From NCBI GenBank assembly GCA_020060235.1, contig JAGVAO010000230.1:1-62325 (forward strand): 62,325 bases of DNA. The letters run 5' to 3'. The stretch is from Anaerolineales bacterium (GTDB lineage Bacteria; Chloroflexota; Anaerolineae; Anaerolineales; Villigracilaceae). Positions 1 to 62,325 of the stretch are shown here, one piece after another. Each line of letters begins with the position of its first letter. Position 1 is the stretch's first letter. A program made the translations under genes and the position numbers. The notes under the pieces are model-generated. The model did no database searches and had not been told where the DNA came from. It worked only from the letters and a program-made list of their open reading frames with translations.

Positions 1-141
1 ATAGCCGATGCTCAGGAAAATCGGCTTGTTCTCGGCGCGGGCTTTGGACAGGGCTTCTTCACCCCAGGGGTACCAATCGACGGGGTTCTCCGCGTGCTGT
101 AGGAGGTAGGGGGAGTTTTCGGTTACGAGGCGATTTGGCAT
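1..141 (-). CDS. Thioredoxin-domain protein, YyaL/DUF255 family (partial, N-terminus only)
   Basis: Reading the minus strand from the ATG at 141 gives 47 residues before the window edge. They include [20 protein letters not shown] followed by WYPWGEEAL and KPIFLSIGY. This is the highly conserved opening of the YyaL / SSP411 (DUF255) family, just before the thioredoxin-like CHWC site that lies outside the window. Full-length members are about 650-700 residues, with a thioredoxin-like domain followed by an alpha/alpha barrel; their exact reaction is not established. No clear ribosome binding site is visible just upstream of the ATG. Confidence 0.9.
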
Positions 142-208
142 TTTGAGTTTCCAGTGTTCAGTTTGCAAGTCCTCCCGATGACGCTGGGGTGATATTTAAT
201 ATTCAGTT

Positions 209-637
209 TTAACGCCATGCGCCCAAAATCGCGCCGAACAGGACAAGGTTAATCAGGTGATTGCCGACTTCAATTGCCCAAACCTTCAGCCCATGACCGG
301 CGAACAATTTGTTTACCAGATAAGTTGGAGCGATAAAACCAAGCCAGAGCATAAATCCGGTGCCTGCGCCAGACAGGGCGCTGACGCCACCCGTCATCAG
401 ACCGCCCATCGCATTGACCATGAATGCCATCGCCACGGCCTGGATAAATGACGAGAGCAGTATCAGTGCCCAGGTCAGGTTCATATTGCTTGTTCCCGGG
501 GCATCGTCTTCGGTCTTGCCAATACCCCTCCACCAGGTGGGGAAGAAGGTTTTGGGGCTGTACCAGAGCGCACCTGATATCATACTCGCTACAATACAAA
601 CCAAAACAGCCAGCCAATTGATAGAGAGAAAATCCAT
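209..637 (-). CDS. DUF1761 family small membrane protein
   Basis: This 142-residue protein has about four hydrophobic segments (roughly residues 8-25, 55-78, 85-108 and 115-138), so it should be an integral inner-membrane protein. The N-terminal INWLAVLVCIVASMISGALW followed by YSPKTFF matches the DUF1761 pattern, in which a helix is followed by a conserved W-Y-S/T-P turn. The function of the family is unknown. The start is supported by GGAGG five bases upstream of the ATG. It is probably transcribed alone, with about 70 bases between its stop and the YyaL gene on the same strand. Confidence 0.8.
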   Translation of the reverse strand: MDFLSINWLAVLVCIVASMISGALWYSPKTFFPTWWRGIGKTEDDAPGTSNMNLTWALILLSSFIQAVAMAFMVNAMGGLMTGGVSALSGAGTGFMLWLGFIAPTYLVNKLFAGHGLKVWAIEVGNHLINLVLFGAILGAWR

Positions 638-773
638 ATAAGCCTCCAGATGATAATCAGGATAGAAACGATTTGCTATCTATTTTATCAGCATAGGGTT
701 TCCAGAATCGCTAAGCGGATAAAACCTATTATCCAATTACGACGGCACCACATGGACATTTATAAACAAAACA

Positions 774-816
774 GGAATCAAAAAGCGGATGTTCGCCACG
801 TCCGCTTTTTGATTCC
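774..816. terminator. Intrinsic terminator hairpin, probably bidirectional
   Basis: Perfect 16-bp inverted repeat (774-789 and 801-816) around an 11-base loop. The stem contains A5 on one side and T5 on the other. It starts 7 bases after the stop of the beta-propeller gene ending at 823 on the minus strand, so it most likely ends that transcript. Confidence 0.75.
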
Positions 817-822
817 TTATTT

Positions 823-2223
823 TTATGGCTGCCAGGAGAAGAACCCTACCTGCTCTGTATGCGCCAGGCCTTTGATTTCAAGTCGAACAGTTTGACCTGT
901 TTCGAGGGCAACCGCCAAAAAATGTGGAGTGCCATCGTAGACATCCATCAGTAGGTATTGGTTATCACTGGAAAATTGGAACTTCCAGAAAGATGGTTCT
1001 ACAAAGGTATCATCAGCACTGTAGATTTCACGCACGGAACCATCCGCCGGAAGACCGACTCCGCCGCCCGACAAAGTTGGCTGCAAGATACGTGTCCCGA
1101 TGTAGGCTCGGCGCTGGTTGGCAAATGCGACCAGCGAGGCATCTGGCGACCAGGCAAACGGGTAAATACCGGAAACATAATTCGAGAAAGTGCCAAAGGA
1201 CTGAATCACACTGCCATCCAGCGCCAGCACATCGATGGATTTTGTCGGCATGTTGTGGGCATCTCCTGAGGCATCTGCCGCCAACAGCGCGCCGCCAGAT
1301 GGGGCAAGCGCGTAAAACGCCTGGCGGTCTGATGAGAACAAAGGTGTAATCTCGCCATTTAAGGATAGCAGGGTAAAGGTGTAACTTGTAGCGGGATACG
1401 CCCCCTGCCTTTGCTGTAGGAGCAGGCTGTTGCCTATCCAGCCCTGAATCGAGGCGTTGACGGCGCTCAGTTGTTGCAGTTCAGAACCGTCCGGGCGGAC
1501 GAGGTAGATACCATCATCGGCTTGGGATGGGTGGAATGCCCAAACGCTGTTCAATACCTGGAAGGCTATCCACTGCCCATCGGGTGACCAGGTGGGGGTG
1601 AAGAAAAATTTTCGTTCAGCGCCATAGACTTCCTGCCAGGTGTTCAATTGAGCGTCGAACAGGTACAGGATGGATGGAGAAATTTCAAAATCTGCGGGGG
1701 ATTGCCAGGCAAGTTGTTCCAGTTCATCTTTGGTCTTGCCGATGGAGAGTTCGTCTTCCGGATGCGTGACCAGCAAGCCATATCGTCCATCTGGCGACCA
1801 GACCAGGCCGCCGCCATCTGCCCTGAAAACATCTTTCATGTTGAATGGGGTCGTAACGGTTTCCGGCTCAGGACATTCTATCAGTCCGACCACGCACGAC
1901 CCCGGCAGGCGTGCCAGGCGGGCAGTGGATTCATCCACGCCAACCGGGGGTTCGGCGGGATGAATATATTCTTTTGCGGTGGTAATGGTGAAATACAGCT
2001 CTCCGTACGGGTCACGCGCCGGAGCGGAAATGCCTGTCGGTGCAGAGGGCGTTTCAGGGTCGCCATTTGAAGCGGGCAATGATGCGGGTGGCAAATCTGC
2101 CGGTAAAACGGGGGCAGGCGCTGGGGCGGTTTCGATGCTCACGTTGAAAATACTGTGAGGCACCAGCCATCCCAATCCGAGCAAGAAAATAGAGGCAATC
2201 AGGTTGAAAATTGAACGTTTCAT
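823..2223 (-). CDS. Membrane-anchored TolB-like (PD40) beta-propeller protein
   Basis: 466 residues. The N-terminal segment (residues 5-27) is a signal anchor or uncleaved signal peptide. An Ala/Pro-rich linker to about residue 75 follows. The remainder has PD40/TolB-type blades, recognised by repeated WSPDG-type motifs: LVWSPDGRYGLLV, PTWSPDGQWIAFQV and FAWSPDASLVAFA. Such propellers usually act as extracytoplasmic binding or scaffold modules; no catalytic motif is visible. The start has AAGGAG a few bases upstream. It lies 99 bases downstream of the histidine kinase gene on the same strand, so it could be the last gene of that operon and a candidate sensor partner or target. Confidence 0.75.
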   Translation of the reverse strand: MKRSIFNLIASIFLLGLGWLVPHSIFNVSIETAPAPAPVLPADLPPASLPASNGDPETPSAPTGISAPARDPYGELYFTITTAKEYIHPAEPPVGVDESTARLARLPGSCVVGLIECPEPETVTTPFNMKDVFRADGGGLVWSPDGRYGLLVTHPEDELSIGKTKDELEQLAWQSPADFEISPSILYLFDAQLNTWQEVYGAERKFFFTPTWSPDGQWIAFQVLNSVWAFHPSQADDGIYLVRPDGSELQQLSAVNASIQGWIGNSLLLQQRQGAYPATSYTFTLLSLNGEITPLFSSDRQAFYALAPSGGALLAADASGDAHNMPTKSIDVLALDGSVIQSFGTFSNYVSGIYPFAWSPDASLVAFANQRRAYIGTRILQPTLSGGGVGLPADGSVREIYSADDTFVEPSFWKFQFSSDNQYLLMDVYDGTPHFLAVALETGQTVRLEIKGLAHTEQVGFFSWQP

Positions 2224-2322
2224 GGGGTCTCCTTTTTGTGATATCCAATTTATACCTGTTGGATGTCACAAGCCTGTCACGCCGTTGTCAGGATTTGGTG
2301 ACAGGGATGGGCGGAGATGCGT

Positions 2323-3225
2323 TTAGACCGGCAGGCGGATGGTGAATACAGCCCCCCTCCCCTGGGCCGGGTCGCTGCGCAGGAATATTTCTCCACCATG
2401 AAGTTGGACGATGCGCCGCGCCAGTGCCAGCCCAAGACCGCTGCCTTCCGTTTCGCGGGCATTTTCTCCTCGATAGAGGTCATCGAAAATCCGTTGTTGT
2501 TCCTGGGATGGGATACCGGCACCGCCATCGGCTACTTCGATGAACAAGGCACGTCCATCCTCGCGGACACGGACTTCAACCGCGTCGACGGAATCGCTGT
2601 ATTTGAGGGCGTTGTCAAGCAGGTTGTAAACCGCCAGGCCAAGCATGTCGCGGTCGCCGGTCACTGTCGGGAGGGCTGGCACTCTGGATATCAACAGGTT
2701 AATGCTGCGCCCCTGGTAAACCGGGAGACCGTTTGCCGCGCCAACCATCTCATCTACCAGTTCGCCGATATTGATAGGGCGGTGTTCGAGCATTTGCGTA
2801 TCCAGTTCAGACAGTTTGCGCAAGTCGCGCAGGATGCGCCCCAGGCGGGTGGCGGCCTGACTGGCGTTATCCACTGCGGCCAGGGTGTCGGCCGTGCTTC
2901 GGGCTTCGCGCAGGTTGGTGAGCGCGGCCTGCAAGCCTGTCAGTGGGTTTTTCAACTCGTGGTCGAGTCGTTGCAGGAATTGACGATGCGATTCATCCCG
3001 TTCACGTGTGATTTTGTCAATCAACTGCCCTTTGCCCCAATCGAAAGCGATGGCCAGGAGCTGAATCAACACTGCCAGGGCAAACAGGATGGCAAAAATG
3101 CTGGCGCCAATACCCACGCGAAAGACCATGACTGGCTCATCCTGCCAAAAAACAGGGATAAGATAGAGTGCGAGGGTGCCAATTGCCAGAAAAACCAGAG
3201 CGAGTATGGTAAAAAATTGTTTCAC
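2323..3225 (-). CDS. Sensor histidine kinase, two-TM
   Basis: 300 residues. Two transmembrane helices (about 4-24 and 37-62) enclose only a very short extracytoplasmic loop. A HisKA domain follows with phospho-acceptor His89 in DHELKNPLTG, then a HATPase_c domain with N-box LLDNALKYS, G1 VADGGAGIP and G2 GSGLGLALARRI. All kinase motifs are intact. With almost no periplasmic sensor, it may sense membrane state or a partner protein. The start overlaps the stop of the upstream response regulator by four bases, so the two are translationally coupled and almost certainly cognate. Confidence 0.92.
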   Translation of the reverse strand: MKQFFTILALVFLAIGTLALYLIPVFWQDEPVMVFRVGIGASIFAILFALAVLIQLLAIAFDWGKGQLIDKITRERDESHRQFLQRLDHELKNPLTGLQAALTNLREARSTADTLAAVDNASQAATRLGRILRDLRKLSELDTQMLEHRPINIGELVDEMVGAANGLPVYQGRSINLLISRVPALPTVTGDRDMLGLAVYNLLDNALKYSDSVDAVEVRVREDGRALFIEVADGGAGIPSQEQQRIFDDLYRGENARETEGSGLGLALARRIVQLHGGEIFLRSDPAQGRGAVFTIRLPV

Positions 3226-3938
3226 GGCAGCATCCTGACCGGGGCAATGAAGCAGTAACCTTCCCCCGCCTGTGTTTCGATAAATTTTGGGTTAGCCGGG
3301 TCATCGCCGAGTGCTTTGCGCAGCTCGAACATGCGGGTGTCAACCGTGCGGGTACCTGCCGGGTATTCCCAGCCCCAGACTAGCTGCAGAAGCCGCTCAC
3401 GGCTGATGACTTCATCTGGGTGGGTCATCAGGTATTCGAGCACGGCAAAAGATTTTGGACTGAGATCGAGCAGTTTTTCATGGAGTGTGGCGCGGCGTGT
3501 GCGGCGGTCAAGAATCAGGTCGTGAGCAGAAATCCGCCAGGCGGTGGCCAAGGAGGCTTGCCCGCTTTGCGAGCGGCGCAGTACAGCGCGGACACGCGCC
3601 AGCAACTCGTGCGACTCGAAAGGCTTGTTCAGGTAATCATCCGCGCCTTCTTCCAGCGCCAAGGCACGCTCAATGGCATCGCCGACCTGGGTGAGCAGGA
3701 TGGTCGGCGTTTGCAAACCGGCGCGGCGCAGGCGACGTAACACTTCGCGCCCATCCATACGTGGCATGAGCACATCGAGCACAACCAGGTCTGGGCGCAG
3801 TGTCTGGGCTTTTTCGAGCGCATCCGCGCCGTTGGCGGCTGTCAGGATGTGGAAACCGGCGCGCTCAAAAAACGGAACCAGGCTGTTGGTGATGGTTGGG
3901 TCGTCATCCGCAAGAAGAAGTTTCGGCCTGTCATTCAT
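3222..3938 (-). CDS. OmpR/PhoB-type response regulator
   Basis: 238 residues. The receiver domain (about 6-120) has the acidic pocket DDD at 11-13, phospho-acceptor Asp55 in VVLDVLMP, Thr83 and Lys105 in NKPF. The C-terminal winged helix (about 135-235) ends in the typical TVDTRMFELRKALGDDP and ETQAGEGYCF stretches. It is a transcription regulator paired with the kinase that overlaps its 3' end. A TATAAT box lies 7 bases before the ATG with no ribosome binding site between, so its mRNA may be leaderless. Confidence 0.93.
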   Translation of the reverse strand: MNDRPKLLLADDDPTITNSLVPFFERAGFHILTAANGADALEKAQTLRPDLVVLDVLMPRMDGREVLRRLRRAGLQTPTILLTQVGDAIERALALEEGADDYLNKPFESHELLARVRAVLRRSQSGQASLATAWRISAHDLILDRRTRRATLHEKLLDLSPKSFAVLEYLMTHPDEVISRERLLQLVWGWEYPAGTRTVDTRMFELRKALGDDPANPKFIETQAGEGYCFIAPVRMLP

Positions 3939-3945
3939 ATTTAAA

Positions 3946-3951
3946 ATTATA
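3946..3951 (-). promoter_or_regulatory. -10 box of a probable leaderless promoter for the response regulator
   Basis: On the minus strand TATAAT is followed by 7 bases (TTTAAAT) and then the ATG at 3938. No Shine-Dalgarno sequence can fit between a transcription start and the ATG. No good -35 box is seen. Confidence 0.5.
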
Positions 3952-4048
3952 GCGGGGAATAGGAAGTAAGGAGAAAGTGTTACGAAACGGTGACACGCAT
4001 AGTATTCAGGAGTCCGGCAAGACGCCTGTTATAGAGAATTGCCAGGGC

Positions 4049-4085
4049 GTAGATGTAGCAGCCGGGTGAGACTCGGCACGTCTAC
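4049..4085. other. Strong two-part hairpin between two signalling operons
   Basis: Outer 8-bp stem (4049-4056 with 4078-4085), a 4-base bulge (4057-4060), then an inner 7-bp stem (4061-4067 with 4071-4077) closed by a GAG triloop. Two of the 15 pairs are G-U on the plus-strand reading. No T-run follows on either strand, so it is not a plain terminator. It lies downstream of the cyclase gene and upstream of the OmpR-type regulator on the minus strand. I do not recognise a known riboswitch; the rest of 3952-4114 holds no other feature I can name. Confidence 0.4.
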
Positions 4086-4114
4086 AGGCTCGCATGTCAG
4101 TCAAATAACTGATT

Positions 4115-5155
4115 TTAGATTGGCAAAACCGAATATACCTTAACCGGAATGGTCTTGCCCTTGAAAAGTTCTTCCCCCAGGGGTTCGATTTTAATTGAAT
4201 CGTCCAGTTCGCGGCGGGTGGCTTCGTCGATGATGATGCTGCGCTGGACGACTTTCGTGTGCGCTTCCAGACGGGTGCTCAGGTTGACCGGGTCGCCCAC
4301 GCACAGGTAGGTGGCGCGGGTTTGCGTCCCGGCGTAGCCAGCCACCACGCGCCCGGTGGCGATGCCAAATCCGACTTCGAGTTGCAGCCTGCCTTTTTCA
4401 GCCTGTTCGCGGTTGTAGGCATCCAGTTTCTTGTGGATTTCGATTGCGCTCCTGACCGCCCTCTGCGCGTGGTCGGGATAGAAGACCGGCGCGCCGAAGA
4501 ACGACATCAGGCCGTCGCCCTGCATCTGGTTGGCGTTGCCGCCATGCGACTGGATGGTGTCAATCACAAGCAGGTAGTAGTCGTTAATCATGGCAATCAC
4601 GTCTGCCGGGTCGTTGGCTTCGGTGATGGTGGTGTAATTGCGGATGTCACAAAACACGGACGAAATGACGGTATGTTTGCCGCCCAGCGTGAAACCTTCG
4701 CGTATCAACTGGTCGGCCACATCTTTATCGGCAAAGGTGCGAATCAGGCGGCGCTGCTCGTCGCGCAGGCGTTTCTTTTCCAGGCAGGCATTGACCCGCG
4801 CCCGCAGCAGGATTGGGTTGACCGGCTTGTTCAGGTAATCTTCAGCCCCCAGTTCGATGCACCTGACCACGCTCTCCAGTTCATCGAGCGAGGTGGTCAT
4901 AATGATTGGGATGTTGCGCAGGTCGGGGTTTTTCAGGCAGGTTTCGAGTACCTGGTAGCCGTTCATCTCAGGCATTTCGATATCGAGCAGCATCAGGTCG
5001 AAACCGCCGGTGCCCAGTTTTTCGAGCGCTTCGCGTCCGTTTTCGGCGGTGTCCAGTTCGTGGCCGAGTCTCTCCACCTCGCGCGACAGCAACATGCGGT
5101 TGACTTTGTTGTCATCCACAATCAGCAGGCGGTGGGATGTTTGGGCGGGATTCAT
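4115..5155 (-). CDS. Response regulator fused to a class III adenylate/guanylate cyclase domain
   Basis: 346 residues. An N-terminal receiver (about 9-125) has Asp14/Asp15, phospho-acceptor Asp58 in LMLLDIEMP and Lys110. A short linker helix leads to a class III cyclase catalytic domain (about 163-340). Both metal-binding Asp residues are present (Asp170 in FCDIRNYTT, Asp214 in QGDGLM), as are the transition-state Asn291 and Arg295 in VNLSTRLE. The purine-selecting positions are unusual: Gln210 where adenylate cyclases have Lys, and Leu284 where they have Asp/Thr. The start overlaps the HPt stop by four bases. It is the likely output of the HPt phosphorelay; whether the product is cAMP, cGMP or something else cannot be told from sequence. 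Confidence 0.9.
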   Translation of the reverse strand: MNPAQTSHRLLIVDDNKVNRMLLSREVERLGHELDTAENGREALEKLGTGGFDLMLLDIEMPEMNGYQVLETCLKNPDLRNIPIIMTTSLDELESVVRCIELGAEDYLNKPVNPILLRARVNACLEKKRLRDEQRRLIRTFADKDVADQLIREGFTLGGKHTVISSVFCDIRNYTTITEANDPADVIAMINDYYLLVIDTIQSHGGNANQMQGDGLMSFFGAPVFYPDHAQRAVRSAIEIHKKLDAYNREQAEKGRLQLEVGFGIATGRVVAGYAGTQTRATYLCVGDPVNLSTRLEAHTKVVQRSIIIDEATRRELDDSIKIEPLGEELFKGKTIPVKVYSVLPI

Positions 5156-5487
5156 ACGTGCAGGCCTTTGAGCCTTTCAGCGGCAGCGGCGTAGGATTCT
5201 TTCAACGCCTCCAGCCGGGTTCCGATTTCGAGATTGCCCTCGCGCCCCATCATTTCCAGTTCCCTTGCCAGCGCGGCCAGGTCGCTTGCGCCGAAGGTGG
5301 CGGCGTTCGATTTGAGCGAGTGCGCGTTGCGCCGGAACGACTCGACATCCCCGCTGGCGAGCGCGGATTCGATGCCCGCCAGCATCCCGGGCGATTCGTC
5401 CAGGAAGGCATCTATCAGGTCGTTGATAAAATCTTCGCCCGATATTTCCTTGAGTTGGTTAAAAACGCTCAGGTCGATGGGGGACAT
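5152..5487 (-). CDS. HPt (histidine phosphotransfer) protein
   Basis: 111 residues, a single all-alpha HPt domain with the phospho-acceptor His in AHSLKSNAATFGA. I chose the ATG at 5487 because AAGGA lies six bases before it; the in-frame ATG at 5493 sits almost on top of that site. The protein would shuttle phosphate between the receivers of the hybrid kinase upstream and the receiver of the cyclase protein, whose start it overlaps by four bases. Having kinase, HPt and output side by side is strong context for a dedicated phosphorelay. Confidence 0.9.
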   Translation of the reverse strand: MSPIDLSVFNQLKEISGEDFINDLIDAFLDESPGMLAGIESALASGDVESFRRNAHSLKSNAATFGASDLAALARELEMMGREGNLEIGTRLEALKESYAAAAERLKGLHV

Positions 5488-5516
5488 AGGCATTCCTTTT
5501 TACCATTCTCTACTCT

Positions 5517-8123
5517 CTACCTGTTCTCTACCCTGACATTTACCTTCGTAATCGCTTCGACCAGTTCCTCGATGCGAATCGGCTTGCTGACGTAATCGTC
5601 CATGCCTGCCTGGATGCATATCTCGCGGTCGCCTTGCATGGCATTGGCGGTCATGGCGATGATGTGCGGCTGGTGGATATTTTCCAGTTTGCGGATGTTT
5701 CGGGTGGCGTCCAGGCCGTCCATTTCCGGCATTTGCACATCCATGAGGATAAGGTCATAAGACTGCCGCTCAAGCGATTCCAGCACTTCGACGCCGTTGG
5801 CGGCGACATCGCTGCGGTATCCCATTCGTTCGAGGATGCGCAGGGCCAGTTTCTGGTTGACTGCGTTGTCTTCTGCCAGCAATATTTTCATTGGCTGGCG
5901 TTCTGCCATGTGCGGGTCGAAAAGCGAATCGGCTTGCAGGCTTTGTTTATAGGCCGAGTCTTTTACCGCAAAAGTTTCGACAATCACGTTATACAGACTG
6001 GATTGTTTGACAGGTTTGGTCAGGAAAGCCGAGAAAAGGCCGCTATCTTCCGACTCGCGCCAACCCAGCGAAGTCAACATGATGATGGGGAGCGATTGGT
6101 CAAGTTTTCGAATTTCGGTTGCCAGTTGCACCCCGTCCATTTCGGGCATGTGCATATCGAGGATGGCGGCATCGAATCTTTCCCCGTTTTTGAGGGCCTT
6201 CAGCGCGTCGAGCGGGTTTGCAAAGACGGTTGGGATTAATTCCCAGGTTTGAACCTGCAAACTGACAACCCGGCGATTGGTTTCGTTATCGTCCACCACC
6301 AGCACACGCTTGCCTTTGAGTTGCGGGACAGGCAGCGCAGGCGCGGGCTTGGGCAGCGCGGCGGTCTGGGCGAGGATTGTAAAATGAAATGTCGAGCCGA
6401 CCCCTTCGGTGCTTTCGACCCACATCTCGCCGCCCATCAATTCGCTGAGCCGCTTGCTGATGGCGAGTCCCAGCCCCGTGCCGCCATATTTGCGCGTGGT
6501 GGAAGAATCGACCTGCGAGAAAGATTGGAAGAGGCGATTCATGCGGTCGGTCGGGATGCCGATGCCTGTATCGCGCACCGAGATGTGCAGGCGTTGCCCC
6601 TGTTTTTGGGCATTTTTATCCACTTCGACCTGGAGAACGATTTCGCCCTGTTTTGTGAACTTGACGGCGTTCCCCAACAAATTAACGATAATCTGGCGCA
6701 GGCGGGTGACATCGCCCAGGATGGCTTCCGGCACATCCGGTTCGATGACGCAGCCAAGTTCAAGTCCTTTTTGCGAGGCGTTCAATGCCAGCAAGTCAAT
6801 GGCCGATTCCATGCATTCGCGCAAATCGAAAGGCTGTACTTCCAGCTCCAATTTGTCGGCTTCGATTTTCGAGAAATCCAGGATGTCGTTGATGATGGTC
6901 AAAAGCGCGTCGCCACTGTTGCGGATGGTCTCGGCATATTCGCGCTGCTCATTGGTTAGTTTTGTATCCAGAATCAGTCCTGCCATGCCGATGATTCCGT
7001 TCATCGGTGTGCGGATTTCGTGGCTCATGCTGGCGAGGAAGTTGCTCTTGGCGCGGCTGGCGGCTTCGGCGCTGATTCTGGCCTGGTGCAATTCGGTGAT
7101 ATTTCGCAAAACCACCAGTTTGCCGCGCGCGCGTTTCTTTTCGTCGAACAAGGGCGAGATGCTCAGGTCAAAATATTGTTCTTCGTCTTTACGCATCAAG
7201 CAGATTTCGGTATGCGTTTCATCCGCGCCGGAGCAATAGGCGAGCAGTTCGGGCATTTCTTGGAACGCTTCGAAAATGGGACGGCCCATAAAGGATGCGC
7301 GGGTGCGGTTGAATATTTTTTCGAGGGCCGGGTTCACATCCACAAGACGGTCTTGCATATCGAGCACCAGCACGCCGTCGCTCATGTTTTCGATAATGGC
7401 GTCGCGGGCAATTGGGGTAAGGTCGAGCGCGCGGTAGCGGAAGAAGGCAAAGAAGAAGGCAATCCCCATGAACACAAAACCAAAGGGCGTCAGGTCAATC
7501 GGCGAGATTGGGTTTAGCCCCGTTGCGTACATGATGCTGGTTATGACCGGCGCAATTGCGCCAAGCACAAGCGTCACGGCCTGGGCGCGGTACAGGTTTT
7601 GGCGTCTTAGCGCGGACAGCAAAAGCACAACGCCGACGATGATAACAATGTAACTGTAAACCAGGTACGCCCACCAGGCTGGCCCCAAATCAACTTCCAT
7701 CAGGGTCATAGAGCCAAGACTGGACAGCCGCGGGTTGCCGCGTATTAACTGGTGCCAGGTATCTGTCCACGCAAGGATAACGATTGCCACGGGCATGATG
7801 AGCAGCAGGCCAATGTTGCGGCGCGTCAGGTATTTGTCATAGCCTGCATATTGCAGCGCGAACACCATCCAGGCCAGGGGCGCGCCCGCAATCCCGAAAT
7901 AACGGATGTTCGACCAGAAAATATAAAGGCTGACCGATTCGCTTTTCAACCCCAGGGAAATGGCGTAAGACAAAGACCATTCAAATGCGCTCAGCATTAA
8001 GAATGTGAATGCCAGCGCGCCAACCGCGCCGCGCCTCCGCCAGGCCGCATAACTGAGGAGCAGGGAAACGCCTGCCGCGGCGAACATCAAGAATGAATAT
8101 AAATTAAGCGCCCAAGTGTTCAT
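5517..8123 (-). CDS. Hybrid sensor histidine kinase: 7TM-type sensor, PAS, HisKA, HATPase, two receivers
   Basis: 868 residues. Seven or so hydrophobic helices fill residues 1-230, as in the 7TM histidine-kinase sensor region. A PAS domain follows (about 240-350), then HisKA with His368 in SMSHEIRTPMNGI and HATPase_c with LLGNAVKFT and GGTGLGLAISKRL. Two receivers follow: VLVVDDNETN with AILDMHMPEMDG, and ILLAEDNAVN with ILMDVQMPEMDG. The start at 8123 is an ATG with AGGAG about 11 bases upstream; an upstream TTG at 8153 would add ten non-hydrophobic residues. The gene lies 29 bases upstream of the HPt gene and is the likely first gene of a kinase-HPt-cyclase operon. Confidence 0.93.
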   Translation of the reverse strand: MNTWALNLYSFLMFAAAGVSLLLSYAAWRRRGAVGALAFTFLMLSAFEWSLSYAISLGLKSESVSLYIFWSNIRYFGIAGAPLAWMVFALQYAGYDKYLTRRNIGLLLIMPVAIVILAWTDTWHQLIRGNPRLSSLGSMTLMEVDLGPAWWAYLVYSYIVIIVGVVLLLSALRRQNLYRAQAVTLVLGAIAPVITSIMYATGLNPISPIDLTPFGFVFMGIAFFFAFFRYRALDLTPIARDAIIENMSDGVLVLDMQDRLVDVNPALEKIFNRTRASFMGRPIFEAFQEMPELLAYCSGADETHTEICLMRKDEEQYFDLSISPLFDEKKRARGKLVVLRNITELHQARISAEAASRAKSNFLASMSHEIRTPMNGIIGMAGLILDTKLTNEQREYAETIRNSGDALLTIINDILDFSKIEADKLELEVQPFDLRECMESAIDLLALNASQKGLELGCVIEPDVPEAILGDVTRLRQIIVNLLGNAVKFTKQGEIVLQVEVDKNAQKQGQRLHISVRDTGIGIPTDRMNRLFQSFSQVDSSTTRKYGGTGLGLAISKRLSELMGGEMWVESTEGVGSTFHFTILAQTAALPKPAPALPVPQLKGKRVLVVDDNETNRRVVSLQVQTWELIPTVFANPLDALKALKNGERFDAAILDMHMPEMDGVQLATEIRKLDQSLPIIMLTSLGWRESEDSGLFSAFLTKPVKQSSLYNVIVETFAVKDSAYKQSLQADSLFDPHMAERQPMKILLAEDNAVNQKLALRILERMGYRSDVAANGVEVLESLERQSYDLILMDVQMPEMDGLDATRNIRKLENIHQPHIIAMTANAMQGDREICIQAGMDDYVSKPIRIEELVEAITKVNVRVENR

Positions 8124-8195
8124 TTCACCTGTACTCCTGACCCTAATTGTCAACTATGTCGCAAGGCGATATTTGTAGTCAAAATTATCCGCTTC

Positions 8196-8201
8196 ATTAT
8201 A
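8196..8201 (-). promoter_or_regulatory. Candidate -10 box upstream of the hybrid kinase operon
   Basis: TATAAT on the minus strand, 72 bases before the ATG at 8123. No convincing -35 box is seen. It lies in the 228-base gap between the hybrid kinase and CBS genes, which otherwise holds only the CBS terminator. Confidence 0.35.
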
Positions 8202-8311
8202 CTCCTGGCGTTTGTAAATGAAGGTCAATTGCAGGTTTGATGGTGTCTTGTAAGGATATTAAGACTTTCTCATGTATCTGGAAGGGTCGCCCTTGCGGTT
8301 TTTTTTGAATC

Positions 8312-8342
8312 AAAAAAGCGAGGCAATTTGCCTCACTTTTTT
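8312..8342 (-). terminator. Intrinsic terminator of the CBS gene
   Basis: The GAGGCAA / TTGCCTC stem is flanked by A6 on one side and T6 on the other, starting about 10 bases after the CBS stop codon. The flanking A and T runs extend the helix and could work on either strand. Confidence 0.75.
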
Positions 8343-8351
8343 GAAGGTCTT

Positions 8352-8789
8352 TTACCCGCCTGCGCGGATGTAATGCTCTAGTTGCGAGATGATGAATTCG
8401 CGCTCGTCGATGGCGTTGCGCAGCACATCGCCAATCGAGATGACGCCGAGCAGCTTCTCGTTTTCGAGCACCGGCAGGTGGCGGATGCGTTTTTCGGTCA
8501 TCAGCGCCATGCACTCCTGGATGGGCTGGCTGGCGTTGACGTAGAGCACCTTTTCGGTCATGATTTCACTGACCTTTGCGGTGGCGCTGGTCTTGCCGAG
8601 CAAATCCACTTTGCGGACGATGTCGCGCTCCGAGATAATCCCGGCGATTTTGCCCTCCTGCATGACCAGCAGTGCGCCGACGTTGTTTTGCGCCATGAGT
8701 TTGATGGCCTCCAGGACGGTTGCGTCGGGCGGGACTGAAACGATAAAGTCCTGGCGTTTGGATTTGAGTAGGTCGCGGGCGACAGCCAT
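8352..8789 (-). CDS. CBS-domain pair protein
   Basis: 145 residues forming one Bateman module of two CBS motifs (about 8-65 and 75-130). Typical pieces are NVGALLVMQEGKIAGIISER and KRIRHLPVLENEKLLGVISI. Stand-alone proteins of this type bind adenine nucleotides and regulate partner proteins; the partner here is unknown. The start is firm: AAGGAGG lies 6 bases upstream. It has its own TTGACA/TAAACT promoter, so it need not be co-transcribed with the export operon ending just upstream. Confidence 0.9.
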   Translation of the reverse strand: MAVARDLLKSKRQDFIVSVPPDATVLEAIKLMAQNNVGALLVMQEGKIAGIISERDIVRKVDLLGKTSATAKVSEIMTEKVLYVNASQPIQECMALMTEKRIRHLPVLENEKLLGVISIGDVLRNAIDEREFIISQLEHYIRAGG

Positions 8790-8818
8790 AAGAGCCTCCT
8801 TTGGGGGATTATGGAATC

Positions 8819-8847
8819 AGTTTACACAGATTAGGCGGGGCTGTCAA
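8819..8847 (-). promoter_or_regulatory. Sigma-70-type promoter of the CBS gene
   Basis: On the minus strand TTGACA (8847-8842) and TAAACT (8824-8819) are separated by exactly 17 bases, about 30 bases upstream of the CBS start codon, which has a good ribosome binding site. Confidence 0.7.
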
Positions 8848-8861
8848 CAATGTGAAAATTC

Positions 8862-10004
8862 TCACGGCGAGAAGGTCAGTTCGACGGTCATGCCCCAGCG
8901 CAGGCGCTCGTCACCCTGGTTCAGTTTGATTTTGACGGTATAGAGCACATCCCCGCCCTGGGTGCGGGAGGAAAGCCCGATTTGCTCAACCACGCCATCC
9001 AGCGCCAGGTCGTCGAGCGCATCCGGGCGGATTTCGACCGCCTGGCCTTCGCTGACGCGCACGACTTCGAGTTCGTTCAGGTCGGTAGTTTCGACCATCC
9101 AGGCGCTGAAATCGGCCAATTGCACGGCGACGGTCTCCGGCCCGACCAGTTGCCCGACCTTGAGATAGACGTCGGTAACGGTGCCGTCGAAGGGCGCTTT
9201 CAGGTCGTAGTTATCGAGGTTCGATTGGGCGGCGGCGGCCTGGGCCTTGGCGTTGTCGAGTCGGGCTTCGAGCAGGGTTTTCTGGTCGGCGTCCAACCCG
9301 GCGGCGCGCAGGTCGTAAACCCGCTTGGCCTCGGCTTCGTTGGCCTGGGCGGTGTCGAGCGCAGCGCGTAGTGAGTCTCGTCCGCGGATGATTTCCTCGC
9401 GTTTGCGCAGGGATTCGTTGTAGGTTTCCTGCGCCTTTTCCAAGTCATCTTCGGCGGTTTTGCGGCGCGAGTTGTCGCGGTTCAAGTCCTTATATTTGTC
9501 AAATTCTTCCTCGGCGTCTTCGAGGTCTTTCTTTTTATCTTTGACCTCGGTGTCGGCGTCTTCGATTTTATCTTCGATGTCGCGCAGGTTCAGTTTTTCC
9601 CAGTCGCGCTCGGCTTTGGCTCGGGCCACCTGGGCTTGCAGGTAGGCGTCCCAGGCCTGGGCGCGTGAAAGGCCCTCGGCGCGGGTGAACTCGTCGTAGG
9701 CCTGTTGCGCGGCGGTCAGTTCCAGCGTGGATGCGGCCAGGGCGGCCTCAGCCTGCTCGCGGTCGGCAAGACGCGCCAGCACATCCCCGCGCCGGACGGA
9801 TTGGCCTTCAACAGCCAGGATTTCGGCCACCGTGCCGCGTACCGTAAAGGACAGGCGCACATCTGCCGCCGGGACGATGCGTCCCTCGGCGATGACGGTG
9901 GTGTCGGCCACGACTGGCGCTTCTATTGTCGGGGCCGCTTCTGCGCCGCAGGCTGTCAACAGCAGGGCCAGCAGGGCAAGGATAAGGAAGAGTGTTTTTT
10001 TCAT
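8862..10004 (-). CDS. HlyD/MacA-type membrane fusion lipoprotein
   Basis: 380 residues. The signal peptide ends in a lipobox (LLLTAC, Cys about 19), so it is a lipid-anchored exported protein. A biotinyl-lipoyl-like half-motif VAEILAVEGQSVRRGDVLA is followed by a long coiled-coil hairpin (about 90-260, rich in K/D/E/R). The second half-motif is LKAPFDGTVTDVYLKVGQLV, and a beta-barrel domain completes it. This is the periplasmic-adaptor layout of MacA/HlyD. It is the last gene of the export operon, 45 bases after the permease, and would connect the ABC permease to extracytoplasmic partners. GAGG supports the start. Confidence 0.9.
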   Translation of the reverse strand: MKKTLFLILALLALLLTACGAEAAPTIEAPVVADTTVIAEGRIVPAADVRLSFTVRGTVAEILAVEGQSVRRGDVLARLADREQAEAALAASTLELTAAQQAYDEFTRAEGLSRAQAWDAYLQAQVARAKAERDWEKLNLRDIEDKIEDADTEVKDKKKDLEDAEEEFDKYKDLNRDNSRRKTAEDDLEKAQETYNESLRKREEIIRGRDSLRAALDTAQANEAEAKRVYDLRAAGLDADQKTLLEARLDNAKAQAAAAQSNLDNYDLKAPFDGTVTDVYLKVGQLVGPETVAVQLADFSAWMVETTDLNELEVVRVSEGQAVEIRPDALDDLALDGVVEQIGLSSRTQGGDVLYTVKIKLNQGDERLRWGMTVELTFSP

Positions 10005-10049
10005 TTAGTTACCTCGTTGGTAATTGGAGAGTAGAGATTCGATAATTCG

Positions 10050-12482
10050 TTATTCATACGCCAGCACCTCGCGGATGGTCAGGCGGGAGGCGTTGCGGGC
10101 CGGCAGGATGCTGGCCAGCGCAGAAAGCGCCAAAACCACGCCCAGCCAAATCAGGTAGCCGGTCGGAGTAAATACTACGGTAATGGGGGTCTCAAAAACT
10201 GCCAGACTTACGATGAATGAGAGCAGATAGGTAATTGGAATCGCCAGAACAATCGCCAGGAACCACGAAATGCCGCCAATCACCACACCCTCGACAATAA
10301 CCATGCGCATCACCTCGCGGTCTGCCGCGCCGATGGCGCGCATGATACCGATTTCGCGGGTGCGCTCCAGCACATTCATACCCATTGTGCCGGTCAGGCC
10401 CATCGCGCCGACGATGGCCGTCAGCAGGGCCATGATAAGCAGGAAGATGACCAGGATGTCGAGGCTCTCGGTGGCATTTTTGAGCGAGGAAAGGCCCGGT
10501 TGGGCGCGCCGCAGTTTGTAGCCCGCATCGCGGAAGTGTTTGTCGAGGGTTTCGCTCATCGCTGCCTGGTAGGCCTGGTCGTGGCGGTCTGTTACCACGC
10601 GGAAGGAAACCGAACGCCCTGCCAGGTTGCTTTCACGCGAAAAATGTTCATACGTGCCATAGGCAATCAGCCCTTCGCGGTCGATGAATTCGAAAAACCC
10701 GACCACTTCCCAATCCTGCTCGCGCCCGCCCGACTTGACGCGCAGGGTATCGCCCACTTGCAGGCCGGGGAAACTGCGCCGCATGCCCTCGGTTACCGCG
10801 ATTGCGCGTGTGTCGCCGGGTTGCAGCCAGCGTCCATCCACCGGGTGGGCATCCACCATGCGGCTGTTAACGGGCGGGGCAATGACGGTCAGGTTTTCGG
10901 CCACCGTGCCGTCGGGGTAGAGCACCTCGGCGGTCGCAAAGGCCCAGCCTTCCACATCCACCACGCCGGGAACCTGGCGCGCCACCTGCTCGATTTCGTT
11001 CAGGCGGTAAGGCTGGTCGAAATCGAGGGTCACATCGGCCACAAAATAGCGGCCCACATTGTCCATATAATCGAACAGGGTCACGCGCACGTTGAAGACG
11101 CCGATAAAAATCGCCCCACCCATGGTCAGGGTGAAAAGCGTCAGAAGCAGGCGGCTTTTGCGCCTGAACGTGTTCCTCAGGGAAATCAGCAGGGGACGCG
11201 GGAAGTGGATTCCGCGCCGGGCCAGGGACTGCGTCACCCGCTGCTGGAAACGGTCGAAGCGCGACTCGCGGCGCGGACTCCCCCCGGCCTGTTCGCCGCC
11301 ATCGGAGGTCGAATCGCCGCTGATGGCACTCAAGACCGTGATGCGCGAACCGTTGATAACCGGCCCAAACCCGGCCAGCAGCGGCACGAGAATCCCGACC
11401 GTAATCTGGATGTAGAAAGCCAGCGGCACGATGCGGCGGCCCAGCAGGCTAAAACTCAATTTGTCGGCAATAAAATTTGCCAGCTCATATGCACCCAGCC
11501 CGCCCGCCGGGACGGCGATTGCCAGGGCCAGCAAGCCGAAGGCCAGAATGAGCACCAGGTACATGCCAAAGACCTGGTTGCGCCGTCCGCCGACCAGTTT
11601 CATCACCCCGATGTGGCGCAGGTGCTGGTTGAGCAGGGCGGCCAGGGTGTTGGCGATTAAGGATGAAGACAGGAAGACAATCAGCACGCCTAGCGCCAGC
11701 AGAATGCCCAACACAGCGTTGACCGTCGAGGCCAGCGGATGCTCGTTGGTCAGCGCAGTGCGGGTACGAAAAACAGAATAGCCGCTTTTTTCGATGCGGT
11801 TTTTCAGGTCTGCTGCCACAACCCGGATGTGGCTGTCGTCGTTTTCGTTTTCGCGCACAGTAGCGTAGACGCGGTTGAACAGGTTGGGCTGCCGCAGGGT
11901 CGGCAGGGTGTCCATGGTGATGTAGGCAAACGGCGGGGCCAGGAAGTCGTCGGCGCCGGTGGCCGGGTCTTGGGCAATGCCGACCACTTTGAGCGATTTG
12001 CTCGAACCGTCTGGCATTTCAAACACAATCGATTCTCCGACTGTGATGTTGAATTCCTCCAGAACATCGCGCTCGATGACCACTTCGTTTTTTCCGGGCC
12101 GCATCGAGCCGGCCATGGGCGTCAGCAGGTTGATTTTGTTTTTCGCGAAATCGTCGATGGCAACGATGTCTAGGGTTGTCCAGGTGTTGCCGTCTTCCTT
12201 GCGGGCGCGGATGTTGAACACCCGTCGTCCCTCGACATCGGCAATTCCCGGCGCGTTTTCGATGGTCGGGAGAAAATCACGGTCGAAGTTCGCCATGCGC
12301 AGTTCGATGTTGGCCGGTTTGTTGGCGGCATAACTGGCGCTCATGTCGTTTTCGATGATGACATACGCGCCTGAAATGACCCCAATCGAAAAAACACCGA
12401 CGGCAATCGAAAAGACAACCAGCAGGGTGCGGGTCCAGTTGTCGAACAGGTCAAGGAAAATCTTACGCCAGCGAGGTCTCAT
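10050..12482 (-). CDS. FtsX/MacB-type ABC transporter permease, two FtsX modules
   Basis: 810 residues. An N-terminal helix (about 17-40) is followed by a large MacB-type periplasmic core domain and an FtsX block of three helices (about 250-385). A second anchor helix (about 440-460), a second core domain and a C-terminal FtsX block (about 685-800) follow. This long form carries two copies of the MacB unit in one chain, so one polypeptide may supply both halves of the transporter. Such permeases transmit ATP-driven motions to the periplasm rather than forming a classical channel. It is co-directional with both ATPase genes and the HlyD gene. Confidence 0.92.
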   Translation of the reverse strand: MRPRWRKIFLDLFDNWTRTLLVVFSIAVGVFSIGVISGAYVIIENDMSASYAANKPANIELRMANFDRDFLPTIENAPGIADVEGRRVFNIRARKEDGNTWTTLDIVAIDDFAKNKINLLTPMAGSMRPGKNEVVIERDVLEEFNITVGESIVFEMPDGSSKSLKVVGIAQDPATGADDFLAPPFAYITMDTLPTLRQPNLFNRVYATVRENENDDSHIRVVAADLKNRIEKSGYSVFRTRTALTNEHPLASTVNAVLGILLALGVLIVFLSSSLIANTLAALLNQHLRHIGVMKLVGGRRNQVFGMYLVLILAFGLLALAIAVPAGGLGAYELANFIADKLSFSLLGRRIVPLAFYIQITVGILVPLLAGFGPVINGSRITVLSAISGDSTSDGGEQAGGSPRRESRFDRFQQRVTQSLARRGIHFPRPLLISLRNTFRRKSRLLLTLFTLTMGGAIFIGVFNVRVTLFDYMDNVGRYFVADVTLDFDQPYRLNEIEQVARQVPGVVDVEGWAFATAEVLYPDGTVAENLTVIAPPVNSRMVDAHPVDGRWLQPGDTRAIAVTEGMRRSFPGLQVGDTLRVKSGGREQDWEVVGFFEFIDREGLIAYGTYEHFSRESNLAGRSVSFRVVTDRHDQAYQAAMSETLDKHFRDAGYKLRRAQPGLSSLKNATESLDILVIFLLIMALLTAIVGAMGLTGTMGMNVLERTREIGIMRAIGAADREVMRMVIVEGVVIGGISWFLAIVLAIPITYLLSFIVSLAVFETPITVVFTPTGYLIWLGVVLALSALASILPARNASRLTIREVLAYE

Positions 12483-12494
12483 GGGTTAATTTAG

Positions 12495-12569
12495 AATGCA
12501 GAATGATGAATGGCACTTGCGCCGCATACAAGTACAGGTGTGAAAGCAGAAGGCAATACATTCTGCATT
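12495..12569 (-). repeat. Inverted repeat between ATPase and permease genes
   Basis: The two 11-bp arms, AATGCAGAATG (12495-12505) and CATTCTGCATT (12559-12569), are perfectly complementary and separated by 53 bases. They nearly fill the only sizeable gap within the export operon. In the mRNA they could fold into a stem that separates ATPase and permease expression. Confidence 0.5.
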
Positions 12570-12570
12570 T

Positions 12571-13671
12571 TCATTTTCTCCTGTCCGCCGCGCGGTTTTC
12601 TTCCAACCGGCGCTGGACAATCTTGCCAATCGTTTCTTCGGTAATGGGCGATTGCTTAAGCAAGTTGAGAAAGGCGTCGCGCGGCAAGACCAGCACTTCG
12701 ACCGGGCCGTCGCCCGAAGCGCGCACGCTGGCCAGCGATTTACCGCCGCGCAGCAATTCGATTTCGCCAAAGAACTGTCCCGCGCCCAGGCGCGAAACGG
12801 TGGTGTCGTTGCGCTCTTTTCCGGTGAGCACAATTTCGGCAATGCCCGATTCGACGATGAAAAACTCATCCACTGTTTCTTCGCGCTTCAGGATGGTCCT
12901 GCCCGCCTCGATTCGCCTGCGCTGGGCGGTTTTTGTCACGGCCAGCATCTGGCGATGGTTGAGCAGCGGCAGGGCGCGGGCAACCGCCTCGTTAACCAGT
13001 TCACCGTCCGAAATGATGATGGTGCGGTTGGTGCGCTGGGTCAGCGACGGGTCGTGTGTCACCATCACGATGGTTTTGCCCTGGTCGGCCAGCGACTGGA
13101 ACAGGTCGATGATGACCTGCGCCGAGCGTGAATCAAGGTTGCCGGTCGGTTCGTCAGCCACCAGCAGGGGCGGGTCGGTGGCCAGAGCGCGGGCAATGGC
13201 GGCGGCCTGCTGCTGGCCGGTCGAAACGGCAACCGGCAGTTTGTTGGCCTGCGCCTCCAGCCCGACCAGTTTGAGCAATTCCATCGCCCGTTGGGGGCGT
13301 TCTTCGAAGTCGTACAGGTAGGCGTAATCCATCGGCAGCATGACATTTTCCAGCAGGCTAAGCATGGGCAGCAGTTGGAAGAATTGGAAAACAATGCCCA
13401 TATTCCTGCCGCGCCACAGCGAGCGTTGCGATTCGTTCATGCGTTCGTATAAATCGGTGGCATTAACAACCACCTGCCCGCCGGTGGGGTGGTCGATGCC
13501 GGTCATCATGTTTAGCAGGGTGCTTTTGCCGCTGCCCGACTTGCCAACAATTGCCACGAACTCGCCCTGGTAGAGCGTCAGGTCGATGCCTTTCAACACA
13601 GTAAATTCACCGGCGGCGTTTTTGAAGGTCTTGACGACCCGGCGAAGTTCAATCATCGGGGCCGCGCTCAT
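12571..13671 (-). CDS. ABC transporter ATPase fused to a cyclic-nucleotide-binding domain
   Basis: 366 residues. The MacB/LolD-type ATPase domain (about 1-228) has Walker [11 protein letters not shown]-loop [10 protein letters not shown], Walker [13 protein letters not shown] and the H-loop VTHD. Its signature reads VSTGQQQ: Thr151 replaces the second-last Gly of LSGGQ. Residues 232-345 form a cNMP-binding fold with [12 protein letters not shown], but the phosphate-binding Arg expected nine residues after Glu303 is Ser312. The fusion is unusual for this transporter class and suggests ligand-gated export. The start overlaps the stop of the second ATPase by four bases. Partnership with that ATPase as a heterodimer is inferred. 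Confidence 0.9.
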
Positions 13672-14600
13672 TCCGGTTTCTCCTTCTTACCGGATTTCTT
13701 TTTCTTCTTTTCCTTTTTGCCTTCTTTGGTTTTCTTCTTTTTCTTTTCGGGCTTGTCCTGCGGCCAGGCGCGGACAATCGGGCCGGGTTCCGCTTCCTCA
13801 GCGGTTTCGCCGTCTTCGGCCTCTTGCGGCGCGGCGACAGGTTCGGGGAAAGTCCGCAGCCTTTCTTCCATCGCGTCCAACTTGCCGACTTCCAATAATT
13901 TGTCGGCGTGTTCGGCCACAATCTGTCCGTCGGCAATTACCAGGTGGCGGCTGAAGCGCGGGGTCAGGCCGCTGTCGTGGGTGACCATCACAATCGTCTT
14001 GCCGCTTTCGACCAGTTTTTCGAACAGGTCGAAGATGTGGTCGGCTGTGACCGAGTCGAGACTGCCGGTCGGCTCATCGGCCACCAGGATGGCCGGGTCG
14101 TTGGCCAGGGCGCGTGCAATTGCCACGCGCTGTTGTTGCCCGCCGGAGATGAAGGCCGGCAGTTTGTTTGCGTGTTCATCGATTTCGACAAGTCGCAATA
14201 GTTCTAGCGCGCGCTCACGGCTCTTGCGCGGACTGTACAGCCCGCACAAATCCATCGGCAGCATCACGTTTTCGAGCAGGGTCAGCATCGGCAGCAGTTG
14301 GAAGGACTGGTATACCACGCCCATCGTCTGCCCGCGCCAGAGGGCCAGTTCGTCCTCGTCCAGGCGGTGGATGTAAACTTCCTTCTCCGCGCGGACGACG
14401 ACCTCGCCCGAGGTGGCATGGTCTACGCCGGTCAGCATGTTCAACAAGGTCGATTTTCCCGCTCCCGACTTGCCCACGATACCGAGAAATTCCCCACGCC
14501 GGATGTCCAAATCGACCCCGCGCAGGGCGGTGAAATCGCCGGCCTCGCTGGAGTAAACCTTGACAACGTTGCGAATCTCGATGAGGGGTTGCAGGTTCAT
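13668..14600 (-). CDS. ABC transporter ATPase with canonical motifs and a lysine-rich tail
   Basis: 310 residues. A MacB/LolD-type ATPase domain (about 1-232) has Walker [10 protein letters not shown], an intact signature [15 protein letters not shown], Walker [13 protein letters not shown] and the H-loop VTHD. A C-terminal extension ends in about 28 mostly lysine residues, which could bind acidic lipids or nucleic acid. I start at the ATG at 14600 because AAGGA precedes it and because the promoter and operators lie upstream; the in-frame ATG at 14642 falls at the predicted transcription start. First gene of the TetR-controlled export operon. Confidence 0.93.
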
Positions 14601-14619
14601 AAATCCTTGTTGGGAAAAT

Positions 14620-14675
14620 AGACTGTGTCCAAAAATAGACAATGTCCATTATAATTTGACTTAACGGCCTGTCAA
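14620..14675 (-). promoter_or_regulatory. Export operon promoter with two TetR-type operators
   Basis: On the minus strand TTGACA (14675-14670), a 16-base spacer and TATAAT (14653-14648) form a near-perfect promoter. Immediately downstream are two related sites, AGACAATGTCC (14637-14647) and AGACTGTGTCC (14620-14630) on the plus strand, 17 bases apart. Each is an 11-base near-palindrome of the RGACA-N-TGTCY type, and each sits in a longer direct repeat AATAGAC..TGTCCA. They cover the transcription start, as expected for repression by the TetR protein encoded divergently from 14723. Confidence 0.75.
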
Positions 14676-14722
14676 GCCGGGTTAAAATTTTCTATTGAAA
14701 TTCTAATGAGAAGAGACAAACG

Positions 14723-15376
14723 ATGAGCAAAACACAGCCCAATCCCGCTTACCTTCGCCGTGTCCAGCGCACCCGGGCAGCCTTTCGCCGCGCTTTAATG
14801 GAACTGATTGGCGAAAAGGGCTACAAGGCGCTCACGGTTGACGAAATTGCCCAGCGCGCCAACCTGGCGCGGGCAACCTTCTACCTGCATTACCGTGACA
14901 AGGACGATTTGCTGCTGGAGGAGTTCAGCCTGCTGGCCGAGGAGCGGGTGAACGTCCTGTCGCAAATCCCGTTTGCGGCCTGGCTGCCGAATTCGGAAGA
15001 CCAGCGAATCGATGCGGGCAACAAGCCCATCCAACCTTTCTTGATGGTCTTCCAGCACGTCGCCGATAATGCCGGTTTATACCGCATCCTGCTGAAAAAT
15101 CCGGGTTCTGAGCGCCTTTCTGGCCGAATTCGAGAGATTTTGATTGAGTCCATCAACCGATTCGCGCAAGCCAAAGCCCAAAGCGACCCCATTCCCATCC
15201 TGTTCGAGGTGCCAGTGGAACTCCTGGCGGCCTACTTCAACGGCGCGCTGGTCAGCAGCATCGACTGGTGGCTCGAAAACATGGACTCGGTTTCGGTGGA
15301 GGATATGACCCGCATGTTCCAGCGCCTGTTTTTCCCCGGTGTGCGCAAGGCAATGGGCCTGAACGCCGAAAAATAA
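14723..15376 (+). CDS. TetR/AcrR family transcriptional regulator
   Basis: 217 residues. The N-terminal helix-turn-helix (about 12-58) reads KGYKALTVDEIAQRANLARA followed by TFYLHYRDKDDLL, the standard TetR signature. The C-terminal helical domain (about 80-210) would bind a ligand and dimerise. It is divergent from the ABC export operon, and the intergenic region carries two palindromic operators over the export promoter. It is therefore most likely the local repressor, released by a compound the exporter handles. The ligand is unknown. Confidence 0.92.
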   Translation: MSKTQPNPAYLRRVQRTRAAFRRALMELIGEKGYKALTVDEIAQRANLARATFYLHYRDKDDLLLEEFSLLAEERVNVLSQIPFAAWLPNSEDQRIDAGNKPIQPFLMVFQHVADNAGLYRILLKNPGSERLSGRIREILIESINRFAQAKAQSDPIPILFEVPVELLAAYFNGALVSSIDWWLENMDSVSVEDMTRMFQRLFFPGVRKAMGLNAEK

Positions 15377-15408
15377 AAAAGACCGGGTGCGGCATTCGCC
15401 TCGGTCTT
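15371..15408 (-). terminator. Terminator of the tRNA-Val gene, convergent with tetR
   Basis: A stem of AAGACCG with CGGTCTT (15379-15385 and 15402-15408) has an inner GCG/CGC pair. On the minus strand it is followed by a run of T residues. It lies 10 bases after the tRNA 3' end and just past the TetR stop codon. Confidence 0.65.
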
Positions 15409-15417
15409 CAAGGATTG

Positions 15418-15491
<74 letters not shown>

Positions 15492-15560
15492 TTTTTTGGT
15501 GCGGGCGGAATTATAAGGCAGGTTCCGGCCTTTGGCAAGACACGATTCCCGAAATATCCC

Positions 15561-16766
15561 TTACGGCGGGGGCAGGTACAGCCAGGGGTTGACCTTGCCA
15601 TACGAGGTGTGCATCAACTCGAAATGCAGGTGGGCGCCGCTCGAACGCCCGGTCGAGCCGATTGCACCGATGACTGCGCCCTGGCCCACGCTCTGGCCGC
15701 AGACAACATTTAGCGCGCTCATGTGCGCGTACAACGACTGCCAGCCATTGCCGTGGTCGATGACCACCATGGTGCCGTAACCCCAGTCGTTCCAACCGGC
15801 GTACACAATCACCCCGGCGTCCACGGCGTATAAGCCTTCGCCCAGTGAACCGGAAATATCAAGGCCAAAATGGTTGGTTTCCGGGGAATAATCGAACCCC
15901 GAAAGGTAATGCCTGTTCGAAGGCCAGATGAAATAACCATAGCCCACCGCCCCGTCTGAAATGACGCCGCATGCGCCCGGCCCCAATTGGCGCGCAATGC
16001 CGGGGTTCTGGCGCGTGACCCCAATTGGCGCACTCCACGAGATGAATTCTCGCCTGCCGCCCGGCACAATCAGCCAGGTTCCTGGCTGGATGTTGGGATT
16101 GGAATAATCGCCAATCGTGACCGGGTCGAGGTTGTTGCCGGGATAGTTGATAATATCTTCCGGGGTCACATTCAGGCCGCGCGCCACGCCGTTCAGGCCG
16201 TCGCCCGACTGCCACTCGTAATAGGTTCCGTCCACCGGCAGGATGTTCAACTCCTGGCCGGGGCTGAGGCGGTGCGGGTCATCGCGCAGGGTGTAATAGT
16301 TGCCCCACAAAATCGTTTGCGGCTTCAGGCCGTACTTTTCGGCAATCCCAAAAACCGTATCGCCCGCCTGCACAGTGTAGATGACAATCTCCGTGCGCGG
16401 ACGGTTGGGGATAACTGTGTGCATCGACGCGCTGCGCGAGATGCCGCGATAGACGCCCTCGGCCTGGGGAATGGACACGGCGCTTATCTCCCCCTGGCTT
16501 GCCGCCGCTTCGGCGGGGTCTTCTACGGCCCCGGCATTTTGGGGCGCGCCTGTAAGGAAGATTTGCAGCAGGGCCACAATCGCTGCCAGCGCCAGGATGG
16601 TTAAAGCCCCGGTGGCAAAGCGCAGGATGGCATCACCCAGCCCAAGTTGCGCCAGGGATTCGAGCCAGCTGGTCTTGTCTTTTCTTTCTTCGATGGGATT
16701 TTGTTCGTTGTCGTCTTCCCCGGCTTCTTGAGCCACGGGGACGATTTCTTGAAATTCTTCGCTCAT
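15561..16766 (-). CDS. Membrane-anchored LysM / M23 peptidase
   Basis: 401 residues. An acidic cytoplasmic N-terminus precedes one transmembrane helix (about 50-72). Next come two LysM-like segments: the first is YTVQAGDTVFGIAEKYGLKP, the second is looser, around residues 180-230. A C-terminal M23 (LytM) domain (about 285-400) has the zinc ligands in HFGLD and HLHFE and the catalytic-loop HGNGWQSLYAHM. It should bind and cut peptidoglycan cross-links at the cell surface, or activate other wall hydrolases. All three metal ligands are present, so activity is likely. The gene stands alone downstream of the SRAP-MFS operon. Confidence 0.92.
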   Translation of the reverse strand: MSEEFQEIVPVAQEAGEDDNEQNPIEERKDKTSWLESLAQLGLGDAILRFATGALTILALAAIVALLQIFLTGAPQNAGAVEDPAEAAASQGEISAVSIPQAEGVYRGISRSASMHTVIPNRPRTEIVIYTVQAGDTVFGIAEKYGLKPQTILWGNYYTLRDDPHRLSPGQELNILPVDGTYYEWQSGDGLNGVARGLNVTPEDIINYPGNNLDPVTIGDYSNPNIQPGTWLIVPGGRREFISWSAPIGVTRQNPGIARQLGPGACGVISDGAVGYGYFIWPSNRHYLSGFDYSPETNHFGLDISGSLGEGLYAVDAGVIVYAGWNDWGYGTMVVIDHGNGWQSLYAHMSALNVVCGQSVGQGAVIGAIGSTGRSSGAHLHFELMHTSYGKVNPWLYLPPP

Positions 16767-16784
16767 TTTTTACCTGTTTCGGGC

Positions 16785-16814
16785 ATCATAACACGGGCTT
16801 TGAAAGCCCGTCAA
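16785..16814 (-). promoter_or_regulatory. Promoter of the LysM/M23 gene with a palindrome in its spacer
   Basis: On the minus strand TTGACG (16814-16809) and TATGAT (16790-16785) are 18 bases apart. The spacer carries a 19-base palindrome (16793-16811, two 9-bp arms around one base). It may be an operator, or the tail of the MFS transcript's terminator; no T-run follows it. Confidence 0.45.
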
Positions 16815-16833
16815 GTTATGCCTTAAGGGCAGA

Positions 16834-18093
16834 TTAACCGATGGTCTTGCGAATAAACGGGTTGAACAGGTGAATTCCGCCAATTGTCACCAGGGCCAGC
16901 GCGCCGCAGGCCAGGGCTGCGATGGGCACGCTCCAGTTTTGGGCCATTGCCCCGACCAGGATGCTGCCGAACGGCGCAATCCCCTGCAAGGCCCACAGGA
17001 AGGTGCTGAACACCCGTCCGCGCAGTTCATTGGGAACTTGCAACTGAATCAGGGTGTTCATCGTCGCCATTTGGGTTACCATGCCCCAGCCGAGGAAGAC
17101 CATCAGCACCATTGCGATGGTGGCGTTGCGGGTTAGCCCCAGCCCAATCAGGCTAAAGATGAAGGCGGCCTGCCCGAGGGTCAGCAGCCAGCCCTTGCGC
17201 TGCGGGTTGAAGGCTGCCAGGATGGTGGCGGCGATAAGCGCCCCGACCCCCTGGAAGGTATACAGGCCGCTGTTGCGGGCGGCCACTGCCGCGTCGGTAT
17301 CGCCAACCTGGGCGAGCACATCCCGCGCAAAAGCGGGGATTTGCTGCGCGAACGGGAAGCCAATCAGGCCGATGGTGGCCGCCATCAAAATCATCAGGCC
17401 GACCGAGGCGGTCGAGAAGATGTAGCGCTGTCCTTCGCGCAGACCTTCGAGCATGTTTTGGGGTTTGGAAAGCGATTCTTCTTTGAATGGCGTTCTTGCG
17501 TATAGCAAGAAGACGATGACTACCAGGTAAGAAACCCCATTGGCAAGGAAGGCCCACCCGGCCCCGTTTTCTTCGATAAAAATCAGGAAGGGCGCGACCA
17601 GCGAAGGCCCGAGCACGCGGGCGGCGTTGAAGATGGTCGCTTGCAGGGCGATGGCGTTTGGCAGGCGCTGTTTGCCGACCAGTTCGATGAGCATGGCCTG
17701 GCGGGCAGTGATTTCGACTGCGTTGGCTGTTCCCAAAATCAGCGCCAGGACGAGGATATGCCAGAGTTGCACCAGTCCTGTCAGGGTCAAGGTGGCCAGA
17801 GCCAGGGCCTGTATCATCATAATGGCCTGTAAGATGATGACAGTTTTGCGCTTGTCGAGGCGTTCGACCAAAACCCCGGCTGGCAGGGCCAGGAAAAGGG
17901 TAGGCAGCGTGGCGGCGAAGCCTATCAGCCCGAGGTCGAAGGGGCGACCGGTCAGTTCATAGGCCAGGTAGGGCTGGGTGGTGGCCTGCATCCAGGTGCC
18001 GGTCAGAGAAACGAACTGGCCGACCCAGAAGAGCATGAAGTCTCGTGAGCCGAGCGCCGGAAAGCGCGCCAGGAAGGAATCCCTGAAACTCAT
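16834..18093 (-). CDS. MFS transporter (MFS_3 / EntS-like)
   Basis: 419 residues with about 12 hydrophobic helices. Signature pieces are SRDFMLFWVGQFVSLTGTWM at the N-terminus and the loop GVLVERLDKRKTVI between helices 2 and 3, typical of the enterobactin-exporter-like MFS_3 group. The open frame continues to 18453, but the true start is the ATG at 18093, which overlaps the SRAP stop codon as ATGA. Substrate unknown; drug or metabolite export is a reasonable guess from the family. Confidence 0.88.
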   Translation of the reverse strand: MSFRDSFLARFPALGSRDFMLFWVGQFVSLTGTWMQATTQPYLAYELTGRPFDLGLIGFAATLPTLFLALPAGVLVERLDKRKTVIILQAIMMIQALALATLTLTGLVQLWHILVLALILGTANAVEITARQAMLIELVGKQRLPNAIALQATIFNAARVLGPSLVAPFLIFIEENGAGWAFLANGVSYLVVIVFLLYARTPFKEESLSKPQNMLEGLREGQRYIFSTASVGLMILMAATIGLIGFPFAQQIPAFARDVLAQVGDTDAAVAARNSGLYTFQGVGALIAATILAAFNPQRKGWLLTLGQAAFIFSLIGLGLTRNATIAMVLMVFLGWGMVTQMATMNTLIQLQVPNELRGRVFSTFLWALQGIAPFGSILVGAMAQNWSVPIAALACGALALVTIGGIHLFNPFIRKTIG

Positions 18094-18761
18094 AAGGCGG
18101 GTTGTATCATTTCGGGAGTGTCGAGCCGGGCGTTGTTGACCAGCCTGCCGACCGGGTAGGCGCTCATCTCTGCGGCGGGGAAGGCTGTCAGCAGGGGCTG
18201 CAACTCTTGCGGCGCGCGCGCTTCGGGCGAGAGCCAGGCCGCGTAGTCTTGCGGGTGCAGGATGACGGGCATGCGGTCGTGGATTTCTGCGACCAGCGCG
18301 TTTGGCGCGGTGGTGATGATTACACAGGATTTGACCTGGCTGCCATCCGGGCTGAGCCATTCGTCCCAAAGCCCGGCGAAGGCAAACGGCTTCTGGTCTT
18401 TGAGCGTGATGCGATAGGGGATTTTTGCGCCCTGGCCGGGAGTTTTCTTCCATTCGTAGAACCCGTCGGCGGGAATCAGGCAGCGTTTGTAGCGATACGG
18501 TCCGCGAAAGGAGGGCTTTTCGGCCAGGGTTTCGGCGCGGGCGTTGAGCAGGCGCGCGCCAATGGTCGGGTCTTTGCTCCAGGACGGAATCAGGCCCCAG
18601 GCGAAGAAGTCGGCCCGGCTTTGTCCGTCGTTGGGCAGGGCCAGGATGGGCTGGCTGGGGGCAATGTTATAACGCGGCGCAAACAGGGACGGGAATGTAA
18701 ACCCGGCAAAAGCGGTTTGCAATTCGGCGGTGTCAACGGTCAGGGTGAATCGTCCACACAT
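18090..18761 (-). CDS. yedK: SRAP domain protein (YedK/HMCES family)
   Basis: 223 residues. The family protects abasic sites in single-stranded DNA by forming a thiazolidine cross-link through Cys2. The expected residues are all present: MCGRF at the start with Cys2, the Asn in LLNARAET, Glu in GFYEWK and His in IHDRMPVIL. Length is normal. AAGGAG precedes the ATG. It is translationally coupled to the downstream MFS gene, an association whose meaning is not obvious. Confidence 0.95.
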   Translation of the reverse strand: MCGRFTLTVDTAELQTAFAGFTFPSLFAPRYNIAPSQPILALPNDGQSRADFFAWGLIPSWSKDPTIGARLLNARAETLAEKPSFRGPYRYKRCLIPADGFYEWKKTPGQGAKIPYRITLKDQKPFAFAGLWDEWLSPDGSQVKSCVIITTAPNALVAEIHDRMPVILHPQDYAAWLSPEARAPQELQPLLTAFPAAEMSAYPVGRLVNNARLDTPEMIQPAL

Positions 18762-18788
18762 GGCTGCTCCTTTTTGGTCTATCGGAGT

Positions 18789-18808
18789 CCAACGTCTTTC
18801 GACGTTGG
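18789..18808. repeat. Dispersed palindromic repeat (CCAACGTC type), copy 1
   Basis: CCAACGTC-TTTC-GACGTTGG, preceded by GGAGT. The same 8-bp arms occur at 48945-48964. It lies between the DUF3048 stop and the SRAP start and may fold in either transcript. Confidence 0.6.
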
Positions 18809-18820
18809 GATTCTTTCAAC

Positions 18821-20152
18821 TTAAGGCCTTCGCCTCGGCGTGGGGCTGGGGACAAAGCCCGGCGGGGTGGGGGTGGGGGTCGGGTAGCGCGCCGGGATGC
18901 TGAAGGTGAAGCGCACGCTTTTTTCTCCCTGCTCAAGGCTGGCTTCGGGGTTGATGACGATGTAATAGGTTTGGCCGGGGGTCAATGATAACGGGTTGCG
19001 CCCCATGTCGAACAGGCGGATGGGCTGCTCGAGTGCGTCGCGCTGCCAGATGCCGGGGATGGCGCGTCCCTCGCGGAAGATGTAAGCCTGGCCTTCATTA
19101 ACCAGCAGAATGTCGAAGACCTGCGCGGCGCGTTCGCGCTCGCTCTTGAATCCGTGGTGTACCACCAGCACGACCACATTGGCGGCGCTGAGTTGTTCGC
19201 CGGTCAATACATCAACGTGGGGTTCATAAACTTCGTCCTGGCGGGTGTTGGCGTCGACCGCATCGGCGTAACGCAGGTACAACCGCCTGAGCGAGTCGTA
19301 GCGCCAGGAATGATAACTATAGATGGAATAACGCACCGTGATTTCGTTAACTTCCAGCGGCCAGGCAGGCGGCAGGAGTTCGAAATAAGAACTGCGCAGC
19401 TCCTGGCGCACATTTTCATGGCCGATTTTGCGGGTGTATTCGGTCAGCCCTGCTGTATTGATGAAAAAATTGTTGTAATCATTAATCGTCGTGTCTCGGC
19501 ACAGTGGCGGACAGTTAAGACCGGTCGGCACGACCAGCCGTTGCAGGATGTCGCTTTCGAGCAGGTGGGTTTCAACCCGCTCGTCGGCGTTGGCAAAAAC
19601 CAGGTAGGACTGGTACATGCGCGCAATATGCTCGTCGAAATAGCGGCCCGAACGCACCGGCCCGGCTTTTTCGGCGTCCTGCCCGTAGAAGACAGCGATA
19701 AAGCGCGTCAGCCCGTCTTCGATGTAATATTCATAGGCCACATCGGAGCGGCTCAAGCCGAACTGGTAACCGCGCACCCGGCGCGGGAAGTTGGTGATTT
19801 TGACGGCAATCGGTCTGCGTTCGAGCAGGGCCGCATTGGCGGGGATTTGCCCGGTGTATGGGTTGTAATTGGGGGGCAGCTCAAGCGGCAGGGCGGGCGC
19901 GAGGGCAGTCGCCGGGGTATTGCTGGGCAGCGGCGTGGGTGTGGAAACACTTCGCTTGGTGGGAGTTGGGCTGAGGGTGGCAGGCTGCGCCTCGATTTGC
20001 CCCGGGACGGGCAGGGTTTGGGGTACGGCTGCGGCCTGGGCCAGCGCCAGGCTGCGATTTTGCATCCAGAAGAAAAACAGGATTGTTAGCAGTAAGATGA
20101 AGAATAGCCCCCAAACAGCAATCAGCAGGGTTTTCAGCCGGGTGGTGTTCAT
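18821..20152 (-). CDS. DUF3048 domain protein, membrane-anchored
   Basis: 443 residues. One N-terminal helix (about 8-30) anchors the protein. A Thr/Pro/Ser-rich linker reaches to about residue 90. DUF3048 follows, with RPIAVKITNFPRRVRGYQFG, then LSRSDVAYEYYIEDGLTRFI and AGPVRSGRYF. A low-complexity PTPTPT tail ends it. The family is common in Firmicutes and Chloroflexota (YerB is one member), is extracytoplasmic, and has no established activity. The open frame runs on to 20848, antisense to the next gene, but the ATG at 20152 directly precedes the signal helix and lies 6 bases after TATAAT. Confidence 0.88.
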   Translation of the reverse strand: MNTTRLKTLLIAVWGLFFILLLTILFFFWMQNRSLALAQAAAVPQTLPVPGQIEAQPATLSPTPTKRSVSTPTPLPSNTPATALAPALPLELPPNYNPYTGQIPANAALLERRPIAVKITNFPRRVRGYQFGLSRSDVAYEYYIEDGLTRFIAVFYGQDAEKAGPVRSGRYFDEHIARMYQSYLVFANADERVETHLLESDILQRLVVPTGLNCPPLCRDTTINDYNNFFINTAGLTEYTRKIGHENVRQELRSSYFELLPPAWPLEVNEITVRYSIYSYHSWRYDSLRRLYLRYADAVDANTRQDEVYEPHVDVLTGEQLSAANVVVLVVHHGFKSERERAAQVFDILLVNEGQAYIFREGRAIPGIWQRDALEQPIRLFDMGRNPLSLTPGQTYYIVINPEASLEQGEKSVRFTFSIPARYPTPTPTPPGFVPSPTPRRRP

Positions 20153-20158
20153 GGCGTG

Positions 20159-20164
20159 ATTATA
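20159..20164 (-). promoter_or_regulatory. -10 box of a probable leaderless promoter for the DUF3048 gene
   Basis: TATAAT on the minus strand is separated by 6 bases from the ATG at 20152. No Shine-Dalgarno is possible in that gap. Confidence 0.55.
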
Positions 20165-20198
20165 CCGCCTGATTTTCAGCACGGCGCGAGGGTGATGA

Positions 20199-20204
20199 TA
20201 AAAT
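20199..20204 (+). promoter_or_regulatory. -10-like box before the complex-I-like operon
   Basis: TAAAAT is followed by 8 bases and the ATG at 20213. There is no ribosome binding site. It is divergent from the DUF3048 promoter 35 bases away. Confidence 0.4.
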
Positions 20205-20212
20205 AATTCATC

Positions 20213-21778
20213 ATGCTGGTTTTGCTGACTTTTGGATTCTATTCCCTGACCGCGTTGGCGCTGGGGGTTTTGCGGATTTTGCGCCGCCCGTTCTCGTATT
20301 CCTGGCTGGTGTCGGCCCTGGGGGCTTTGCTGGCCTGGGGCAGTGTTTTTGCCTGGCGGCTGGAGATGCCCGCCCCGGTGCTTGAAAACGCCTGGCTGCC
20401 GTTGACCCTTTTCCGGGCCGCCCCGGCGCTGTTGGTGGATGAAATCGCCTGGATATACGGCCTGGCGCTGGCCTCGTTGGCGCTGGCGGTGATTTTGACT
20501 GCCCCGGCCCAATCGACCGGGGTCAGCCCGACCGCCTGGCTCGGGACGCTTGGCCTGGCGGCTGGCGGGATGCTGGCTTTCCTGGCAGGCAACCCGTTGA
20601 CGCTGGTGATGGTCTGGACTGCGCTTGACCTGCTCGAACTCTTCAACACCCTGCGCCTGGCGCGCAAGCCGGGTTTGAGCGAACGGGCGGTGGTCTCGTT
20701 TGGCATCCGCGCTCTGGGGACGGGTTTCGTGCTTTGGGCCAGCGCCACCAATGGCGCGCCGCTGGTGTCTTTCGATGCGGTTTCGTCTGAAAGCGGGCTT
20801 TTCCTGCTCCTGGCGGTTGGCCTGCGCCTGGGCGTTTTGCCCCTGCATTTGACCTATCGCAGTGAGCCAGCCTTGCGGCGCGGCATGGGCACAGTCCTGC
20901 GCCTGGCTATGGCCTCCTCAAGCCTGGTTCTGTTGGCCCGCCTACCGGTTGGCCTGCTCGTACCCGACGCCCTTGCGCCTTTTTTGCAGGCCTTGCTGGT
21001 GCTGGCCTTGCTCTACGGGGCCTGGAAGTGGCTTTCCGCGCCAGACGAACTCTCTGCCCGCCCGTACTGGATACTTGCCCTTGGCGCGCTGTCGGTGTTG
21101 GCTGCCTTGCGCGGCAACCCGGCCGGGAGCGCGGCCTGGGGTGTTGCGCTGGTTTTGTTCGGCGGACTGGTTTTCCTGTATTCTTCGCGCCAATCCCTGT
21201 TTACTCTCGCCCTGGGGGTCTTTGGGCTGGGAATGCTTTCCCTGCCGTTTACGCTGACAGCCACGACCTGGCTGGGCGAAGCGCCCTTCGATTGGATTTT
21301 CTGGCCCTTTGCCGTTTCAGGACAGGTGATGCTGCTGCTCGGGTTTGCGCGTCATCTCTGGCACACCAGCGAGAGCGAACTTGCCAGCCTGCCGCGTTGG
21401 GCGCAATCGGCTTACCCGCTTGGGTTGGCGCTGCTGGCAGCCATCACGGTGCTGGCCGGGCTATGGGGCTGGCCGGGCGCCTTACAGGTTGGCCTGTGGC
21501 CTGTCGGGCTGGCGGTCAGCCTGCTTTCGCTGGTCATTTTGGCCGCTTGGTGGCGGATTTCGAGATTTGGGCCGTTTGCCGAAAATGTGCCTGCGCGCGC
21601 CTCCGTTTCGCGCCTGGCGCGCGCTATGGACGTTTTTGGGGCCGGGCTGTGGGGCCTGTACCGCTCCTTGCGCCGCCTGGCGACTTTCCTTTCGGGTTTG
21701 CTTGAGGGCGACGGCGGCCTGTTGTGGACAATTCTTGTGCTGGTTTTGCTGCTGCTCTGGTTCCAGCAGGTTCTATGA
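20213..21778 (+). CDS. Complex-I/Mrp antiporter-like membrane subunit (NuoN-like, divergent)
   Basis: 521 residues, almost entirely hydrophobic, with about 13-14 helices. It resembles the proton-conducting membrane subunits of NADH dehydrogenase, Mrp antiporters and hydrogenase-4. The recognisable element is GLRLGVLPLHLTYRSEPALR, which matches the family's helix-7 motif (typically K-x-x-x-x-P-x-H-x-W-L-P) with Arg in place of the conserved Lys. It is the first of three genes in the same direction (15 bases to the next). No hydrophilic or quinone-site subunits of complex I are in the window. Assignment to the superfamily is fairly safe; function is not. Confidence 0.7.
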   Translation: MLVLLTFGFYSLTALALGVLRILRRPFSYSWLVSALGALLAWGSVFAWRLEMPAPVLENAWLPLTLFRAAPALLVDEIAWIYGLALASLALAVILTAPAQSTGVSPTAWLGTLGLAAGGMLAFLAGNPLTLVMVWTALDLLELFNTLRLARKPGLSERAVVSFGIRALGTGFVLWASATNGAPLVSFDAVSSESGLFLLLAVGLRLGVLPLHLTYRSEPALRRGMGTVLRLAMASSSLVLLARLPVGLLVPDALAPFLQALLVLALLYGAWKWLSAPDELSARPYWILALGALSVLAALRGNPAGSAAWGVALVLFGGLVFLYSSRQSLFTLALGVFGLGMLSLPFTLTATTWLGEAPFDWIFWPFAVSGQVMLLLGFARHLWHTSESELASLPRWAQSAYPLGLALLAAITVLAGLWGWPGALQVGLWPVGLAVSLLSLVILAAWWRISRFGPFAENVPARASVSRLARAMDVFGAGLWGLYRSLRRLATFLSGLLEGDGGLLWTILVLVLLLLWFQQVL

Positions 21779-21793
21779 TGACAGGTTCTGACG

Positions 21794-22381
21794 ATGATTG
21801 AACTGTTGCAATGGTTTGCCGCAATTTTGATATTGGTTACCTCGATAATCCTGCTCCTCAGCCGCGACTGGCGCTGGAGTCTGGTTGTATTGGCTTTACA
21901 ATACCTGGCGATTTTCACGCTCTTCCTGGCGCACTGGCCACTTACCATGTCGGCGGCCAAACTGGTGACAGGCTGGATGGCCGCCGCCACCCTCGGCATC
22001 ACCCTCAACCGCCAGGCCGATGTTGTCCCTGTCCGCTCGAACCGAATCTTCAAACTGGTGCTGGCCCTGGTGGTCGCTGGGACGGTTTTTCAGGGCGCGT
22101 CTATGATTGGCGAGTGGATGCCTGCCGTCGGACTTCCGCTGGCCCTGGCCTCCCTGATGTTAATTGGGCAGGGTTTGCTCCAACTTGGCATGACGGTCGA
22201 ACCATTCCGCGCCACGCTGGGACTGTTGACCACCCTGGCCGGTTTTGAACTACTCTCCTCGCCCCTCGATAATTCGGTTCTGGTAGCAGCCCTGATGGCG
22301 GCTGTCACCCTCGGCCTGGCCCTGGCGGGTTCCTACCTGCTGGCCCTGCAATTTGAACCCGCGCCGGAGGCTGTCGAGTGA
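21794..22381 (+). CDS. NuoK/HyfE-like small membrane subunit
   Basis: 195 residues with about six helices. The C-terminal half, with MLIGQGLLQLGMTVEPFRAT and the helices that follow, resembles the NuoK/MnhC/HyfE type of small complex-I-like subunit. The length is close to that of HyfE rather than the 100-residue NuoK. It sits between two antiporter-like genes, with its stop overlapping the GTG start of the third gene, so the three products probably form one membrane complex. The family call rests partly on this context. Confidence 0.55.
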   Translation: MIELLQWFAAILILVTSIILLLSRDWRWSLVVLALQYLAIFTLFLAHWPLTMSAAKLVTGWMAAATLGITLNRQADVVPVRSNRIFKLVLALVVAGTVFQGASMIGEWMPAVGLPLALASLMLIGQGLLQLGMTVEPFRATLGLLTTLAGFELLSSPLDNSVLVAALMAAVTLGLALAGSYLLALQFEPAPEAVE

Positions 22382-23781
22382 GCGCGCCGCTGATTTGGAT
22401 TGGCCTGCCCTTCGCCCTCGGCCTGTTGCTGTTGCTTGTCCCCCGCGACCATTGGGCGGCCTGGCTGGGTGGTTTTTTTGCCGCCTTCCTGTCGCTGCTT
22501 GCCCTGCTGGCCCCCACTGATACGGCCCTGAATGTGTTTGGCCTGTTTTCCCTGCGCATCGATTCGACGGTCAGCCTGTTGGGACGCCAGGTAAGCCTGA
22601 CTCCCGCCGCGCAGATTATCCTCGTGCTGGTCTATGCCATTGGCGCATTCTGGATTTTTGGCGGGTTGGCGGTTGGCAACGCCCGCCGCCTGGCCGCACT
22701 GGGATTGATGTCAATTGCCCTGCTGACCGCTTCGCTGGCGATACGGCCTTTCCTCTACGCCGCCATCCTGATTCAGGGCGCGGTACTGTTGGCCGTCTTT
22801 ATGCTGGCTGAAGCGGGCAAACCCACCGGGCGCGGGCTGATTCGCTTCCTGGTGTATCACACCCTGGCCCTGCCGTTTATCCTGTTTGCCGGATTCCTGC
22901 TCACGGGTGTCGAGGTCGGCCCGCGCGACCTGGCGATTGTCTTGCAGGCGGCCATCCTGCTTGGGCTGGGATTCGCCTTCCTGCTCGCCATTTTCCCGCT
23001 TTCCACCTGGCTGCCCATGCTGGCCGAAGAGTCCTCCCCTTATATGGTTGGCTTTATCCTTTCGACCTTCCCGACTTTTGCGCTCCTGTTTGGCTTGAAT
23101 TTTATTGACCGCTACGCCTGGATTCGTGAATCGCAAGCCTTCTTTCAGGTTTTGCAAACAGTCGGATTGCTGACCGCGCTTTCCGGCGGCCTGTGGGCGG
23201 CCTTCGAGCGCCACGCCGGTCGGATTTTCGGCTATGCCGCGGTGGCTGAAATTGGTTTTTCTCTGGCGGCCGTCAGCCTGCCGGAGCGAATGCTCGGCCT
23301 CGAAATTGTCTTCTTCATGATTGTGCCGCGTGCCCTTGCTTATGGAACCTGGGCCATGTCCCTGGCTGTCCTGCGCGACGCCGCCCCCGATTTGCGCTAT
23401 CTATCCCTGCAGGGGCTGGCGCGCCAGTATCCGGCTGCCGCCCTGGGTGTCTTTATTTCCCTATTTTCGCTGGGTGGCGCGCCGTTGCTGGCTGTTTTTC
23501 CGGTGCGCCAGGCGCTCTGGGAAGGTTTGTCGGCCCAGGGATTCCTGCCCGCCCTGTGGATGGGCCTCGCCAGCCTGGGATTGTGGATTGCCTCCCTGCG
23601 CTGCCTTGCGGTTTTGACCATGTCTCCCGAAAATGTCGAATGGGAATCGCGCGAAACCTCCTTGCAGAGGACTATGATTTTAATTGGCGTGGCATCCATG
23701 TTTGTTGTCGGGTTGCTGCCCCAGTGGGCTGCCCCCCTGTTGCAGAATCTTTCCGGCTTGTTCAGCCAGATTTCACGCTAA
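22378..23781 (+). CDS. Complex-I/Mrp antiporter-like membrane subunit (NuoM/NuoN-like, divergent)
   Basis: 467 residues, about 14 helices, GTG start overlapping the previous stop. Family marks are AIFPLSTWLPMLAEESSPYM (the helix-7/8 proton-channel region) and HAGRIFGYAAVAEIGFSLAA (the conserved KRLLAYSSIAHMG-like stretch before helix 10). The Lys normally found just before the FPFHTWLP-like motif is absent, and the helix-5 position that is usually Glu appears to be Gln in LIQGAVLLAV. Proton translocation by the usual route is therefore doubtful. Last gene of the trio. Confidence 0.72.
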   Translation: MSAPLIWIGLPFALGLLLLLVPRDHWAAWLGGFFAAFLSLLALLAPTDTALNVFGLFSLRIDSTVSLLGRQVSLTPAAQIILVLVYAIGAFWIFGGLAVGNARRLAALGLMSIALLTASLAIRPFLYAAILIQGAVLLAVFMLAEAGKPTGRGLIRFLVYHTLALPFILFAGFLLTGVEVGPRDLAIVLQAAILLGLGFAFLLAIFPLSTWLPMLAEESSPYMVGFILSTFPTFALLFGLNFIDRYAWIRESQAFFQVLQTVGLLTALSGGLWAAFERHAGRIFGYAAVAEIGFSLAAVSLPERMLGLEIVFFMIVPRALAYGTWAMSLAVLRDAAPDLRYLSLQGLARQYPAAALGVFISLFSLGGAPLLAVFPVRQALWEGLSAQGFLPALWMGLASLGLWIASLRCLAVLTMSPENVEWESRETSLQRTMILIGVASMFVVGLLPQWAAPLLQNLSGLFSQISR

Positions 23782-23807
23782 AAAGCCGCCTTATTTGCGC
23801 CTTGGGC

Positions 23808-23813
23808 TATAAT
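23808..23813 (+). promoter_or_regulatory. -10 box upstream of the coiled-coil gene
   Basis: TATAAT, 30 bases before the ATG at 23844, leaving room for a short leader that carries CGGAG. No clear -35 box. Confidence 0.45.
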
Positions 23814-23843
23814 CAGTGGATATTATTCCCCGGAGTAACTTCT

Positions 23844-25031
23844 ATGGAACTTGAAGACCTCGTCAAACGCCTTGAATGGCTCGAAAAAGAACACCGCAAA
23901 GACCATGCCGTGATTGCTGAACTCCAACAGCAGGTTGCTGGTTACGAAACTACTTTTAACATTCTGCGCGAACAGGATAAACAGACAGCCACCGAGTTGT
24001 CGCGTTACGCCTCTGCCGCTGGCCGCCTTGAGCAGTTCGACAGCATGATTGCCCAGCATCGCAACGAAATTACCAAGGCCATCGAAGACTTGGAGAAGCG
24101 CCGTGAAAAACATGAGCGCGATGTCGAGACCCGTCGGCGCACCGAAATTGAAAATGTTAACAAATCCCTGTCCGAATTGCGCAAATCGCTTGATGTCCTG
24201 GACGACCACAAAAAGGCCCTCAAAGCCCGTGAAGACGATGTCGCCCGCCTGACCCGCCTGTTTTCCGAGCTGGACAAACGCACCGGCGACTTTTCCCACG
24301 CCGACGAAGACATCCGCCGTTCGGTGCGCCTGGTGGACGAGGCTCGCAAACAGGATTTCAAGCGCCTGGCCGACCTGCAGGGCGAAATGATAGCCGTGCG
24401 CAAGCGTTCGGACGAGGCTCGTGAGCGGGTCGACATCAACGCCGATTCTATTCGTATGGTCGATACGCGTATCAACGAATTGCTCGCCAGCGAATCGGAC
24501 CGCCGCCGCGCCCAGATGGAATTTATCGAGAAACAAAACCTGGCCGAAGTCGAGCGCGAAAAATTGTGGAAGGACTGGCAAGTGCGTTTCGACGCCTTTG
24601 CCCGCCAGACCGCCAACCTCGACGCCCAAATCGCCCAACTCGAAGATACCCAGCGCGCCGTCAAACGCTCGCAAGACGCTTTCGACGACATCAACGCCCG
24701 CCTCGAACGGCGCATCAAAGAGATTACTGAAGTCCAGCGTTTGGCCGAAGACCGATTCCGCCAGGAATGGGTCACCTTCAAATCCGACGACCAGAAACGC
24801 TGGACAAACTACTCGCTGACCCAGGATGAAGTTCAGAAAGACGTGCGCTCGGAACTCGAAAAAATCAACCAGCGTGTGGCCGACATGGACGACGCCCTGC
24901 AATCCATGCGCGATGTCTTCCAGCAGACCAACGACGTCACCGAAACCCAGTTGCAGGAACTGATGAACTGGACCAGCGAATGGCTCGGCAACTATGAGCG
25001 CATCCTGGGCCGCTCGCGCCCCTCGCGTTAG
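23844..25031 (+). CDS. Cytoplasmic coiled-coil protein
   Basis: 395 residues, highly charged, with no membrane segment. Heptad-like patterns run over nearly the whole length, e.g. MELEDLVKRLEWLEKEHRKD, the Lys/Arg/Glu-rich stretch around residues 75-130, and repeated I-D-x-R segments. The start is the ATG at 23844 with CGGAG upstream; longer in-frame starts run into the previous gene. Long cytoplasmic coiled coils of this kind can be structural or SMC-like without ATPase heads. I do not recognise a family and assign no function. Confidence 0.75.
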   Translation: MELEDLVKRLEWLEKEHRKDHAVIAELQQQVAGYETTFNILREQDKQTATELSRYASAAGRLEQFDSMIAQHRNEITKAIEDLEKRREKHERDVETRRRTEIENVNKSLSELRKSLDVLDDHKKALKAREDDVARLTRLFSELDKRTGDFSHADEDIRRSVRLVDEARKQDFKRLADLQGEMIAVRKRSDEARERVDINADSIRMVDTRINELLASESDRRRAQMEFIEKQNLAEVEREKLWKDWQVRFDAFARQTANLDAQIAQLEDTQRAVKRSQDAFDDINARLERRIKEITEVQRLAEDRFRQEWVTFKSDDQKRWTNYSLTQDEVQKDVRSELEKINQRVADMDDALQSMRDVFQQTNDVTETQLQELMNWTSEWLGNYERILGRSRPSR

Positions 25032-25042
25032 CCATTTTTGTT

Positions 25043-25102
25043 GGGCGGGATGTTATCCCGCCCTTCATACTAAAAAAGCAACCCGCGGGATAGCATCCCG
25101 CG
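25043..25102. repeat. Two GCGGGAT-type hairpins upstream of selB
   Basis: GGGCGGGAT-gtt-ATCCCGCCC (25043-25063) and CGCGGGAT-agc-ATCCCGCG (25084-25102) share the GCGGGAT core, with a run of A's between them. The first follows the coiled-coil stop by 12 bases and may end that transcript. The second ends just before the GGAG that serves selB. Confidence 0.6.
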
Positions 25103-25115
25103 CTACGGAGACTGA

Positions 25116-27011
25116 ATGCGCGTTATCGGCACCGCCGGACATGTCGACCACGGTAAATCGACCCTCATCGCCGCCCTGACCGGCACCCACCCCGACCGGC
25201 TCAAAGAAGAGCAGGAACGCGAAATGACCATCGACCTCGGCTTTGGCTGGCTCAACCTGCCGGGCGGCGAGGAAATCGGCATTGTCGATGTTCCCGGTCA
25301 CCGTGATTTCATCGAGAACATGCTGGCAGGCATCGGCGGTATCGACGCCGCCCTGCTCATCATCGCCGCCGACGAAGGCGTCATGCCTCAAACCCGCGAA
25401 CACCTCGCCATCCTCGACCTTTTGCAAATCCAGGCTGGCGTTGTCGTCATCACCAAAACCGATTTGGTGGAGGACGCGGAATGGCTCGACCTGCTCGAGG
25501 AGGACATCCGCCGCGCCCTGGCCGGGACCGTCCTGCAAGCCGCGCCGCGGATGCGTGTCTCCGCCCGAACCGGCCTCGGCCTTGAAGAGCTTTTGGCTAC
25601 GCTCGAAGCGACTCTTGCCAACCGACCCTCGCGTCTCGACCTCGGACGACCGCGTTTGCCTGTGGACAGGGTTTTTACCATGCCTGGCTTCGGCACCGTC
25701 CTGACGGGGACTCTCAGCGATGGGCATTTTTCGCTCGGCGATGAAGTCGAACTGCTGCCCTCCGGCGTGCGCGGACGCATCCGCGGCCTGCAAACCCACA
25801 AGAAAAAAGAAGAAACCGCCCTACCCGGCTCACGGACAGCCGTCAACGTCTCAGGCGTCGCCCTTGAAGAGGCCCTGCGCGGCGAAGTGCTGGCAAAACC
25901 CGGCCAATATAAACCCTCCCGCCGCATCGACGCCCGCTTGCGCCTGCTCAAAGACATCTCCGCGCCGCTCAAAAACGCCACCGAAGTCAAAATCTTTCAC
26001 GGCACCACCGAAACCATCGCCCATTTGCGCCTTTTAGGGGCAGAAGTCATCGAACCCGGCGAAGAAGGCTGGGTTCAACTTGAATTGCGCGACCCACTCG
26101 TTGTCGTGCGCGGCGATAGATTCATCATCCGCCGCCCCTCGCCTGCTGAAACCCTGGGCGGTGGGCTGGTGGTCGACCCGCAGCCCAAAGCCCGCCACCG
26201 CCGCATGGACGAATCCGTGCTGAAACGGCTTTCGGCCCTGCTCGAAGGCACGCCCGCCGATATTTTCATGCAAGCCGCCCTGGCAACTGGCCCGGCCCCT
26301 CTCAAGGAAATGACCGCCCGCGCCCGGCTCGAACTCGCACCGGCCCAGGAGGCCATCGAAGCGTTAATCGCCAACGGCAGCCTGATTCCGCTCGAGGAAG
26401 GCAAATCCGCTCCGGACGCCGGGACGCTCTTTGTCGCCGCCCCACACTGGGAGGTGTTCAAAGCCTCGGCACTGGATTCGCTTTCAGGCTACCACCAAAC
26501 CCATCCGCTGCGGCGCGGGATGCCGCGCGAGGAACTCAAGAGCAAACTGAAATTTGCTCCCAAGGTCTTTAATGCCCTGGTCAAGAAACTGGCCCTCGAA
26601 ACAGAAGTGGTCGAGGCGGGCAGTTGGCTGGCGCGGTCCGGGCATGAGATTCGCTTTTCGGACGGTCAGCAGGCAAAAGTCAGCGCGCTCCTGCGCCGTT
26701 TTGATGGGAATCCCTACAGCCCGCCCTCGGTCAAGGAAACGGTCGCCGATGTCGGCGAGGACATCTACAATGCCCTGCTCGATTTGGGCGAGTTGGTCTC
26801 GGTCGGGCAGGATGTCGTCTTTCGCAAGCCGGTGTATGAGCAAATGGTGGCGAAAATCCGTGCCCTGCTGGCCGAAAAAGGCCAGGTCACCGCTGCCGAA
26901 GTGCGCGACCTGTTCGGTACGACCCGCAAATATGCCCTGGCCCTGCTCGAACATCTCGATGCCCTGGGTGTGACCGCCCGCGATGGCGATTATCGCAGAT
27001 TAAGAAAGTAG
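25116..27011 (+). CDS. selB: Selenocysteine-specific translation elongation factor SelB
   Basis: 631 residues. The factor delivers Sec-tRNA to UGA codons that have a SECIS hairpin. The G domain starts at once with GTAGHVDHGKST, then DVPGHRDF and ITKTDL (GTP-binding motifs). Beta-barrel domains follow (about 175-370), and the C-terminal half (about 375-630) consists of the winged-helix repeats that bind SECIS RNA. Length matches bacterial SelB. GGAG lies 7 bases before the ATG. No selA, selD or tRNA-Sec is in the window. A general EF-Tu-like GTPase is excluded by the C-terminal domains. Confidence 0.95.
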   Translation: MRVIGTAGHVDHGKSTLIAALTGTHPDRLKEEQEREMTIDLGFGWLNLPGGEEIGIVDVPGHRDFIENMLAGIGGIDAALLIIAADEGVMPQTREHLAILDLLQIQAGVVVITKTDLVEDAEWLDLLEEDIRRALAGTVLQAAPRMRVSARTGLGLEELLATLEATLANRPSRLDLGRPRLPVDRVFTMPGFGTVLTGTLSDGHFSLGDEVELLPSGVRGRIRGLQTHKKKEETALPGSRTAVNVSGVALEEALRGEVLAKPGQYKPSRRIDARLRLLKDISAPLKNATEVKIFHGTTETIAHLRLLGAEVIEPGEEGWVQLELRDPLVVVRGDRFIIRRPSPAETLGGGLVVDPQPKARHRRMDESVLKRLSALLEGTPADIFMQAALATGPAPLKEMTARARLELAPAQEAIEALIANGSLIPLEEGKSAPDAGTLFVAAPHWEVFKASALDSLSGYHQTHPLRRGMPREELKSKLKFAPKVFNALVKKLALETEVVEAGSWLARSGHEIRFSDGQQAKVSALLRRFDGNPYSPPSVKETVADVGEDIYNALLDLGELVSVGQDVVFRKPVYEQMVAKIRALLAEKGQVTAAEVRDLFGTTRKYALALLEHLDALGVTARDGDYRRLRK

Positions 27012-27015
27012 CGTT

Positions 27016-27099
27016 TGTCATTTCGAGCGACAGCGAGAAATCTTAATCACAGCCCGTAAGATTTCTCAGTCGCCGCTACGCGGTTTCTTCGAAATGACA
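27016..27099. repeat. Dispersed inverted-repeat element (TGTCATTTCGAGCG type), copy 1
   Basis: The left end TGTCATTTCGAGCGACAGCG continues into GAGAAATCTTA; the right half carries TAAGATTTCTC and ends in TTCGAAATGACA. The outer and inner arms are complementary. A second copy with the same ends is at 28021-28129. It follows selB by four bases and could act as a terminator-like fold. Confidence 0.8.
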
Positions 27100-27130
27100 G
27101 GCGATTTTTGGATAATTGGAGAACTCATTT

Positions 27131-27610
27131 ATGAACCTCGACCCAACTTTTAGCAACAGCCTCATCCTCATCCTGGTGGCCTTTGGCGGGGCGTTTTTGG
27201 CGGCCCTGTGGGTCTCACTGGTGGTCTGGACGTGGCGCGACATCCGCGCGCGCGCGCGTGACCCGCTCTCGCAGATTTTGTCGGTGGCGGTGGTGGCGGT
27301 GCTGAACCTGCCGGGCGTGTTGGTCTACCTGATTCTGCGCCCCCAGCGCACCCTTGAAGAAGAGTACCAGCGCACCCTGGAGGAGGAAGCCCTGCTGGCT
27401 TCGATTGAAGACCAGGCGCTTTGCCCCGGCTGTGAGCGCCGCGTGCGTGAGGATTGGCAGGCCTGCCCCAGTTGCCATACCAAGCTGCGCAAATCCTGCC
27501 AGTCTTGCGGCAAGTTGATGGAACTTTCGTGGAATTTATGCCCCTTCTGCGGCACGCCGGTTGAGGGCGTGCGCCGGGAAGAAGATGTGCTCCCCTCGTC
27601 ACTGGAGTGA
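27131..27610 (+). CDS. Membrane-anchored double zinc-ribbon protein
   Basis: 159 residues. One transmembrane helix (about 9-32) is followed by a basic stretch, a second hydrophobic patch (about 45-65) and a cytoplasmic C-terminus. That end has two zinc-ribbon Cys pairs each: CPGC with CPSC, then CQSC with CPFC. This fits a double zinc ribbon anchored at the membrane; partners are unknown. The ATG at 27131 with GGAG upstream is preferred over the in-frame TTG at 27116. Confidence 0.8.
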   Translation: MNLDPTFSNSLILILVAFGGAFLAALWVSLVVWTWRDIRARARDPLSQILSVAVVAVLNLPGVLVYLILRPQRTLEEEYQRTLEEEALLASIEDQALCPGCERRVREDWQACPSCHTKLRKSCQSCGKLMELSWNLCPFCGTPVEGVRREEDVLPSSLE

Positions 27611-27645
27611 AGACTCCTGCGGCCGGGCATAACCGAGGAATGTCA

Positions 27646-27993
27646 ATGATGCCTGAGGAAGTTATCCAGTCGGTTTGCATCGGCTTGCTGGGCGGTTTGC
27701 TATATATCAGGTTGCTCTGGATGTTTGGCGAGGCGGCCTGGCGTGGTGTCTTCTCATTTCGCCTTGGCGAAATTCAAGGCAACCCGGCGCGATTGATTGG
27801 GGTAATTGGCTTGTTGGGAATGGTCTCTTTTGCCTATCTTGGGGTCGGTGTTTATCTCGACAGTCAGCCTCCGCTTTGGCCGCTGGCCGGGTTTTTCCTG
27901 GCTTTGGCGGTTGTGATGGTTTTGGCTGTGAGTATCTTTGGACTGTTTCGGCTTGTGTTTACGCTATTTCGCTTTGTGTGGCGGAGAAAATAA
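27646..27993 (+). CDS. Small membrane protein of unknown function
   Basis: 115 residues with three hydrophobic segments (about 8-28, 45-67 and 75-105) and a basic C-terminus. No family recognised. The start is the ATG at 27646 because GAGG lies seven bases before it; ATG at 27640 and GTG at 27607 are also in frame. It follows the zinc-ribbon gene by 35 bases and may be co-transcribed with it. Confidence 0.6.
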   Translation: MMPEEVIQSVCIGLLGGLLYIRLLWMFGEAAWRGVFSFRLGEIQGNPARLIGVIGLLGMVSFAYLGVGVYLDSQPPLWPLAGFFLALAVVMVLAVSIFGLFRLVFTLFRFVWRRK

Positions 27994-28020
27994 AAACGGA
28001 ATGCGTTTGTGCGGCGGCGT

Positions 28021-28129
28021 TGTCATTTCGAGCGATAGCGAGAAATCTTAAAAGGCAACCAAGATTTCCCCCGGCGCCGCCCGCCAGGGCAGGTGTCAGT
28101 CGCTAAAAATCGGCTCCTTCGAAATGACA
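28021..28129. repeat. Dispersed inverted-repeat element (TGTCATTTCGAGCG type), copy 2
   Basis: Begins TGTCATTTCGAGCGATAGCG followed by AGAAATCTTA and ends TTCGAAATGACA, like copy 1 at 27016-27099. The centre is longer and GC-rich. The two copies flank the zinc-ribbon and small membrane genes. Confidence 0.8.
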
Positions 28130-28170
28130 AGTACTGATTGTCAGGCTTTTTCTACTTTCAAGGAGCAAGA

Positions 28171-28476
28171 ATGTACGGACTTATCGGCAAAATCAAAACC
28201 ACTCCCGGCGGGCGCGACGCCCTCGCTAAAATCCTGCTCGAGGGCGTGGCGGGCATGCCCGGCTGCCTGAGTTATATCGTGGCGCAAGACCCATCCGACC
28301 CGGATTCGCTCTGGATAACAGAAGTTTGGGACAGGCAGGAAAGCCACCAGGCATCCCTGTCCCTGCCTTCGGTGCAGGAGGCAATCGCCAAAGGTCGTCC
28401 GCTCATCGCCGGTTTTGATGAGCGTTTTGAAACTGTTCCGCTTGGCGGGCACGGATTGCCTGCCGCAAAGGAGTAA
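28171..28476 (+). CDS. Antibiotic biosynthesis monooxygenase (ABM) domain protein, YgiN-like
   Basis: 101 residues, the size of a single ABM ferredoxin-like domain. It has the typical order: beta strand MYGLIGKIKTTPGGRDAL, the PGCLSYIVAQDPSDPDSLWI core and the WITEVWDRQESHQASL segment. Members act as small dimeric quinol or heme-degrading monooxygenases without cofactors; the substrate cannot be predicted. AAGGAG precedes the ATG at 28171. The next gene begins 4 bases after its stop, so the two are co-transcribed. Confidence 0.85.
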   Translation: MYGLIGKIKTTPGGRDALAKILLEGVAGMPGCLSYIVAQDPSDPDSLWITEVWDRQESHQASLSLPSVQEAIAKGRPLIAGFDERFETVPLGGHGLPAAKE

Positions 28477-28480
28477 CCCC

Positions 28481-29353
28481 ATGAGCAAGGCTGAACGCAT
28501 CGGTTGGATTTTCTTCCCCATCGTCGTGCTGGTTGGCATTTTTGTGGCCTGGGCCGGGTCGCAGGGCGGAAGCGCCCTGGGCGGGATACCGGTCTTTGCG
28601 CTGGCTGTCGGGCTGGCTTATCTTGTCCAGTGGATTGTCTTTATCCCCTCCTTCTTGCGCCAGACCGAGAAGTTCTTCGACCTGACAGGCGGACTGACCT
28701 ACATTTCCATTACCCTCTTGATTCTCTTCATCAGCCCCGGCGCCCTCTCCGACCCTCGTTCCCTGTTGCTGGCCGCGCTCGTTGTCGTCTGGGCCGCCCG
28801 CCTGGGAAGTTTTCTCTACCAGCGCATTCACAAGGCCGGTAAGGATGACCGCTTCGACGAGTTGAAGCCCTCCTTCATCCGCTTCCTGAATGTTTGGACC
28901 ATTCAGGGCCTGTGGGTGACGTTCACCGCCGCCGCGGCCTGGGTCGCCATCACCTCGGCCACCCGCGTCGGGCTGGATGTCTTTGCCCTGGCCGGGTTCC
29001 TGGTCTGGGCCTTCGGATTTGGCTTCGAGGTCACCGCCGATAACCAGAAAACCCGCTTCAACGCCGACCCGGCCAACAAAGGCAAATTTATCCGCAGCGG
29101 ACTGTGGGCCAAATCGCGTCATCCCAACTATTTTGGCGAAATTGTGCTCTGGCTGGGTGTGGCGATAATCGCCATCCCGGCTTTGCAGGACTGGCAGTGG
29201 GTTGCCATGATTTCGCCTGCCTTTGTGGCCCTGCTCCTGATTCGTATCAGTGGCATTCCGCTGCTCGAGGTCAAAGCCGACAAAAAATGGGGCGGCCAGG
29301 CGGATTATGAAGAATACAAGAAAAACACGCCGTCGCTGATTCCGCGGTTGTAG
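28481..29353 (+). CDS. DUF1295 membrane protein (steroid 5-alpha-reductase-like)
   Basis: 290 residues with about six or seven helices. The family pieces are WAARLGSFLYQRIHKAGKDD, the WTIQGLWVTF helix and the C-terminal RSGLWAKSRHPNYFGEIVLW. The last is the NADPH/substrate signature shared with steroid 5-alpha-reductases and isoprenylcysteine methyltransferases. It probably reduces or modifies a lipid; the substrate is unknown. AAAGGAG precedes the start. Coupled with the ABM gene upstream (4 bases) and the zinc-ribbon gene downstream (3 bases). Confidence 0.88.
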   Translation: MSKAERIGWIFFPIVVLVGIFVAWAGSQGGSALGGIPVFALAVGLAYLVQWIVFIPSFLRQTEKFFDLTGGLTYISITLLILFISPGALSDPRSLLLAALVVVWAARLGSFLYQRIHKAGKDDRFDELKPSFIRFLNVWTIQGLWVTFTAAAAWVAITSATRVGLDVFALAGFLVWAFGFGFEVTADNQKTRFNADPANKGKFIRSGLWAKSRHPNYFGEIVLWLGVAIIAIPALQDWQWVAMISPAFVALLLIRISGIPLLEVKADKKWGGQADYEEYKKNTPSLIPRL

Positions 29354-29356
29354 CCC

Positions 29357-29767
29357 ATGCCTACCAGCATCGACCCCCAACCCGCGGAGAATGAAATCGA
29401 ATGCGGGCGCTGTGGCGCATACTTCCACTATGAATTGACGCGCTGTCCATCTTGTGGCGTCAATCTCTACGAACCGGAAAGCGATTCTGTGTCGAGTGTT
29501 TCCCGGCCTGTGAGCGAAGGCTGGCTGGAAAAAATCATCCGCCGCCTGACCCGCAAACCCTACCCGGAAGATGAATTGTTCGGCGCAGCCATCAACCAGG
29601 TTGATTTGTTCGGCGACCTGCTCTTTAGGGTTGGCGGCGACCGGGCTGCGGCTGAACGATTGGTTGAATTTGAACGCCACAAGAATCCGCAAAGCAACCG
29701 AACCGTCTGGATTCGCAACGCAATCCAGCGCTGGGATTACGATAACCGCAATCCGGGTGCTAATTGA
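29357..29767 (+). CDS. Small zinc-ribbon protein
   Basis: 136 residues. One zinc ribbon near the N-terminus (ECGRCGAYFHYELTRCPSCG) is followed by an acidic linker and a helical C-terminal part ending in RNAIQRWDYDNRN. The C-terminal helical part looks folded but I cannot name it. It starts three bases after the DUF1295 stop and lacks a strong site of its own, so it is probably read by translational coupling. Confidence 0.7.
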   Translation: MPTSIDPQPAENEIECGRCGAYFHYELTRCPSCGVNLYEPESDSVSSVSRPVSEGWLEKIIRRLTRKPYPEDELFGAAINQVDLFGDLLFRVGGDRAAAERLVEFERHKNPQSNRTVWIRNAIQRWDYDNRNPGAN

Positions 29768-29866
29768 TGGTTATATTAACAACGCAAATTTAATATACGA
29801 ATTTGCTGGTTGTGCTACAATAACTTCTATCAATATTCAATCTTTCAAACTCAAGAGGAGAGAGCC

Positions 29867-30670
29867 ATGAAAGTATTACGTCCGTTTTTTTTGATAGCAA
29901 GTTTCATTTTGATTGTTGGCCTGGCTTGCAGCGTTAACATGGGCGACGAGCCTTCCGCGCCTGCCCAACCTGCGCAGCCCGCTCAACCGGAACCGGCCCA
30001 GCCTGAGCCTGCCCAGCCTGAGCCTGCCCAGCCGGAACCGACCACCCCGCCGGAGCCGACTGCCGAGCCGGAGCCAACCGAACCTCCCCAACCCTCTGCC
30101 CAGGAATTCTTCACCGAAGAATTTGACAGTGACCCGCAGTGGAATTACTTCCTGACCTCGGGCGATGAGGACAAAGTCAAGATTGAGTTCGATGACAGCC
30201 GTATGATTTTTAAACTGGATGCCTTGAGCATCTATGCGTACTATATCTACGAGGCCTTCGATTATCGCGATGTCCGCATCGACTTGCGCGCCGAGAATCG
30301 CGGCATGAACAACAATAATATCAGCCTGGTTTGCCGTGCTTCGGATGACGAGGGCTGGTATGAATTCAGCACTGAAGGCGGCGGTCTTTGGTATTTATAT
30401 GGTGTAGTTCCGGCCAGTGATGGAAAACTGCGCTATAACATCATTGACAGCGGCGGCGTCAAGGCTCTCAAACAGGGTAAAAATACCAACGAATTTACAA
30501 TGATTTGTAACGAGAACGAAATTACCCTGGGCGTCAATGGTATAGAAATTAAGAAGGTCAAGGAAAATAAATATGTCCTGCGGAAAGGTTTTGCCGGATT
30601 CAACATCTCTTCACTGAACGTCACCCCGATTGTTGTCGAAGTCGAGTGGATTAAGATTTCGCAGCCTTAA
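29867..30670 (+). CDS. Lipoprotein with Pro/Glu repeat linker and a LamG-like domain
   Basis: 267 residues. The signal peptide ends in a lipobox (IVGLAC, Cys about 21). A linker of QPEPA-type repeats covers about residues 28-85. The C-terminal 180 residues start FFTEEFDSDPQWNYFLTSGD and alternate beta-rich stretches typical of concanavalin-like domains, which bind carbohydrates or serve as adhesion modules. The lipoprotein at 48997 has a related layout. AGAGGAGAGAG gives a strong ribosome binding site. A terminator follows the stop. Confidence 0.8.
   Translation: MKVLRPFFLIASFILIVGLACSVNMGDEPSAPAQPAQPAQPEPAQPEPAQPEPAQPEPTTPPEPTAEPEPTEPPQPSAQEFFTEEFDSDPQWNYFLTSGDEDKVKIEFDDSRMIFKLDALSIYAYYIYEAFDYRDVRIDLRAENRGMNNNNISLVCRASDDEGWYEFSTEGGGLWYLYGVVPASDGKLRYNIIDSGGVKALKQGKNTNEFTMICNENEITLGVNGIEIKKVKENKYVLRKGFAGFNISSLNVTPIVVEVEWIKISQP
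29984..30040 (+). repeat. 15-bp tandem repeat in the lipoprotein linker
   Basis: Four units (the last 12 bases) of CAGCCTGAGCCTGCC or a close variant, encoding QPEPA. The two middle units are identical at the DNA level, so copy number may vary between strains. Confidence 0.8.
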
Positions 30671-30699
30671 GAATCTGTTGTTCGCGCTATAAGCCAACG

Positions 30700-30732
30700 C
30701 AGCCCATCCAGACGGATGGGCTGTGTCTTTTT
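30700..30732 (+). terminator. Intrinsic terminator of the lipoprotein gene
   Basis: A perfect 10-bp stem CAGCCCATCC / GGATGGGCTG with a 4-base loop is followed by a T-rich tract (TGTCTTTTTG). It starts 30 bases after the stop codon. Confidence 0.85.
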
Positions 30733-30836
30733 GAATGTATGCAATTTCTATGCCCCGTTAACGTAATTCTTGCATTCATCGTTTATCCTATGGCAATCCT
30801 GATAATAAGAATTTGCTTCAAGGAGAATTTGCCAAA

Positions 30837-32717
30837 ATGGGAAAAATCATTGGAATTGACCTCGGAACAACCAACAGCGTGGTGGCCGTCATGGAAGGCG
30901 GCTCGCCGACAGTTGTTACCACGGCCGAAGGCGGACGATTGTGCCCGTCAGTTGTCGCATTCAACAAGAACGGCGAGCGCATGGTCGGCCAGACCGCTAA
31001 GCGCCAGTCGGTAATTAACTCTGAAAACACGGTTTACTCTATCAAACGTTTCATGGGCCGCCGCTACGACGAAGTCGAGAGTGAGCGCAAGATGGTGCCT
31101 TACCAGGTAATGGAAGGCCCCTCCGACGATGTGCGTGTCAAAGTCCCGGCTACCGGGCGCGAGTACAGCCCGCAGGAAATCAGCGCGATGGTGCTGGCGA
31201 AACTCAAGGCCGATGCCGAATCCTACCTCGGTCAGCCCGTTACCCAGGCGGTGATTACCGTCCCCGCGTATTTCAACGACAACCAGCGCCAGGCCACCAA
31301 AGACGCAGGCCGGATTGCCGGTCTGGAAGTTTTGCGCATCATCAACGAGCCGACCGCCGCTGCCCTGGCCTACGGCCTCGACAAGAAAAAGAACGAGACC
31401 ATCCTGGTATTCGACCTGGGTGGCGGTACCTTTGACGTTTCCATCCTCGAAGTGGGCGAGGGCGTTATCGAAGTCAAATCGACCAACGGCGATACCCACC
31501 TGGGCGGCGATGACTGGGACCAGCGCATCGTCAACTGGGCTGCCGATGAATTCAAGACCCAGGAAGGCATCGACCTTCGCCAGGACCGCCAGGCTCTCCA
31601 GCGCCTGCGCGAGGCCGCTGAAAAGGCAAAAATCGAGCTTTCGACCATGGTCGAAACCGAACTCAACCTGCCCTACATCACCGCAGACGCCAATGGCCCC
31701 AAGCACATGGTGCTGAAACTATCCCGCGCCAAATTCGAGCAGATGACTGAAGACCTGCTCAAACGCTGCGAAATCCCCTTCCAAAATGCGCTCAAAGACG
31801 CAAGCCTGCGCGCTGGCGACCTGCATGAGGTGGTGCTGGTGGGTGGCTCGACCCGCATGCCGATGGTGCAGGAACTTGTCCGTCGCCTGACCGGCAAAGA
31901 CGCCAACAAATCGGTCAACCCCGACGAAGTTGTTGCAGTCGGCGCGGCCATCCAGGGCGGTGTCTTGGGCGGCGAAGTGCGCGACATCCTGCTGCTCGAC
32001 GTGACCCCGCTCTCGTTGGGCGTCGAAACCCTGGGAAGCGTCATGACAGTCATGATTGAGCGCAATACCACCATCCCGGTCAAGAAGACCGAAACCTACT
32101 CGACTGCCGCCGACAGCCAGACGGCTGTGGACATTCACATCCTGCAGGGCGAGCGCCCGATGGCTGGCGACAACATGAGCCTGGGCCGCTTCCGCCTGGA
32201 CGGCATTCCGCCCGCGCCGCGCGGCATCCCACAAATCGAAGTTACTTTCGACATCGACGCCAACGGCATCCTGAATGTTACCGCCAAGGACAAGGCCAGC
32301 GGCAAAGAGCAGAAAGTCACCGTGACGGCCTCGACCAACCTGAGCAAGGAAGAAATCGAGCGCAAGGTGCAGGAGGCCCGCCAGAACGAGGCCGAGGACA
32401 AGAAGCGCAAAGAGGCCATCGAGGTCAAGAACCAGGCCGATAACCTGGTTTACCAGACCGAAAAAGCCCTCAGGGACCTGGGCGACAAAGTTCCCGAGTC
32501 CGAGCGCGGCAACATTGAATCCAAGGTCGCCGAACTCAAACAGGCTTTGCAGGGTGACGATATCGAGAAAACAAAGAAACTTAGCGAGGAAGTCCAGCAG
32601 GCTTTCCACGCTTTGAGCCAGCAGTTGTACTCGCAGGGACAGCCCCAGCCCGAGGGCGGCCCCTCGGCCCCGCCTCCCGGCGGTGACGACGTCATTGACG
32701 GCGAAGTCAAAGAGTAA
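30837..32717 (+). CDS. dnaK: Molecular chaperone DnaK (Hsp70)
   Basis: 626 residues. It starts [20 protein letters not shown], the invariant Hsp70 opening. Further marks are [50 protein letters not shown] and the [11 protein letters not shown] motif. The substrate-binding domain and an acidic tail ending in [12 protein letters not shown] follow. ATP-driven folding of cytoplasmic proteins. The ATG at 30837 is preferred over an upstream in-frame start because it gives the canonical N-terminus and has AAGGAG before it. No grpE or dnaJ is adjacent, and no CIRCE element was seen upstream. Confidence 0.98.
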
Positions 32718-32733
32718 GACCGGACAAAAACCG

Positions 32734-32761
32734 AACGCCCACCGTCGAGGTGGGCGTTTTT
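32734..32761 (+). terminator. Intrinsic terminator of dnaK
   Basis: AACGCCCACC-gtcga-GGTGGGCGTT followed directly by T's, 17 bases after the stop codon. Confidence 0.9.
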
Positions 32762-32770
32762 GCTTTGCAG

Positions 32771-32776
32771 TATAAT
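32771..32776 (+). promoter_or_regulatory. -10 box of a probable leaderless promoter for the C39-like peptidase gene
   Basis: TATAAT, then 7 bases, then the ATG at 32784. It lies just after the dnaK terminator, so the gene needs its own promoter here. No ribosome binding site can fit. Confidence 0.6.
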
Positions 32777-32783
32777 TCTGCCC

Positions 32784-34166
32784 ATGTTAAGACAACGAAA
32801 ATTTCAAATATTGTTAGGTCTGCTGGCCGGTCTGGTGCTTGCGGTGGGCCTGTATCAGGTTCCTTTTATCAATTCGCGCCTTGCCTGGCGGCTGGATAAC
32901 CTGCGCGCCGAAATTCGCCAATGGATTGCGCCGCCCTCCGAACAGGTATTTGTGCCGGGCGCATCGACTGCCGCCCCGACCCTGCCCTCGCCCGGTGTTA
33001 CGGTCATTTCCCCGACGGTGGATGAATCGGCTGCCGCAACACCCACGACGCTCGCCCCGACCCTTGAGCCGACCCCGACCCTGATCCCCCTGCCCGAGCG
33101 GATAGACCTGAAAGGCGCGCAGTTTTACGTCGACCAGAAAAACCGCTGGAATTATTGCGGGCCGGCCAACCTGGTCATGTCGCTCAAATTCTGGGGCTGG
33201 AAGGGCCTGCCCGGCAGGACGGACGACCTGCGCGACCAGGTTGCCACCGTGGTCAAGCCCGGCTTTGTCGACCCGACCAAGAGTTTTATAGACCGTGGCC
33301 GCCTCGACCTGAATGTCATGCCCTACGAAATGGCCGATTTTGTCATGGAATATACCGACTATTCCGCGCTTATCCGGCATGGCGGCGACCTTTATACCCT
33401 CAAGGCCCTGCTTGTGGCGGGATTCCCATCGGTGATTGAGAAGGGCTATTACGAGCGCGACACCCAGGGCAAACACACCTGGATGGGCCATTACCTGTTC
33501 GTGACCGGTTATGACGACGCCGAGCAGGTTTTCATCGTGCAAGACGCTTATTACCAGAACGATGAAAAGCCGCGTAAGGACAGGCGCATTAAATATGATG
33601 AACTGCTCGAGGGCTGGCGTTCCTTCAACTTCCTGTTTATGGTGGTTTATCCGCCTGAGCGCGAAAACGAGGTCTTGAATACCCTGGGCCGCTTAAGTGA
33701 CCCGGTCTGGGGTTACCAGCGCGCCCTGCAAGTAGCGGAGGAGGAAGTGCTTTCCCTGCGCGATATTGACCTGTACTTCGCCTGGTTCAACAAAGGCACC
33801 AGCCACGTCCAGTTGCAGCAGTACGCCGATGCGGCGGCGGCCTATGACAAGGCCTTTGCCGTGTACGCCAGCCTGGGCTCCGACAACGTCAACCGCCCCT
33901 ACCGCATGGTCTGGTACCAGACCGGGCCGTATTGGGCTTACTTTTACACCGGCCGCTACCAGGATGTGATTAACCTGGCCGATGTCACCCTTTCGACACC
34001 CTCGACCGGCCCAACCCTCGAGGAAAGTCTGTACTGGCGCGCAATGGCCTCGTACGCCATTGGCAACACCGGCCCGGCAGTCACCGACATGCTCGAATCG
34101 GTGCGCCTGAACCCCAATTTTGCGGCTGGCTGGCAACGATTGCGTGAGTGGGGTGTTTCACCCTAG
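32784..34166 (+). CDS. Membrane-anchored C39-like cysteine peptidase with TPR repeats
   Basis: 460 residues. An N-terminal signal anchor (about 8-27) is followed by a Thr/Pro-rich linker to about residue 105. The peptidase C39-like domain (about 108-290) has Cys in WNYCGPANLVMSL, His in WMGHYLFVTGYDD and the following VQDAYY Asp region. TPR-like helical repeats fill about 310-460 (YFAWFNKGTSHVQLQQYADA begins the first). It is probably a surface protease or a bacteriocin-processing relative without a transporter; substrate unknown. The start at 32784 lies 7 bases after TATAAT. Confidence 0.85.
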   Translation: MLRQRKFQILLGLLAGLVLAVGLYQVPFINSRLAWRLDNLRAEIRQWIAPPSEQVFVPGASTAAPTLPSPGVTVISPTVDESAAATPTTLAPTLEPTPTLIPLPERIDLKGAQFYVDQKNRWNYCGPANLVMSLKFWGWKGLPGRTDDLRDQVATVVKPGFVDPTKSFIDRGRLDLNVMPYEMADFVMEYTDYSALIRHGGDLYTLKALLVAGFPSVIEKGYYERDTQGKHTWMGHYLFVTGYDDAEQVFIVQDAYYQNDEKPRKDRRIKYDELLEGWRSFNFLFMVVYPPERENEVLNTLGRLSDPVWGYQRALQVAEEEVLSLRDIDLYFAWFNKGTSHVQLQQYADAAAAYDKAFAVYASLGSDNVNRPYRMVWYQTGPYWAYFYTGRYQDVINLADVTLSTPSTGPTLEESLYWRAMASYAIGNTGPAVTDMLESVRLNPNFAAGWQRLREWGVSP

Positions 34167-34176
34167 GGTAATTCTC

Positions 34177-35442
34177 ATGCTGAAAATCCTCCATTTTGCC
34201 GACGCCCACATCGACATGGCCAATTATGGCCGTCACGACCCGCAGACGGGACTGCCCCTGCGCGTGCTGGACTTTCTCAAATCGCTGGATGAAATCGTCG
34301 AAACGGCGATTGCCGAAAAGGTCGATTTGGTCATCTTCGCCGGGGATGCCTACAAAGACCGCTCGCCCGCGCCGACCTTCCAGCGCGAGTGGGGACGGCG
34401 CATCATCCGCCTTTCGCAGGCCGGGATTCCCACCCTGCTACTGGTCGGCAACCACGACCTTTCCCCGGCGATTGGCCGCGCCCACGCCATTCAGGAATTC
34501 GAGACGCTGGATGTGCCCAATGTGCGGGTGATTTCAAAGCCGCAATTGCTCGGCCCGGATGACCTGGGCGGGCTGCCGTTAAATGTAATTGGCCTGCCCT
34601 GGGTCTCGCGCTCCGGGCTGATGGCGGCCCTCGAAGCCGGGGCCGGGGAGGGGGCTGAAATTTACACCGAGGTCGAATCGCGCCTGACCCAATTATTCGA
34701 AGACTACCTTGAAAAGGCCGACCCGTCCCTGCCGCTGGTGCTGACTGCCCATGCTTCGGTGCAGGGCGCGGTCTATGGCGGCGAGCGCATGGTTATGCTC
34801 GGCAACGACCTGGTGCTTTCGGGTTCTCTGGTCAAAAACCCGAAACTGGATTATGTCGCCCTGGGACATATTCACAAGCCGCAAAATCTCAACGGCCCCG
34901 GCCCGTTGCCCAAAGACAAGACCCCTTACTCCCATCCGCCGGTCATTTACCCCGGTTCGATAGAGCGGGTCGATTTTGGCGAAGCAAGGGATGACAAGTT
35001 CTTCGTCATTGCCGAGGTCGAAAAGGGGAGGACAAGCGTCCATTGGCGAAAACTAAAAGGGGTGCGCCCATTTGTGGATAAATTCGTCCGCGTGGAGTCG
35101 GGGGAAAACCTGACGGGTAAACTCATCGCCGCTTTGCCGGAAGCAGGCCAGATATCCGGCGCGATTGTGCGCCTGGTGGTCGAATACCCACGTGACCTGG
35201 AAAAACTGATAGACGAATCCGCGCTCAGAGAACACGCCAAATCCGCCCTCGAATTTCATTTTGTCAAACGCCCGCAGGTCGATGCGCGGGTGCGCCTGCC
35301 CGCCGACCAATCGATTGCCACGCTGACGCCGCTCGAACTGCTCGATACGTACTGGAAAAGCTTGCGCTTGGCAGAGGACGAGGCAGCCCAGCTGCAAGCC
35401 CTGGCCGGGCAGGTGCTGGCCGACCCCGACCCTGAACTTTAA
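34177..35442 (+). CDS. SbcD/Mre11-like metallophosphoesterase (DNA exonuclease subunit)
   Basis: 421 residues. The five calcineurin-type motifs are visible: HFADAHID, FAGDAYKDR, LVGNHDLSPA, LTAHASVQG and GHIHKPQ. The C-terminal half resembles the capping domain of SbcD. SbcD works with the SbcC ATPase on DNA ends, but no sbcC is in the window, so the partner must lie elsewhere or the protein acts alone. It begins 10 bases after the C39-like gene stop and is probably co-transcribed. Confidence 0.88.
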   Translation: MLKILHFADAHIDMANYGRHDPQTGLPLRVLDFLKSLDEIVETAIAEKVDLVIFAGDAYKDRSPAPTFQREWGRRIIRLSQAGIPTLLLVGNHDLSPAIGRAHAIQEFETLDVPNVRVISKPQLLGPDDLGGLPLNVIGLPWVSRSGLMAALEAGAGEGAEIYTEVESRLTQLFEDYLEKADPSLPLVLTAHASVQGAVYGGERMVMLGNDLVLSGSLVKNPKLDYVALGHIHKPQNLNGPGPLPKDKTPYSHPPVIYPGSIERVDFGEARDDKFFVIAEVEKGRTSVHWRKLKGVRPFVDKFVRVESGENLTGKLIAALPEAGQISGAIVRLVVEYPRDLEKLIDESALREHAKSALEFHFVKRPQVDARVRLPADQSIATLTPLELLDTYWKSLRLAEDEAAQLQALAGQVLADPDPEL

Positions 35443-35466
35443 CCCCCAACCTGTTACGGAACTGCC

Positions 35467-36243
35467 ATGCAATCTGACCCCGATTCTTCTTATACTCAGC
35501 GCGATATGCGCTGGATTTACATTTCCCCCCATTTTGACGATGCAGTACTATCGTGCGGCGGCCTGATTTGGGAACAGACCCATACCGGCATCCCGGTCGA
35601 GATTTGGACGATTTGCGCCGGCGACCCGCCGCCGGGGCCGATTTCTCCGTTTGCCCAGGCCATGCACGACGAATGGCAGACCGGCAACGGGCCTGAGACG
35701 GTGGCCCTGCGCCGCATCGAAGACCAGAAGTCGTGCCGCCGGGTGGGCGCGCAGGCGGTTCACCTGCCTGTGCCCGATTGCATCTACCGCCGCACAGGGA
35801 CGGGGTCGCTGCTCTACCCGGACGGGATTTTCGGCGGGCTGAACCCGCGCGATACGGCAGTTGTCGAGGATATTGTCGAACTGGTTTCGGCGCGTTTACA
35901 GCGCTACGATGTGCTGGTTTGCCCGCTGACTATTGGGCAGCACGTTGACCACCTGAACGTGCGTGCTGCGATGGAGCGCCTGGGCAGGCCGCTCTGGTAT
36001 TACGCCGATATTCCCTACCTTTTCCGCAAGCCGGAGCAGTTGACGGATGCTTCGGCAGGGTTATCCCCGCGCAATTTTTACGTTTCCGCGCAGGGTTTGC
36101 AGGCCTGGCAGGAAAGCATCGCCGCACACAAGTCGCAAATCCCGTTTTTGTTCGATGACGATAACGATATGCGCCAGAAAATCCGCAATTATGCCCGGGA
36201 GTTCGAGGGTTTGCGCCTGTGGGAGCGTGAGCAAGGCGCGTAA
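35467..36243 (+). CDS. LmbE/PIG-L family deacetylase
   Basis: 258 residues. Family motifs: YISPHFDDAVLSCGG (the P-H-x-D-D zinc site) near the N-terminus and QHVDHLNVRAAM (the H-x-x-H site) at about residue 160. Members remove acetyl groups from N-acetylglucosaminyl compounds such as mycothiol or bacillithiol precursors, or from GlcNAc-PI. The substrate here is unknown. The ATG at 35506, which would follow a TATACT box by 9 bases, is an alternative start that still keeps the whole domain. Confidence 0.88.
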   Translation: MQSDPDSSYTQRDMRWIYISPHFDDAVLSCGGLIWEQTHTGIPVEIWTICAGDPPPGPISPFAQAMHDEWQTGNGPETVALRRIEDQKSCRRVGAQAVHLPVPDCIYRRTGTGSLLYPDGIFGGLNPRDTAVVEDIVELVSARLQRYDVLVCPLTIGQHVDHLNVRAAMERLGRPLWYYADIPYLFRKPEQLTDASAGLSPRNFYVSAQGLQAWQESIAAHKSQIPFLFDDDNDMRQKIRNYAREFEGLRLWEREQGA

Positions 36244-36312
36244 ATGCTTGATTTCATGCAAAAATCGTGATATATTTAGCGCACATCGCATCATATTTCG
36301 TGTAACTTTCAC

Positions 36313-36336
36313 GTTGCATCCCATTTGGGATGCAAC
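36313..36336 (+). promoter_or_regulatory. Palindromic hairpin in the greA leader
   Basis: GTTGCATCCCA-tt-TGGGATGCAAC, a perfect 11-bp stem with a 2-base centre, ends 23 bases before the greA start. No T-run follows. It may be a protein-binding palindrome or a leader hairpin. Confidence 0.5.
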
Positions 36337-36359
36337 ATATCTTATAGACAGGGAACGTT

Positions 36360-36821
36360 ATGCCCGCAACTTATTTGACCAAAGAAGGTTTCGAAAAACT
36401 CCAGGACGAACTCGATTACCTGCGCAAAGTGAAGCGCCAGGAAGTTGCAGAACGTTTGCACGAAGCCATGGAGGGCGGGGAACTGATTGAAAACGCAGAA
36501 TATGAAGCCGCCAAAAATGAGCAGGCTTTTGTCGAAGGACGCATTCAGGAGTTGGAAGTCATCCTTGCCACCGCCCACATTATCGAGGGCCAGCACGACC
36601 CGAACTCGGTGCAGGTTGGCGACTCGGTTGTTGTCCAGGAAGAAGGCAGCGAACCCGAGGAGTATATTATCGTCGGCGCTGCGGAGGCCGACCCGCGCGC
36701 GGGGAAAATATCCAACGAATCGCCGTTGGGCAAGGCCCTGTTGAATCGCCGCCCCGGCGACATCATCACTGTCGAAGCGCCCGGCGGCTCGTTCAAAGTC
36801 AAATTGCTGAAGACCACCTAG
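36360..36821 (+). CDS. greA: Transcription elongation factor GreA
   Basis: 153 residues, normal length. It rescues backtracked RNA polymerase by stimulating transcript cleavage. The N-terminal coiled coil carries the tip motif GGELIENAEYEAAK; the usual tip Asp is Glu here, and the second acidic residue is kept. The C-terminal FKBP-like domain has ISNESPLGKALLNRRPGD. It starts just after a leader palindrome, with GGGAA upstream. A terminator separates it from lysS. Confidence 0.97.
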   Translation: MPATYLTKEGFEKLQDELDYLRKVKRQEVAERLHEAMEGGELIENAEYEAAKNEQAFVEGRIQELEVILATAHIIEGQHDPNSVQVGDSVVVQEEGSEPEEYIIVGAAEADPRAGKISNESPLGKALLNRRPGDIITVEAPGGSFKVKLLKTT

Positions 36822-36844
36822 AAGACAGGGGCAGTCAACCCAGG

Positions 36845-36896
36845 CCCCGCGCGGGCTCTGCGAACGCAGGGCCTTTTGGCGCGGGGTTATTTTTTT
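36845..36896 (+). terminator. Terminator/attenuator hairpin directly before the lysS ribosome binding site
   Basis: The outer stem is CCCCGCGC / GCGCGGGG and the inner stem GGCTCTGC / GCAGGGCC with loop GAAC, followed by TTATTTTTTT. The T-run runs straight into GGAGAG, the lysS ribosome binding site. It should stop most greA transcripts, with readthrough feeding lysS. Confidence 0.8.
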
Positions 36897-36907
36897 GGAG
36901 AGAAGTT

Positions 36908-38458
36908 ATGGCCGAATACACCCACCTTGAAAAAATCCGTTTGCAGAAAATCGAAGAATTGCGCGCCGAGGGCATCGAGCCTTACCCCACCCGCGCCGAG
37001 CGCAGCCACACCAGCCGCGAGGCGATTGTCGCGCTGGAGGCCGCCGAATCGGGTGCCCCGGAAGGTCAGCCTGCCGGGGAGGTTAAAGCCACCCTGGCCG
37101 GGCGCATCCGCGCGACCCGCGCGATGGGCAAGTTGACCTTTGCCCACATCGAAGACGGCGAGGGCAAGATTCAACTCTTCCTGCGCATCAACGAACTCGG
37201 TCAGGAGCAGGTGGACTTCTTCAACAAGATGTTCGACCTGGGAGATTTCGTCCAAGCTTCGGGGGTCATGATGCGCACCCGCACCGGCGAACCGACCCTG
37301 CAAGTTCACAGTTTCCGCCTGCTGTCCAAAGCCGTCAGCCCGCTGCCCGCCGACAAGGACGAAACCCTTGAAAACGGAACCGTCCTCCGCCATGCCGCGC
37401 TGGAAGACCCCGAGCTGCGCGCCCGCCAGCGCTATGCCGACCTGGCTGTCAACCCCGACGTGCGCGAAACTTTCCGCAAACGGGCGGCCATCATCAAATC
37501 CATTCGCAACTTTCTGGACGACAACGGTTTCCTCGAAGTCGAAACCCCCATCCTCCAGCCGCTCTACGGCGGCGCGGCGGCGCGTCCCTTCACCACCCAT
37601 CACAACGAACTCGACCAGGACATGTACCTGCGCATTTCGTTCGAGTTGTATCTCAAACGCCTGCTGGTTGGCAACCTTGAGCGTGTTTATGAAATCGGGC
37701 GCGACTTCCGCAACGAGGGCGTTTCCTTCAAGCATAACCCCGAATTTACCCAACTTGAATTTTACTGGGCTTACGCCGACTACCTGCAAGTGATGGACCT
37801 GACCGAGCAAATGGTCGGCCATATCTGCGACACGGTCTTCGGCACGCGCAAATTCACCTTCGACAAGGATGAGAATACGCGCTACGAACTGGACTTTTCC
37901 TCGCCCTGGAAGCGCATCCAGATGCGGCAGGGGATTCTCGACACGAGCGGCATCGACATCGCGGACCACCCGACGGCTGAATCGCTGTTCAAGGCCATTG
38001 TGGATAAACACCCTGACCAAAAACCTGACCCCGGGGCCGCGCGCGGTAAGTTGATAGATTTCCTCGTCGGCGAGTTCCTTGAGCCGACCCTTATCCAGCC
38101 GACCTTCCTGTACGACTATCCGCGCGACATCTCGCCGCTGGCGAAGTCCATTCCCGGCGACCCACTGACCGTTGAACGCTTCGAGGGCTATGCCGCCGGT
38201 TTTGAACTGTGTAACGCCTTCACCGAACTGAATGACCCGCTCGACCAGGAACAGCGCTTCATTGAAATGGGCCGCGACTACACCGATGACGAGGAAGAAA
38301 AGCACCCGATGGACGATGACTATCTGCGTGCCATGCGCTACGGGATGCCCCCCAACGGCGGATTTGGCATGGGCGTCGACCGCCTGACCATGCTGCTGAC
38401 CAACAAGCGCTCCATCCGCGAGGTGCTGCTCTTCCCGGCCTTGCGGAATGAAGAGTAA
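36908..38458 (+). CDS. lysS: Lysyl-tRNA synthetase, class II
   Basis: 516 residues. An N-terminal OB-fold anticodon-binding domain (about 55-165) is followed by the class II catalytic core. Motif 2 is RDFRNEGVSFKHNPEFTQLE and motif 3 is GFGMGVDRLTMLLT; the ELYLKRLLVGNLERVYEIGR stretch is LysRS-like. It charges tRNA-Lys in the cytoplasm. GGAGAG lies 6 bases before the ATG and touches the T-run of the preceding terminator, leaving no space for a separate promoter. It ends at a bidirectional terminator facing ldh. Confidence 0.97.
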   Translation: MAEYTHLEKIRLQKIEELRAEGIEPYPTRAERSHTSREAIVALEAAESGAPEGQPAGEVKATLAGRIRATRAMGKLTFAHIEDGEGKIQLFLRINELGQEQVDFFNKMFDLGDFVQASGVMMRTRTGEPTLQVHSFRLLSKAVSPLPADKDETLENGTVLRHAALEDPELRARQRYADLAVNPDVRETFRKRAAIIKSIRNFLDDNGFLEVETPILQPLYGGAAARPFTTHHNELDQDMYLRISFELYLKRLLVGNLERVYEIGRDFRNEGVSFKHNPEFTQLEFYWAYADYLQVMDLTEQMVGHICDTVFGTRKFTFDKDENTRYELDFSSPWKRIQMRQGILDTSGIDIADHPTAESLFKAIVDKHPDQKPDPGAARGKLIDFLVGEFLEPTLIQPTFLYDYPRDISPLAKSIPGDPLTVERFEGYAAGFELCNAFTELNDPLDQEQRFIEMGRDYTDDEEEKHPMDDDYLRAMRYGMPPNGGFGMGVDRLTMLLTNKRSIREVLLFPALRNEE

Positions 38459-38470
38459 GGTTAAAGGTTA

Positions 38471-38525
38471 AACGAAAAATGGCTGTTGGGACGGCTTTAT
38501 GCCGCCCTAACAGCCATTTTTCGTT
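38471..38525. terminator. Bidirectional terminator between lysS and ldh
   Basis: A long near-perfect inverted repeat has a 17-bp outer arm AACGAAAAATGGCTGTT and its complement, and an inner CGGC/GCCG. A-runs and T-runs lie on opposite sides of the stem. It is placed between two convergent stop codons. Confidence 0.85.
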
Positions 38526-38527
38526 AT

Positions 38528-39487
38528 TTACGCAGGCTGCGCCAGTTCGGCGTAGGATGCGCGGAGAACGTTGGCTGATTTTTCGAGCAGGGCCTGTTCG
38601 TCGTCGGGCAGTCTGGCTTCGACCACGCGCTTGACCCCATCCTTGCCCAGCATGACCGGCACGCTCAGGCAGACATCCTCCAGCCCGTATTCCCCGTCGA
38701 GCAGGGTCGAGACGGTCAGGATGCTGTGCTGGTCTTGCAGGATGGCGGCGGTGATGCGCACCAGCGCCATGCCGATGGCGTAATAGGTCGCGCCCTTGTA
38801 ATTGATGATGTGGTAAGCCGATTCTTTCACCTGCCGGGCGATTTCTTCGCGTTCCAGCGGCCAGTTGCCGCAGGTGGCGCACTGCGGACAATACTCGTCA
38901 ATCGGGATGCCGCCGACATGGGTCATCGACCAGGCCGGGAATTCGCTGTCGCCGTGCTCGCCCAGGATGTAGGCGTGAACGTTGCTCACATCCACATCGC
39001 AGTGTTTGCTGAGCAGGTAACGGAAGCGGGAACTATCCAGCACCGTGCCCGAACCGATGATGCGCGTTTTGGACCAGCCCGAATGTTTGATTGCAACCTG
39101 GGTCAGGATGTCGACCGGATTGCTGGCGATGATGACCACGGCCTTCGAGTTTTGGGCGGCAATCTCGTCCATGATGTTTTCAATCATGCGGGCGTTCTTT
39201 TGCAGCAGGTTCAGGCGCGATTCGCCCGGCGCCTGCTTGGCCCCGGCGGTGATGACAATTACATTGGCGTCGGCGTAATCTTCCGCGCTGCCAACCTTGA
39301 TTTGGATATTGGGATAAAACGGCAAACCGTGCGCCAGGTCGAGCACCTGCCCCTCGGCGTAATCGCGGTTGATGTCGCTCAACGCGATTTCGTCGGCGAT
39401 GCCCCGCTGGGCGAGGGCATAGGCAAAACTTGAGCCGACTGCCCCGGCTCCGACAATGACAACTTTCCTTGCTGTAATGCTGTTCAT
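38528..39487 (-). CDS. ldh: L-lactate dehydrogenase
   Basis: 319 residues. NAD-binding VVIVGAGAVGSSFAYAL, then the substrate-loop region KQAPGESRLNLLQKN, the catalytic-site SNPVDILTQV and GEHGDSEFPAWS with the active His. The Arg in GSGTVLDSSRFRYLL is typical of LDH rather than malate dehydrogenase. It interconverts pyruvate and lactate with NADH. An unusual CPQCATCGN insert (two CxxC-like Cys pairs) replaces the usual loop after the active His. It is preceded by a promoter overlapping a Rex-like operator, so redox control is likely. Confidence 0.95.
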   Translation of the reverse strand: MNSITARKVVIVGAGAVGSSFAYALAQRGIADEIALSDINRDYAEGQVLDLAHGLPFYPNIQIKVGSAEDYADANVIVITAGAKQAPGESRLNLLQKNARMIENIMDEIAAQNSKAVVIIASNPVDILTQVAIKHSGWSKTRIIGSGTVLDSSRFRYLLSKHCDVDVSNVHAYILGEHGDSEFPAWSMTHVGGIPIDEYCPQCATCGNWPLEREEIARQVKESAYHIINYKGATYYAIGMALVRITAAILQDQHSILTVSTLLDGEYGLEDVCLSVPVMLGKDGVKRVVEARLPDDEQALLEKSANVLRASYAELAQPA

Positions 39488-39522
39488 GGTGGCCTCTCTT
39501 TGTACCGATAAGATGATATGTC

Positions 39523-39560
39523 TTGTGAAAAATTATACAAATATTGTCCGAATTTGTACA
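39523..39560 (-). promoter_or_regulatory. ldh promoter with Rex-like operator
   Basis: On the minus strand TGTACA (39560-39555), a 17-base spacer and TATAAT (39537-39532). The plus strand over the -10 box reads TTGTGA-aaaatt-ATACAA (39523-39540). That is 10 of 12 bases of the Rex half-sites TTGTGA/TCACAA. A second inverted repeat, TACAAAT...ATTTGTA, covers 39536-39558. Confidence 0.55.
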
Positions 39561-39668
39561 TCCCTGGAAACGGTTTTTAACCGGATGCTTATCTTGCCAG
39601 TTGTTTCTTGTTCAATTTCGCCAAAAATAGTCTAAAATAGGGGTATCGCTATTGCCAAGGAGAGAGAA

Positions 39669-41081
39669 ATGGCCCACGCTTTTAATTGTCCCAACTGCGG
39701 CGCGCCGCTTGATTATGATGGCAACGACCCCATTATTCGCTGCCCGTATTGCAAAAGTTCCGTTATCGTCCCTGAAAACCTGCGTGCCAGGCCGTCGTTT
39801 TCCTCCAAACCGAGCAACCTGACCTTCGGCGGCGCTGGCGACCTGGGAGGTTTGATTAACCAGGCCCGGCGGATTAACGAGGTCAAGAACCTGGCCGAAT
39901 CGGGCCAGATGGATGAGGCGGTTGCCCTGTATCGCGAAATCACCGGCAGCGACGAGTTTTCTGCCCGCCAGGCGGTGGGCAGGCTTTCCGCCGGGCAGCC
40001 TGTCACCCTTACGGGCATGAGCGCGGACGATGTCATGGCGCAGGTGCGCATGTCCACCGGGCCGGGCATCCATGTGCAGACGCTCGACTCGCGCACCACC
40101 CGCCAGATAGGCGGCTGGCTGGGTTGTTTTATCACCTTGATGGTTGTTTTTATCCTGGCAAGCGTGCTTATCCCTGTCGGGCTGGCGATGGTGGGCGCTT
40201 TTGCGGCCAGCGACATCGATAAAATTATCAACGATATTCCCGGCGCCGAATCACCGCTCGTTGAATCCCCCTTGGATGACGGGTTTGCCAGCCAGGAGTG
40301 GTCCTTTGGCGGCGAAGGCACCGGCCCCGGCAAATTTGCCGATGTGCGCGCCATCGGCGTGGCGCGGGACGGTGAGACAGTCTATGCAGCCAATTACGAT
40401 GATGGCCGTGTGCAGGCCTTCGACGGCCAGGGAAACTTCCAGACCCAGTGGGTTATCCCCAAAGAAATTACGGACCCCTATTTTGACACCATGGCGGTTG
40501 GGCGCGATGGCGTGGTTTACATCCCGGTCTTTGGAAAAATCTTGAAGTTCGACGACCAGGGCAACTCGCTTGGCACGATTGAACATGATGGATACCGCTT
40601 TGAAGACCTGGACATTGCTCTGGACGGTTCGATGGTGGCAATTGCCAACGGTGAGGACATTGTCTGGATGACTGCTGGTGGTGAAATTCAGCAGGTGGTC
40701 GAGGACGCCGTCTCCAGCGTTTCGGGTGATTCCGAACTTTCGTGCAAACTGGCGGTGGATGGAACGGGCAAAGTCTATGTGCTGGCGCGTTTCAACGATG
40801 GCGTGTTCATCTTCGGCCCGGATGGGCGTTTTGTCAACCGTTTTGGCAGCGCGGGTGACCAGCCGGGGCAATTCCGCGCCCCGTATGAAATTGCGGTCGA
40901 TTCGCAGGGGCGCATTTATGTCAGTGAGATGCAGGGCGTGCAGGTTTTTAGCAACGACGGGCGCTATTTGGACGTAATTAAAGTGCAGTATTTTGCCTAC
41001 GGCCTGGCCTTCGACGACCAGGACTATCTTTATGTAACGACCAACCAGAAGACGGTTGAGAAATTCAAGATAAAGGAATAA
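39669..41081 (+). CDS. Zinc-ribbon / bL12-like / NHL beta-propeller membrane protein
   Basis: 470 residues. It begins with a zinc ribbon (CPNCGAPL and CPYCKS). A helical module (about 60-110) reads LAESGQMDEAVALYREITGS and resembles the C-terminal domain of ribosomal protein bL12. A transmembrane helix lies at about 143-170. The C-terminal 270 residues are NHL-type propeller repeats outside the membrane (e.g. RFVNRFGSAGDQPGQFRAPY, IAVDSQGRIYVSEMQGV). AAGGAGAG precedes the ATG. The next gene starts within a few bases and shares the zinc-ribbon and bL12-like modules, so the two probably act together. Function unknown. Confidence 0.82.
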   Translation: MAHAFNCPNCGAPLDYDGNDPIIRCPYCKSSVIVPENLRARPSFSSKPSNLTFGGAGDLGGLINQARRINEVKNLAESGQMDEAVALYREITGSDEFSARQAVGRLSAGQPVTLTGMSADDVMAQVRMSTGPGIHVQTLDSRTTRQIGGWLGCFITLMVVFILASVLIPVGLAMVGAFAASDIDKIINDIPGAESPLVESPLDDGFASQEWSFGGEGTGPGKFADVRAIGVARDGETVYAANYDDGRVQAFDGQGNFQTQWVIPKEITDPYFDTMAVGRDGVVYIPVFGKILKFDDQGNSLGTIEHDGYRFEDLDIALDGSMVAIANGEDIVWMTAGGEIQQVVEDAVSSVSGDSELSCKLAVDGTGKVYVLARFNDGVFIFGPDGRFVNRFGSAGDQPGQFRAPYEIAVDSQGRIYVSEMQGVQVFSNDGRYLDVIKVQYFAYGLAFDDQDYLYVTTNQKTVEKFKIKE

Positions 41082-41083
41082 TC

Positions 41084-41791
41084 ATGGCACAAAAACCCTG
41101 TCCTGCTTGTGGCGCTCCGGTTGATGTGGACGAGCGCGCCTGTCCGTATTGCGGTGCGGCAATTGTTGGCGGCAGCGACCCGACCCTGTTGGGCGGCCTC
41201 GGCTCTGTCGCTCCTGATGTCTTTAGCGAAGTACGCGAGCAGATTAAGCGCGGCAAAAAAATCGAGGCGATTCGTATCTACCGTGAAATCACCGGCTCAA
41301 GCCTGAAAGACGCCAAGGATGCCGTCCAGGCCATCGAGTTGGGACGCCCGGTTCCTGCACCTGCGCAAGCCGCGGCAGGCGGCGTGGGGGCGGCAGCCTT
41401 TGCCAGCAGCGCCGAGGCGATGGATGAAATCAAACGACTATTGCGCAGCGGGAATAAAATCGAGGCCATCAGGGTTCATCGCGAGGCATTTAATACCGGT
41501 CTCAAAGACGCCAAGGATGCCGTGGATGCCATCGAGAGCGACCTGAGATTCCAGGCCGCGCCCGCTCGTCGTCCCGTTGTGCCTGCTGTGGGGGATAAGA
41601 TTGATTTAGGCTCGTTTTCTGGCTCATCTGCTTCGATGGGTGCCAACTCCTTCGACGAACCGAAACAACCCCCGGCCTGGCGTAACTGGGTGCTTGGCTG
41701 CCTGGCAGCCCTGTTTTTGTTCTGCTGCCTGTGCGTGGGCCTGCCTGCGTTGTTGTATATGTTCACCGGGGGACAAACGGGCGGATTTTAG
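41084..41791 (+). CDS. Zinc-ribbon protein with two bL12-like modules and a C-terminal anchor
   Basis: 235 residues. The N-terminal zinc ribbon has CPACGAPV and CPYCGAA. Two homologous modules follow at about 46-90 and 113-155, each with the pattern IEAIRIYREITGSSLKDAKD / IEAIRVHREAFNTGLKDAKD followed by AV. This pattern is very close to the KEAKDLVE helix-turn of ribosomal bL12. A single transmembrane helix (about 205-228) is near the C-terminus. Possible roles are recruitment of translation GTPases to the membrane, or simply protein binding; both are speculation. Two bases follow the previous stop. Confidence 0.82.
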   Translation: MAQKPCPACGAPVDVDERACPYCGAAIVGGSDPTLLGGLGSVAPDVFSEVREQIKRGKKIEAIRIYREITGSSLKDAKDAVQAIELGRPVPAPAQAAAGGVGAAAFASSAEAMDEIKRLLRSGNKIEAIRVHREAFNTGLKDAKDAVDAIESDLRFQAAPARRPVVPAVGDKIDLGSFSGSSASMGANSFDEPKQPPAWRNWVLGCLAALFLFCCLCVGLPALLYMFTGGQTGGF

Positions 41792-41822
41792 CCCTGCTGC
41801 CAAATCGGGCAGGGGTGAGATA

Positions 41823-42758
41823 TTATCTCGCCCCTGCTTTTTCCATTAACCTGAAAATCTCCAGCGGCTCGCCTTTGCGCTCGTCGCGCATCATCTGGAT
41901 GGCCTCCTGTGGGCATTGGCCCGCGCATACCCCGCAGCCCATACATTTTTCCTCGTCCACCACGCTAAAGCCGTCAGGGGTGGTAATGGCCTCGAACTGG
42001 CAGAAGGTCGCACACGTGCCGCAGGCGATACAGGCTTCGGCGTCGATAACCGCCAGGTAGCCGGAGGAAGCCAGCATGGGTGTGCCGTTGCGCTGGGCTT
42101 GCATCGCGCCGCAACAGCAGGCGCAGCAGTTGCAGATGGCGTAAAAACGCCCCAGCATGGCATCCTTGAAAAAGGCGTGGTGGACGTGTCCGCGCCGGTC
42201 TTCGGCTTCGAGGATGTCGAGGGCTTCCTCGCGCGTCAGCCAGCGCGATTTGTCGGGCTGGTGCTCGCGGATGAACCCGGCAAACGGCTCGCCGACTATC
42301 AGGCAGACATCCATCGGCAGGCAGGGATTTTCACGCGCGGCCCGGCAGGGACAGTCGAGGGCCACAATGTGGTCGGGGTTTTTCAGCACAATGGCGCGGG
42401 CGCGTTTGTAGGGGATGACCTGCTCGAGGTCGGGGAGATTAATTTCTTCCTCTATGCTGACCAACTGGCGCGCGCTGCCAAGCGGCACGACCTTGCCGTG
42501 ATACGTATCGGCAAAATCGATGTCCGGTTTCCCCACACCATTCATGCGACGAGCAAAAAGGGGCTGGAGAAACGCCTGAAGGCGCTGGTACAGGCGGGAC
42601 AGTGGGTGTTGGCCGGTTCCAATCGAAATGTACAGGTAGGGCCAACGCGCATATACATAGCCGTGAATCAGGTCAAACAGGCCGAAATCCGGCGTTGCTT
42701 TGGCTTCGGCAAAAAATTCACGGGTCGAAGGTTTGATGAAAAAATTTTTGATGCCCAT
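41823..42758 (-). CDS. Ferredoxin-type iron-sulfur protein with extra Cys clusters
   Basis: 311 residues. Two C-terminal 4Fe-4S ferredoxin motifs are CIACGTCATFCQFEAI and CMGCGVCAGQCPQEAI. Upstream there are further Cys-rich stretches, CPCRAARENPCLPMDVC (about 135-152) and CNCCACCCG (about 210-218), which may hold another cluster or metal. The N-terminal 120 residues are mixed and unfamiliar. Similar proteins occur in anaerobes as electron carriers or redox sensors. It is convergent with the previous gene; a clear terminator is not seen. Confidence 0.82.
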   Translation of the reverse strand: MGIKNFFIKPSTREFFAEAKATPDFGLFDLIHGYVYARWPYLYISIGTGQHPLSRLYQRLQAFLQPLFARRMNGVGKPDIDFADTYHGKVVPLGSARQLVSIEEEINLPDLEQVIPYKRARAIVLKNPDHIVALDCPCRAARENPCLPMDVCLIVGEPFAGFIREHQPDKSRWLTREEALDILEAEDRRGHVHHAFFKDAMLGRFYAICNCCACCCGAMQAQRNGTPMLASSGYLAVIDAEACIACGTCATFCQFEAITTPDGFSVVDEEKCMGCGVCAGQCPQEAIQMMRDERKGEPLEIFRLMEKAGAR

Positions 42759-42849
42759 GCTACGCTCCTTGCTTCTTTAACTCAAGCATAGGCGCAATTG
42801 GGCAGCCTGGCAAGCGACAATACTCCCCTTTTTTGCGCTGATTGTCAGG

Positions 42850-44280
42850 TCAGGGGGTCAGTTCGGCGGGTTTGAAGCATGGCTGGTAGTTGTTTCCGAT
42901 GACCAGGACGTAATCGACCTTGCTGTTGCTGTCCGGCGCGCTGACGAGGGCCTCCGGCCCCAGCCCCAGGATGGCCAGCAGGCTGGCGGCGCGCTGCTGG
43001 TTCTGGTCTGCGCTCAGGTCGTAGAGCAGGGTAAAGGCTTGCTGGCGGTCTTCGGCTGCCCCGAAAGATGTCTGGTATCCGGCATAGTTCAGCCGTTCGG
43101 CGGCCAGGGCGTCCCAGCCGTCGTACCAGGAGCCGTTGCGGATTTCGATGGTGTAGACCTGACGTTCCTGCTGGCGCGGCGAAGGCGACAGGGCTTCAGC
43201 TAGCATGACCTGGATGGCCTCGGTGTTGGGCAGCAGCACATAAGCCCCGCCGGGGGTTATCCAGGATGTCACCAGGTCTCCGGCCACGTAATAACTGCGG
43301 ATGTCGGCGTTGTTCATCTGGAAGGCCAGCGGGGCCAGGGCCAGCACGTCTGACAGGCCGATTTCGGTGTTCAGCGACGAACTGATGTCGCTGTAAAGTT
43401 GCGGCAGGCTGGTCAGGGTGTTGGTGCTCAGGGTTTGCTTGAAAATGGCGCGAATGACTTCCTGCTGGCGGCGTCCGCGGTCGAAATCGTTCGACTTCTG
43501 GCGCGAACGGGCATACCACAGCGCCAGGTCGCCGTCCATTTTGACCAGGCCCGGTCCAACGGTATAAAGCGCCCAGTTGGCCTCGTATTCGGGATTCAGT
43601 TCGGGGGAAATCAAACGCCAGTCGGTGTAGGCACAGGCAACGGGGAGTTCGATTCCGCCCAGCGTATCGACAATACGCCGAAAACCGTCGAAATCCACCA
43701 TCGCGGTCTGGTCAATCTTCAATCCAAAATTGGTCAGGATGGTGTCTTTGAGCAGGCCAGGGCCGCCGCCGGGGTAGCCGTAAATTGCGCCGTACTGGTA
43801 GGCGGTGTTGATGCGCTGCAACCCGACGGTGGGAATGTTGACCCACAGGTCGCGCGGGAAGGAAATCAGCGAAACCTGCCCGTCCCTGGGGCGGATGGCC
43901 GCCACGAGGATGGTGTCGGTGCGGTACGACGAGCCGGGGCGCAGGTCAGACCCCAGCAGCAGGTAGGTGAGCGATTCGGGCGCGTCGAGTACCGGGGCCG
44001 GGGTTTCCATGGCGGCCAGGGCTGGCTGGGTCGCTTCGGGCGTGACGGTCGGGATGGGGGTGATGGTCGCGGCGATTTCGGGCAGGGTGGGCGTTGCCAG
44101 GGCGGCTTGCGGGGCCGCCTGGGTGTTTTCTACAATTTCGGGCTGGAAAGGGGTGGGGGTTGCCGAAGGGTTAGCTGGCGCGGTGACGAGGTAATAAGGC
44201 GCGTCAGCCTGTTGGGCGGGCGAAGCGCAGCCGCCGAGGAACAGACTGGCGATGATGACGAAGAGAAGCGTCTGGCGCAT
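42850..44280 (-). CDS. LytR-CpsA-Psr (LCP) family lipoprotein
   Basis: 476 residues. The signal peptide ends in a lipobox (FLGGC, Cys about 18). A Pro/Thr-rich linker runs to about residue 105. The LCP catalytic domain (about 107-300) has LLLGSDLRPGSSYRTDTILV, SFPRDLWVNI and ARSRQKSNDFDRGRRQQEVI. A LytR_C-like C-terminal domain follows. LCP enzymes transfer glycopolymers from lipid carriers to peptidoglycan or other acceptors outside the membrane. The key Arg and Asp residues are present. It is the last gene of an operon with the GAF kinase and LysM genes. Confidence 0.92.
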   Translation of the reverse strand: MRQTLLFVIIASLFLGGCASPAQQADAPYYLVTAPANPSATPTPFQPEIVENTQAAPQAALATPTLPEIAATITPIPTVTPEATQPALAAMETPAPVLDAPESLTYLLLGSDLRPGSSYRTDTILVAAIRPRDGQVSLISFPRDLWVNIPTVGLQRINTAYQYGAIYGYPGGGPGLLKDTILTNFGLKIDQTAMVDFDGFRRIVDTLGGIELPVACAYTDWRLISPELNPEYEANWALYTVGPGLVKMDGDLALWYARSRQKSNDFDRGRRQQEVIRAIFKQTLSTNTLTSLPQLYSDISSSLNTEIGLSDVLALAPLAFQMNNADIRSYYVAGDLVTSWITPGGAYVLLPNTEAIQVMLAEALSPSPRQQERQVYTIEIRNGSWYDGWDALAAERLNYAGYQTSFGAAEDRQQAFTLLYDLSADQNQQRAASLLAILGLGPEALVSAPDSNSKVDYVLVIGNNYQPCFKPAELTP

Positions 44281-44311
44281 GGAGAGGGCTGACGGCGCGG
44301 GCCGTCACCTG

Positions 44312-45106
44312 TCAGGGGGTGGACGAGGCTTCCTGCGTGGGCGTCGATGTGTTTTCGGGGGTTACGCTTGGGGCAGGAGTCTCGGTGCTGGTGGGCGGCG
44401 GAACTGTCCAGGTTGGGCTTGGCCCCAGGGTCGGGGTTCCCGTCGCCGTTTCGGTTGGGGTCGATGTTGGCGTCTGGGTGAATGTGGATGTGCTGGTCGG
44501 CACGTTCGGCACCCGCAGTTGCTGCCCGCTGTAAATTGCGGTTGCCCCACCCAGGCAGTTGGCCTGTTGCAACTGGCTGACGCTGATGCGGTACAGCAGG
44601 CTGATGCGATAGAGCGTATCGCCGGGCTGGACGATGTAAATCACCCAGCCGGCGGGCGCGCCGCAGGCCGCGACGGTGTTGGCTGGCAGGGGCGGCACAT
44701 ACAAGAAAGCCCCGGTCACCAGTTCGTTGCTTACCAGGCAGTTGGCCTGCTGCAACTGGACGGGGCTGATGCGATAGGCTGCGGCAATCGAGGTCAGGGT
44801 GTCGAAAGGCTGGATGGAAATGGCAACCCAGCCCTCAGGCGGCAGGCAGGTGGTCGGCGGCGGCGGGAAGGTGTTGGTGGGCGATGGGGCTTCGGTCTGA
44901 ACCGGCTCGGCAGAAATATCGGGGGTGGAAAGCAATTCCAGGGTTGGGTAGGCCTCCACCTGGGCGCGTGTCGGGGTCAGGGTCGGTACGATGGCCGGAA
45001 TTAGCCCGCCTTCGGCCATTGCCAGGGCGAACCCGCCGAGAACAATCCCAACCGACAAGGCCCCCAGTAAGAAGCCGCCGCCAATTTGCCGTAAGGTGCT
45101 TCCCAT
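44312..45106 (-). CDS. Exported protein with two LysM domains
   Basis: 264 residues. An N-terminal signal anchor (about 10-32), a Thr/Pro linker and two LysM motifs follow. The first is ISIQPFDTLTSIAAAYRISP (about 93-140), the second YIVQPGDTLYRISLLYRISV (about 155-205). A low-complexity Thr/Pro/Ser tail ends it. It should bind peptidoglycan or a related glycan at the surface. Its start follows the kinase stop by one base, and the LCP gene begins 31 bases downstream. This supports a shared role in envelope assembly or monitoring. Confidence 0.9.
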   Translation of the reverse strand: MGSTLRQIGGGFLLGALSVGIVLGGFALAMAEGGLIPAIVPTLTPTRAQVEAYPTLELLSTPDISAEPVQTEAPSPTNTFPPPPTTCLPPEGWVAISIQPFDTLTSIAAAYRISPVQLQQANCLVSNELVTGAFLYVPPLPANTVAACGAPAGWVIYIVQPGDTLYRISLLYRISVSQLQQANCLGGATAIYSGQQLRVPNVPTSTSTFTQTPTSTPTETATGTPTLGPSPTWTVPPPTSTETPAPSVTPENTSTPTQEASSTP

Positions 45107-45107
45107 C

Positions 45108-47477
45108 TCATTCCTGGGGCTGCAGTTCAGGGTGCCGGGCTGGCAACAAAACGCTGAACGTCGAGCCTACGCTCGTTTCCGTATCCACCCAAATGCGCCC
45201 GCCCTGGGCTTCTGTCAGGGTTTTGGCAATCGAAAGCCCGACCCCCGTATCGCCCACCCCTTCGATTAAAGCGTTGTCGGCGCGATACAGGCGCGAGAAA
45301 ACCCGCTCGATGTCTTCCTTCGGAATTCCACCGCCCGTATCGGCGACCTGCAAAAGGACGTAGTCTTGCTCGTTTTCGCGCTCAGCGCGCACGCGCATGG
45401 TGATGCTGCCCTCGACCGGCGAAGCCGCCCCGGCGTTTTGCAGCAGGTGAATCAGGATTTGCTGAATGGCCTCGCGGTCGGCCTGGATGGGCTGGAGCGC
45501 TTCGGGCAGGTCGATGCGCAGGCTGATATTTTTCTCGCGCAACTGGCTCGACGTGTAAGCCATTGCGTTGTCGATAATCAGGTTCAGGTCGACGCTTTCG
45601 GGCTTGAGCGACATCAGCCCGGTTTCGAGGGTGGTGATTTGAATCAGGTCGTCAATCAGGCTGCCAATCCGTTCGGTGGAGGCCTTGATGCGTTCGACAA
45701 ACTTGCGCTGCAAGGCGCCTAAAATGCCCACCGATTCGCCCAACATCAGGTCGGTATAGCCGATAATCGAAGACATGGGCTGGCGAAGTTCCTGCGCAAT
45801 CGAAGCGATAACCTCGGCCTGGTCGGTGGAAAGTTTGCCGCTCGGCTGTTTTTCCAACTCAAGGAGTTTGATGTTGGCTTCGGCCAGTTGGTTTTGCAGC
45901 CGGGCGACTTCGCCCAGGGTCAGTTTGAGTTCGTTTTCGTAGTATTCATTGCCGCCGCTACCGCCCGCCTGGGCCGCTTCGACGCGCGATTTGAGTTTCT
46001 CGTTCTCGATGCGCAGGGATTCGAGCGCCCTGACCGCTTCCTTGTATTCTTCCTGCATTGCGCTGCCCTGGCCCATTTGTTCTTTCAGGGCTTCCAATTC
46101 CCTGGTCAGTTCGGCATTGCTTTCCTGGATGCGCGCCAACTGCGATTGGGATTCTTCCGAACCCTGGCGGGCCGTCTCGCGCTGCTGTTCGATTTCGGAA
46201 ATTTTTCGTCCGCGCTCGATGATGGGTACAAACGAAGTGGCGATATTGCTCAAAAAGGTCTGGTCGTCCGCGTTCCACAGGCGGTTGGAATAGGGCGAGA
46301 GCAGCAGGATGCTGCCGAAGGTGCCCTTGTCGTTCATAATCGGGACGTTGAGCAGGTTGCCAGGGTTGCTCAGGCCGAGCATATCGCCCAGACCCTTCAA
46401 GTCAGACGAGGTTGTACTGGCGGGCAGGCGCAGCGAACGCCCGCGCAGGACGGCGTTTGCCAGCATGGGCACGCTGTCCTTGTTCATCAGGCCGCCGTCC
46501 AAATTCTCTTCGCGGATTAAGTCGTAGCCGCTGCCAATGAATAGCGTATTTTTGTCGTCGCCGATAAAAATCAGGAAGCACAAATCGGCCAGCATGGCTT
46601 GCGCCACCGAACGGGCAATATGCTGGTTGATTTTGCCGGCATCTGTCTCGGCGGCCATTGCCAGCAGCGAACTGAGCGTTTTCGGGTCGGTGCTGTAGCG
46701 GCGGCGTTCGCGCAGGGCCTGGCTGGGACGGTCTGTCCCCGCCGACTCGGCCACGTTCTTCTGGAAGACCGCCACCGTCTGCGTTTTGGCCCCACTGGTC
46801 GGGGTCGGGAAGCGGTTTGGCAGGGTCAGCAGCAGCGGGAAGGCCGCCATCATGAACAGGCGCACGACGCCCGAATGGCTGCCGCCGCTTGTCCAGAAAC
46901 TATCCAGCCCAAAGCCAAGCGCAGCCAGCAGCAAGACCGCCAGCCCGTTGCCCCACCCGAGCGGGCGGCGCATGAACAAAAGCCCCAGCCCAAGCACAAT
47001 CACGAGCAGGGTAAAAATGTTCCAGACCAGGCTTTGTGTCGAAAGGTTGAAATTGTTGGGGTCGGCAACCCCGGCCTGTGAGACAACCCCAAAAACCAGG
47101 CCAATGAGAACCAGCAGGCTTAAGATTGTGGTTACTGCATCCCAGGCGCGGTTCGGTTCGGGGAAAGCCCACATCCAGACCACCCAGAGCAGGCTGAAGA
47201 CCAGCACGGCCCGGTCGAGGCTAGGCAAAACATGCGCGGCGTTCAGAACTCCCTGCCAGGCCAGCCCGCTGACGGCAAACAGGACAACCTGCCCGGCCAG
47301 CAAAAGGCCCAGTCCGAGCACCATCCGGCGCACTTGCGGGTAACCGGTTGCGCGCAGTTGGCTGATTGCCCCTTGCAAGGCCCCGGTAATCGAAAAAGCC
47401 AAGACCAGGTGATAAACCAAATTCCCTGGCGCGTTGGCAAGTAATGTGAAAATCTGTTCGAGAAACGGCATATTCAT
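45108..47477 (-). CDS. Membrane GAF histidine-kinase-like protein lacking the phospho-acceptor His
   Basis: 789 residues. About eight hydrophobic helices cover residues 1-235. A GAF domain lies at about 260-430, a coiled coil at about 435-545 and a HisKA-like helix pair at about 553-625. A HATPase_c domain (about 670-785) has VADTGGGIPKED and GDTGVGLSIAKTL intact. In the H-box SIAQELRQPMSSIIGY the position of the invariant His is Gln562 (codon at 45792-45794). It may be a pseudokinase that binds ATP and signals by protein contact, or it may heterodimerise with an active kinase. The start lies 8 bases after TATAAT; an ATG at 47471 with AGGA is an alternative. Confidence 0.88.
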   Translation of the reverse strand: MNMPFLEQIFTLLANAPGNLVYHLVLAFSITGALQGAISQLRATGYPQVRRMVLGLGLLLAGQVVLFAVSGLAWQGVLNAAHVLPSLDRAVLVFSLLWVVWMWAFPEPNRAWDAVTTILSLLVLIGLVFGVVSQAGVADPNNFNLSTQSLVWNIFTLLVIVLGLGLLFMRRPLGWGNGLAVLLLAALGFGLDSFWTSGGSHSGVVRLFMMAAFPLLLTLPNRFPTPTSGAKTQTVAVFQKNVAESAGTDRPSQALRERRRYSTDPKTLSSLLAMAAETDAGKINQHIARSVAQAMLADLCFLIFIGDDKNTLFIGSGYDLIREENLDGGLMNKDSVPMLANAVLRGRSLRLPASTTSSDLKGLGDMLGLSNPGNLLNVPIMNDKGTFGSILLLSPYSNRLWNADDQTFLSNIATSFVPIIERGRKISEIEQQRETARQGSEESQSQLARIQESNAELTRELEALKEQMGQGSAMQEEYKEAVRALESLRIENEKLKSRVEAAQAGGSGGNEYYENELKLTLGEVARLQNQLAEANIKLLELEKQPSGKLSTDQAEVIASIAQELRQPMSSIIGYTDLMLGESVGILGALQRKFVERIKASTERIGSLIDDLIQITTLETGLMSLKPESVDLNLIIDNAMAYTSSQLREKNISLRIDLPEALQPIQADREAIQQILIHLLQNAGAASPVEGSITMRVRAERENEQDYVLLQVADTGGGIPKEDIERVFSRLYRADNALIEGVGDTGVGLSIAKTLTEAQGGRIWVDTETSVGSTFSVLLPARHPELQPQE

Positions 47478-47485
47478 TTCCTGAA

Positions 47486-47491
47486 ATTATA
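47486..47491 (-). promoter_or_regulatory. -10 box of a probable leaderless promoter for the envelope operon
   Basis: TATAAT on the minus strand is followed by 8 bases and then the ATG at 47477. Divergent from the TPR gene's -10 box 38 bases away. Confidence 0.5.
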
Positions 47492-47529
47492 GCACGGCTT
47501 CATTAAAGCAGAGAAAAATACAAGCGGGA

Positions 47530-47535
47530 TATAAT
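47530..47535 (+). promoter_or_regulatory. -10 box of a probable leaderless promoter for the TPR gene
   Basis: TATAAT is followed by 9 bases and the ATG at 47545. No ribosome binding site is present. Confidence 0.5.
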
Positions 47536-47544
47536 GAACCTTGC

Positions 47545-48909
47545 ATGAATAATAAGCCGCGCCTTGCCGTTATCCTGCCTCTCATTTTACTATTATTCCT
47601 GACCCTTTACCAATCCCACACGGCAATGTTGGAGGGCGGCGGGCAATTCCTGGCTGCCTACCGTCTCAACCCCTGGCGGCACGACCTGCTCGAAAAAGCC
47701 GCCTTTGCCCGCCTCGAAGCGCAGGATGCCGGCGGCGCGATTTCCCTGTTCGAGCAGGTCCGCGAGAAAAACAACCTGACCGTCGCAGGCCAGCAGGCCC
47801 TGGCCGAAGCCTATCTCCAAACCGGCCAGCCCGAGGCCGCCCTGCGCGAGTGGCAAGCTCTCTACCAAGGCGGCCTGCGCGACAGCCAGACCCTGCTCCA
47901 GATGGCGCGCCTCTACCACCAGCGTCGCCAATTTGACCGCGAGTGGGAAGTTTCCAGCGTGGGACTCCAGTCCGAACCAGATTTGGCGGAATTTCACTGG
48001 CGGCTGGCGCTGATTAAAATGGCTGAATCGCCGCTCGAAGCCCTTCCGTTTTTGGAGCAACTCCAGGCGCTCGACCCTGGGCCTGGCTACCGCGCCGATG
48101 AACTTATCACCGCCCTTGACCGGGCCTCGCTGGTCGACTCTCCCCTGTATCACCTGGCCGCCTCGGCCCGGATTCTGGCCTCCATCGGCGAGTGGGATTT
48201 GGCCCAGTCCGCCCTCGAGCGCGCCGTCGCCGCCGACCCCGATTATGCCCTGGCCTGGGGCCTGCTCGGTGAAATCCGCCAGCAGACGGGCCGGGGAGAT
48301 GCGCTTGCCGCCCTCGAACGCGCATTATGGCTCGAACCTGCCTCGGCCCTCAACCGCGTTCACCTGGGCCTGTACTGGCAGCGGCGCGGCGAATACGGCA
48401 AGGCCAGCCCGCAGTTTGCCGAAGCCGCCCGCCTCGAGCCGCACAACCCGCTCTGGTTGGTCAACCTTGGACAGTTATCCCTGCTGCAAGGCGAGGTGAT
48501 GCAGGCTCACGACTACCACCTTCGCGCCACACAGGCGGCCCCACAGGATGCCTTTGCCTGGCGTTCCCTGGCCCTGTTCTGCCTGCAAACCGAATCCTGC
48601 CTGGCCGACGAAACCTTACGCGCCGCCCAGACTGCCTACCGCCTCGACATGGACGACTGGCAAAATGCCGACGCTCTCGGCCAGGTCTTTGTCGCCCGCG
48701 GCGACAGCCAGAGCGCCCTGACCTTCCTCTCCCGCGCCGTCGAACTGGCCCCTGCCGAGGCAGCCCCGCGCTACCACCTCGGCCTGCTGCACCTGCGTGG
48801 CGGGGATACGCGCCTGGCCCGCCAGACCCTGCAGGAGGCCCTGGCCCTCGACCCCGACGGCCCGCTGGCTGACACCATCCGCAATGTGCTGACGCGCTAC
48901 CTGCCCTGA
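47545..48909 (+). CDS. Membrane-anchored TPR protein
   Basis: 454 residues. One N-terminal signal anchor (about 7-25) precedes roughly 10-12 TPR-like helical repeats over the whole remainder, e.g. ALAEAYLQTGQPEAALREWQ, WGLLGEIRQQTGRGDALAAL and YHLGLLHLRGGDTRLARQTL. TPR arrays act as scaffolds for multi-protein complexes; this one would face outward. It is divergent from the GAF kinase-LysM-LCP operon, so a link to envelope assembly is possible but unproven. It ends just before a cruciform repeat. Confidence 0.85.
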   Translation: MNNKPRLAVILPLILLLFLTLYQSHTAMLEGGGQFLAAYRLNPWRHDLLEKAAFARLEAQDAGGAISLFEQVREKNNLTVAGQQALAEAYLQTGQPEAALREWQALYQGGLRDSQTLLQMARLYHQRRQFDREWEVSSVGLQSEPDLAEFHWRLALIKMAESPLEALPFLEQLQALDPGPGYRADELITALDRASLVDSPLYHLAASARILASIGEWDLAQSALERAVAADPDYALAWGLLGEIRQQTGRGDALAALERALWLEPASALNRVHLGLYWQRRGEYGKASPQFAEAARLEPHNPLWLVNLGQLSLLQGEVMQAHDYHLRATQAAPQDAFAWRSLALFCLQTESCLADETLRAAQTAYRLDMDDWQNADALGQVFVARGDSQSALTFLSRAVELAPAEAAPRYHLGLLHLRGGDTRLARQTLQEALALDPDGPLADTIRNVLTRYLP

Positions 48910-48915
48910 GATTTT

Positions 48916-48969
48916 GGAGTCAAAAGTCTCCCGACTTTTGCCATCCAACGTCTCCTGACGTTGGACTCC
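48916..48969. repeat. Cruciform-like repeat with CCAACGTC hairpin, copy 2
   Basis: The outer arms GGAGTC (48916-48921) and GACTCC (48964-48969) enclose two hairpins, CAAAAGTC-tccc-GACTTTTG (48921-48940) and CCAACGTC-tcct-GACGTTGG (48945-48964). Together they can form a three-way junction. The second hairpin is shared with 18789-18808. Confidence 0.65.
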
Positions 48970-48989
48970 GGCGACTCGTTTGGTACAAT
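48961..48989 (+). promoter_or_regulatory. Leaderless-type promoter of the lipoprotein gene
   Basis: TTGGAC (48961-48966), a 17-base spacer and TACAAT (48984-48989), then 7 bases to the GTG start at 48997. The -35 box lies inside the preceding repeat. Confidence 0.5.
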
Positions 48990-48996
48990 TTGACCC

Positions 48997-49638
48997 GTGA
49001 AAAAGCCCTCCCGCCTCATCCTGCTTTGCCTTTTCTTCCTGGCCGCGTGTTCCGGCCCATCGTTCTCTGAAATCACCACCCCGTCCGGCGGCGTGCTTTA
49101 CCAGGACGATTTCAGCAATCCCAACAGCGGATGGGGCCAGGCCGATGTCTTTCTCGGCCAGGCCGGTTACGCAGACGGGGCTTATCGTTTCAGGGTTGAT
49201 TCTCCCGGTATCGACTTCTGGGCACACCCCGGACAGGCTTATTCCTTCGCCCGCATCGAGGTGGACGCCGCCCCGCTGCCCAACACCCCGCCCGCGCGCA
49301 TGGGCCTCATCTGCCGACTGGTGGACGAGCGCAATTTCTACTTTTTTGTCATATCCAGCGATGGATATTACGGCATCGGCAAAACGCAGGATGGACAGGC
49401 CTCCTTCCTGGGCATGGAGCAAATGGCCCGCCACGAGGCCATCCACGCCGATGGGCAGGTCAACCGCCTGCGCGCCGACTGCATCGCCGAACTGCTGATT
49501 TTTTATGTCAACGACACCCTGGTCGGCTCGGCCCTCGATTCCAACTTCCCACGCGGCGATGTCGGCCTGCTGGCCGGGGCCTTCGAGCAAGGCGGGGTCG
49601 AAGTATTGTTCGATAATTTTGTGGTTTATAAGCCGTAA
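48997..49638 (+). CDS. Lipoprotein with a LamG-like beta-sandwich domain
   Basis: 213 residues, GTG start. The signal peptide ends in a lipobox (FLAAC, Cys about 18). The rest begins VLYQDDFSNPNSGWGQADVF and contains YRFRVDSPGIDFWAHPGQAY and RLRADCIAELLIFYVNDTLV. The D-D/E-F-x-N/D-P/S-x-x-x-W opening and the beta-rich pattern are typical of concanavalin-like surface domains. It resembles the C-terminal part of the lipoprotein at 29867. No enzymatic motif is visible. A GCCGCC hairpin follows the stop. Confidence 0.8.
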   Translation: MKKPSRLILLCLFFLAACSGPSFSEITTPSGGVLYQDDFSNPNSGWGQADVFLGQAGYADGAYRFRVDSPGIDFWAHPGQAYSFARIEVDAAPLPNTPPARMGLICRLVDERNFYFFVISSDGYYGIGKTQDGQASFLGMEQMARHEAIHADGQVNRLRADCIAELLIFYVNDTLVGSALDSNFPRGDVGLLAGAFEQGGVEVLFDNFVVYKP

Positions 49639-49654
49639 GCCGCCAGAAGGCGGC
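49639..49654 (+). repeat. Short GC hairpin after the lipoprotein gene
   Basis: GCCGCC-agaa-GGCGGC immediately after the stop codon and 22 bases before the mtaB start. No T-run follows, so termination is doubtful. Confidence 0.5.
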
Positions 49655-49676
49655 TGTACACCTTTACAGGTAAACA

Positions 49677-50951
49677 ATGAAAATCTACCTCGACATGGTC
49701 GGCTGCCGTCTTAACCAGGCCGAAATCGAACAAATGGCGCGCCAGTTCCGCGCCCAGGGGCATGAAATCGCCGCTTCCGCCGGGGTGGCGGACATGGTTG
49801 TCGTCAATACCTGTTCCGTGACCAGCGAAGCGGCCGCCGATTCGCGCCAGAAGATTCGCCAGGCGGCCCGCGCCGGGGCCGGGGAGGTCGTCCCGACCGG
49901 CTGCTGGACCTCGCTCGCGCCCGCCGAAGCCCTCGACCTGCCGGGAGTCCGGCGCATCGTGCTCAACGACGACAAGGACCACCTCGTGCCAGACCTGCTC
50001 GGCCTTTCGCGGCAGGAGTTCGACCTCGAGCCGCTGGCACGCTTGTCCCTGCCCGGCCTGCGCCAGCGCACCCGCGCCTTCATCAAAGTGCAGGATGGCT
50101 GCGACAACGCCTGCACCTTTTGCATCACCACCGTCGCGCGCGGGGCGGGAAAATCGCGCCCGGCTCCTGATGTGCTCGAGGACATCCGCGCTGCGCTGTT
50201 GGGCGGGGCGCAGGAAATCGTCCTGACCGGCGTGCATCTTGGCTCATGGGGGCAGGATTTCACCGCGCCCCTGCACCTGCGCGATTTGGTTGCCCTGATT
50301 TTGTCGGATACGGACACGCCGCGCCTACGCCTGTCCTCGCTCGAACCCTGGGATTTGGACGAGGGCTTTTTCTCGCTCTGGGAAAATCCGCGTCTCATGC
50401 CGCACCTGCACCTGCCGCTGCAATCGGGCAGCGATTCTGTGCTAAAGCGGATGCGCCGCAAAACCACCCCCGACACCTTCCGCGCCCTGGTCGAGGCCGC
50501 CCGCGCCGCCTGCCCTGGGGTTGCCATCACCACCGATGTCATCGCCGGGTTCCCGGGGGAAACGGACGAAGAATTCAGCGAAACTTTAAGCCTAGTTGAC
50601 GGCATCCAGTTTGCGGGTGGGCACGTCTTCACCTATTCCGCCCGGCCCGGCACCCCGGCAGCGCGGATGAAGAACCACATTCCGCGCGACATCCGCAAAC
50701 GCCGCAATGCCGTCTTGCGCGCCGCTTTTGCCGAATCGGGTTTGGCTTATCGCGAGCAGTTCGTCGGGCGGACGGCGTCTGTGCTGTGGGAATCGGCCAG
50801 TGAATTGACCGAGCAGGGCTGGAAGATGGAAGGGCTGGCGGGCAACTACATCCGCGTGACGGCGTTTGCCCCCGAAGCGCGCTGGAACCAGGTCGATGCC
50901 GTGCGGCTGGTGGGGCTGGAGGGCGAGGGGATGCGCGGCGAAATCGGATAA
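49677..50951 (+). CDS. mtaB: tRNA t6A37 methylthiotransferase MtaB
   Basis: 424 residues. A radical-SAM enzyme that adds a methylthio group to t6A at position 37 of tRNAs. The N-terminal UPF0004 domain has Cys in MVGCRLNQAE, VNTCSVTSEA and VPTGCW (second 4Fe-4S cluster). The radical-SAM domain has DGCDNACTFCITTVARG, whose C-x3-C-x2-C with ITTVARG favours MtaB over MiaB and RimO. A C-terminal TRAM-like region starts near YREQFVGRTASVLWES. All cluster Cys residues are present. Confidence 0.92.
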   Translation: MKIYLDMVGCRLNQAEIEQMARQFRAQGHEIAASAGVADMVVVNTCSVTSEAAADSRQKIRQAARAGAGEVVPTGCWTSLAPAEALDLPGVRRIVLNDDKDHLVPDLLGLSRQEFDLEPLARLSLPGLRQRTRAFIKVQDGCDNACTFCITTVARGAGKSRPAPDVLEDIRAALLGGAQEIVLTGVHLGSWGQDFTAPLHLRDLVALILSDTDTPRLRLSSLEPWDLDEGFFSLWENPRLMPHLHLPLQSGSDSVLKRMRRKTTPDTFRALVEAARAACPGVAITTDVIAGFPGETDEEFSETLSLVDGIQFAGGHVFTYSARPGTPAARMKNHIPRDIRKRRNAVLRAAFAESGLAYREQFVGRTASVLWESASELTEQGWKMEGLAGNYIRVTAFAPEARWNQVDAVRLVGLEGEGMRGEIG

Positions 50952-51009
50952 TTGCCAAAAGTCGCCGCTTACAGGATGTTTGTCACTATGGGGGTTTTTG
51001 TGGGGCCTG

Positions 51010-51015
51010 TATAAT
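51010..51015 (+). promoter_or_regulatory. -10 box of the folD promoter
   Basis: TATAAT, 29 bases before the folD ATG. The leader carries CGGAG a few bases upstream of the start. No clear -35 box. Confidence 0.5.
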
Positions 51016-51044
51016 GAAGAAGACTTACACAAAACGGAGAACCC

Positions 51045-51959
51045 ATGAGCGCTCAACTGATTGATGGAAAATTGATTGCCGCACAGGTGCGCGAGCAGGT
51101 GGCCGCCGAGGTGGCCAAACGGATTACTGCTGGCAAGCCGCGCCCCGGCCTGGCGACAGTGCTGGTCGGCGACCGGGTCGATTCGGCCACTTATGTCGCC
51201 GCCAAGCAAAAAGCCTGCGAAGAACTGGGCATGGTTTCGTACCACCATCCCCTGCCCGCCGACATTACCCAGGTCGAACTGGAGCGGGTTATCCGCGACC
51301 TGAACGAAGACGAACTGGTCAACGGCATCCTGGTGCAATTGCCCCTGCCCTCGCATCTGGACGAGGAGCGCGTGCTGTCGCTCATCAGCATCGAGAAGGA
51401 TGTCGATGGGTTCTCGCCGATTAACATCGGACGGCTGGCTCAGAAAGGCCGCGACCCGTTGTTTGTGCCCTGCACGCCCTACGGGTGTATTTACCTGCTC
51501 GAACAGGCCGGAGTTAAAATCGAGGGCGCCAACGCGGTTGTGCTCGGGCGCTCGAACATCGTCGGGATGCCCGCCGCGCTGCTGCTGATTGGCAAAAACG
51601 CCACCGTGACCGTCTGCCACTCGCGGACGAAGAACCTGCCCGATGTGGTGCGCCAGGCCGACATCCTGATTGCGGCCATTGGCCGGGCCGAGATGGTGCG
51701 CGGCGACTGGATTAAGCCTGGCGCGGCGGTCATCGACGTCGGCATCAACGGCATCCCGCTCTTCAACGAGGACGGTTCGCCGCTCATCAGCGAGAAGACC
51801 GGCAAGCAGCGCCAGAAACTGGTCGGCGATGTGCATTTTGACGAGGCCAGGGAAGTGGCCGGGTTCATCACCCCCGTCCCCGGCGGCGTCGGCCCGATGA
51901 CGATTGCGATGCTGATGCAGAACACCCTGCGCGCGGCGCAAATCCAGCAGGATAAGTAG
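51045..51959 (+). CDS. folD: Methylenetetrahydrofolate dehydrogenase / cyclohydrolase FolD
   Basis: 304 residues. It interconverts methylene-, methenyl- and formyl-tetrahydrofolate. Marks are SATYVAAKQKACEELGM with the catalytic Lys region, GILVQLPLPSHLDEERVLS, the nucleotide-binding VVLGRSNIVGMPAALLL and the C-terminal PVPGGVGPMTIAMLMQNT. The insert around residues 260-275 is slightly long but ordinary. CGGAGAACCC lies before the ATG. A strong terminator follows. Confidence 0.97.
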   Translation: MSAQLIDGKLIAAQVREQVAAEVAKRITAGKPRPGLATVLVGDRVDSATYVAAKQKACEELGMVSYHHPLPADITQVELERVIRDLNEDELVNGILVQLPLPSHLDEERVLSLISIEKDVDGFSPINIGRLAQKGRDPLFVPCTPYGCIYLLEQAGVKIEGANAVVLGRSNIVGMPAALLLIGKNATVTVCHSRTKNLPDVVRQADILIAAIGRAEMVRGDWIKPGAAVIDVGINGIPLFNEDGSPLISEKTGKQRQKLVGDVHFDEAREVAGFITPVPGGVGPMTIAMLMQNTLRAAQIQQDK

Positions 51960-51974
51960 TTTTTACCCAAACAA

Positions 51975-52008
51975 AAAAGAGCGCGGAAGGCAACTCCCGC
52001 GCTCTTTT
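51975..52008. terminator. Bidirectional terminator after folD
   Basis: The perfect 12-bp arms AAAAGAGCGCGG and CCGCGCTCTTTT flank a 10-base loop, with more A's before and a T-rich tail after. Placed between the convergent folD and acyl-CoA synthetase genes. Confidence 0.85.
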
Positions 52009-52072
52009 GATTTTCGTGGTTTTTACGTTAGTTTGTGATAAGAGTCCTTGGCTACATTTTGCGCTTTTCTCG

Positions 52073-52131
52073 CGCAAAGCCGCAAAGAACGCCAAGTTTT
52101 TATTTTTCTTTGCGAACTTTGCGACTTTGCG
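52073..52131. repeat. Imperfect 24-bp inverted repeat of CGCAAAG units
   Basis: Arm 1 (52073-52096) has three CGCAAAG-like units, and arm 2 (52108-52131) has the matching CTTTGCG units with four mismatches. A T-rich 11-base centre lies between them. It looks like a dispersed palindromic element, 54 bases past the stop of the acyl-CoA synthetase gene. Confidence 0.65.
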
Positions 52132-52184
52132 TGAAAATTTTCAGCAAAATTGGGCTTAAAATCCTTATCCCTACTTTATGTTTT

Positions 52185-54941
<2,757 letters not shown>

Positions 54942-55164
54942 AGAATCTTTTTCCTTTTGAATAACTGGCCGGGGCCAGGAGATATGCCGGTTAAAAAACC
55001 CGTCTCATTATAAAACCTTCGCGTTCCAAGTTTGGCCTGTGAGTGTCATGTTTTTTGGGTTAAGAATGTCTATATTTTTCCCTTGCGGGTAAAATAGGAT
55101 TTGGAAATTGTCCGTCCTCCGCCCTGTAGCCAACGCCTGCCTTCAACTTTTGTAGTGAGAACTT

Positions 55165-55716
55165 ATGCCACCTGCAGCATTTTCGACAATTCCGACCCTG
55201 GAAACACAAAGGCTTACGCTGCGCGCTTTTTCCTTGGAGGACATTCCAGTTTACCGAAGAGAGTTTGAAAAAGAATCTGTTCAAAGGTATCTCGGCGGGG
55301 TCTTAATCTTGAAGGATGATACAAAGGATGCCCAAAACTGGCTGCGCAACATCAATGACAGGTTATTGAAACAAAAACTCGTATTTACCTGGTTGATAAC
55401 CCAAAGAAGCAATGTATCTGAAAGCGTTGGCCGGATTGATATTGGCGGGTTTACCAATAAAAAAGTGGCTGAAGTCTCCTACTACATCTGGGAAAAATAC
55501 TGGGGCAACGGCTTTGCCGCGGAAGCATTAAAAAGGGTTGTTGATTTTGGCTTCAACGATTTGAAATTGGAACGCATACAGGCTGTACTGGATGTAAGAA
55601 ATACGGCCTCGGAAAAGGTTCTGGTTAAGGCTGGTTTTGAAAAAGAAGGACTGCTGAGGAAATACCCGCTAGGGAAGGGTGTATCGGACGTTTTTATGTT
55701 TGCGACAGTAAGGTAA
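55165..55716 (+). CDS. GNAT N-acetyltransferase, RimJ/RimL-like
   Basis: 183 residues. It starts PTLETQRLTLRAFSLEDIPV, typical of the RimJ/RimL group. The acetyl-CoA loop region reads YIWEKYWGNGFAAEALKRVV, and LERIQAVLDVRNTASEKVL is the usual final motif. Acts on protein N-termini or small molecules; the substrate is not predictable. It opens an AT-richer stretch that continues to about 59353 and differs in base use from the flanking genes. Confidence 0.88.
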   Translation: MPPAAFSTIPTLETQRLTLRAFSLEDIPVYRREFEKESVQRYLGGVLILKDDTKDAQNWLRNINDRLLKQKLVFTWLITQRSNVSESVGRIDIGGFTNKKVAEVSYYIWEKYWGNGFAAEALKRVVDFGFNDLKLERIQAVLDVRNTASEKVLVKAGFEKEGLLRKYPLGKGVSDVFMFATVR

Positions 55717-55756
55717 AAGTTGCCAAATATCATTTATTCTGGACAAGGGTGGGCGT

Positions 55757-55783
55757 TTGTTTGGCAGAATCAGGATTAGGCTG
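55757..55783 (+). repeat. 27-bp direct repeat, left copy
   Basis: An exact 27-base sequence starting TTGTTTGGCAGAATCAGGAT and ending TAGGCTG. The identical sequence is at 57011-57037. The two copies bracket the lipoprotein gene at 55793-56989. Confidence 0.9.
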
Positions 55784-55792
55784 TTTGAAGAG

Positions 55793-56989
55793 ATGAAACT
55801 ACGAAATATTCTATTGGCATTATCACTGTTTATTATTGGTTTGGCATCGTGCTTGCCAAGCACAACAATACCGCCCACGGTATCCTCCCTGCCTACGCAG
55901 GAATCCAGTGTTGTATTAACTCCAACACAAGTTATTTCTCCAAACATCAAGTTGCAAACTTTGGAAATTTTGGATGAGATACCCGCTAATTTATCGCTGT
56001 ATGGGACTCTTCTTATCAATGGCTACGAAGGTAACCCATCGTACTTTTTCAACTTGCAAGACAAATCTACGGAAACAATCCCTGATAGTTTTTATGGGGC
56101 AAGAGTTTCGCCTGACGGAAAAATTCTTGCTTACTTTGAATATGAAGAAAATCCAAATGGAAACTGGGAAAACCTGGTTGTTACAAACGATTTTCACAAC
56201 AAGCAAATCATACCGTGGAAAGAAAACTGGTTTTTAAGTGGTATTGGCACAGATGGTAATCTTTTCATCCAAAATAAACATGCGGATTCTTTGCCTTCCT
56301 TTGTGTTGATGAGTCCAAAGAGTAATGAAATAATGGAAATAAGCCCTGATTTTCCAGACATTGAGACTATCTACTATGCGGCAGAATGGTGGTTCCCTGT
56401 TTACAGCCCTGACGGAACTAAAGTTATTTACCCTCGTGTTAGTCAAACTTCTCGAATTGTATTATGGGATATAGAGAAACAGCAGGTCATCACGACTTTA
56501 TCCAGCATTAACAATCCGTATGGGCTTAAGCCAGTGTGGTCTCCTGACGGGAAAAATTTTGTAATGACGCTGGAAAATATGTACGTAGAAAATCTTGATT
56601 ACCCTGCTCATGAATTATTCCTGGGAAGTGAGAGCGGACAGGCAGAACGATTAACTTATTTGAGCGATTTTTTTAAAGATACAGTTCGCATTGCTTACTA
56701 CAGTTGGTCGCCTGATAATATTCATGTTGCGTTTCAGGTAAGTTATGACGGACAAGGGCAATTGGCCGTTACTAATACAGCAACGGGAGAACTAACAATT
56801 TATAAATCGTCAGGCGATTTTGTTCACCACGAACCGACTTGGTCGCCTGATGGAAAATTCGTACTCATCGATGGATATTTTGATGACTCAATGGATTATT
56901 GGACACTCTTGGTAGATTTGAATAAAAATCACGCAATGAAAATTGCAATCAATTCATTTCCGGCTGGGTGGGTAGCCTTTTCACAATAA
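55793..56989 (+). CDS. Lipoprotein with PD40 beta-propeller
   Basis: 398 residues. The signal peptide ends in a lipobox (IGLASC, Cys about 18). A short linker is followed by PD40/TolB-like blades with YSPDGTKVIYP, WSPDGKNFVMTL, WSPDNIHVAFQV and WSPDGKFVLIDG. It is a distant relative of the propeller at 823-2223. No catalytic residues are seen. The start is the ATG at 55793 with GAAGAG upstream. The gene is AT-rich and bracketed by 27-bp direct repeats, so it may be a recently moved or duplicated cassette. Confidence 0.82.
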   Translation: MKLRNILLALSLFIIGLASCLPSTTIPPTVSSLPTQESSVVLTPTQVISPNIKLQTLEILDEIPANLSLYGTLLINGYEGNPSYFFNLQDKSTETIPDSFYGARVSPDGKILAYFEYEENPNGNWENLVVTNDFHNKQIIPWKENWFLSGIGTDGNLFIQNKHADSLPSFVLMSPKSNEIMEISPDFPDIETIYYAAEWWFPVYSPDGTKVIYPRVSQTSRIVLWDIEKQQVITTLSSINNPYGLKPVWSPDGKNFVMTLENMYVENLDYPAHELFLGSESGQAERLTYLSDFFKDTVRIAYYSWSPDNIHVAFQVSYDGQGQLAVTNTATGELTIYKSSGDFVHHEPTWSPDGKFVLIDGYFDDSMDYWTLLVDLNKNHAMKIAINSFPAGWVAFSQ

Positions 56990-57010
56990 AGCCGCTCAAT
57001 ATCGCTTATC

Positions 57011-57037
57011 TTGTTTGGCAGAATCAGGATTAGGCTG
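57011..57037 (+). repeat. 27-bp direct repeat, right copy
   Basis: Identical over all 27 bases to 55757-55783. Flanking bases differ on both sides. Confidence 0.9.
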
Positions 57038-57168
57038 GCGGGATAAAACGTACCCACTCACTCTGTGACCACTATCCAAGAACTTTGCGTCTTTTTGTAA
57101 AATACCACGTCTCCTATAGTAGAAAGCTCATTGAGAGCGAAAAATTAACCCAAGATAGGAGAAAAATT

Positions 57169-57801
57169 ATGAATACCCAAACTTTGGAATTACCCAGGCA
57201 GCAAAAGTTTTCACCCCGCCAGGTCGGTGTTGACTTTCTATTTCTTGATTTGAATACCTGTACCCGATGCGTCGGCACGAATCAGAATCTTGAAATAGCC
57301 ATCGACTCGCTGAAACAGGTGTTAATGCTTACGGGCACCCAGTTGAATGTCAACAAAGTGTTGATCGACTCGGAAGAAAAAGCCAAAGCCCATCGATTTA
57401 TCACCTCGCCCACCATTCGGGTGAATGGCCGGGATATTGCCCTTGAAACAAAAGAGAGCCGCTGTGATTCATGTACTGACTTGTGCGGCTGCTCAGAGGG
57501 GACAGATTGCCGCATCTGGGTGTATCAGGGACAGGAATACACCGAAGCGCCCGTAGCAATGATTGTGGAAGCGCTTCTGCAAGAAGTCTATGGCGCGCCT
57601 CAGAAAGCAACGCCGGCTTCACCCAATTACGATGAAGTTCCAGAGAACCTGCAAAACTTTTTTGTCGGCCAGGCAGTTCAAAAGGCAAATACGCCATCCT
57701 CCTGTTGCGCGCCTGAAAAACAGGAAAGTTGCTGTGAACCATCCGAAAAATCTGCCTGTTGTGGCGAGGTTTCCCAAAGCGGCAGTTGCGGGTGTCAGTA
57801 A
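57169..57801 (+). CDS. DUF2703 protein with a Cys-rich tail
   Basis: 210 residues. The thioredoxin-like DUF2703 core starts VDFLFLDLNTCTRCVGTNQN and has the CxxC pair, the loop TSPTIRVNGRDIALETKESR, and further Cys residues in CDSCTDLCGCSEGTDCRIWV. The C-terminal 35 residues contain eight or more Cys, in CC pairs (SSCCAPEKQESCCE, ACCGE, CGCQ), suggesting soft-metal or metalloid binding. It is followed by a SigZ-type sigma factor. An AGGAG site precedes the ATG. A heavy-metal or arsenic role is inference. Confidence 0.82.
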   Translation: MNTQTLELPRQQKFSPRQVGVDFLFLDLNTCTRCVGTNQNLEIAIDSLKQVLMLTGTQLNVNKVLIDSEEKAKAHRFITSPTIRVNGRDIALETKESRCDSCTDLCGCSEGTDCRIWVYQGQEYTEAPVAMIVEALLQEVYGAPQKATPASPNYDEVPENLQNFFVGQAVQKANTPSSCCAPEKQESCCEPSEKSACCGEVSQSGSCGCQ

Positions 57802-57810
57802 CCAGAAATT

Positions 57811-57849
57811 TGATAGGAACAGGCTGGTTTTGCCGGCTAGTTCCTATCA
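57811..57849 (+). promoter_or_regulatory. Intercistronic hairpin between the DUF2703 and sigma-factor genes
   Basis: The outer 10-bp arms TGATAGGAAC and GTTCCTATCA are perfect. An inner stem GGCTGG/CCGGCT with G-U pairs closes the loop. The sigma-factor ribosome binding site (GGAG) lies just beyond. It may attenuate or protect the upstream mRNA. Confidence 0.6.
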
Positions 57850-57868
57850 TTTACGGAGCATTTTTTAT

Positions 57869-58414
57869 ATGACGGAAAACAGCCAGGCGGATAATCACTT
57901 ATGGGATGAATATCGAACAACGTTATACCGGTTTATCCTGACGCGGGTAAATGACCCTGCCATCGCCGAAGATATCGTGCAAGAAGTTTTGATTAAGGTC
58001 TACGAACGCTTAAACACGCTGAAAGACCAGGAGAAAATCTTATCGTGGATGTATCAGATAACCAGAAATACGATTGTGGATTATTATCGCCAACATCGGC
58101 CCACTGAAGATATTGCTCAAACCATGGCGGCAAAAGAAACAAACACTGAGGAAGATGTCGAGAAAGAACTCTCCCAGTGTATTTTGCCAATGGTCAACCA
58201 ACTCCCGGCTGATTACCGCGAAGCGATTCAAATGGCTGAATTTAATCGACTGACCCAGAAAGAGATTGCCCAAAAACAAGGCTTGTCGTTGTCGGGCGCA
58301 AAATCGCGTGTTCAGCGGGGACGCAAACTGCTGAAAGAAAAACTTCTCGACTGTTGCCGGATAGAGCTTGACCGTCAAGGCAAAGTTTATAATTATGAAT
58401 GTAAAAACTGTTAA
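57869..58414 (+). CDS. sigZ: ECF sigma factor, SigZ-like
   Basis: 181 residues. Region 2 carries LWDEYRTTLYRFILTRVNDP followed by AIAEDIVQEVLIKVYERLNT and WMYQITRNTIVDYYRQHRP. Region 4 has LTQKEIAQKQGLSLSGAKSR. The C-terminal extension LLDCCRIELDRQGKVYNYEC with a final KNC is typical of SigZ and gives four Cys that could sense redox or metal. It probably responds to the same stress as the DUF2703 protein encoded upstream. No anti-sigma factor is adjacent. Confidence 0.88.
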   Translation: MTENSQADNHLWDEYRTTLYRFILTRVNDPAIAEDIVQEVLIKVYERLNTLKDQEKILSWMYQITRNTIVDYYRQHRPTEDIAQTMAAKETNTEEDVEKELSQCILPMVNQLPADYREAIQMAEFNRLTQKEIAQKQGLSLSGAKSRVQRGRKLLKEKLLDCCRIELDRQGKVYNYECKNC

Positions 58415-58450
58415 GGCAACACAACAGGCGGCCTGCTGATTGTGGAAGGC

Positions 58451-58483
58451 AGGTGACAGTCATCTTTAAGATGACTGTCACCT
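58451..58483. repeat. Perfect 33-base palindrome (16-bp arms)
   Basis: AGGTGACAGTCATCTT, one central T and the exact complement. It lies 36 bases after the sigma-factor stop. It looks like a dispersed palindromic unit and could also end the transcript, though no T-run follows. Confidence 0.75.
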
Positions 58484-58502
58484 TGTGGGGTAGAATAAAC
58501 CC

Positions 58503-58661
58503 ATGAGCGCCCTATCCTCCGATACCCACCCCAAAATGGAAGCCCTGCAAATCAAATTGCTGCGGCAGGCGAGCCCCACGCGCAAGATGAACGCGCCGGT
58601 AAAACTATTTGCTCGGCTGGCTTTGCATGAAATAAACATGGCGAGGATACTTTCTAGATGA
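58503..58661 (+). pseudogene. Truncated remnant of a Chloroflexota-type small protein gene
   Basis: 52 codons. The first 30 residues (MSALSSDTHPKMEALQIKLL followed by RQASPTRKMN) resemble, from memory, the N-terminus of a roughly 100-residue protein family common in Anaerolineae. After that the sequence diverges and stops early. The stop overlaps the next gene's ATG as ATGA. A TAGAAT box lies six bases before the ATG. It may still be translated as a leader for the lipoprotein. Identification is tentative. Confidence 0.45.
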
Positions 58662-59353
58662 AACGACTTTTGGTGCTTTTTTTGATTGCCGTATTAATTT
58701 CTGGCTGTTCAAGCGTCCCGCTACTTCAGGCTGCTACGCCGACACCCACCATAACACCTACTCAAACGTTGACACCAACAAACACACCGACATTAACTCC
58801 CACAATTACTGTTACCCCAGACTTTATTACAATACATAGGAGTACACTTCCCGAAAAACCTTCTGGTTTTGAGTGGAAAGAAGTTCCGGAATTAAACCTG
58901 ATTGTCCTAATACCCGATGGATGGTATTTTAAGAACGAAACTCGTAAAGAACTTGGACTTGAAGGTTTTTATGTAACAAAAGAAAATATCGATGAAACAG
59001 GCAGGTTTTCAACAGGTTTGACAGTTTTTATTTATAGAGACTTTAATACCCAGGATGAATCAGAAAGTTTTGCGCGAACCTTGTTAATCAACATAAGCCA
59101 ATTGCCAACCACTAAAGATATTATTGGCGGATGGGACTATAAAACGAATTCTGCAGTTTTCCATCACTTGCGTGTAGAAGGTGAGTTCCCCTACGAAACG
59201 GAAATTAATAAAAATAAAATTTCGCATTATATTTCTCTGGCGCAAGACAATGTGGTTTATCTCGTGATTTTTGAAAGCCCCAAAGCAACTTGGGAAACAA
59301 CCTTTATCGATATAGGACAAGTGATTTTAGACCGATTGGTTCTTGCACAATAA
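58658..59353 (+). CDS. Lipoprotein of unknown function
   Basis: 231 residues. The signal peptide ends in a lipobox (LISGC, Cys about 17). A Thr/Pro repeat linker ([20 protein letters not shown] region, about 26-55) is followed by a soluble domain of about 175 residues that starts [20 protein letters not shown]. It looks like a small mixed alpha/beta PsbP-like fold, but I cannot confirm that. The gene is AT-rich like its neighbours upstream and unlike guaB downstream. It overlaps the preceding remnant by four bases. Confidence 0.75.
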
Positions 59354-59399
59354 AAAATCCTGTATTGCCATAAAACTCAACAAAACGGAAACAACTCCC

Positions 59400-60863
59400 A
59401 TGAAAATACGCCCGACCAAAGGACTGACCTTTGAAGACGTCCTGCTCATCCCGCGCCGCTCGCCGGTCAAATCGCGGCGCGACGTCAGCACCCGCACCCG
59501 CCTGACCGACCGCATCCCGCTCAACATCCCGGTTGTCAGCGCCAACATGGACACCGTCACCGAAGCGCGCATGGCCATCGCCATGGCCCAAAACGGCGGC
59601 ATCGGCATCCTGCATCGCTTCATGACCATCGAACAACAGGTCAGGCAGGTGCAGCGCGTCAAACGCGCCCAGGGATTCATCGTCGAATCGCCCTACGCCA
59701 TCCCGCTCTCGGCCAGCGTCGAACAGGCCCGCCAGTTGATGGAACGTCACGGCGTGGGCGGATTGGTGGTGCTGGACGACGAATCCGGCAAACTGGCCGG
59801 ACTCATCACCCGGCGCGATATCCTGCTGGCTCCCGAAAGCTTGGATTCCGTTAAACAGGCCATGACACCCCGTGAGCGACTCATCACCGCCCTGCCCGGC
59901 GTCACCGTCGACGAGGCCCGCGAGGCCCTCTACCGTCACCGGGTCGAAAAACTGCCCGTCGTCGCCGAAGACGGCAGCCTGCTGGGACTGATTACCGCCC
60001 AGGACGTGGTCAAGCCGCGCGAAAACCCCTCCGCCAGCCTGGACGGCAAAGGCCGCCTGATGGTCGGCGCGGCCATCGGCGTGACCGTCAACGAAATGGA
60101 ACGCGCTGCCGCCCTGCTCGAAGCCGGGGCTGACGCCCTGGTGCTCGACATCGCCCACGGCCACGCCGACCACTGCATCCAGATGGTGCGCGACATCCGC
60201 GCCCGCTTCCCCGAATCACAGATTATTGCCGGAAACGTCGCCTCGCGTGATGGGGCGCGTGAACTGGCCCAGGCCGGAGCCAGCGCCATTAAAGTGGGAA
60301 TCGGCCCCGGGTCGATTTGCACCACCCGCATCGTGACCGGGTTCGGCGTTCCGCAGTTGACCGCCATCATCGACTCGGTCGAAGGCGTGCGCGAATCCGG
60401 CCTCGACATCCCGGTCATCGCTGACGGCGGAATCCAGAAAGCCGGCGACATGGTCAAAGCCCTGGCGGCGGGCGCAGAGACGGTCATGGTCGGCAGCCTG
60501 TTCGCCGGGACGGAGGAAGCGCCCGGCTCGCCGGTCATCCGCGACGGGCAAAAGGTCAAGGTCGTGCGCGGCATGGCTTCGCTGGGCGCAACCATGGGCC
60601 GCCGCGCCGCCGAACGCGGCGAAGACGAAAGCGCCGAAGACGCCGAGGACTGGGACAAGGTCGTCCCGGAGGGCGTCGAGGCGGTTGTGCCCTATCGCGG
60701 GCTGGTCTCCGAAGTGTTGACCCAGCTGGTCGGCGGGCTGCGCTCCGGGCTGAGTTATGGCGGCGCGAGGAACATCAAGGAATTGCAGCAAAACGCCGAA
60801 TTTATCGAAATCACCCCCGCCGGGCAGCGCGAATCCGGCTCGCATGACGTGCGCAAGATTTAA
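59400..60863 (+). CDS. guaB: Inosine-5'-monophosphate dehydrogenase
   Basis: 487 residues. It oxidises IMP to XMP, the first committed step to GMP. Marks are [39 protein letters not shown], two CBS domains (about 93-200), the catalytic Cys in [17 protein letters not shown] and the flap region near [20 protein letters not shown]. The ATG at 59400 gives the canonical N-terminus; an in-frame ATG at 59343 lies in the previous gene. GC-rich codon use resumes here. Confidence 0.97.
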
Positions 60864-60877
60864 TCCCGGGCTTTTCG

Positions 60878-61780
60878 ATGCAATCCAAAGCGCAACTTTT
60901 CGGGCATCTTGCCGCTGTTTTTACCATCATTGTCTGGGCGATTACGTTTATCTCCACCAAGGTGCTGCTGGTCGATTTTTCCCCGGTCGAGATTATGTTC
61001 TACCGGCTGGTGTTTGCCTTGCTGGCCCTGTCCGTTTTCAGCCTGCCGCACTTCTCGCGTCTTCCGGTTTGGTGGGATTTCCTGCGCGAAGAGTGGCGCT
61101 ACATGGCGGCCGGGCTGTGCGGCGTGACGTTGTATTTTCTCTTCCAGAACATTGCCCTGTCTTATACGCTGGCGGCCAATGTCAGCGTGCTGGTCTCGGT
61201 TGCGCCGCTGCTGGTTGCGCTGGTCAGCCGGGCGGTGTTGGGCGAAAAACTCAAGGCCAACTTCCTGTTCGGTTTCATGGCGGCCATGACGGGCATTGTC
61301 CTGATTGCCTTTAACGGCAGTTTTGTGCTCAAACTCAATCCGCTGGGCGATGTGCTTTCCATTCTTGCCGCGCTGGTGTGGGCTTTTTACAGCGTGTTGA
61401 TTAAGCAAATCAGCGCAACCCAAAACGGGATGTTTGCCGTCACGCGCAAGGTCTTCTTTTACGGGCTTTTGTTCGTCCTGCCGGTGCTCCCGTTTTTCGA
61501 GTTTCGGTTGGGACTGGAACGCCTGGCTGTGATGCCCAGCCTGCTCAACCTGCTCTTCCTGGGCGTGGGCGCGTCGGCCCTGTGTTTTGTCACCTGGAAT
61601 TATGCGGTTGGTGTCCTCGGGCCGGTCAAGACCAGCGTCTATATTTACATGGTTCCGCTCGTCACCATTGTGGCCTCGGCTCTGCTGCTAAGTGAATCCA
61701 TCACCCTGGTTTCCGGAATCGGCATTGCCCTGATTTTGGCCGGCATGGTCATTTCGGAACGGGAGAAGATATCGCCCTGA
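60878..61780 (+). CDS. EamA/DMT family transporter
   Basis: 300 residues with ten helices in two EamA repeats (about 8-143 and 152-293). Typical pieces are FTIIVWAITFISTKVLLVDF in repeat 1 and WAFYSVLIKQISATQ at the start of repeat 2. PVKTSVYIYMVPLVTIVASA and SGIGIALILAGMVI lie at the end. Inner-membrane exporter or importer of small metabolites; substrate unknown. It begins 14 bases after guaB and is probably co-transcribed. Confidence 0.92.
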   Translation: MQSKAQLFGHLAAVFTIIVWAITFISTKVLLVDFSPVEIMFYRLVFALLALSVFSLPHFSRLPVWWDFLREEWRYMAAGLCGVTLYFLFQNIALSYTLAANVSVLVSVAPLLVALVSRAVLGEKLKANFLFGFMAAMTGIVLIAFNGSFVLKLNPLGDVLSILAALVWAFYSVLIKQISATQNGMFAVTRKVFFYGLLFVLPVLPFFEFRLGLERLAVMPSLLNLLFLGVGASALCFVTWNYAVGVLGPVKTSVYIYMVPLVTIVASALLLSESITLVSGIGIALILAGMVISEREKISP

Positions 61781-61850
61781 GCTTTGCCTCTCGAACTACC
61801 TTTGCTTGACCCCTTAAACCCTTTATAACAAAGTGACTGACTGGAGAGAT

Positions 61851-62285
61851 ATGCGAAACAAATTTCTTGGAATTGGACAAAATGGATTTAACCCCATCCG
61901 CAAACTTCGTATTGCCTACTCGGGGCTTCGCTATGCCATCCTGAACGAATCTTCTGTGGTCATCGAAATTATCTTGTCGGTTGTGGTGCTGATTGCCTGT
62001 TTTTATTACCGTCAATGGCTCGATTTCACCATTGTCCTGGTTGCCAGCGGGCTGATGCTGGTTACAGAAATGGTTAACACCGCCATCGAAGCGCTTTGCG
62101 ATTTCGTGGAAGCAGGCCATAATGAAAAAATCGGCATCATCAAAGACATCTCCTCCGCTGCCGTAGGCATCAGTATCCTGGTTTGGAGCATCACCCTCAT
62201 CCTCGAAGTTGTCCGCTTGTGGCAGGGAGTGATGTCTTCGGAATACCCCGCTTTACTATTCGGATATGCTCGCGCTCTGGCCTGA
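61851..62285 (+). CDS. dgkA: DgkA-type diacylglycerol/undecaprenol kinase
   Basis: 144 residues, three helices and an amphipathic N-terminus. The family signature EMVNTAIEALCDFVEAGHNE is followed by IGIIKDISSAAVGISILVWS, with the catalytic Glu and the Asp/Ala-rich helix. Members in bacteria without much diacylglycerol turnover often phosphorylate undecaprenol for wall synthesis. GGAGAG is four bases before the ATG at 61851; an in-frame GTG at 61833 would add six residues. Confidence 0.9.
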   Translation: MRNKFLGIGQNGFNPIRKLRIAYSGLRYAILNESSVVIEIILSVVVLIACFYYRQWLDFTIVLVASGLMLVTEMVNTAIEALCDFVEAGHNEKIGIIKDISSAAVGISILVWSITLILEVVRLWQGVMSSEYPALLFGYARALA

Positions 62286-62325
62286 ACGCCACGCCGCAGC
62301 CATTTCTGCTATCGGAAAGGCCAGG
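62266..62325 (+). CDS. Possible start of another gene (cut by window edge)
   Basis: ATG at 62266 opens a frame of 20 codons, beginning MLALWPERHAAAISAIGKAR, that runs off the window. It overlaps the dgkA end by 20 bases. A TACTAT box lies 6 bases before the ATG, similar to other leaderless starts here. Too short to identify. Confidence 0.3.
   Translation, partial: MLALWPERHAAAISAIGKAR

Follow-up and report, generated by a model that had tools for sequence, protein, structure and literature searches.

The base that a class III nucleotidyl cyclase selects is commonly deduced from two residues: Lys with Asp or Thr in adenylyl cyclases, and Glu with, usually, Cys, Ser, or a small residue in guanylyl cyclases. 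Mycobacterium tuberculosis Rv0386, with the pair Gln/Asn, makes cAMP. In guanylyl cyclases the second position can be C, S, T, H, A, or G, with the pair E/G in Cya2 (PMC4215837). The Xanthomonas guanylyl cyclase XC_0250 has Ala150 at this position and makes cGMP without the usual Asn/Arg (PMC3770947), and in RhGC with GTP bound this residue points off the base, forms no bond with it, and may act by shape (PMC7384201). In CaAC bound to an ATP analogue, I499, which stands two residues ahead of the metal Asp, contributes to the lining of the base pocket (PMC5967339). The CTP cyclase EaPycC (metal D146) and the UTP cyclase AnPycC (metal D106) need for their activity the base-recognition residues Q144 and K104, respectively (PMC11224242). 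The window analyzed here, a stretch of 62,325 nucleotides from an Anaerolineales bacterium, encodes a receiver-cyclase response regulator (RR-cyclase) with Gln210 and Leu284 at the two base-selecting positions. No characterized Gln/Leu enzyme was found in the literature. Below, cyclases are designated by these two residues (Q/L, Q/T, and so on).

The receiver-cyclase and its operon

As listed in Table 1, the protein consists of a receiver, a linker, and a cyclase domain. Pfam matched Response_reg PF00072 at residues 11-121 (95.3 bits) and Guanylate_cyc PF00211 at residues 162-335 (65.1 bits, cut-off 21.9). The acidic pair, phospho-Asp, and switch Lys of a response regulator are represented by D15, D58, and K110, which are nearly invariant. 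An AlphaFold model built with 19 aligned family members had a mean pLDDT of 85 and a pTM of only 0.56, so its domain arrangement is uninformative. The cyclase half of the model aligned with CyaB 3r5g (Z 28.0, rmsd 1.6 Å, 187 residues), CyaC 1wc1 (Z 27.6), and Cya2 2w01 (Z 26.6), with rmsd values of 1.6-1.8 over ~187 residues for the three structures. The PF00211 match and this fold (Z 26-28), together with D170 and D214 as the two metal Asp and N291 and R295 as the Asn/Arg, mark the domain as a class III cyclase.

Table 1. Features of the receiver-cyclase gene and of the genes directly upstream
Feature	Position	Strand	Remarks
Receiver + class III cyclase response regulator	4115..5155	-	346 aa, ATG start; ORF/translation
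Receiver (residues 11-121), coiled/helical linker (114-153), cyclase (158-346)	within ORF 4115..5155	-	
Phospho-acceptor Asp58 of receiver	4982..4984	-	LLDIEMP motif; column nearly invariant
Metal-binding Asp170	4646..4648	-	Invariant column
Metal-binding Asp214	4514..4516	-	Invariant column
Transition-state residues Asn291 to Arg295	4271..4285	-	
Gln210, Lys/Glu base-selecting position	4526..4528	-	Codon CAG; trait of whole RR-cyclase family
Leu284, Asp/Thr/Cys base-selecting position	4304..4306	-	Codon CTG; Leu or Ile across clade
Gln212, metal Asp minus 2, base-lining position	4520..4522	-	Invariant in Q/L clade
HPt phosphotransfer protein	5152..5493	-	PF01627, 58.8 bits; phospho-His in RNAHSLKSN
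Hybrid sensor kinase	5517..8153	-	7TM, PAS, HisKA, HATPase, two receivers; Pfam

Alignment to solved cyclases and relatives placed Q210 in the Lys/Glu column and L284 in the Asp/Thr/Cys column. The monomer model, which cannot display the dimer pocket of the window cyclase, puts Leu284 on strand 281-286 and both Gln210 and Gln212 on strand 207-212, which precedes the metal Asp214. A preliminary description of this locus had named the two metal Asp and the Asn/Arg, and both translation and alignment confirmed them; its numbering and codons for Gln210 and Leu284 were also exact. Its view that catalysis is plausible is supported by the retention of all catalytic residues in a gene under purifying selection.

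The HPt and hybrid kinase (HK) genes lie directly upstream of the cyclase ORF in the same direction, overlapping or nearly so. The order HK-HPt-RR-cyclase was found in the window and in almost every Q/T relative examined; such operons come mostly from Anaerolineae, with Burkholderiaceae and other bins also represented. From this recurrence we strongly infer a phosphorelay from HK through HPt to the RR-cyclase. The membrane hybrid kinase would pass phosphate to its own receivers, then to HPt, and then to Asp58, in a four-step relay of which the cyclase gene would be the output end. Phosphorylated Asp58 would act through the helical linker to alter the packing of a homodimeric class III cyclase with two composite active sites, in which Asp170 and Asp214 would hold the metals and Asn291 and Arg295 would serve the transition state. 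The enzyme is probably active as a cyclase. Just downstream of the cyclase, positions 2323-3938 (-) hold a separate pair of a winged-helix response regulator and a histidine kinase.

The Q/L clade and its chimeric member

Residue tallies covered the distinct cyclase domains among the matches listed, a sample biased to relatives and drawn mostly from MAGs. The RR-cyclase family was represented among these matches by 60 distinct members: 50 Q/T, 1 Q/S, 1 H/T, 1 L/T, 4 Q/L, and 3 Q/I. Gln occupied position 210 in all but two of these 60 listed relatives, and position 284 was Thr or Ser in 53/60 and Leu or Ile in the other 7. Outside the family, the listed cyclase domains were mostly K/T (26) and K/D (7). 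The Q/L and Q/I domains, from the window, L009, and genomes G033, G005, G028, G529, and G537, formed a single clade of seven members with 100/100 support (the Q/L clade). From this distribution, Gln210 is an old trait, ancestral to the whole RR-cyclase family, and Leu/Ile284 is derived inside the seven-member clade. The preliminary description was correct that the enzyme has neither adenylate nor guanylate base-selecting residues, but it overstated the singularity of the pair, since Gln210 is common to dozens of RR-cyclases.

Four genomes of the clade also hold a Q/T-family paralogue, which in G028 is L/T. L009 (1-714, +) was the only clade member detected outside family f1; 396 genomes of the class and 400 of the phylum, sampled evenly and not exhaustively, yielded no further one. 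The Bacteroidetes label of this 94% identical homologue rests on a 3.2-kb contig, which may be a misbinned Anaerolineae contig. The Q/S member of the family (L155:1474-3090, -) has Ile in place of the transition-state Asn (GDTVIVAARLE), and L119:2468-3556 (-), from a genome that has a Q/L copy too, combines Leu at the Lys position with Thr284 and, at Asp minus 2, Gln.

Further positions near the active site differed between the clade and the rest of the family. Gln212 was present in 7/7 Q/L(I) domains, whereas the 53 other family members had V (32), I (14), E (4), L (2), or Q (1); position 293 was Ser or Cys in 7/7 and Ala in 53/53 of the others; and Pro289 was found in 6/7. The combined state Q210, Q212, and L/I284 characterized 7/7 clade members, and all seven retained the metal and transition-state residues. 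By arithmetic on published numbering, position 212 corresponds to CaAC I499. Since Gln212 is invariant in all seven Leu/Ile284 members, the base pocket appears to have been remodelled as a set, with Thr -> Leu/Ile at 284 and Val/Ile -> Gln at 212 as the proposed changes on top of the older Lys -> Gln at 210. Base hydrogen bonding may thus have shifted from 284 to Gln210 and Gln212, which neighbour each other on the strand that leads to the metal Asp. Many more clade-specific changes were scattered across the cyclase domain, and some of the co-variation is ordinary divergence on a long branch. In the homologue survey that the preliminary description had proposed for co-variation at both base-selecting positions, 284 varied with 212, whereas 210 stayed Gln.

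Comparison of the window with L009 over 236 shared codons (DNA identity, 91%) gave a dN of 0.033, a dS of 0.313, and a ratio of 0.11. This ratio of about 0.11 argues against decay of the cyclase gene. The altered pocket is more than chance: both residue states are conserved among relatives, and the region is under purifying selection.

The two halves of the window protein have different affinities. Its receiver was 76-77% identical to Q/T receivers (L010 and L162) but 43-49% identical to the receivers of other Q/L members, while its cyclase shared 66-74% identity with the other Q/L members (93% with L009) and ~50% with Q/T domains. Constraining the window receiver to nest with the Q/L receivers cost 93 log-likelihood units, and forcing the window cyclase together with that of L010 cost 134; both constraints, which place the window where its other domain puts it, were strongly rejected. 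The nesting groupings were picked with the trees and the first tests already known, and the p-values are descriptive. Two looser AU tests, with the window receiver at the base of the Q/L receivers (p 0.35) and with the window cyclase outside the Q/L set (p 0.063), gave no rejection and leave the window on the long branch that separates the clades. The protein is a chimera, with a receiver that belongs, like the upstream kinase-HPt, to the common Q/T operon and a cyclase that belongs to the Q/L clade; the break lies in the conserved linker at about residues 120-150. L009, which begins at residue 110 with Q/T-like sequence and runs into a Q/L cyclase, has the same transition in another assembly and supports the junction independently. 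An artefact of sequencing or assembly, either at Leu284 or in the junction, was ruled out, since L009 has both the same Leu284 and the same junction.

Elsewhere in the clade the gene neighbourhoods differ. In L121, L122, and L123 the Q/L cyclase lies after a GAF-rich hybrid kinase, a lone receiver intervening in two of the three, and before an HD-domain protein; that of L169 adjoins a GAF-rich hybrid kinase in another gene order, and the neighbours examined for L165 include neither this kinase, a lone receiver, nor an HD protein. In the window a Q/L cyclase has become recombined with the receiver of the common Q/T operon, and the same phosphorelay would now drive another catalytic domain. The HD-domain proteins directly after the Q/L cyclase (L121:7814-8422, L122:8191-8889, and L123:8308-8901, all +) could be hydrolases for its product, and the window's own genome had no match to them. 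As a product clue they were set aside: PADLOC and NCBIfam gave nothing useful, and plasmids gave two weak matches only.

Candidate products

Neither the adenylyl nor the guanylyl residue pair is present in the window protein, and its sequence does not fix the product, in line with the preliminary description; an ordinary one such as cAMP is the likeliest. The window enzyme is probably an active, phosphorelay-switched cyclase that makes a purine cyclic nucleotide, with cAMP the first candidate and cGMP the second. In our judgement, which is not a computed value, cAMP has slightly less than an even chance of being the product, and cGMP or a purine mixture is possible but on the unlikely side. 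The published purine cyclases with a noncanonical second residue show that two odd residues alone imply no new product. The combination of Gln212 with Leu284 was absent from the purine cyclases compared in the literature. The window genome has 15 other cyclase domains, several of them canonical K/T or K/D; cAMP could come from those, and the window enzyme could be specialized. In the same window, 12571-13671 (-) encodes an ABC transporter ATPase with a C-terminal cyclic nucleotide-binding domain (PF00027, 12652-12918), next to an FtsX-like permease; the transporter may sense cyclic nucleotides.

A dedicated guanylyl cyclase, in which Gln210 would replace Glu at the N1/N2 edge of guanine and Leu284 would only fill the space by O6, as RhGC Cys566 seems to do, is rather unlikely. 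Cya2 2w01 is the closest solved sequence (96.5 bits; 33% identity in the structure alignment), and guanylyl cyclases tolerate many different second residues, Ala and Gly included, with no need for a bond to the base. However, the described guanylyl cyclases compared, where the first residue is canonical, have Glu and never Gln; the adenylyl cyclases CyaB and CyaC fit the fold as well as Cya2 does; and the closest paralogues carry Thr, the class IIIb adenylyl residue.

We consider it improbable that the enzyme yields cCMP or cUMP as a cyclic-pyrimidine product, or that it is promiscuous, with a role in phosphorelay signalling and not in phage defence. An equally improbable variant would have base choice made by two glutamines (210 and 212) and a hydrophobic 284 for pyrimidine or multi-base use in Anaerolineae signalling. 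By arithmetic on published numbering, Gln212 (Asp minus 2) corresponds to EaPycC Q144 and AnPycC K104, and a bulky Leu/Ile284 would fit a smaller base; yet Asp minus 4 is Arg in EaPycC and Gln in the window, and Glu, also polar, is common at Asp minus 2 in canonical K-type cyclases (7/35 among the matches listed). Set against EaPycC F100/R142/Q144 by numbering only, F168 and Q212 match and Gln210 falls at the Arg site, with F168 near-universal in class III cyclases. PADLOC PycC models matched the domain (best, 62.6 bits), as they would any class III cyclase, and PF00211 scored slightly better (65.1 bits). The PycTM effector (PF18967) was absent from six clade genomes (G000 and five others), while the query matched two control genomes. 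The earlier suggestion that a nonstandard cyclic nucleotide is possible is slightly strengthened by Gln212 but draws no proof from the odd residues alone.

A dead or nearly dead cyclase serving as a protein-protein signalling module is very improbable: changes at substrate residues often lower activity instead of switching it (PMC4215837), and the relative L155 is without Asn291, but metal and transition-state residues are intact in 7/7 clade members, and the window gene is under purifying selection. A pseudogene was likewise not favoured, given the catalytic residues kept and the dN/dS of 0.11.

Comparison with described cyclases and significance

Should the product prove to be cAMP or cGMP, neither canonical base-selecting residue would be needed for it; should it be a pyrimidine, a cyclic-pyrimidine messenger would exist outside phage defence, in signalling wider than Pycsar. 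Q/T to Q/L forms a natural series within one family and operon type, with a third position changing alongside, and in the window protein a domain exchange that arose naturally has brought the altered catalytic domain under the control of the same phosphorelay. Which positions set the product becomes testable with otherwise matching sister enzymes.

Among described enzymes, EaPycC and AnPycC of Pycsar share the class III fold with the window cyclase, and EaPycC also has Gln at Asp minus 2 by published numbering; the window differs in having phosphorelay input in place of a phage-defence pair, no PycTM found, and no Arg at Asp minus 4. Cya2, the top sequence match among solved structures, resembles it in its noncanonical second residue, which is small in Cya2, but uses Glu/Gly and an extra Tyr for guanine where the window has Gln/Leu and Thr294. 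The class IIIb cyclases (CyaC, CyaB, and OaPAC/bPAC) share the fold, the two metal Asp, and the Asn/Arg, and many have an N-terminal regulatory domain; CyaC and CyaB are the best structure matches, but class IIIb enzymes carry Lys/Thr, whereas the window has Gln/Leu with Gln at Asp minus 2. The uncharacterized Q/T RR-cyclase family agrees with the window in Gln210, in the receiver (at 76-77% identity), in HPt and hybrid kinase, and in gene order, and it differs in carrying Thr284 and Val/Ile212 in a cyclase ~50% identical to the Leu284/Gln212 domain of the window.
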